In this document: one piece after another, positions 1-33,180 of the stretch | How the letters are laid out: each line of letters opens with the position of its first letter | How positions within the stretch are numbered: the stretch's first letter is position 1 | From: Candidatus Aminicenantota bacterium | GTDB taxonomy: Bacteria; Acidobacteriota; Aminicenantia; Aminicenantales; Aminicenantaceae | Direction of reading: 5' to 3' | Length of the DNA stretch: 33,180 nt | Assembly: GCA_023133225.1 (NCBI GenBank) | Contig: JAGLWV010000014.1 | Coordinates: forward strand, 1 to 33,180 | Program-made: the position numbers and the translations under genes | The notes under the pieces: generated by a model | Database searches by the model: none | Told to the model about the DNA's origin: nothing | What the model saw: only the letters and a program-made list of their open reading frames with translations

Positions 1-65
1 CCGAGAAGAGCGAATGGAGAATGGCGTTAAAAATCTGAAGGGGAGCGAGGCTATCCCCCAAAACC
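1..65 (+). repeat. Truncated copy (right end) of the 248-bp TIR element
   Basis: Ends in GGCTATCCCCCAAAACC (49-65), preceded by ATGGCGTTAAAAATCTGAAGGGGAGCGA, nearly identical to the ends of the copies at 15550-15797 (inverted) and 28058-28305. Confidence 0.85.
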
Positions 66-110
66 TTTGCCATTAAGGAAATGAAGATACCTACTTTTTT
101 TAGTCCACAC

Positions 111-139
111 TTTACCCTTTAACCATGTTATGCTATAAA
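111..139 (+). promoter_or_regulatory. Putative sigma70-type promoter upstream of the site-2 protease gene
   Basis: TTTACC (111-116), 17-bp spacer, TATAAA (134-139) with TG-type extended -10 (TGCTATAAA). Confidence 0.4.
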
Positions 140-154
140 TAGCTCTGGTTTAAA

Positions 155-802
155 ATGAGTATTATAGATATCATAATTAGGGTCTTTGTCCTCCTCTTCG
201 CCTTATCCGTACACGAGGCTGCACACGCCTGGACTGCTCTTAAATTGGGAGATCCCACCGCCTCCCACATGGGAAGAATAACTCTCAATCCCATAGCTCA
301 CATTGATCCTATGGGTACAATTATTTTCCCCTTGATCCTGATCGTGATGAGAGCTCCCTTCCTTTTTGGCTATGCCAAACCTGTCCCTGTCAATCCACTG
401 AACTTGAGAAATCCTAAACGTGATAATCTTTTGATTTCTGCTGCCGGTCCTTTATCTAACTTAGCTGTTGCAGTCATAGCTTTTATTGGAATAATAATCC
501 TTAAATTTTTAGACCCAAATTTATTTGTTTCAAGGGCAAGATTTTCTTACTTAATACTTTTGATTCTTTATAATTTTATCATCCTTAACGTTATTTTAGC
601 TACTTTTAACCTTATTCCCGTCCCTCCTCTAGATGGCAGTGGAGTGCTCATGGGATTCCTTTCAGATGAATCTGCCCAAAAATATGACCAGATCCGTCCT
701 TATGGAATGATTATCATTATAGTATTATGGATGACCGGAGTTTTACGCGTAGTTTTTAGTATTGTATTGGGAATCGTCGATTATTTTATTAACTTAATCT
801 AA
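155..802 (+). CDS. Site-2 protease family (M50) membrane metalloprotease
   Basis: HEAAHAW (HExxH) near the N-terminus, NLIPVPPLDGSGVL motif, multiple TM segments. Confidence 0.9.
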   Translation: MSIIDIIIRVFVLLFALSVHEAAHAWTALKLGDPTASHMGRITLNPIAHIDPMGTIIFPLILIVMRAPFLFGYAKPVPVNPLNLRNPKRDNLLISAAGPLSNLAVAVIAFIGIIILKFLDPNLFVSRARFSYLILLILYNFIILNVILATFNLIPVPPLDGSGVLMGFLSDESAQKYDQIRPYGMIIIIVLWMTGVLRVVFSIVLGIVDYFINLI

Positions 803-1795
803 ATGAGCGAAAAAAAGAAGAAAATTGTTCTCAGCGGAATGAGACCAACAGGATCTCTCCATCTCGGCCATCTGGTCGGGGCACTGCACAACTGGATCCA
901 ATTACAGGAGCAATGCCACTGTTTTTATACCATTGTCACCTGGCATGCTCTTAGCTCTGAATACCAGAACTCGAAGGCTATCAAAAAAAACATCTTCGAA
1001 GTAGCTGTGGATTGGATAAGTATAGGGCTGGACCCCGATAAAAGTGTTCTCTTCATTCAGTCGGATGTCAAAGAGCACGCAGAGCTCCATCTTCTTCTCT
1101 CGATGGTTATTCCCCTTCCCTGGCTTCAAAGAGTCCCGACCTTTAAAGAAATGCAGAGGGAACTTCCCGATAAAGACATCAACACATACGGATTTTTCGG
1201 TTATCCCGTTCTTCAAACAGCCGATATCCTCATTTATAAAGCAAATGCTGTGCCTGTAGGTGAAGACCAGGCTTATCACCTGGAATTTGCACGAGAGGTG
1301 ACCAGGAGATTCAACCGCCTTTTCGGAGAGATATTTCCCGAGCCCCAAACATTCCTTACAAATGTGCCGAAGCTGGCAGGAACAGACGGACGCAAGATGA
1401 GCAAGTCCTACGGAAATGCGATCTACCTTAAGGATCCACCGGAACTCATTCAAAAAAAAATCGAAACCATGATGACCGATACCAGGCGCAAACGAAGGTC
1501 AGACCCAGGTATTCCAGATGACTGCCCTGTGTATACATTGCACAGAGCCTTTGTAGCCAAGGAAAAAAGAGATGAACTGGCTCAAAGATGCCGGACTGCC
1601 GAGATAGGCTGTTTGGACTGTAAAGCGGTTGCTATCGAGAGCATCCTCAACATTCTTGCCCCTTACAGGGAGCAAAGGAAAAGATTCGAGAAAAATCCCG
1701 ACCTTGTTTGGGAAATTCTGGAAGAAGGTAACAAGAAAGCACGTCAAGTCGCCCAGAAAACCATGGAAGAGGTAAGATCTGCTATCGGCTTTTAA
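803..1795 (+). CDS. trpS: Tryptophanyl-tRNA synthetase
   Basis: GSLHLGHLVG (HIGH-type) and KMSKS signatures, class I aaRS TrpS-like throughout. Confidence 0.93.
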   Translation: MSEKKKKIVLSGMRPTGSLHLGHLVGALHNWIQLQEQCHCFYTIVTWHALSSEYQNSKAIKKNIFEVAVDWISIGLDPDKSVLFIQSDVKEHAELHLLLSMVIPLPWLQRVPTFKEMQRELPDKDINTYGFFGYPVLQTADILIYKANAVPVGEDQAYHLEFAREVTRRFNRLFGEIFPEPQTFLTNVPKLAGTDGRKMSKSYGNAIYLKDPPELIQKKIETMMTDTRRKRRSDPGIPDDCPVYTLHRAFVAKEKRDELAQRCRTAEIGCLDCKAVAIESILNILAPYREQRKRFEKNPDLVWEILEEGNKKARQVAQKTMEEVRSAIGF

Positions 1796-1816
1796 AATAA
1801 ACGTCATTCGATTCCT

Positions 1817-2551
1817 ATGGAAAATTCGGCATCCTATCAAGTGAAGCTCGAGGTTTTTGAGGGACCACTGGACCTTCTTCTCTTTCTGATAAGAAAGAAA
1901 AAAATCGATATCCATGATATTCCTATGGCTACAATCACCAAAGAATACCTGGAATACCTCAACAAAAAGGAAAGGATAAATCTCGATAGAGAAGCCGAAT
2001 TTCTCCTTATAGCCGCACTCCTCATCTACATCAAATCTCAGATGCTTCTTCCACGCGAAAAACCAATTGAAGATGAAAAAGATCCCCGCCAACTTCTCGT
2101 GGACCGGCTCCTTGATTATCAAAAAATAAAAGCGGCAAGTCTCCTTTTAAAGGAGAAAGAAGAGAAAGAACTTCAGAAATGGAAAAGAGCGTCTATCCCC
2201 TTTCAATCTTTTGAAAAAGAGATGGATTCTCTGGAAGTATCGCTTTTCAGTTTAGCTGAATCTTTTTTTACTCTCATGAAACGAAAGGAAAAGGAAGAGG
2301 CTCAAATCATAAAAGGAAAGGAATTTTCAATAGAAGAGAAGATCCAGGAAATACTGGCTGTTTTTGAAGAAAATTCCTTTCTCGATTTTTTTGATTATTT
2401 TTACGAGCAGGAATCTTTTGAAGAAGCTCTTGCTTCTTTTTTCGCTCTTCTGGAACTCATTAAATCCAGAATAGTCATAGCTTTACAAAAAAGTCACTTC
2501 CAGCCAATTAAAGTTTGGCTTCGAGATAAGGCTCCTGTGAAGAGAACCTGA
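1817..2551 (+). CDS. scpA: Segregation and condensation protein A
   Basis: YQVKLEVFEGPLDLLLFLIRKKKIDIHDIPMATITKEYLEYL is the ScpA N-terminus; followed by scpB. Confidence 0.93.
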   Translation: MENSASYQVKLEVFEGPLDLLLFLIRKKKIDIHDIPMATITKEYLEYLNKKERINLDREAEFLLIAALLIYIKSQMLLPREKPIEDEKDPRQLLVDRLLDYQKIKAASLLLKEKEEKELQKWKRASIPFQSFEKEMDSLEVSLFSLAESFFTLMKRKEKEEAQIIKGKEFSIEEKIQEILAVFEENSFLDFFDYFYEQESFEEALASFFALLELIKSRIVIALQKSHFQPIKVWLRDKAPVKRT

Positions 2552-3108
2552 TGAAAGAGCGCCTGAAAGAAGTCGTGGAATCTTTGATTTTCATCTCCCT
2601 GGAGCCGCTGTCATTAGAGAAAATCAAGGGCGTGCTGACAGAATTTCCAGAAGAAGATATCGACCAGGCAATCAAAGAACTTCTGGAGAGTTACGCTGCA
2701 GATGAGAGAGGAATCCAGATCATCCAGGCTGCAGGAGGTTATCTTTTCTCGACAAAATCCGAACATGACGCATGGATAAAGCGACTTCTCAGGGTAGAGA
2801 GAAAAAACAAGCTTTCATCTGCAGCTATGGAGACATTATCAGCCATCGCCTATCACCAGCCCATAACACTGGCTGAAATTTCTGCCTTAAGGGGAGTAGA
2901 TTCTTCTCAGACATTGAAAACCCTTCTCCAAAAAAAAATGATCAATATCATAGGGAGGAAAAAGAGCCCTGGGAATCCATTGATCTACAGGACATCGAAT
3001 AAATTCTTAACCCACTTTGGTCTTAGCGATATCAAGGATCTCCCAACTCCAGAGGAGATTTCAAAAATTCTCGAGGAGGAGAAAAACTTTGAGAAAGAAG
3101 AAAATTAA
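2551..3108 (+). CDS. scpB: Segregation and condensation protein B
   Basis: LSSAAMETLSAIAYHQPITLAEISALRGVDSSQTLKTLL and IGRKKSPGNPLIYRTSNKFLTHFGL. Confidence 0.93.
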   Translation: MKERLKEVVESLIFISLEPLSLEKIKGVLTEFPEEDIDQAIKELLESYAADERGIQIIQAAGGYLFSTKSEHDAWIKRLLRVERKNKLSSAAMETLSAIAYHQPITLAEISALRGVDSSQTLKTLLQKKMINIIGRKKSPGNPLIYRTSNKFLTHFGLSDIKDLPTPEEISKILEEEKNFEKEEN

Positions 3109-4816
3109 GTTCTTTAAAAATAAATTCCTTCCCCTTTTGACTGCTATCTTATTGATCACTGCCTTTTCTTGTCCACTCAGAGAATTAAAAATCCCTAAAC
3201 CTCCTGCTGACCGCCATAAGCCTTTCGATTTTATCGGACGGAAAGGAATGGTTGTTGCTGCCCATCCTTTAGCAGCAGAAGCAGGCCTTGAAATGCTTCG
3301 AAAAGGAGGAAATGCCATCGATGCAGCAGTGGCGACTGCGTTCGCTCTGAATGTCTGTGAACCCTTTGCTTCCGGAATAGGGGGCGGGGGATTTATGGTT
3401 GTCTACATCGCTTCAGAGAGAAAGGTGATTGTTTTAAATTTTAGGGAAAAAGCTCCATCTCAGGTTTCGCCAGAAATATTCGATGAAGAAGGAAAAACAA
3501 AAACTCAGGGACTGGCTGTGGCTGTTCCCGGTGCCCTGGCTGGATGGACCCATGCACTCAATACATACGGGACAAAAAAGCTGTCCGAAGTCATGCAAAG
3601 GGCCCTGTCCCTTGCAGAAGAAGGATTCCCTGTGAGTAAAACCTTTAGCTTAATCAACAAGGACGAATACGAAAAACTCATCCTGAATGCTGGGGAGCTA
3701 ACCTGTTATCTCAACAAGGGCTTCCCCTATGAGCCTGGGGAGCGGCTTCGAAATCCAGACTTAGCTCAAACCTTCAAAACCATAGCTTTAAAAGGCGTAG
3801 ATGAATTTTACACAGGGAAGATAGCCAGGAAGATTGTCCAGGCAGTCAAAGACAAGGGAGGAGTGATAACTTTGCAAGACCTGGCTTTGTATGAACCTGT
3901 TGAACAGGAACCCCTCAAGGGAATCTACAAAGACTACACCCTTTATACCCTTCCTCCTCCAAGCTCTGGTGGTCTTCATATCATTCAACTTCTCAATATG
4001 CTCGAAAACTGGCCAGTGAAAAAATGGGGCCAGAATTCCTCTCCTTACATCCATCATTTCTGTGAAGCCCTCCGCTTTGTTTTTGCCGACAGGGCCCGCT
4101 ATCTCGGTGACCCTGATTATATCTCAATACCTGTCGATGAACTCATTTCGAAAAATTATGCCACACGAATTGTTTCCCTAATCAAACCAGATCATACACT
4201 CGACTCTTATCCTTATGGAAAATTTAAAGAGAAGAAAAACACAAAAGGTAATACAACACATGTCTGTGTCATTGATAAAGAAGGCAATATTGTCTCCTTA
4301 ACTCAATCCATCAATTACTTTTTTGGTTCGGGAATTGTCCCGAAAAATACAGGCTTTCTACTCAATAATCTTATGTATGACTTCTCTTCTGATCCTTCTT
4401 CACCCAATGTTCCACTTCCTCACAGACAGCCTGTAAGCTCTATGGGGCCTCTTATACTGTTCAAAAAAGAGCATCCGTTTCTTGTTCTCGGCTCGCCGGG
4501 AGGAACACGAATATTTTCCTCCCTTACTCAGATAATCATCAATATCACCGACTTCGACATGTCACTGGATGAGGCCATTGAAGCGCCTCGCTTTTTTACT
4601 TATTCCTCCATGGGAAAGGCAAAAAGAATCTCTTTTGAATCACGTATTCCAGAAATAATAATCGAATCTCTGAAGAAAATCGGACATGATATTAATGTCA
4701 GAAAAGCTTTTGATAAATACTTCGGTGGAGCTCAGGGCATATTGATCCTTAAGGAGAAAAATATTATTTTAGGTGGAGCCGATTCCCGCAGGGACGGCTA
4801 CGGAGCAGGTTATTGA
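3089..4816 (+). CDS. ggt: Gamma-glutamyltranspeptidase, probable lipoprotein/exported; start re-assigned to TTG 3089
   Basis: KGMVVAAHPLAAEAGLEMLRKGGNAIDAAVATAFALNVCEP, catalytic NTTHVCVIDKEGN, GSPGGTRI; GAGGAGGAG ribosome-binding site just upstream of TTG 3089; hydrophobic leader ending in a Cys. Confidence 0.88.
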   Translation: MRKKKIKFFKNKFLPLLTAILLITAFSCPLRELKIPKPPADRHKPFDFIGRKGMVVAAHPLAAEAGLEMLRKGGNAIDAAVATAFALNVCEPFASGIGGGGFMVVYIASERKVIVLNFREKAPSQVSPEIFDEEGKTKTQGLAVAVPGALAGWTHALNTYGTKKLSEVMQRALSLAEEGFPVSKTFSLINKDEYEKLILNAGELTCYLNKGFPYEPGERLRNPDLAQTFKTIALKGVDEFYTGKIARKIVQAVKDKGGVITLQDLALYEPVEQEPLKGIYKDYTLYTLPPPSSGGLHIIQLLNMLENWPVKKWGQNSSPYIHHFCEALRFVFADRARYLGDPDYISIPVDELISKNYATRIVSLIKPDHTLDSYPYGKFKEKKNTKGNTTHVCVIDKEGNIVSLTQSINYFFGSGIVPKNTGFLLNNLMYDFSSDPSSPNVPLPHRQPVSSMGPLILFKKEHPFLVLGSPGGTRIFSSLTQIIINITDFDMSLDEAIEAPRFFTYSSMGKAKRISFESRIPEIIIESLKKIGHDINVRKAFDKYFGGAQGILILKEKNIILGGADSRRDGYGAGY

Positions 4817-4874
4817 TAAAAATCAATACTGGCTAGATAAAAGGAATTAACAACTACAAACTAAAGAGGATAAC

Positions 4875-5441
4875 ATGATGATTAAGAACATTTTTAAAAT
4901 TTTATTTCTCCTTGCCTTTTTTATCTTTACAGTATCTGCCAGAGAAAAAAAAGAAACAGCCCTCCCAGTCTTTGAGCAACCTCTTTTGATCACTTCTGCA
5001 GGTCAGAGCGCTGATGTTTATCTCGCTTCTATCCTGGCCAAAAAGGCAGGACTCAACTCTAGCCTCTCAAAAATCGCCGCTCCAAAAGACATGAAAAACA
5101 TAAAAACTCTCGTTTTGGTTTTAGGGGCAAGTCTTAAAGGTCTCGGATCAGCAGGATTGGATAAGGCAAAGGAAAAGGAGCGGGTCAACCTATTGGTTGC
5201 TAAGGCTCAAAAGAAAAATATTCCTATTCTTTGCCTCCATCTTGGAGGAGAGGCAAGAAGAGGCAAGCTTTCAGACGAATTCATAACCTCTTTTCTTCCT
5301 TTTGCCAAAATGGCCATTGTCGTTAAATCCGGGAACAAGGACAGGCTCTTAAGTAGGATTTGTGAAGAGCGTAATATCCCCTGGAAAGAAGTTGAAAAAG
5401 CTACAGATGCCCTAAAACCTTTTAAGGAAGCCTTTAAATAG
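4875..5441 (+). CDS. DUF6305-like exported protein (family name from recollection)
   Basis: Signal peptide followed by PLLITSAGQSADVYLASILAKKAGL...TLVLVLGASLKGLGSAG; adjacent to a TRAP-like permease. Confidence 0.6.
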   Translation: MMIKNIFKILFLLAFFIFTVSAREKKETALPVFEQPLLITSAGQSADVYLASILAKKAGLNSSLSKIAAPKDMKNIKTLVLVLGASLKGLGSAGLDKAKEKERVNLLVAKAQKKNIPILCLHLGGEARRGKLSDEFITSFLPFAKMAIVVKSGNKDRLLSRICEERNIPWKEVEKATDALKPFKEAFK

Positions 5442-5442
5442 A

Positions 5443-6678
5443 ATGTCTGAAGCGGCAATTTTTCTATTCATGATAGCGACCTTTGCCCTCCTGGCCATGG
5501 TCCTGAAACTTCCCATCGGCGTTTCTCTTGTTTTCTCCGCTCTGGCTGGCTCCCTTCTGGGGGGAGAAGGAGTAGCTCTTCATCATCTTGTCGAAGGAAG
5601 CTTTGGCTATTTTGATACCATTTTAATCATTGTCACAGCTATGATTTTCATGAAGGTTCTGCAGGAATCAGGAATTCTCGATACTGTTACTGCCATCCTG
5701 TTGAAGTCCTTTTACAGAAGAAAAGTTGCTCTCCTGCTAACAGTCATGGCTCTGGTGATGTTCCCGGGAATGATTACAGGCTCCTCCACGACTGCAGTAC
5801 TAAGCACCGGAGCTTTGGTCGCTCCAGTCTTGATGAAGATGGGACTTTCGAGAGTGAAAACTGGAGCATTGATAGCTATGGGTGCTATCCTGGGCATGAT
5901 TGCCCCTCCGGTGAACATCCTGGTCATGATCATGGGAGGGGGAGTTGACATGCCCTACGTCGGCTTCACCCTTCCTCTCCTCATAATCGTCATCCCTTTA
6001 GCTGTATCAACATCTCTTTGGCTGGGGTACAAAAATATCAAGATTATCGAGTATAAACAGATGAAGGAAGTCCTTCCTGAATCATTTTTCAAAAAGTACG
6101 GCTTCAGGCTCTATCTGCCCTTGATCATCGTCATCGGTCTGCTGCTCGGTCAAAGTTTGATGCCAGGAATCATTCCCGATATTGGAATTCCTGCTATTTT
6201 TCTCCTGGGGAGTTTTTTAGGAATTTTCTGTGGAAAGCCCTTAAACATTCTTAAAACCACCCAAAAAGCAATAGAGGAATCTATGCCCATACTCTGTATC
6301 CTGGTAGGTGTCGGCATGTTCATCCAGATCATGACATTAACCGGGGCAAGGGGCTGGATTGTAACCTCCTTTCTTTCTTTTCCACCTCTCCTTCTCTATC
6401 TCGGAATAGCGACCAGTATGCCCCTGTTCGGAGCTGTCTCTTCCTTTGGTTCGGCTTCTATCCTCGGAGTCCCCTTCATCCTTGCCCTGATTGACAAGAA
6501 TGCTATTTTAACTTCCTCAGCCCTATCTGCCGTGGCGGGATTAGGGGATTTGATGCCGCCCACAGCTCTGGCGGGTATTTTCGCTGCACAGGTTGTCGGG
6601 GAAGCCAATTATTTCAAAGTTCTCCGTTTTTGTCTCATGCCCGCCCTCTTTGCGCCTTTGTTAGACAAATTGATTTAG
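5443..6678 (+). CDS. TRAP-type transporter large permease subunit-like (DctM family)
   Basis: Polytopic membrane protein with LPIGVSLVFSALAGSLL, MITGSSTTAVLSTGALVAPVLMKMGLSRVKTGALIAMGAILGMIAPPVN. Confidence 0.8.
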   Translation: MSEAAIFLFMIATFALLAMVLKLPIGVSLVFSALAGSLLGGEGVALHHLVEGSFGYFDTILIIVTAMIFMKVLQESGILDTVTAILLKSFYRRKVALLLTVMALVMFPGMITGSSTTAVLSTGALVAPVLMKMGLSRVKTGALIAMGAILGMIAPPVNILVMIMGGGVDMPYVGFTLPLLIIVIPLAVSTSLWLGYKNIKIIEYKQMKEVLPESFFKKYGFRLYLPLIIVIGLLLGQSLMPGIIPDIGIPAIFLLGSFLGIFCGKPLNILKTTQKAIEESMPILCILVGVGMFIQIMTLTGARGWIVTSFLSFPPLLLYLGIATSMPLFGAVSSFGSASILGVPFILALIDKNAILTSSALSAVAGLGDLMPPTALAGIFAAQVVGEANYFKVLRFCLMPALFAPLLDKLI

Positions 6679-6686
6679 AGGTCAAT

Positions 6687-6830
6687 ATGTTTATCGTCTA
6701 TCATCTCATTATTTTTTATCTGGTATCCCATTTTATCTGGTATCTTTTCCGCGAGAATGAATTCTGGAAGCGAGTCAGTGTTGCTCTCGTTCTCATCATG
6801 TTTCTCCTGCGTCTTTTTCTGATTAAATAA
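6687..6830 (+). CDS. Small two-helix membrane protein (47 aa)
   Basis: ATG 6687 preceded by AGAGGTCA; MFIVYHLIIFYLVSHFIWYLFRENEFWKRVSVALVLIMFLLRLFLIK; tightly packed between two genes on the same strand. Confidence 0.6.
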   Translation: MFIVYHLIIFYLVSHFIWYLFRENEFWKRVSVALVLIMFLLRLFLIK

Positions 6831-6833
6831 AAG

Positions 6834-7970
6834 ATGAAAGGTCTAAAGGACAGATTAATTTCCGGACTCCTTCTTCTTTTATCGCTCGCTCTCTGCTTTT
6901 TCTCAACCCAGAAATTCCGAGAACAGCATAAAAAAGAAACTCTTTTCCCCAGCGGAGGGCTTGCATCCAGAGAAATGCTCAGCTCATATTTCCCTGGCCT
7001 GATAGACACTCCGGGAGATACGGAAGTTTACATCTACGGCGGGCAAAATCCTGGGGGAAATATTTTGATTCTGGGAGGGGCTCACCCCAATGAACCGGCA
7101 GGGTATGTAACCGCTGTACTTCTCATTGAAAATATTCAAGTCTCACAAGGAAAAATCATTGTCATCCCTCGGGCCAATAACAGCGGTTTCACCCACAGCG
7201 AGCCTCAGGAAGGAAACCTGCGCGGATATTCGTTGGAAACTCCGGGTGGTAAAAGGTTCTTTCGCTTTGGATCCCGCTTGACCAATCCCATCCACCAATG
7301 GCCTGATCCGACACTTTACATCAATCCCTCAGGACAAAAACTTTCCGGGCAGGAAAGCCGCAACCTCAACCGCTGCTACCCTGGAAAGCCCAAGGGTTAC
7401 TTAACTGAGAAAATTGCCTTCGCAATCATGGAAATAATAAAAAAAGAAAAAATTGATTTGGCTATTGACCTCCATGAAGCAGCACCTGAATATCCTGTGG
7501 TTAATGCCATCGTCTTCCATGAAAACAGTGCCGAGCTTGCCTCTTACTCCCTCATGGAACTTCAACAGATAGGGTTTGAGTTTCGATTGGAACTTTCCCC
7601 AAATAACCTCCGGGGTTTGAGCCATCGAGAATGGGGAGACCACGCTCAGGTTATGGCAATCCTGCTCGAAACGGCGAATCCCTCCCAGGGAAGGCTGAAA
7701 GGAAAATCCTCACTCTCTTTGATTATCGAAGGAAAAGACCGCAACTACTCAAAGGCAGCCAAATTCGGGCTGCTTTTTGTCCCCTTCGATGGTGAAGGGA
7801 TTCCAATAAAATTAAGAGTGGCTCGCCATCTTGCTGCCATAAAAATCCTTCTCTCAAGCTTCAATGAATTAAATCCAGAAAAAAGAATTGAAGTCAATCA
7901 TATGCCTTCCTCTTCACAGGTGAAACTAAAGGGAATAGGTCAATTTCTCTGCCCTCCATACAGAAAATAA
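6834..7970 (+). CDS. Succinylglutamate desuccinylase/aspartoacylase family protein
   Basis: LGGAHPNEPAGYVTA and DLAIDLHEAAPEYP zinc-carboxypeptidase-like motifs. Confidence 0.8.
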   Translation: MKGLKDRLISGLLLLLSLALCFFSTQKFREQHKKETLFPSGGLASREMLSSYFPGLIDTPGDTEVYIYGGQNPGGNILILGGAHPNEPAGYVTAVLLIENIQVSQGKIIVIPRANNSGFTHSEPQEGNLRGYSLETPGGKRFFRFGSRLTNPIHQWPDPTLYINPSGQKLSGQESRNLNRCYPGKPKGYLTEKIAFAIMEIIKKEKIDLAIDLHEAAPEYPVVNAIVFHENSAELASYSLMELQQIGFEFRLELSPNNLRGLSHREWGDHAQVMAILLETANPSQGRLKGKSSLSLIIEGKDRNYSKAAKFGLLFVPFDGEGIPIKLRVARHLAAIKILLSSFNELNPEKRIEVNHMPSSSQVKLKGIGQFLCPPYRK

Positions 7971-8036
7971 CCTACTCTTCTTTCATTGCTTTTTGAACAA
8001 AAGCCTGCTAAGTTAATATATTACCTATAGTTAGGA

Positions 8037-8069
8037 TTGACAAAGAGGCTTCAACTAGTATAGTATAAT
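8037..8069 (+). promoter_or_regulatory. Putative sigma70-type promoter upstream of ispH
   Basis: Perfect TTGACA (8037-8042) with TATAGT at 16 bp (8059-8064), overlapping TATAAT (8064-8069, 21-bp spacing). Confidence 0.4.
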
Positions 8070-8096
8070 CCATTCACCCAAAAATCCGAGACACAA

Positions 8097-8975
8097 ATGG
8101 AAATCATCGTAGCAAAAAATTCAGGATGGTGTTATGGAGTCAGAAGAGCGCTAGATATTGCCAAAGAAACAAGACAAAAAAAGGCCGGGAAAGTCTTTAC
8201 TTTCGGAGACTTGATCCATAATCCTCAGGTTATAGCCGACTTAAGAAAACAAAAGATCTACTCTGTCGAGGATTTGGATGAACTCAAAGAGGGTACAGTC
8301 ATCATCCGAAGCCATGGAGTATCACCCGATTCATATAAATTACTCGAAAAAAAAAACATAGAAATCGTCGATGCCACCTGTCCAATCGTCAAAAAAATAC
8401 AAAAATTAGTCGCATTTCTGGCTGAGAAAAAAGAAGAGATCATCATTATAGGCAACAAAGAACATCCAGAAATAAAAGGAATCATAGGATTTAGCCGAGG
8501 AAAAGGAATCATCATGGAAAATGAAGCTGAGGTCAAAGATATGCCTTCAAAAAAAAGAAGGGCTGTGATTGCTCAATCTACCCAGGATCTCTACCTCTTT
8601 AAGAAAATTGTAGTCGCTCTCATCGATAAGACAGAGGAGATAAACATGTACAATACTATCTGCCACTCCACTCAAACCCGTCAAAAATCCACTTCAGAGC
8701 TTGCATCTAATGTCGACACTCTTTTCATAGTGGGAGGAAAAAACAGTTCCAACACAAATAAACTTTATCAGATTTCAAAGAGAATTCTGCCCAACACACA
8801 TTTCATTGAAAGCGCAGCACAAATCACCTCTGAAATGCTGAAGGGAGCAAGAAAGATAGGTCTCTCAGGGGGCGCCTCTACCCCTCCTGAAGCAATCCAA
8901 AAAGCCGTAACTAAAATCAAATCTCACTTTAAACATCAATTTCAAACGGAGAAGATCGCCCAATGTCCGAGATAA
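8097..8975 (+). CDS. ispH: 4-hydroxy-3-methylbut-2-enyl diphosphate reductase
   Basis: NSGWCYGVRRALDIA, VDATCPIVKKIQ, YNTICHSTQTRQ cysteine motifs. Confidence 0.95.
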   Translation: MEIIVAKNSGWCYGVRRALDIAKETRQKKAGKVFTFGDLIHNPQVIADLRKQKIYSVEDLDELKEGTVIIRSHGVSPDSYKLLEKKNIEIVDATCPIVKKIQKLVAFLAEKKEEIIIIGNKEHPEIKGIIGFSRGKGIIMENEAEVKDMPSKKRRAVIAQSTQDLYLFKKIVVALIDKTEEINMYNTICHSTQTRQKSTSELASNVDTLFIVGGKNSSNTNKLYQISKRILPNTHFIESAAQITSEMLKGARKIGLSGGASTPPEAIQKAVTKIKSHFKHQFQTEKIAQCPR

Positions 8976-10711
8976 CAAAAAAAGAAGAAAAAGAAGAAAA
9001 CATCTCTGCTGAAGAGTACGAAAACTTACTGGACCAATACCAATTCAGCGCTAAAGAAATAATCCCGGGGAAAATAGTCAAAGGGAAAGTGATTAAAGTC
9101 ACTAAAACCCATGTTCTCATAGACATCGGATTCAAATCCGAAGGAATCATTCCTGCTGAGGATTTTTCTGATAATCAGAACTTCGATGAGCTCCGTCCGG
9201 GAGACGCTATCGAGGCCTTCCTGGAGAGAAGCGATCCGAAAGATGGCTATCTTGTTCTCTCCCATAAAAAAGCGATCGCTCTCAAAGCTTTGGATGAGCT
9301 TGAAAAAATATATCAACAGAATAGCTGGATAATAGGAAAGATAACGGAAAAAACGAAAAACGGATATACTGTCAATGTGGGAATCAAGGCTTTCCTTCCA
9401 GCTTCACATGCTGATATAAGAGCAGTCCAGGAGCCAGAAAAACTCATAGGAAATACATATAAATTTAAAGTTATAAAATTTGACAGAAAAAGTGAAAATG
9501 CAGTTCTTTCCCGTAAGTTCTTTCTCCAGGATGAAAATGAAAAAAGGAAAAGGCAAGTTTTCAGCAAGATCAGTCAAGGACAAAAAATTAAGGGTCAAGT
9601 CAAGTCCTTGACCAAATTCGGAGCATTCATTGACTTGGGTGGAGTGGAAGGTCTTCTCCATATATCAGATATGTCTTGGGGAAAGGTCGGTCATCCCTCA
9701 GAAGTTTTCAGAGTCGGACAGGAAGTAGAAGTTGTTGTTCTCGATTTCAAAGAAAAAGAGGAAAGGATCTCTTTAGGCTACAAACAGCTGACCCCTGATC
9801 CGTGGGAAAGCCTGGAAGAAAAATATAAAGTTGGACAGAAAAAGAAGGGAAACGTCGTAAGCTTAACGGATTTTGGCGCCTTTGTTGAACTGGAAAGTGG
9901 AGTCGAAGGTTTAATCCACATTTCAGACCTGACTTGGTCTCGAAAGCTTATTCATCCAAAAAAAATTCTCTCCCCAGGCGAAGAGGTCATGGTTTCTATT
10001 CTGGATATTAATTCCTCCGCTAAAAGAATCTCATTAGGTCTCAAGCAAATATCCCCTCATCCTCTAGAACTTCTCAAGCAGAAATACAGTATTGGTTCCC
10101 GAGTCAAAGGCACTATAACAAGCATAACTGATTTTGGCGCTTTCATGGAAGTTGAAAAAGGAATCGAAGGTCTCATTCATATTTCTGACATCAGTTGGGA
10201 AAAAATCAAACATTCTTCAGAAAAGCTAAAAGTTGGCGAGGAAGTAGAGGCCATCATTTTAAACATTAATGTAGAGAAGCAAAAATTATCCCTTGGCATA
10301 AAACAGCTTGAGGGTGATATCTGGGAGGATTTTTTTGATAGACAAAAAATTGGAGACCTGGTCAAAGTGAAGATTGTCCGCCTTACTGATTTTGGAGTTT
10401 TTGTGGAAATAACTCCAGGAATTGAGGGAGTTGTTTTTCTCTCTGAGCTAGATGAGAAAAAGATAGAAAATCCGGAAGAGGACTTTCAAGTTGGAGATGA
10501 ACGTTTAGCAAAAATCATAAAGATGAACTCCAAAGATAACAAAATATCTCTTAGCTTTAGACAGGCCCAGATAGAGATGCAAAAATTGGAGTATCAAAAA
10601 TATGTTCAAACCCAGAGCGGTAGATTAACTCTTGGGGATGTCTTCAAAGAACAGCTCAGTAAAATGCGCTCTCCAAAAAAAGCAAAAAAAAAGGAGGAAA
10701 AAGATGATTAA
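8963..10711 (+). CDS. rpsA: Ribosomal protein S1, six S1 domains
   Basis: Six OB/S1 repeats, e.g. GQKIKGQVKSLTKFGAFIDLGGVEGLLHISDMSW. Confidence 0.95.
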   Translation: MSEITKKEEKEENISAEEYENLLDQYQFSAKEIIPGKIVKGKVIKVTKTHVLIDIGFKSEGIIPAEDFSDNQNFDELRPGDAIEAFLERSDPKDGYLVLSHKKAIALKALDELEKIYQQNSWIIGKITEKTKNGYTVNVGIKAFLPASHADIRAVQEPEKLIGNTYKFKVIKFDRKSENAVLSRKFFLQDENEKRKRQVFSKISQGQKIKGQVKSLTKFGAFIDLGGVEGLLHISDMSWGKVGHPSEVFRVGQEVEVVVLDFKEKEERISLGYKQLTPDPWESLEEKYKVGQKKKGNVVSLTDFGAFVELESGVEGLIHISDLTWSRKLIHPKKILSPGEEVMVSILDINSSAKRISLGLKQISPHPLELLKQKYSIGSRVKGTITSITDFGAFMEVEKGIEGLIHISDISWEKIKHSSEKLKVGEEVEAIILNINVEKQKLSLGIKQLEGDIWEDFFDRQKIGDLVKVKIVRLTDFGVFVEITPGIEGVVFLSELDEKKIENPEEDFQVGDERLAKIIKMNSKDNKISLSFRQAQIEMQKLEYQKYVQTQSGRLTLGDVFKEQLSKMRSPKKAKKKEEKDD

Positions 10712-10985
10712 AGCCGACTTAATCAACAAAATTTCCAAAGAAATGAATATTTCCAAACAGGAGGCAGAAACGGGGGTGAATCTTTTCTTTGAGACAATCA
10801 AAGAAGCCATCATGAGGGGAGAAGAAATAGAGTTAAGAGGTTTTGGGAGTTTTCGTTTTCGGCAGAGAAATTCACGCTCAGGGAGAAATCCTCGAACCGG
10901 TGAACCAGTTCATGTTCCTCCAAAAAAAGTTTTGTATTTTAAGCCCAGTAAAATTTTGAAGAATCTGATAAATAGAAAAAAATAA
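10704..10985 (+). CDS. HU/IHF-family DNA-binding protein (start set at ATG 10704)
   Basis: AAGGAGG RBS upstream of ATG 10704; GSFRFRQRNSRSGRNPRTGEPVHVPPKKVLYFKPSK. Confidence 0.93.
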   Translation: MIKADLINKISKEMNISKQEAETGVNLFFETIKEAIMRGEEIELRGFGSFRFRQRNSRSGRNPRTGEPVHVPPKKVLYFKPSKILKNLINRKK

Positions 10986-11482
10986 TGGAATACATCTCTG
11001 CTCCCTGGAGAGAAGAATATGTAAGGCAGATTTTCAAAATGAACGAATGCATTTTTTGCCGGGCCATTAAACTGAAAAACGACAGAGATGCCCTCATCCT
11101 CTTTAGAGGTACTCACAATTTCATTGTTTTAAATAAATATCCATACACAACTGGCCATCTGATGATTGCTCCTTACAAACACCTTGCCACATTTGAAGGA
11201 GCAAAAAAAGAATCAAGTGATGAAATGACAGATCTTCTCAAACTAAGCCTGAAGGCTTTGAAAAAAGAATATCGTCCGCATGGTTTCAACACCGGTATGA
11301 ACATAGGGAAAAGTGCTGGAGCAGGGATTGCGGATCATTATCATTTTCATGTCATCCCCCGTTGGACCGGGGATTCAAATTTTATGGCTATTGTTGGCAA
11401 AACTAAGGTCATGATGACTGATCTGGAAACAACGTACGACCGGCTTCTTCCTCTCTTTCAGAAATTAAAAATGGAACCGTAA
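10985..11482 (+). CDS. HIT-domain protein
   Basis: CIFCRAI, NKYPYTTGHLMIAPYKH, ADHYHFHVIPRW histidine triad. Confidence 0.9.
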   Translation: MEYISAPWREEYVRQIFKMNECIFCRAIKLKNDRDALILFRGTHNFIVLNKYPYTTGHLMIAPYKHLATFEGAKKESSDEMTDLLKLSLKALKKEYRPHGFNTGMNIGKSAGAGIADHYHFHVIPRWTGDSNFMAIVGKTKVMMTDLETTYDRLLPLFQKLKMEP

Positions 11483-11551
11483 AGAGCACAAAAGTTCCCT
11501 CTTTTATTAGGGAAAAAGCAACCATACTCTAAAAAAAACTAAAAAGGAAAA

Positions 11552-12694
11552 ATGAACTTCGAACTCTCAGAAGACCAACAGCTACTTAAGAAAATGGTCA
11601 AAGAATTCGCCCAAAAAGAAATCGCCCCAAAAGCACATCTTTTCGAAGATAAACATGAATTCCCGCGGGAACTTCTAGCAAAACTTGCAGAGCTTGGCAT
11701 CCTGGGTATGACTGTTCCTGCAGAATATGGAGGCACAAAAACAAACTTTCTTTCCTTAATCATCGCTCTGGAAGAAATCAGTTGTATCTCCGCTTCACTC
11801 TCTGTCATTGTGAGCGTTCACTGTTCTCTTTTTTGTTATGCCATCCAGAAGTTTGGAAGCGAAATGCAGAAAAAAAAATATCTTCCAAAAGCGGCAAAAG
11901 GTGAGATAGTGGGAGCTTTTTCTCTATCAGAGCCAGGAGCGGGTTCAGATGCCATAAATCTCAAAACAAGGGCCGTAAGACAAGGAGATCACTATATTTT
12001 AAACGGCACTAAGTCCTGGGTTACAAGCGGAAGCGAAGCAGAAGCCTCTATTATCTTTGCCACGACGAAAAAGGAACATGGTGTGAAGAAATTGAGTGCT
12101 TTTATCATCGAGGAAAATTTTCCGGGATTTCATATCTCCAAGATTGAAGAAAAAATGGGTTTGCATTCTTCCTTAACTTCAGAGATTTCCTTAGAAGATT
12201 GTAAGGTCCCTTTAGAAAATCGTTTAGGGGAAGAAGGGAAGGGAGCATCTATCGCCTTTCACTGCCTTGATGGCTCAAGAATCGGCATTGCCGCGCAGGC
12301 CATCGGCCTTGCCAATGAGGCCCTGAATGAGGCTGTTCGATATGCAAAACAAAGAGAGGCTTTCGGCAAAACAATATCTGAATTTCAAGCCATTCAATTT
12401 ATGCTAGCCGATATGGCCACACTCATAGAAGCCTCTCGATTGCTCGCATACAAAGCCGCTTATCTAAGAGATAAAGGCAAGCCCTTTTCCAAAGAGGCTT
12501 CAATGGCCAAACTTTTCGCTTCTGAAGCTGCCAAAAAAATAGTAGATCAAGCTTTGCAAATTCACGGTGGCTATGGCTATTCCAAAGAATTTTTTATCGA
12601 ACAACTCTACCGAGATGCCAGAGTTTTCACTCTATATGAAGGGACTTCTGAAATCCAACGCCTGGTCATCTCCCGACATTTGTTAAAAGAATAA
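11552..12694 (+). CDS. Acyl-CoA dehydrogenase
   Basis: FSLSEPGAGSDA, ILNGTKSWVTSGSEA, QIHGGYGYSKEFFIEQLYRDARVFTLYEGTSEIQ. Confidence 0.95.
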   Translation: MNFELSEDQQLLKKMVKEFAQKEIAPKAHLFEDKHEFPRELLAKLAELGILGMTVPAEYGGTKTNFLSLIIALEEISCISASLSVIVSVHCSLFCYAIQKFGSEMQKKKYLPKAAKGEIVGAFSLSEPGAGSDAINLKTRAVRQGDHYILNGTKSWVTSGSEAEASIIFATTKKEHGVKKLSAFIIEENFPGFHISKIEEKMGLHSSLTSEISLEDCKVPLENRLGEEGKGASIAFHCLDGSRIGIAAQAIGLANEALNEAVRYAKQREAFGKTISEFQAIQFMLADMATLIEASRLLAYKAAYLRDKGKPFSKEASMAKLFASEAAKKIVDQALQIHGGYGYSKEFFIEQLYRDARVFTLYEGTSEIQRLVISRHLLKE

Positions 12695-12706
12695 TGAGGT
12701 GAGAGC

Positions 12707-14632
12707 ATGTTAAAAGCAATGAGAAAAAACATAAAGTCATTGGCTCCTTTTTTATGGATTGTGATTGCAGCCTTTATCATTACTATTTTTGCGGTATGGG
12801 GAGGAGCTGGCCGTCTGGGAAAAGCAAGAGGATCAAACATCCTTATCAAAGTAGGAAAAGAAAAAATATCCGTTGATATATACAATCAAAATCTAAGAAA
12901 TAGGCTCGAGGCGCTAAGAAGAGACTTTGAAGATCTCGATAGTAAACTCATCCAGCAGCTTAATATTCCCCAGCAGGTTCTGGATCAGATCATTCAACGA
13001 TCTATCCTGCTTCAAACAGCTCAAAATATGGGCATAGATGCTTCAGACGAGGAAATTCGAAGCGAAATATTTAGCCTCTTTCAAAGGGATGGAAAATTCA
13101 TCGGGTTTGATGAATACCAAAGAATTCTTGATATTAACAGGTATACGGTCTCAAAATATGAAGAGAGCCTCAGAGAAGATATCATACGCAACAAGATCAT
13201 AAAAGTCATCACAGCAGGAATCACTTTCACTCCTGAGGAACTCTGGGAAAACTACAAAAACAGGAACGAATCCGCCAAGATGGAATATGTCATCCTTGAA
13301 ATGGACAAGATGGAACTGAAAGAAGAGTCTACAAAAGAAGAGATTCAAAAATACTTTGAAAAGAATAAAGAAAAATACAAAATCCCGGAAAAGAGAGAGG
13401 CGACATTCGTCTTTTTCAAGACCGAAGATATAAAAAAAGAGATCGAACTGGCTGATTCAGAAATCGAGAAATATTACAAGGATAACTTACCCCAATTTAA
13501 AGAACCAGAAAAAATGAAAGTCAGCAGAATATATCTTCCTTATGAGGACAAAGGAGAAGAATTTATCGCCGGGAAAGCTCAAGATATTCTGGAGAAGATT
13601 AAAAGTGGTGAAAACTTCGGTATATTGGCAAAAAAGAATTCCAAAGATGAGAAAGCCGAAGAGGGCGGCGACTGGGGTCTTTTTGAGTGGAAGTCATTAT
13701 CTTCTGTGGAGCAGAAAGAAATTGAACAACTCTCTAAGGGAGATGTATCCGGTGCTATTGAATTCGAAGATGGAATTTCTATCCTGAAAGTTACAGAAAA
13801 AGAACCACCTGTTACAAATTCCCTGGAGGAGGTCAAAGAAAGGATTAAGAGTATCCTCGAAGACCAGAAAGCAAGGGAGCTGGCTGAAGAGAGAATTCGC
13901 AGGCTGGAAAGAGGAGCTCAAAAAGAACAAAGCCTCGAAGTGGCCGCTCAGATAATCGGTTTAGAAATCAGAAAAACGGGCCTCCTCAAAGAGAGAGAAG
14001 GCATAGAAGACATCGATCCTTCCGGCACGATAAGCACTAACCTTTTCCAGCTTGAAGAAAGAGAAATCTCTTCTCCAATCTATACTTACATGGGGATTGG
14101 AATTGTCCAGCTCAAAAAAATTGAACTCCCCCGTCAAGCGGATTTAGAAGAAGTCAAAGATGAAGTTAAAGAAGGACTGTTGGATTTAAAAAAGAAAGAA
14201 AAAGCTCTTAAGAAAATGAAACAGGTCAAAGCAGAGCTCAAAAGGAGAAACCTCGAGGATTTGGCTGAAAAATACAAACTTGAATACTATACTGCTGATG
14301 AGCACAAGCGAGAGCAGTATCTGAGCATTATCGGACAAAATTCTAAAGTCGACCAGCTAGCTTTTTCCCTCTCTTTACAGGAAACAAGTGAACCTCTCGA
14401 GTTTGAAGGCGGCTATGCTATGATAAGATTACTCGACAGGAAAAATATCTCTCAAGAAGATTTTGAGAAAGAAAAGGAAAAAGAGATAGAAAATTTGCTG
14501 GAGATGAAAAAAAACAGATTCTTCCATTCTTACATGATAAAATTGAGAGAAGAAATCGGATTCAACATAAAAAGCGATCTTTTCTTTAAGACCATTTCTG
14601 ATGTCCTCTCCATGTATGGGGGACAAAACTAA
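12707..14632 (+). CDS. SurA/PpiD-like periplasmic peptidyl-prolyl isomerase
   Basis: N-terminal TM anchor, SurA_N-like helical region, PPIC-like segment AQDILEKIKSGENFGILAKKNSKDEKAEEGGDWGLF. Confidence 0.85.
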   Translation: MLKAMRKNIKSLAPFLWIVIAAFIITIFAVWGGAGRLGKARGSNILIKVGKEKISVDIYNQNLRNRLEALRRDFEDLDSKLIQQLNIPQQVLDQIIQRSILLQTAQNMGIDASDEEIRSEIFSLFQRDGKFIGFDEYQRILDINRYTVSKYEESLREDIIRNKIIKVITAGITFTPEELWENYKNRNESAKMEYVILEMDKMELKEESTKEEIQKYFEKNKEKYKIPEKREATFVFFKTEDIKKEIELADSEIEKYYKDNLPQFKEPEKMKVSRIYLPYEDKGEEFIAGKAQDILEKIKSGENFGILAKKNSKDEKAEEGGDWGLFEWKSLSSVEQKEIEQLSKGDVSGAIEFEDGISILKVTEKEPPVTNSLEEVKERIKSILEDQKARELAEERIRRLERGAQKEQSLEVAAQIIGLEIRKTGLLKEREGIEDIDPSGTISTNLFQLEEREISSPIYTYMGIGIVQLKKIELPRQADLEEVKDEVKEGLLDLKKKEKALKKMKQVKAELKRRNLEDLAEKYKLEYYTADEHKREQYLSIIGQNSKVDQLAFSLSLQETSEPLEFEGGYAMIRLLDRKNISQEDFEKEKEKEIENLLEMKKNRFFHSYMIKLREEIGFNIKSDLFFKTISDVLSMYGGQN

Positions 14633-14701
14633 AAAATCGGAGATATTTCTTTTTTATCTGTTTGCCTATATCAGCTTACTGAAAGTAAAAAGTATTATAA
14701 G

Positions 14702-14725
14702 AAAAAGAGAACCGTCCCTATTTTT
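14702..14725. repeat. REP-like half element AAAAAGAGAACCGTCCCTATTTTT
   Basis: A-tract plus GGGACGGTTCTC core (minus strand); overlaps the stop codon of the plsC-like gene. Confidence 0.5.
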
Positions 14726-15518
14726 CCAAATTTTGTGATTTGACAATTTCATAAATAAGGGCTTTCACCCTTTTTTCCAGTGCTTTTCTGAACCGATTCA
14801 CTGTTTCAGTGGGTTCTCCCTCTAAATAATCATGGACATACATGGGTTCCCCGACATTAACCTTGATCTTTGTCGGAATCATAAGAGGAACCTGCGTTCC
14901 AAATATTGCTATGGGAGTTACGGGAACAATGATTCCTTCTTTATATAAATTATAGGAAATGATGGGTACTCCTTTCCTAAAATAACTCATATAAGGATTA
15001 GGACCTATTTTTGTTATACGGCCATGCCCTTGAAGTGTAATGATTGCTCTTCCATCTCTTAGATATTCCTGACATCGCTCCATGGCCTTAGTCCTTCCCA
15101 TGTCTAGATCCACAGGAATAGCCCCTATTTTACTCATGTTGGTTGAAACAAACTTGACAAAAAGAGATTTTATGGGGCTTAAGATTAAATCCACGAAAAG
15201 ACCGAAATTTTTCAGATGTTTTATCAGATGATCTCGAATAAGACGAGTACATTCATCCTTGTCAAAGAGCACCCTGTTAGCTGTAAAAAATATATGCCTG
15301 GGAACTATTTTTGATAGAGTCGCAATATCTTTAAATGTACCGACGTGATTTCCAATTATGATATTTGGTCCCTTTTTGATAAAATTTTCCTTGCCTCTAA
15401 TCACAACTTTTTTCCCAAGAAGGGAAATATTGGTGAGCGCTTTTATAATAGGCTCTATCCGCTTATATTCCTCTTCAAAAGTTGTCATTAGCACATTTCT
15501 AATTATCTGGGTAACCAT
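14718..15518 (-). CDS. PlsC-like 1-acyl-sn-glycerol-3-phosphate acyltransferase family
   Basis: IIGNHVGTFKDIA (NHx4D) and downstream acyltransferase-like layout; motif III is atypical (LQGHGRI). Confidence 0.75.
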   Translation of the reverse strand: MVTQIIRNVLMTTFEEEYKRIEPIIKALTNISLLGKKVVIRGKENFIKKGPNIIIGNHVGTFKDIATLSKIVPRHIFFTANRVLFDKDECTRLIRDHLIKHLKNFGLFVDLILSPIKSLFVKFVSTNMSKIGAIPVDLDMGRTKAMERCQEYLRDGRAIITLQGHGRITKIGPNPYMSYFRKGVPIISYNLYKEGIIVPVTPIAIFGTQVPLMIPTKIKVNVGEPMYVHDYLEGEPTETVNRFRKALEKRVKALIYEIVKSQNLEK

Positions 15519-15549
15519 TTTAAGCTAATTCAAAAAAAAATTCAAAGGG

Positions 15550-15797
15550 GGTTTTGGGGGATAGCCTCGCTCCCATTCAGATTTTTAACGCCATTCTTCA
15601 CTCAGCCTTCTCGGCGGCCTCGGAACTCCGCACCACAGTTCATGACATACACCGTATACTTTCTTTCATAACATGGCACATATCTTTTTTCCATCTCGTG
15701 CTCAAACATCTCGGCCGGTTGACTTCGTCAACTTTCCTCAAGGGCCGAGCTCCGAAGGCTAAATCTTCAATGGTCGCTTCGGCTATCCCCCAAAACC
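15550..15797 (-). repeat. 248-bp TIR element, full copy
   Basis: Bounded by GGTTTTGGGGGATAGCC / GGCTATCCCCCAAAACC; aligns without gaps over 248 bp to the copy at 28058-28305 in opposite orientation (24 mismatches by eye). Confidence 0.92.
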
Positions 15798-15827
15798 TTA
15801 GGCTCGAATTAAACAAGATATGCGACC

Positions 15828-15878
15828 AAAAAAGGGGACAGGCAACTATTTAATAAAAAGTAGCCTGTCCCCTTTTTT
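15828..15878. repeat. REPIN-like perfect hairpin, possible bidirectional terminator
   Basis: AAAAAAGGGGACAGGCAACT / AGTAGCCTGTCCCCTTTTTT, 20-bp arms with one mismatch, 11-nt loop, flanked by A/T tracts. Confidence 0.8.
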
Positions 15879-16047
15879 TCTTATTCCTCCTGGCAATGGC
15901 TGAGAGTTTTTGAATTTGTTGACTTGAACTTGCCAAAAACCTCAGCTTCAAATATTGTTATTATTGAAAAGAAAAGGAATACATGATAATTTAGCCAATA
16001 CAATACATCAAGAACTCCATTAAGGAGATTATTATAAGGAGGACAAA

Positions 16048-17223
16048 ATGCTAACCTTGATCCAGGAGAGCATGGTTTATGCCCCAGATTCTCTGGGAAA
16101 AAAAGATATATTGATCTTGGGGAGTAAAATCGGAGCCATCACCGAACCTGGAAAAATCAAGATCGAAGGTATGGATGTTCAAGTTATCAACGCCTCAGAT
16201 AAAATAGTAATTCCTGGATTTATTGATAGTCATGTTCACATTTTAGGAGGAGGAGGAGAAGGAGGGCCTGCAACAAGGGCTCCCGAAATTACTGTGGAAG
16301 ACATCGTCTCGAGCGGAGTCACAACTGTCATTGGCTGCCTGGGAACAGATGGAACAACGCGCCATATGGAATCCCTCCTGGCCAAGGCAAGGGGCCTTGA
16401 AGCGGAAGGAATCGCAACCTATATTTTCTCCGGCTCCTATCACATTCCCCCGGTTACAATCACAGGAAGCATTCTCTCCGATCTGGTTCTTATCGATAAA
16501 GTCATTGGCGCTGGAGAAATTGCTATCTCTGACCACCGCTCTTCACAGCCAAATTTCAAAGATGTAGCCCGCCTTGCTGCCGAATGCCGAGTGGGTGGTA
16601 TGCTGGGAGGGAAAGCAGGAGTTCTTCATTTTCACCTTGGTGACGGTCCCCGAAAATTAGAGATGCTTTTCAGGTTGATAAAAGAAACAGAAATTCCTCC
16701 CACACAGGTCATACCGACACACGTAAACCGCAACAGTGAACTTCTTGAAGAGGCAATTGAGTTTGTCCTCCGAGGAGGTACCATCGATTTAACGGCAGGC
16801 AACGACCCTGAAGCTCATGAAAATGGTGGAATCAGCATAGCTGAAGCTGTGCAACTCTCTCTTGAAAAAAAGGCTCCCCTCACCCAGATCACAGTCAGCT
16901 CTGACAGCAACGGAAGCATGCCTGTTTTTGACAAAAAAGGAAATCTCACCGGACTTACAATCGCCTCACAAAAAAGCCTTCATAAAAATTTCCATTATCT
17001 CATACGAAAGAAAATCCTCAGCTTACAGGATGCCATAAGGCTCTTTTCTACCAACCCTGCTACCTTTTATAAGCTCAATCACAAAGGAGAAATCCGAGTC
17101 GGAAAAGACGCTGATCTAGTTTTACTCGACAAAGATTACAATTTAACAGATTCTTTTGCGATGGGACGGATGATGATGTCCGATAGAAAGCTTATCGCTA
17201 AAGGGACTTTTAGTTCTGGATGA
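16048..17223 (+). CDS. iadA: Isoaspartyl dipeptidase (beta-aspartyl-peptidase)
   Basis: IPGFIDSHVHILGGGGEGGPATRAPEI amidohydrolase start, ISDHRSS, HVNRNSELLEEA, SSDSNGSMPVFD; RBS AAGGAGG. Confidence 0.9.
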   Translation: MLTLIQESMVYAPDSLGKKDILILGSKIGAITEPGKIKIEGMDVQVINASDKIVIPGFIDSHVHILGGGGEGGPATRAPEITVEDIVSSGVTTVIGCLGTDGTTRHMESLLAKARGLEAEGIATYIFSGSYHIPPVTITGSILSDLVLIDKVIGAGEIAISDHRSSQPNFKDVARLAAECRVGGMLGGKAGVLHFHLGDGPRKLEMLFRLIKETEIPPTQVIPTHVNRNSELLEEAIEFVLRGGTIDLTAGNDPEAHENGGISIAEAVQLSLEKKAPLTQITVSSDSNGSMPVFDKKGNLTGLTIASQKSLHKNFHYLIRKKILSLQDAIRLFSTNPATFYKLNHKGEIRVGKDADLVLLDKDYNLTDSFAMGRMMMSDRKLIAKGTFSSG

Positions 17224-17284
17224 AAAAAAAGTAAAACATAAAAAGTAAAAAATAAAACGATTTTAAAATAAAAAGGAACAAAAA

Positions 17285-18712
17285 ATGGAAAAAAAGATAA
17301 ACAATGAAATCAAAAAAACAAAAGAACCTGGCATTGTCATAGCCTTGACTCCTCTGATCTTTATGTTCCTTCTTTTTGGGATAGGCTATGGTATTTACGA
17401 AATCCAGCCTCCGGTTCTCCTCATCACCGCTGCCTTCATGACGGGGTGTTTAGGTCTTTTTTTGCGTTTCAAATGGAAAGATATGGAAAGGGGAATCGTG
17501 GACAGCATTCACAAAGCCATGCCGGCCATCCTGATTATGCTCTGTGTTGGCGTTCTCATCGGCTCATGGATTGCAAGCGGCACAATTCCCATGATAATCT
17601 ATTACGGATTGAAGCTCATATCCCCTCAATTTTTCCTGGTAACAGCCTGTTTTGTCTGTACGGTCACTTCTTTGGCAACCGGGACTTCATGGGGCACTAT
17701 CGGCACCCTGGGAGTCGCTTTTATTGGAATTGCTATGGGCTTGGGAATCCCCTTAGGTCCAGCAGCAGGAGCGATTGTTGCCGGAGCTTACTTTGGCGAC
17801 AAAATGTCTCCTTTTTCAGATATTGCCAATCTGGCGCCTATCACTGCGGGTTCGAACCTTTTTGACCATATCAAGCACATGCTCTGGTCAGCCACTCCTG
17901 CATGGCTTTTAGGTCTGATGATTTACTTCATAGTCGGACTCAGATATGGAGGAGGAAAAATCGAGCTCAAAGATATGACCATTATCACTCAAACAATAAA
18001 GGAAAACTTCAACTTTAATATCCTTCTCCTCCTTCCGATGGTAATCGTTTTTTACTTTGCATTCACCAAAAAACCGACCATCCCAGGAATGCTTCTCTCC
18101 TCTTTCATTGCAGGAATATTGGCCATTATTTTCCAGAAAGCCTCGATCCCTGAAGTGGCAGCAGCTATGAATACAGGCTACCAGGCCCATACTGGTGTGG
18201 AAGAGGTGGACAAGCTTATCTCTCAGGGTGGAATGATGAGCATGATGGGAGTTCAGCTTGTGGCCTTTACAGCCTTTAGCTTCGGGGGGATCCTGCAGCG
18301 GATAGGGCTTCTCTCTGTCATTCTTAATCGAGTGATGAAATTTACTAACAAGGTATGGAGCTTAGTGCTGACTACCATCTGCTCTTCAATTGTCACAGCC
18401 TTGCTCACAGCAAGCTCCTACCTCTCTATGATTCTTCCCGGAGAACTACTTTCTCCTATTTATAAGAAAAAAGGATTGGCTGCAAAAAATTTATCCCGGA
18501 TTGTCGAAGAAAGTGGCGCTATCATGGTTCCTCTTATTCCCTGGAGTATGGCTGGTGTTTTTATCACAGGAATTTTAGGAGTTCCAACTCTCTCTTATCT
18601 TCCATGGGCCATAATGAATTATGTATCCGTCGTGATTCTGGCCATTTATGGTTTTACGGGATTCACCATGGCTCCAAAAATAAGAGAAGACGAAACCCAG
18701 ATTGGAAGTTGA
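17285..18712 (+). CDS. NhaC-like Na+/H+ antiporter
   Basis: Polytopic; TSLATGTSWGTIGTLGVAFIGIAMGLGIPLGPAAGAIVAGAYFGDKMSPFSDIANLAPITAG. Confidence 0.88.
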   Translation: MEKKINNEIKKTKEPGIVIALTPLIFMFLLFGIGYGIYEIQPPVLLITAAFMTGCLGLFLRFKWKDMERGIVDSIHKAMPAILIMLCVGVLIGSWIASGTIPMIIYYGLKLISPQFFLVTACFVCTVTSLATGTSWGTIGTLGVAFIGIAMGLGIPLGPAAGAIVAGAYFGDKMSPFSDIANLAPITAGSNLFDHIKHMLWSATPAWLLGLMIYFIVGLRYGGGKIELKDMTIITQTIKENFNFNILLLLPMVIVFYFAFTKKPTIPGMLLSSFIAGILAIIFQKASIPEVAAAMNTGYQAHTGVEEVDKLISQGGMMSMMGVQLVAFTAFSFGGILQRIGLLSVILNRVMKFTNKVWSLVLTTICSSIVTALLTASSYLSMILPGELLSPIYKKKGLAAKNLSRIVEESGAIMVPLIPWSMAGVFITGILGVPTLSYLPWAIMNYVSVVILAIYGFTGFTMAPKIREDETQIGS

Positions 18713-18732
18713 ACACTAATTAGCCTGGATTA

Positions 18733-19008
18733 TTATTCTTTTTCAGCTTCAATTAAAGCTTTCTTAAACCCTTCCTCAGCTCTCTCTCTTCTTTTCTTCT
18801 CCAGCTCTGCAGTCGCTTCAAACTTTCGCTCAAATTCACCTTTTCTCTTTTTTTCCTTCAACAGTAACTCCTCTAACGACTCCTTCCTCTTTGCTCCCTT
18901 TTTCTCATACTGAATCACTTCTTTTGTGACAGAATCTATCCAGAGAATAGACTGGCAGTAGGGACAGACGACTTGGAATACTTGCTCTTTTTCCTTCTTT
19001 TTCCTCAT
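18733..19008 (-). CDS. Small zinc-ribbon-like (CPYC) plus coiled-coil protein
   Basis: VVCPYCQSILWIDSVTKEVIQYEKK then Glu/Lys/Arg-rich helix. Confidence 0.65.
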   Translation of the reverse strand: MRKKKEKEQVFQVVCPYCQSILWIDSVTKEVIQYEKKGAKRKESLEELLLKEKKRKGEFERKFEATAELEKKRRERAEEGFKKALIEAEKE

Positions 19009-19053
19009 TTGAAATAAACTTTATCAAAAAAAAGTAAGCCAGACAAGCCAGCC

Positions 19054-20454
19054 TCATCTTTTATTTTCGATGTGAATATCGTGTTTTTTTATCAGCTTAA
19101 AAAGCCCCTGTCTGCTCAAACCTATTTCTTCTGCAGTCTTGGCTTTATTGAAATTCCAACGCGATAAAGCCTGGTTCAAAAACCTCTTCTCGAAATTGGC
19201 TCTTGCCTGGAAATAATCATAGGATAAGGCTGTATAGTTTTCTCTGCGGGGATTGATTTTCGGTGAAAGACACTCTTCTTTAATAAGGCTATCTTCTCCA
19301 GTAAAAACAAGGCACCTTTGGATTTCATTTTGAAGTTCTCTCACATTTCCCGGCCACGAATAGTCCAACAACATCTCCAAGGCACCAGGCGAAAAATATG
19401 CCATTTCACAGTTCAACTCACGGCTGTATTTCTCAAGAAAATAATTCAAAAGATAAAAAAGGTCATCCTTCCTCTCTCTCAAGGGAGGAAGCTCAATGGA
19501 GACAATCTTGAGGCGATAGTACAAATCTTCACGAAAATTTCCCCGCTCGATTTCCTTTTCAATCTGTTTGTTCGTTGCGCTTACAAACCTTACATCAATG
19601 AGCCGAGGTTTATTCTCTCCTATTCTTCTTATTTCTTTTTCCTGAAGGAGGCGAAGAAGCTTAGCTTGCAGATTCAGAGAGAGGTCCCCTATTTCATCTA
19701 AAAAGAATGTCCCTCCATTAGCTTCTTCGATCAATCCAGGTTTATCATTCACCGCTCCTGTGAAGGCTCCTTTAATATATCCGAATAACTCACTTTCTAG
19801 AAGAAGCTCAGGAATAGCTCCACAATTCACAACGACAAATTTTCCTCTTTTTCTTGCTCCCATCTGATGAACAGCTCTTGCCACAAGCTCTTTTCCGGTT
19901 CCGCTTTCACCCCAGATAAATACTGGAACGTCATTATCTTTCACTCTATCTATAAAAAAAAGGATGTGCCGGAGAGCTTTACTCCGTCCTCTAAGGAAAG
20001 AATTTGAAACCGCAATGTTTCCTTCTCCAACTTCCTGGAATTCCAGGCAATTCTTTAAAATCATGTTAATAGGCTTCGAAATAGCAATTAAAAGTTCTAA
20101 ATTTTCCCTCGAGAATTCTCCCGATCCAACCTTACGGTCAAGATAGATAACTCCCACAGCTTTGTTTTTGAAAAGAAGAGGAAGACAAAGGACATTCCAT
20201 AAACCATTCCCGTTACCCCCAAAAAGGAACTCCCCTTTAAGGTTATTCATAATAAGTGGATGCTTCTCATCGAGGGCCTTTTTAATTATTTCCAGATTTA
20301 TGTCCATATCAAATTGGACAATCCCGCTTGATTCTCTAAAAATAATCTGTTTCCTTTCATTCATTAACAAAATCACCGCACGTCCTGAAGGGATCTCTTC
20401 CCTTATTAAATCCAAAAGTTTGAGAAGCAACGAATAATTTAGAGACAACTTCAT
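19054..20454 (-). CDS. Sigma54-dependent Fis-family regulator with N-terminal GAF-like domain
   Basis: GESGTGKELVARAVH, GAFTGA, GGTFFLDEIGDL, C-terminal Fis-type HTH AKTAEEIGLSRQGLFKLIKKH. Confidence 0.93.
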   Translation of the reverse strand: MKLSLNYSLLLKLLDLIREEIPSGRAVILLMNERKQIIFRESSGIVQFDMDINLEIIKKALDEKHPLIMNNLKGEFLFGGNGNGLWNVLCLPLLFKNKAVGVIYLDRKVGSGEFSRENLELLIAISKPINMILKNCLEFQEVGEGNIAVSNSFLRGRSKALRHILFFIDRVKDNDVPVFIWGESGTGKELVARAVHQMGARKRGKFVVVNCGAIPELLLESELFGYIKGAFTGAVNDKPGLIEEANGGTFFLDEIGDLSLNLQAKLLRLLQEKEIRRIGENKPRLIDVRFVSATNKQIEKEIERGNFREDLYYRLKIVSIELPPLRERKDDLFYLLNYFLEKYSRELNCEMAYFSPGALEMLLDYSWPGNVRELQNEIQRCLVFTGEDSLIKEECLSPKINPRRENYTALSYDYFQARANFEKRFLNQALSRWNFNKAKTAEEIGLSRQGLFKLIKKHDIHIENKR

Positions 20455-20753
20455 CCTTCTTTAATACTAAGATAATATTTCATAATCCACTCAAATTGTG
20501 CGTATAATTAATCCTTCCAGTACAGATAACGGTTCCAGAAATAAATTTTTCTCATGAAGTCGCCAAACCCCACAATTCAATACTCATCGGTAAGAAGGAG
20601 ACAGGAAAGATCGGATGAACCTAAGGGTAAGCTGATATATGTTTACTAATTTATGTGGCTCATCGCAATAATGAGTACCTGGAGTAGTGTGATAGGTCAG
20701 ATAAAGAGGTGAATCTGAGGAGGGAAAGAGCGACATCAGAGGATTTGGGGGAT

Positions 20754-20778
20754 AAATAGGGGGACACAATACCTATTT
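20754..20778. repeat. Short REP-like inverted repeat AAATAGGGGGACACAATACCTATTT
   Basis: 7-bp arms AAATAGG/CCTATTT around GGGACACAATA. Confidence 0.5.
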
Positions 20779-20797
20779 ACGAAAAGAACCTCTAAAT

Positions 20798-23521
20798 TTA
20801 ATGACTTTTTGCGAGGTCTATTATCTTTTTGCTCACATCCTTGTATCCTGAATTCCAATCATGTATTTCATTGTATAGAGCCAAAGCCTTCTTTGCATCA
20901 CCCTGTTCTTCATGAATTGAAGCCAATTCATATTTTAAAGCATAATACTGGCCTGATTCCTCCTCAGAATATTGAACAGCTTTCTCTTTCCATTTTATGG
21001 CTTCCTCAAAGTCCCTCTTCTTAATATGACAATTGCTGATCACACTGAAACATTCGATAGTAAGATTTTTATCCCTAGAAGCCAGCTTAAATTCGTCTAC
21101 AGCTTCATCTATCAAACCTTCCTCCAGAAAGGCTACTCCTAGGTTAAAGCGGCTTTCAAAGTCCTCCTGATCCACATTCTCCTCTACAACTTTCCTGAAT
21201 TCAGAAGCTATATCAGTAAGGTCCTTTTCAGCGGCTGCTCCATCTCCTTTTAACTGAAGCTCAAAAACAGATTCTATCACTTCCAATTCTTCATCTATCC
21301 TATCTTTTAAATCATAATAACTAATTTTGGGCCGTTCTTCAAAAACTTCAGGGGCAACATCTTCTGCTGTAGCGTGAACATCAGAAGCAAGCACATCCTC
21401 CTCACCACCAACAGAATCAACCCCTTTTTTAAATAATTTGGATTCTTCCTGAGTAGCTTTACTAACTCTTTGCATAATATCTTCTTCAGTTACCGTTGAG
21501 GACATTTCACATATAGCAGTAAGCTTCTTTTCTACTCTGGGCTCGTCAGGATAGGATATTCTTAAGTTCTCAAGAATTCTTCTTGCGAGTCTCAATAATC
21601 CTTGTTCGACATATACATCAGCTTGTACCAGATTCGTATCTAACATCTCTTCTGATCCCTCTTCAATTTTTCTAAGGAGTTCCTTCCTTTCCTCATCATC
21701 TGGGACTTCCTCAGCCTTTATTTCTTCTTCTGGAGGCTCAACGGCCTTCTCCTCTTCGGGGGATTTTTCCGCTGTCTCCTCTTCTTTAAGTCCTCCAGGT
21801 ACTTCTTTAAGAACTTCAGGTACTTCCTCTGTCCTCATTTCCGGGGCAGCTTCTTCTGCTACCTTTTCTTCTATGGGAAGCCCTTCTTCCTTCTTCTCTT
21901 CTTCAAGGGCTTCCTCCAATTTTTTCTCCTCCTCGGCAAGCCTTTCCGCTATCTCTTCCTCTCTAAGTCCTTCAGGTGCTTCCTCTGTCCTCATTTCCGG
22001 GGCAGCTTCTTCTGCTACCTTTTCTTCTATGGGAAGCCCTTCTTCCTTCTTCTCTTCTTCAACAACTTCCTCTATTTTTTTCTCTTCTTCCAGAGGCGTC
22101 CCCACTTTCTCTTCTTCGGGGAGTTTTTCAGCTGTCTCTTCTTCTTTAAGAACTTCAGGTACTTCTTTAAGTCCTTCAGGTACTTCCTCTGTCCTCATTT
22201 CCATGGCAGCTTCTTCTGCTACCTTTTCTTCTATGGGAAGCTCCTCTTCTTTCCTTTCTTCTTCAACAACTTCCTCTACTCTTTCCTCTTCTCTTTCCTC
22301 TTTTTCCAGAGGCGTCCCCACTTTCTCTTCTTCCTCAGGAACTCCAAATTCTTCTACAAAAAGACTGTATTCTTTTTTAAGTGCTTCATCTTCAGGACAA
22401 AGATCAACAAGCTCTTTTAATACATGTAACGATTCCTTCCCTCCATTATTGTTATGGTATTCATCCAATATAACCTTGTACACAACCTCTAGGTTCTTCT
22501 TTTGATCTTTTAACTTATAAATATAGGCTAACTTTTCCAGGGCGGGTAAGTAGTTTTTTTTTGCTGAAAGAATAAGACCAAGAAGGCCGATAGCTTTTTC
22601 GACTCTCCTTTTTTTGATCAAGCTCTCAATCAAGGGTAAGTAAAGCTCATAGGCTTGATCAAGTTTATCCAGGGAAATATCGATGCGTCCAAGCTTAACT
22701 CTTGCTTCAACATCCTTTGGCCGGAGGGAAATAATTTTAGAGTACACATCTGCGGCTTTTTTAAAATTCTGGTCTTCAAAATAGATATTTCCCATAAGCT
22801 TGAGAGCGGTTACATTGTCTTTGTCCCCTTTCAGCATATCATTGATTAGATGCAGGGCCTCCTTCTTATTGTTTTCTCTTTTAAGGAGCTCAATCAAATT
22901 GGACAGAGTTCTTGAATGATCTTTTTTAAGATCGCTTGCTCGGCGAAGCATTTCCCTTGCTTCTTTTATAGCATTATTGCGGATCTTGAATTCAGCAATA
23001 TCGTTAAGTTCATCAACCGCTTTCTCTACTTCTCCATTCTTTGAATAAAGCTCAGAAAGCGATAACATCGCTCGCATATCTTTCTTGTCAATTTTTTTGA
23101 TTTTTTCGTAGACAAAAATGGCTTGTTTCAATCGATTATTTTTTCTTAAATCCTTCGCGATATTTATATATTCCGCCTTTGCTTCAGAAATAAAACCTTG
23201 ATTGCTGTAGAGGTCAGCCAATTTCATGGATGTATCTATATCTCCGGGATTTAACTTGCTGGCTTTTTTAAAAATAGCTATTGCTTGAGTGTATAAGCCC
23301 CTCCCTTCGTAATAACTGGCAATCTGATAATATTCTTCGACCGCTTTTTTTTCTTGTTTTAATCTTATATACAATTCACTTATGATGTTCCTGATACTGA
23401 TATCCTGAGCTCCCCCTAACAACAGACTTCGGTACACTTCAATGGCATCGTCATACTTCCCCCTTTTGACGCATCTCTCTGCTTGATCTATGGTTTTGCT
23501 TCTATTTACTTCAGAAACCAT
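20798..23521 (-). CDS. TPR-repeat protein with large Glu-rich internally repeated linker
   Basis: Multiple TPR motifs in N- and C-terminal parts; E/K/P-rich central part with repeated IEEKVAEEAAPEMRTEE units. Confidence 0.88.
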   Translation of the reverse strand: MVSEVNRSKTIDQAERCVKRGKYDDAIEVYRSLLLGGAQDISIRNIISELYIRLKQEKKAVEEYYQIASYYEGRGLYTQAIAIFKKASKLNPGDIDTSMKLADLYSNQGFISEAKAEYINIAKDLRKNNRLKQAIFVYEKIKKIDKKDMRAMLSLSELYSKNGEVEKAVDELNDIAEFKIRNNAIKEAREMLRRASDLKKDHSRTLSNLIELLKRENNKKEALHLINDMLKGDKDNVTALKLMGNIYFEDQNFKKAADVYSKIISLRPKDVEARVKLGRIDISLDKLDQAYELYLPLIESLIKKRRVEKAIGLLGLILSAKKNYLPALEKLAYIYKLKDQKKNLEVVYKVILDEYHNNNGGKESLHVLKELVDLCPEDEALKKEYSLFVEEFGVPEEEEKVGTPLEKEEREEERVEEVVEEERKEEELPIEEKVAEEAAMEMRTEEVPEGLKEVPEVLKEEETAEKLPEEEKVGTPLEEEKKIEEVVEEEKKEEGLPIEEKVAEEAAPEMRTEEAPEGLREEEIAERLAEEEKKLEEALEEEKKEEGLPIEEKVAEEAAPEMRTEEVPEVLKEVPGGLKEEETAEKSPEEEKAVEPPEEEIKAEEVPDDEERKELLRKIEEGSEEMLDTNLVQADVYVEQGLLRLARRILENLRISYPDEPRVEKKLTAICEMSSTVTEEDIMQRVSKATQEESKLFKKGVDSVGGEEDVLASDVHATAEDVAPEVFEERPKISYYDLKDRIDEELEVIESVFELQLKGDGAAAEKDLTDIASEFRKVVEENVDQEDFESRFNLGVAFLEEGLIDEAVDEFKLASRDKNLTIECFSVISNCHIKKRDFEEAIKWKEKAVQYSEEESGQYYALKYELASIHEEQGDAKKALALYNEIHDWNSGYKDVSKKIIDLAKSH
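21823..22275 (-). repeat. In-frame long repeats within the TPR protein gene
   Basis: CTTCCTCTGTCCTCATTTCC..GGCAGCTTCTTCTGCTACCTTTTCTTCTATGGGAAG at 21823, 21979 and 22183 (spacings 156 and 204 bp, both multiples of 3). Confidence 0.9.
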
Positions 23522-23522
23522 C

Positions 23523-24230
23523 TCACTTACACCTGAGATTAAAAGTGAGCCTGTGCAAGGACGTTGGCCCTTTCTCTTTTAATGCTCGAAAATGTTCTTT
23601 TGTTGGATATCCCTTATTTTTAGAGAGGGAATAGCCTTCATAAACATCATCCAAATGAAACATCATTTCGTCCCTCAGAACTTTGGCTACAATGGAAGCC
23701 GCTGCGATTGAAGTACTTTTTTTATCTCCTTGAGGAACACCTTCCTGAGGATAATCTACATCATTTAGGGTAAATCCGTCAACTAGGATGAAATCAGGAG
23801 TGATGAGCATCCTTTCCACCGCTTTTTTCATTGCACTCATCGAAGCCCAGTAAATATTATTCTGATCGATCTCAAAATTTGTTGCAGCGCCCACGCCGAC
23901 AGCTGCTGCATGGGCTAAGATCAACTTAGCTAATCTCTGTCTTTTTTTTGGAGAAATGGCTTTGGAATCATCAATTTCATTGACCCATTCAAAGACATTT
24001 CTTTTTATCACTTTCTGAGGAAAAATAACCGATGCAGCGATGACAGGGCCGAAAAGAGCTCCTCTTCCCACTTCATCGACACCTGCAATTGCCTTAAATC
24101 CCTTCTGGATGATTTTTTTCTCTATCTGAAAATCTGCCAATGTATTATCTTTTACTGAATAGAGTTCGATCCTCCAAAATAGCGATTGAAAAACAAGGAG
24201 AGTCTCTCCTTTGCAGGCGAATGATTCCAC
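23523..24230 (-). CDS. rnhB: Ribonuclease HII (N-terminal start uncertain)
   Basis: IAGVDEVGRGALFGPVIAASVIF, DDSKAISPKKRQRLA, ASIVAKVLRDEMM. Confidence 0.93.
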   Translation of the reverse strand: MESFACKGETLLVFQSLFWRIELYSVKDNTLADFQIEKKIIQKGFKAIAGVDEVGRGALFGPVIAASVIFPQKVIKRNVFEWVNEIDDSKAISPKKRQRLAKLILAHAAAVGVGAATNFEIDQNNIYWASMSAMKKAVERMLITPDFILVDGFTLNDVDYPQEGVPQGDKKSTSIAAASIVAKVLRDEMMFHLDDVYEGYSLSKNKGYPTKEHFRALKEKGPTSLHRLTFNLRCK

Positions 24231-24336
24231 CCTTCATCTCAATTCCGATGACAACTCAATCCTAATATAAACGGCCAGGCTAATCTTTAATTTTTCCCAT
24301 GCCATATGCAGCGCCAAGCCATACAGAATATTTGTC

Positions 24337-24678
24337 CTATCTTTGTTCCTTAAGCCTGGCTGCTTTTCCTTTGAGTTCACGAAGATAATATAATTTGGCT
24401 CTCCTGACCTTTCCATGCCTGACAACTTCAATCTTTTTTATCATTTTGGAATGAAGAGGAAAAACTCTTTCCACTCCAATACCAAAAGAAATTTTTCGAA
24501 CGGTGAACGTTGCTCCTAATCCAGAACCTCTCTTGGCAATCATATCTCCTCGAAAAACTTGAATTCTTTCCTTGCTTCCTTCTCTGATGATAACATGAAT
24601 TTTAACCGTGTCTCCCACTTTAAAAGAATCTCTATCCTTTTTAAACTGTTTTCCTTCCACTAGATCAATTAGGTTCAT
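24337..24678 (-). CDS. rplS: Ribosomal protein L19
   Basis: [59 protein letters not shown]. Confidence 0.97.
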
Positions 24679-25417
24679 CTTTCTTTCCTTTCTCTTCAGT
24701 TTCTATTTCCTCAAGTATCCTCTTTTCCTCCGGAGATAATTTTCGACTCCTCAAAAGGTCAGGTCTGAGAAGCCATGTTTTTGTCAAAGATTTTTTCTTT
24801 CTCCAATATCTAATTTTATTGTGGTTTCCGGAGAAAAGAACTTCAGGAACTTTTTTTTCTTTGAAATCGCGAGGTCGAGTATACTGAGGAAAATCTAACA
24901 TCCCCTCATAGAAAGAATCATTTTTAACGGATTCCATCTTTCCAACAACTTGAGGAATAAATCTTGAAACTGCATCAACAAAAACAATGGCTGCAGGCTC
25001 TCCACCTGTAAGAATATAATCCCCAATTGAGATCTCGCCTGTCACTAAGTATTGAATCACTCTTTCATCGACTCCTTCATAACGGCCGCAGATAAGAACG
25101 ATTTGAGGATACTGAGCAAATTCTTCGGCAGAAAAAGAATCGAATCTCCTTCCCTGAGGGGAGAGGAGGTATACCGGCGTATCCTCACTCTGCTTAATTT
25201 TTTCCACAGCTGCAAAAATCGGCTCTGGTTTTAGGACCATTCCTTGACCCCCACCAAAGGGGCGATCATCGACCTGTTTGTGCTTATCTAAGGAAAAATC
25301 TCTTAAATCATGAACATGAACTTCAACTAATCCCTTTTCCATAGCCTTTTTTATAACACCTCCTGAAAATACACTCCCGAACATCGCGGGAAATATAGTG
25401 ATTATATCAAATCTCAT
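24665..25417 (-). CDS. trmD: tRNA (guanine-N1)-methyltransferase
   Basis: [60 protein letters not shown]. Confidence 0.97.
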
Positions 25418-25911
25418 TCAACTCTAAAAGACCTGGAGGAGGATCAATCAATATTTCCCTTTTTTTCAGGTTAACCTTTATGCAGATAGATCGTGTAAAA
25501 GGAATGAGTATTTCTTTCCCTTCTTTTTCAACGACTAAAAGATTATTATTTTCAAAACACAGCAGGTCTTTTACGCTTCCGACCCTATCTCCGCCTTTGG
25601 TGAGTACTAAACAGCCAATGAGTTGGAAAAAGTAATAATTGTTTTTTTTCAGAGTATGAAGGTCTTTCTCTGGAAGCAGGATTTCCTGCCCCACAAATTC
25701 ACGAGCCTGAGAAAGAGAATCGATTCCCTTTAGTTTGAGAATAAAATATTCTCTATAGGGCCGAAAAGATTCAACCCAAAATTCTTGAGTCTTCTCTCTT
25801 TGGAGATATACCCGTGAAAAAAAAATGTTTTTGGGGATATTCTCCATAAAATTTCACCCTTAGCTCACCCAGTCTTCCCTGACTCCTTATAATTTTTGCT
25901 ATGCTGACCAA
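25407..25911 (-). CDS. rimM: 16S rRNA processing protein RimM, apparently frameshifted (N-terminus in a different frame, 25911 to about 25817)
   Basis: Tracked ORF 25407-25847 lacks the RimM N-terminus; upstream alternate frame reads (TTG start) MVSIAKIIRSQGRLGELRVKFYGEYPQKHFF, and removing one T from a T9 run joins the frames into 168 codons. Confidence 0.8.
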
Positions 25912-25912
25912 A

Positions 25913-26149
25913 TTATCCTTTTTCGATTATCTCGAGATTAAATCTCCTCTTAAGTTTCATCCCAGCAGCACCAAGAATAATTCTTACGGCCCGTGCTGTT
26001 CTTCCCTGCTTGCCGATCACTTTGCCCAAATCTTCCTGTGCAACCTTGAGTTCCAGGATAGTGGTCTGTTCCCCTTCTAGCTGGGAAACCTGTACCTTGT
26101 CCGGATTATCAACTAATGCTTTGGCAATCAATTCAACAAGTTCTTTCAC
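25913..26149 (-). CDS. khpA: KH-domain RNA-binding protein (KhpA-like)
   Basis: [22 protein letters not shown] GxxG motif; gene order rpsP-khpA-rimM-trmD. Confidence 0.93.
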
Positions 26150-26160
26150 TGTAACCTCCT

Positions 26161-26430
26161 TTAAGTTTTAGAATCTTGAGTGGAAAGCTTCTCAGGCTTT
26201 GAAACTTTATGCAAAAGAGATTGAACTGTATTAGAGGCTTGAGCTCCTTTCTTCAACCAATAATTCGCTCTTTCTAAGTCAACTTTGATATCAGGTGGTT
26301 CTGTTAAAGGATTGTAATAGCCTAAAATCTCTTTTGCTTTGCTTTCCCTGGGTTTTCTTGAATCAATAGCGATGATGCGATAATAGGGCTTTTTTTTCGT
26401 TCCCATTCTCATAAGTCGTAATGCAATCAT
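26161..26430 (-). CDS. rpsP: Ribosomal protein S16
   Basis: [41 protein letters not shown]. Confidence 0.97.
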
Positions 26431-26504
26431 TTTCTATCCGTTATTAAAAGGTAGTAGAGATAATATCTTATTTTTTTCTCTAAGTCAACTGTTTTTAACG
26501 AGAT

Positions 26505-26604
26505 AAAAAAAGGGTCACATCTCAATATAAGACATGTTTCTCCCGTTCTTACAAAAGCGAATCGGCACCTTCTTCTGAATATGTTAAAAGTCGAGATGCG
26601 ACCC
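26505..26604 (-). terminator. REPIN-like inverted repeat acting as a plausible ffh terminator
   Basis: Minus strand: GGGTCGCATCTC (26604-26593, inside ffh 3' end), ~69-nt loop, GAGATGTGACCC (26523-26512), then TTTTTTT. Confidence 0.6.
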
Positions 26605-27915
26605 CGACAGGAGTTTCTGAAACTGAGATTTTTTCATCATTTTCTTCATTTCTAAAAACTGCTTTAACAACTGATTCACTTCAGAAACCGACCTTCCACT
26701 TCCCTTAGAAATTCTAACTCGCCTGCTCCCGTTGATTATCTTTGGACGTTCCCTCTCCTCCATAGTCATGGAATTGATAATAGCCTCATAGTGAAGAATC
26801 TTCTTATCATCAATATTCAGCTTAGAAATATTCTTAAAAGGCCCGGCTTCGGGAAGCAAGCCTAAAAGTTGGGAGATGGAACCCATTTTTTTCATCTGGA
26901 TGAGCTGCTTTTTGAAATCCTCTAAAGTGAACTCTTGATTCTTGAGACGTTTCGCAAGTTCCTTCGCTTCATCTAAATCAGCCTCCCCCTCGGCTTTCTC
27001 GACTAAACTCAAAATATCGCCCATGCCGAGTATACGAGAAGACATCCGGTCAGGGTGAAAAATTTCAAACTTATCCAATTTTTCCCCCGTACCCACAAAT
27101 TTTATTGGTTTACCTGTAACAGTAACAATCGATAAGGCTGCTCCCCCCCTGGCATCGCCATCGAGCTTGGTTAAGATAATAGAATTCAAGCCAATCGTTT
27201 TTTCAAAAATCTGAGCACTCTTTACTGCATCCTGTCCTGTCATAGAATCTCCAATATAAATAACTTCCGTAGGATCAAGGATATCTCTCACTAATCGAAG
27301 TTCTTTCATAAGATCATCGTCTATATGAAGCCTCCCTGCTGTATCAACAATGAGGGGATCAAAGCCTCGGTTCGTTGCATACTTAACAAGCTCCTTAAGG
27401 GCTCCGGAAGGAGAAGACATCTGCTCTTTTGTCATTTCATAGCAAGGAAGGTTGAGCATCTTTGCAATCATCTTCATCTGCTCTTGCGCAGCGGGCCTTT
27501 TCAGATCAAATGAGACAAGAAGAGGATTTTTTTGTAAGCTCAAAACCCATTTAGCCAGTTTTCCGCAAGTTGTCGTTTTCCCTGAGCCTTGAAGTCCAAC
27601 GAGCATGAAGATCGAAGGGGGGCGGCTCGAGAATTTTAACTTTTTTTCTTCCTGCCCCAGGATTGAAGTCAATTCATCTCTGACTATCTTTATGACCTGT
27701 TGAGCTGGGGAAAGACTCAAAAGAACTTTCTCGTCTAAAGCCTTGAGCTTGACTCGCTCTTCAAATTCTTTCACGACTTGGTAGTTAACATCAGCCTCGA
27801 GAAAGGAAAGTCGAATCATTTTTAATGCTTCAACCATGTTTGTCTCAGTTATCTTCCCCTCGCCGCGAAGATACTTTAAAGCTTTTTGAAGGCGTCTCGA
27901 TAATTGATCGAACAT
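26584..27915 (-). CDS. ffh: Signal recognition particle protein Ffh
   Basis: GLQGSGKTTTCGKLAKW, DTAGRLHIDDDLM, TKLDGDARGGAALS, C-terminal M domain. Confidence 0.97.
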   Translation of the reverse strand: MFDQLSRRLQKALKYLRGEGKITETNMVEALKMIRLSFLEADVNYQVVKEFEERVKLKALDEKVLLSLSPAQQVIKIVRDELTSILGQEEKKLKFSSRPPSIFMLVGLQGSGKTTTCGKLAKWVLSLQKNPLLVSFDLKRPAAQEQMKMIAKMLNLPCYEMTKEQMSSPSGALKELVKYATNRGFDPLIVDTAGRLHIDDDLMKELRLVRDILDPTEVIYIGDSMTGQDAVKSAQIFEKTIGLNSIILTKLDGDARGGAALSIVTVTGKPIKFVGTGEKLDKFEIFHPDRMSSRILGMGDILSLVEKAEGEADLDEAKELAKRLKNQEFTLEDFKKQLIQMKKMGSISQLLGLLPEAGPFKNISKLNIDDKKILHYEAIINSMTMEERERPKIINGSRRVRISKGSGRSVSEVNQLLKQFLEMKKMMKKSQFQKLLSGSHLDF

Positions 27916-27933
27916 GCTTTTATTTCCTAAGTC

Positions 27934-27958
27934 ATTAACCTGATTTATTCAGGTTAAT
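27934..27958. promoter_or_regulatory. Perfect dyad ATTAACCTGA-TTTAT-TCAGGTTAAT upstream of ffh
   Basis: 10-bp perfect inverted repeat with 5-nt loop, 18 bp upstream of the ffh ATG. Confidence 0.5.
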
Positions 27959-28057
27959 TGACATCCAATATGTTACGTTAGACCAAGATTAAAATCAATG
28001 AAGAAACCGTGAGCAAGGCTGAGCGGGCATGGTTCCTCTTCTCTCTTTTCACTACCA

Positions 28058-28305
28058 GGTTTTGGGGGATAGCCGAAGCGACCATTGAAGATTTAGCCTT
28101 CGGAGCTCGGCTTTTGAGGGAAGTTGACGAAGTCAACCGGCCGAGATGTTTGAGCACGAGATGAGAAAAGGAAGCGAGTCCCGTAATGAAAAAGAACATA
28201 CGGCGTATGTCATGAACTGTGGTGCGGAGTTCCGAGGCCGCCGAAAAGGCCGAGTGTAGAATGGCGTAAAAAATCTGATTGGGAGCGAGGCTATCCCCCA
28301 AAACC
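28058..28305 (+). repeat. 248-bp TIR element, full copy
   Basis: GGTTTTGGGGGATAGCC ... GGCTATCCCCCAAAACC; same length as the copy at 15550-15797. Confidence 0.92.
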
Positions 28306-28425
28306 TCCTATGGCTTGACTTTTTCTCACATTGCGATTAATGTATTACTACTTTTTTGCAGGAGTAATGGAGAAAAGGATAGAAAAGGATAAGGTTTTAC
28401 CTCGCACACTCTCGGGAGAATAAAA

Positions 28426-28899
28426 ATGAGTCCGAAAATTGATTATAAAGAAGTCAATAAGCTCATTGAGCTAATGGAAAAGAAAAATTTGGACAACTTC
28501 GAACTTGAAATAGAGGGACTTAAAATAAAAATAAGCAGAAATATAGCTCCCGCTGTTGAAGGGGAGTCTTCCACTTCTCTCCCGACATCTCCAAAGAACG
28601 AAACGGAGGAAAGCAGCGAGTCTTTGGAAACTGTCACACAGGAGGGAAAAAATAATCTTCACCACATCACATCCCCAATGGTTGGAACTTTTTACCGATC
28701 TTCAGATCCTTCTTCTCCTCCTTTTGTTGAAATAGATGACTCGGTGAAAAAAAACCAGACTCTCTGCATCATAGAAGCAATGAAATTGATGAATGAAATC
28801 GAATCAGATGTTAAAGGTATTATAATAGAAATTTATGCCGAAAACGGAAAGCCTGTCGAATATGGACAAAAATTGTTTACAATCCAAACACTTCCCTGA
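28426..28899 (+). CDS. accB: Acetyl-CoA carboxylase biotin carboxyl carrier protein
   Basis: [48 protein letters not shown]. Confidence 0.96.
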
Positions 28900-28905
28900 C
28901 CTCTT

Positions 28906-30252
28906 ATGTTTTCCAAAATCCTAATAGCCAACCGAGGGGAAATTGCTCTTCGTATAATCCGGGCAGCCAAAGAATTGGGTTTAAAAACTGTGGCTGTCTA
29001 TTCTGAAGCAGACAAAAACTCCCTGCATACCATGCTCGCAGACGAAAAAATCTGCATAGGTCCTGCCAAAGCTTCTGAAAGCTATCTCAATATACCCAAT
29101 ATCCTGAGTTCTGCTGAGATTACAAAAGCCGATGCGATCCATCCTGGCTATGGATTCCTGGCGGAAAATCCCCGTTTACCAGAGATCTGTGAAACATCAG
29201 GCATCACTTTTATCGGTCCTTCCGCTTCGATCATGAGGATCATGGGGGATAAAAACAAAGCTCGTCAAGAGATGAAGAGAGTGAAATTACCTGTAATCCC
29301 GGGCAGTGATGAAATTATTGATGATGTATCAGAGGCAAAAAAACTCGCCCAAAAAATCGGCTGTCCCGTTATTCTCAAGGCAACATCAGGGGGCGGAGGC
29401 AAAGGCATGAGAATTGTCCGCTCTGCCGCAAATCTGGAAGGCCAGTTTTCCATTGCCCAAAATGAGGCCAAAGCCGCTTTTGGCGAATCTTCTCTTTATC
29501 TGGAAAAATATATCCCAAGAGCCCATCACATCGAGATACAAGTCATCGGGGACAAAAAGGGAAATGTTCTCGCCTTTGGAGAAAGAGAATGTTCCATCCA
29601 GAGAAAATACCAGAAAGTGCTTGAGGAAACACCTTCTCCTTTTATTGATGATAGGTTGCGGAAAAAGATAATCAAGGCCGCACAGGAAGCAGCACATTCT
29701 ATAGGCTACGAAAGCCTGGGAACATTTGAGTTCTTGGTGGATGAGAATAGGAAATTTTATTTTATGGAAGTAAACACCAGAGTCCAAGTCGAACACCCGA
29801 TAACCGAAATGGTGTACGGAATTGACTTGATCAAAGAACAAATCAAGATAGCAAAAGGTGAAAAACTCTCTATCCCCCATGATTTAAAACTAAACGGTCA
29901 TTGTATAGAATGCAGGATAAATGCAGAAGATGCAGAAACATTTTTTCCCTCTCCTGGGAAGATTGACTTCCTTGCTCTTCCGGGCGGAGAAGGAATCCGT
30001 ATAGATTCCGCCGCTTACTGCAATTGGGAGATTCCCCCTGACTATGATTCTCTCATTGCAAAAATTGTAGCAAGAGCTCCCACACGACCGGAAGCCATCA
30101 AAAAAATGTTAACTGCTCTAGAGATGACAACCATTGCTGGAATAAAAACAAATATCCCACTTCATTTGAGTATTCTTTCCAATTCAGATTTCATCAAAGG
30201 AAACTACGACATCCAATTTATGGAGAGATTTCTTCGTAATAAGAACAAATAA
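28906..30252 (+). CDS. accC: Biotin carboxylase
   Basis: ILIANRGEIALRIIRAAKELG, HPGYGFLAEN, KATSGGGGKGMRIV, FMEVNTRVQVEHPITEM. Confidence 0.97.
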   Translation: MFSKILIANRGEIALRIIRAAKELGLKTVAVYSEADKNSLHTMLADEKICIGPAKASESYLNIPNILSSAEITKADAIHPGYGFLAENPRLPEICETSGITFIGPSASIMRIMGDKNKARQEMKRVKLPVIPGSDEIIDDVSEAKKLAQKIGCPVILKATSGGGGKGMRIVRSAANLEGQFSIAQNEAKAAFGESSLYLEKYIPRAHHIEIQVIGDKKGNVLAFGERECSIQRKYQKVLEETPSPFIDDRLRKKIIKAAQEAAHSIGYESLGTFEFLVDENRKFYFMEVNTRVQVEHPITEMVYGIDLIKEQIKIAKGEKLSIPHDLKLNGHCIECRINAEDAETFFPSPGKIDFLALPGGEGIRIDSAAYCNWEIPPDYDSLIAKIVARAPTRPEAIKKMLTALEMTTIAGIKTNIPLHLSILSNSDFIKGNYDIQFMERFLRNKNK

Positions 30253-30323
30253 GGGACGTTCCCCAGAGTACCATCCTTTGCGAACTCATATTTAAAGGGT
30301 GGTACTCTGGGGAACGTCCCTTA
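30250..30323. repeat. REPIN-like 30-bp-arm hairpin shared by two convergent gene ends
   Basis: TAAGGGACGTTCCCCAGAGTACCATCCTTT / AAAGGGTGGTACTCTGGGGAACGTCCCTTA, one T/G wobble, 14-nt loop. Confidence 0.9.
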
Positions 30324-31680
30324 CTTTCTTTCTTATCCGGATCTTGACCTCAAACTCACCGGAGTTATCGCCTACGACATTCTCATTGATTCCCAAATAA
30401 AGACGCCCGTTCAACGGCATCATTATAGTATTTTTTGGTCCTATAAAAAATTTTTCAACAACCTCATGGCGAATGTCTTGTTCTTTTTCCTCGTTAATTT
30501 CAACAGAAATGAGCCAGACAACTCTCCCGATTAAAGCCCCTTTATTCCTATCTGTAAAAGGTTGATGCAAGTCTTGAAGAGGATAGCCCTCAGGCCCACA
30601 ATGGGCAATTGGATTGCCTTCCTGAAGAATGATTTGCCCGGATGCGTCAAAATAAATTTCCTGGCCTTCTCTAACATCAAGTCCGGAATCTGTCCAATCC
30701 AGATCGCCCAAAACAGCGAGTTGAATGTCTGTTTCCAGTTCTGTTTCGGAGTATTCATCCATTCCCTCACGGAGAAATGTGGACGGTAAAGACTTGAGCA
30801 GAGATCTCAATTCGTTGAATCCTGAAGGGTCCTCATAAAAGGGAAAAGAAGGGAGCAATTTCAAATAAGCTAAGAGTTTTTTTTGCCTCCTTGGATTCCA
30901 GGGATTTTTTCTCATCCAGGAGAAAGAAGGTTCTTCACTTATCCCCAGTCGATTAACCAAGGTCACAAATCCTTGAGGATCGAATTCTGCATCATAACTA
31001 TTTATGAGCGCAAATTCGTCAGCTTTCTCGATCTTGGAAGAATCATATTCGAGGTTTGAAAAAAAGGCAAAAGCACCTCCCTCAGCCAAAAAAATCCGAT
31101 CCAACCTCTCCCATCCTTTATCTCCTGCAATTATTTCTCCCGGTTTAAAATCAGGTTGATTCATCAATTTTTTATTAATCTGCTGGTGAACGTGATGGGC
31201 CATGACATGCCCTGTCTCAAAAGCTAAAATCCCAGCAAGCTCGGATTCTGATTCTGTGGCTTCAATCAGGCCACGGTAGATATAAACCTGTCCTCCTAAT
31301 GTTGTGAAGGCATTAATATCAGGAGAATCAATAATTTTGAAGGACCATTCCCAATTCCCGACAAGTTCGCCAAAACGAGTCCGATTGATAATCCTATTTT
31401 TTATTCTATCCAGAAAATTACTCAAGAATTTATCTTTCAAAATCACAATTTCTTTTTCAATCTCGGAAGCTATCCTTCTGGCATATACGATTTCATCACC
31501 CTCTGGTATGAGATAAAATCTTTTTTCAGCTTCATCCTCTTTCCTCTTCAAAACAGAGCCTTCAACAGCAGTACAACTGAAAAAAATCGACAAAAATAAT
31601 AGAAGAAGAGGGATTATTGACAAAAGAGAAACATCAAATGTCTTCCTTTTTCTCACTTGGCTTTTTTTGCTGTTTTTCAT
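30292..31680 (-). CDS. M48-like lipoprotein with degenerate zinc site (start re-assigned to ATG 31680)
   Basis: NAFTTLGGQVYIYRGLIEATESESELAGILAFETGHVMAHHVHQQ resembles the M48 core; leader LLLLFLSIFFSC. Confidence 0.75.
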   Translation of the reverse strand: MKNSKKSQVRKRKTFDVSLLSIIPLLLLFLSIFFSCTAVEGSVLKRKEDEAEKRFYLIPEGDEIVYARRIASEIEKEIVILKDKFLSNFLDRIKNRIINRTRFGELVGNWEWSFKIIDSPDINAFTTLGGQVYIYRGLIEATESESELAGILAFETGHVMAHHVHQQINKKLMNQPDFKPGEIIAGDKGWERLDRIFLAEGGAFAFFSNLEYDSSKIEKADEFALINSYDAEFDPQGFVTLVNRLGISEEPSFSWMRKNPWNPRRQKKLLAYLKLLPSFPFYEDPSGFNELRSLLKSLPSTFLREGMDEYSETELETDIQLAVLGDLDWTDSGLDVREGQEIYFDASGQIILQEGNPIAHCGPEGYPLQDLHQPFTDRNKGALIGRVVWLISVEINEEKEQDIRHEVVEKFFIGPKNTIMMPLNGRLYLGINENVVGDNSGEFEVKIRIRKKVRDVPQSTTL

Positions 31681-31838
31681 CTCATATCTGTTCTTATATT
31701 TTAATCGGTTAGAACTCAATAAATCAATATTAACAACTCTCAACTTTTCAAGCAACTCAAAATGGTTAATCTGAGCATAAACTTTTTGCCTTTCAAACCG
31801 TAGTATAATATGATAATACATTCCAAAGAGGTCAAAAA

Positions 31839-33068
31839 ATGAAGAAGAAAAAAAGTTTCTTTAAAAAAAGAAAAAAAATTTTCATAATCTCTGCAGTTAT
31901 CAGTGTGATCGGCCTTATCATAATCTTCAACCTCCAATCACAAAGAGAAAAATCGATTAAAGTTACCATGGAGAAGGTTGAGAAGCATGATCTGGCCTCG
32001 ACCATCTCGGCATCGGGTGAGATTAAGCCTAAAAAAAGCGTCAATATAAGCGCCCAGGTTCCGGGAAGGATCATAAAAATTGGTGTAGAAGAGGGACAAA
32101 GGGTCAAGGCAGGTGATTTTCTCATGAAACTTGACTCAACTCAATATGAAGCGAATGCTGAACGGGACAGAGCTCTCATTCATCTGTATAGAACTGAGCT
32201 CATAAAGGCAGAGGCTAGATTAAAAAAAGATACAAGTTTCTACGAAAGACAAAAAAAACTTTATGAGGAACAACTTCTCTCCAAAGAACAACTGGAAGAA
32301 GCCAAAACTATACATGAGATTTCCATAGCTCAGCAACAATCCATCCGCTATCAAATCGACCAGGCACAGGCTTCCCTCCAAAGCTCTATGGATAATCTGC
32401 GCAAAACCGCTTACAACTCCCCCATCGATGGAATAATCACAAGCCTTCGTATTGAAGAAGGAGAAATCGCCATGATCGGCACGATGAACAATCCTGGAAC
32501 AGTTCTGATGATCATCGCAGATCTGTCAGTGATGGAAGTGGAGGTGGAAGTAGATGAAACCGATGTTATCGGCATCAAGATTGGACATCAGGCAGAAGTA
32601 AGAATTGATGCTCTTCCTGATCAAACAGTCGATGGAAAGGTCACGGAAATAGGAAGTTCTGCCCTCCAGAAATTGACATCATCCCAGGAATCTAAAGATT
32701 TTAAAGTCATCATAACCCTGGAAAACCCCCCGGAGAATCTGAAACCCGGACTCTCAGCCTCGGCAGATATCACCACGGCTGAAAAAAAGGATGTCCTTGC
32801 TGTTCCCATTTCCGCTTTGGTTTTAAGAGAAAAAGAAGAAGAGGAGAAAAAGAAAAACAAAGAACAAGAGGAAGGAGTCTATGTTATCGAGAACAGCCGA
32901 GTAAAATTTTATCCTGTCGAAAAAGGGATCATGGGTGAAATGATGATTGAAATCATATCCGGCCTGGAAGAAGGGAAAGAGATTGTCGTTGGACCCTACA
33001 GTGCTCTCCGTCAGCTTAAAGATGAAATGCTGATCAAAGTAGATGAAAAGAAAGAAGAGGAAAAATAA
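31839..33068 (+). CDS. Efflux RND/MacA-like periplasmic adaptor subunit
   Basis: N-terminal TM, ISASGEIKPKKSVNISAQVPGRIIKIGVEEGQRVKAGDFLMKLD, DGIITSLRIEEGE. Confidence 0.92.
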   Translation: MKKKKSFFKKRKKIFIISAVISVIGLIIIFNLQSQREKSIKVTMEKVEKHDLASTISASGEIKPKKSVNISAQVPGRIIKIGVEEGQRVKAGDFLMKLDSTQYEANAERDRALIHLYRTELIKAEARLKKDTSFYERQKKLYEEQLLSKEQLEEAKTIHEISIAQQQSIRYQIDQAQASLQSSMDNLRKTAYNSPIDGIITSLRIEEGEIAMIGTMNNPGTVLMIIADLSVMEVEVEVDETDVIGIKIGHQAEVRIDALPDQTVDGKVTEIGSSALQKLTSSQESKDFKVIITLENPPENLKPGLSASADITTAEKKDVLAVPISALVLREKEEEEKKKNKEQEEGVYVIENSRVKFYPVEKGIMGEMMIEIISGLEEGKEIVVGPYSALRQLKDEMLIKVDEKKEEEK

Positions 33069-33071
33069 ACG

Positions 33072-33180
33072 ATGAGCATTGACAACAACAACCTTATTTC
33101 CACGGAAAACCTCTGGAAAATCTATCAATTAGGAAAACAGGAAGTCAAGGCTCTCTGTGGAGTGACACTCTCCATATCCC
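33072..33180 (+). CDS. MacB-like ABC transporter ATP-binding protein, 5' fragment cut by the window edge
   Basis: ATG 33072: MSIDNNNLISTENLWKIYQLGKQEVKALCGVTLSIS. Confidence 0.75.
   Translation, partial: MSIDNNNLISTENLWKIYQLGKQEVKALCGVTLSIS

Follow-up and report, generated by a model that had tools for sequence, protein, structure and literature searches.

The repeat at positions 15550-15797 of the window (the whole 33,180-nt stretch of Candidatus Aminicenantota DNA analysed here) belongs to a real and apparently undescribed family of the bacterial interspersed palindromic repeat kind, set apart by compensating arms, a conserved junction and the exchange of copies in place. The interpretation that we favour, and to which we attach about an even chance, is that the family is an old, order-wide, non-autonomous and non-coding structured repeat in which a folded single strand would be under selection, and whose copies would mostly be refreshed in place and only rarely inserted anew.

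Copies, anatomy and distribution of the family

The window is contig C46, and the assembly to which it belongs comprises 3.08 Mb at 79.65% completeness. As a preliminary description had it, copies of 248 bp lie at 15550-15797 and 28058-28305, align without gaps in opposite orientation and end in perfect 17-bp repeats. Its estimate of ~90% identity and ~24 mismatches agrees with BLAST, which gives 90% over positions 1-248 for the copy at 28058-28305, with about 24 differences, and the third copy that it placed at 1-65, cut by the left edge, matches at 91% over 65 nt. A repeat search lengthens the match between the first two copies to 267 nt at 88% identity (15532-15798 and 28057-28323). We also built the covariance model that had been proposed as a check; with the window sequences left out, it nevertheless recovered all three window copies, at E values (given below) that exclude chance similarity. 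The features are as follows.

15550..15797, minus (the inferred folding strand, opposite to AGATTTTTAACGCC): copy 1, of the 178-spacing type; model match 15778-15569, minus, E = 4e-22
28058..28305, plus: copy 2, between the divergent ffh (26584-27915, minus) and biotin carrier (28426-28899, plus) genes; model match 28077-28286, plus, E = 2.8e-23
1..65, plus: copy 3, of which the contig end leaves the 3' part; model match 1-46, plus, 5' truncated, E = 2.6e-6
15550..15566: outer arm GGTTTTGGGGGATAGCC, the form that the variable outer stem takes in one subfamily
15781..15797: complementary outer arm GGCTATCCCCCAAAACC
15578..15596: left conserved core CAGATTTTTAACGCCATTC, matched exactly; in alignments A1-A3, GAATGGCGT and AAAAATCT hardly vary
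15755..15770: right conserved core AAGGCTAAATCTTCAA, exact match; conserved in alignments A1-A3
28003..28056: remnant of "module 2", a second palindromic repeat (...AACCGTGAGCAAGGCTGAGCGGGCATGGTTCC...), abutting copy 2

Across the family there are two short conserved cores, CAGATTTTTAACGCCATTC on the left and AAGGCTAAATCTTCAATG on the right, whose spacing falls mainly into two classes, ~112 in a 182-bp form and ~178 in the 248-bp form seen in the window. The apex occurs in interchangeable forms, and some copies carry another palindromic repeat there, giving a spacing of ~240 or more. The outer stem is specific to the subfamily, being GGTTTTGGGGGATAGCC in the window genome and ATGATTTTGGAAATTCC, AATACACGGAAATGG, GGAGCAGGGTAATGTC or GAAATTCAGGTGTGG elsewhere, each opposite its own complement. 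Of the 95 distinct 16-nt outer arms that we counted, 92 have at least 12 of their 16 bases complementary to the arm that they face, as against 4.7% with foreign partners. The 17-bp ends given in the preliminary description are real, but 15550 and 15797 do not mark the ancestral ends of the element, since in several subfamilies the pairing continues outward for another 20-45 nt of imperfect inverted repeat (TAAGCATCTCCAAATCCGTGAT...ATCACGGATTTGGAGATGCTTA) in other copies and in relatives.

Within its own genome the 248-bp query had 39 BLAST matches, ~13 of them full length (copy counts here are search-based), which excludes the outcome, named in the preliminary description as a refutation, that the copies in the window were the only ones. 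About a dozen long copies in this genome are 86-90% identical. The family was found in 42 of 60 relatives, with identity declining from 90% within the genus to ~70% in other genera. The left core had about 50 and 34 matches in two single-contig Aminicenantes chromosomes, where a reversed-pattern control gave 0-1, and the exact 18-mer AGATTTTTAACGCCATTC was present in at least 116 stretches of the species collection, nearly all titled Candidatus Aminicenantes among the matches listed. When 199 genomes of the phylum were scanned with the covariance model, six matched, all from the same order; few members of that order were sampled, so the range limit is provisional. As far as we searched, and with that proviso, the family is confined to one order of Candidatus Aminicenantes. 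The core pattern also occurs in contigs titled Bryobacterales and Neomarinimicrobiota (L192 and L135), which are possibly misbinned contigs or cases of true transfer, and copies of the element frequently sit at contig ends in these assemblies.

That the element matches no named family holds for Rfam, with no match in the window at the gathering threshold and only chance-level matches at E ≤ 1, and for phage, plasmid and viral collections: the exact 18-mer core pattern had no match in viral contigs, and distant blastn found no copy in phages or plasmids. A search of open-licence papers yielded no description of Aminicenantes repeats or RNAs.

Other repeats lie near these copies. A REP-like inverted repeat (AAAAAAGGGGACAGGC...GCCTGTCCCCTTTTTT) lies at 15828-15878; it has dozens of matches in the genome of the sister species, and similar motifs occur near two Y1 transposase loci (L320 and L329). 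The module-2 stretch at 28003-28056 (...AAACCGTTTGAAGGCTGAGCGGGCATGGTTCC...) follows many copies of the main element in the window genome, and module 2 is also nested in the main element's apex in G013 (L259, L273, L277, L279 and L287). A 33-bp inverted repeat at 30247-30326, 94% complementary with a 14-nt loop (AAATAAGGGACGTTCCCCAGAGTACC...), lies between two convergent ORFs and could be another small repeat family. A dispersed repeat (CTGGATTATTCACGAGTCGAG...) adjoins the element at L080, L230, L315 and L032 and has 49 motif matches in the loci examined. Finally, long imperfect direct repeats at 21648-22291, within a 907-aa ORF (20798-23521), encode Glu/Lys-rich repeats.

Folding and covariation of one strand

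The preliminary description left the choice between a MITE-like element and a dispersed structured RNA or DNA element, and the structured reading is strongly borne out by covariation and by strand asymmetry. One strand can fold so that a variable outer stem leads to two short helices, both invariant and with a conserved asymmetric internal loop, and on to a junction whose inner helices covary. In alignments of the short form (A2, 30 sequences, 51 consensus pairs) and the long form (A3, 32 sequences, 49 consensus pairs), double compensatory changes were present at 32 of 51 and 36 of 49 pairs, respectively. Paired cells made up 94.6% in A2 (81.5% when shuffled) and 93.4% in A3 (79.2% when shuffled), and none of 500 shuffles reached the observed values; the shuffles leave relatedness in and the sequences are not independent, so that the covariation is strong but overstates the number of events. 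Sliding the partners reduced paired cells to 35-53%. Positions in the loop and junction are conserved beyond what pairing needs (A1-A3).

The two strands differ. Consensus energies for the strand opposite AGATTTTTAACGCC were -51.6 and -50.6 kcal/mol in the two alignments, versus -39.1 and -35.4 kcal/mol for the other strand, and in pairs predicted on both strands the ratio of GU to AC cells was 53:28 and 67:18, again favouring the strand opposite AGATTTTTAACGCC. The outer stem alone has a weaker bias (25:17 in A2, 29:10 in A3), and the window copy by itself has the same strand preference (z of -6.9 versus -5.7). Together, the consensus energies, the G-U/A-C asymmetry and the z scores of the window copy point to the minus strand as the functional one in 15550-15797 and to the plus strand in the other two copies. 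The change of sequence from copy to copy under a retained fold suggests that selection acts on the folded shape of one strand and not on a transposon end sequence. G-T wobble is tolerated in single-stranded DNA too, and the asymmetry therefore fits RNA and single-stranded DNA alike.

A rival reading is a functional structured non-coding RNA class (processed, trans-acting or an RNA-processing site) that is multicopy by happenstance and for which dispersal is secondary. We think this rather unlikely, even though it is favoured by the compensatory changes in the inner helices, by the one-strand G-U preference, by the extra conservation of loop and junction, and by orthologous sites at which different genera retain the element in one orientation (see below). 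The surroundings of the copies argue the other way. When the folding strand is counted as plus, 119 elements were flanked on each side by a readable ORF (called mechanically, so that the counts are approximate). Of the upstream ORFs, 76 were antiparallel and 43 parallel, and of the downstream ORFs 60 lay on the plus and 59 on the minus strand, which excludes a leader, riboswitch or 3' UTR arrangement for the family as a whole. No conserved flanking promoter or terminator was seen, the copies are intergenic with gene neighbours and copy number that vary freely, and several relatives have no match. Judging from a relative's empty site, with promoters assigned by eye, copy 2 appears to sit between the promoters of the ffh and biotin-carrier genes.

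Orthologous sites and modes of spread

Comparison with the sister species G001, whose flanks are 93-98% identical, indicated that most decidable sites are common to both species with differing contents; the loci were chosen because they hold elements, and site counts are therefore not rates. At the window's 15550 site, G001 has a 182-bp form at the same spot (flanks ~95% identical) and G015 has no element. A long form of the 178 type on C140 corresponds to a short form of the 112 type at the same site in G001 (C173), and at the C112/L085 site both species have the long form, the best matches of L004 and L085 each being a paralogue in their own genome. At the C383 site, G001 (C170) retains hollowed-out remains with another subfamily's arms in the same place. 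On C373, compared with C98, a different (module-2) palindrome, intact in G001, has had its apex replaced by the element, and at the C130 site G001 has no element. The preliminary description had reported no clear target-site duplication, and none is visible around the copies of the window genome; one filled/empty pair has an imperfect TAAGnAGGC-like repeat, and the absence of a duplication can reflect age.

Between genera, where flanks are 68-76% identical, six sites hold an element in both partners, and the orientation agrees at each of them: ffh/accB (window copy 2 and L257), L040/L065, L273/L073/L163, L287/L014, L268/L164 and L112/L146. Many other cross-genus sites are empty in one partner. 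Long retention at the shared sites could mean host function instead of self-propagation.

In the reading that we favour, the folded single strand would be what selection sees, and in the simplest mechanism the element's own copying and repair would use the fold as their substrate. Insertion would be a rare source of new copies, with the apex of another palindrome as an occasional target, and existing copies would mainly be overwritten in place through recombination or template switching with other copies, a process that would keep the family homogeneous within a genome. More tentatively, and at a level of belief clearly short of even, we suggest that these repeats may form a new class of dispersed genetic element, in which a strand-specific junction fold is conserved in place of an end sequence. 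Such elements would spread mainly by overwriting existing copies in place, any drift of the outer stem being fully compensated, and an undescribed enzyme or host protein would recognise them as folded RNA or single-stranded DNA.

The MITE-like half of the preliminary description fared less well. A classical MITE, moved by a DDE transposase encoded elsewhere in the genome that recognises the terminal inverted repeats, would agree with the size (248 bp, below 500 bp), the perfect 17-bp terminal inverted repeats, the intergenic dispersal, the lack of coding capacity (as had been noted, the 248-bp repeat encodes no transposase and has chance ORFs only) and the dozen or so similar long copies in one genome. 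However, the arms vary between subfamilies within one genome (95 versions, 92 still self-paired) around a conserved interior, the reverse of what transposase-binding ends predict; the core is 49-50% G+C and not A+T-rich; no target duplication was seen around the copies of the window genome; and the right-hand boundary of copies falls into at least two classes. Nor was an ORF-bearing partner seen in G000 (the window genome), G013 or G024, where cores pair at about 40-340 nt and no pair spans an ORF. We consider this explanation improbable.

It is more improbable still that a short conserved core inserts into pre-existing palindromes, the variable outer stems being part of the host sites instead of the element. 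The replacement at the module-2 apex (C373/C98), the nesting of module-2 or REP-like palindromes within the apex of the element itself, and the targeting by YPAL in Yersinia of sites spanning or adjoining dyad symmetry (PMC2229807) all fit this idea. Against it, the outer stems are homologous within subfamilies and in fixed register to the core, the inner helices covary too, the L040 and L065 flanks match outside the element while the stems differ, and the G001 counterpart of L013 looks like an empty site without an outer stem.

SINE-like spread by a reverse transcriptase, or single-strand spread by a Y1 (RAYT/TnpA-like) transposase acting in trans, agrees with strand-specific folding but is very improbable: RVT_1 had no match in the copy-rich genomes G013 and G024; 17 Y1 loci had no element cores beyond weak partial matches; no Y1 match was found in G001 despite its 21 element matches (weak evidence, as MAGs are incomplete and G001 is 82% complete); and the element has no replication-fork orientation bias in two chromosomes (26:20 and 15:16, with dnaA taken as the origin), so that lagging-strand single-stranded transposition gains no support.

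Comparison with known repeats and significance

By their published descriptions, which are the sole basis of this comparison with ERIC, YPAL, BOX and RUP and carry no claim of membership, the families nearest in kind would be ERIC, BOX and above all YPAL, all of them palindromic repeats of intergenic regions whose RNA folds are stable and whose mobilisation is unproven (PMC2229807, PMC10969869, PMC3049150). YPAL, or RU-2, of Yersinia is about 170 bp, intergenic, palindromic, not A+T-rich and without TA ends, and targets sites in or next to dyad symmetry (PMC2229807). The Aminicenantes element likewise is intergenic, palindromic, not A+T-rich and without TA ends, but it resides in another host group and its fold is larger, of junction type, and has a variable outer stem. 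YPAL gives target duplications of 3-26 bp; none was seen around the copies of the element in the window genome. ERIC, or IRU, is an intergenic imperfect palindrome with tens to hundreds of copies, an RNA fold and an unproven mobilising enzyme (PMC2229807, PMC10969869); it is 127 bp long with TA ends and is found in enterobacteria and neighbours, whereas the Aminicenantes element is about 180-300 bp, order-restricted and equipped with subfamily-specific arms.

BOX, RUP and SPRITE of pneumococcus are modular and mutually nested, with a variable middle, a predicted RNA fold and a low transposition rate (PMC3049150), and the Aminicenantes element shares the modularity with a variable middle, the nesting and the predicted fold. 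The ends of RUP and BOX resemble those of resident IS elements, while no such partner was seen here; compared with BOX and RUP, the fold of the Aminicenantes element is backed by compensatory changes between genera. The literature links REPs to Y1-type (TnpAREP) genes (PMC3116915, PMC8266576). Like REPs and REPINs, the element is a hairpin repeat dispersed between genes, and a REP-like repeat occurs in the same genomes, but it differs from REP/REPIN systems with RAYTs in having no linkage to Y1 genes.

ERIC, BOX and YPAL have been known for decades, and their mode of spread and the importance of their RNA folds are standing questions. With tens of copies per genome in many species, strong covariation, and both filled/empty and filled/refilled pairs of sites, the Aminicenantes family offers a way to test which of the strands is under selection and whether its copies move or undergo conversion where they stand, and it is a candidate for a new Rfam entry.
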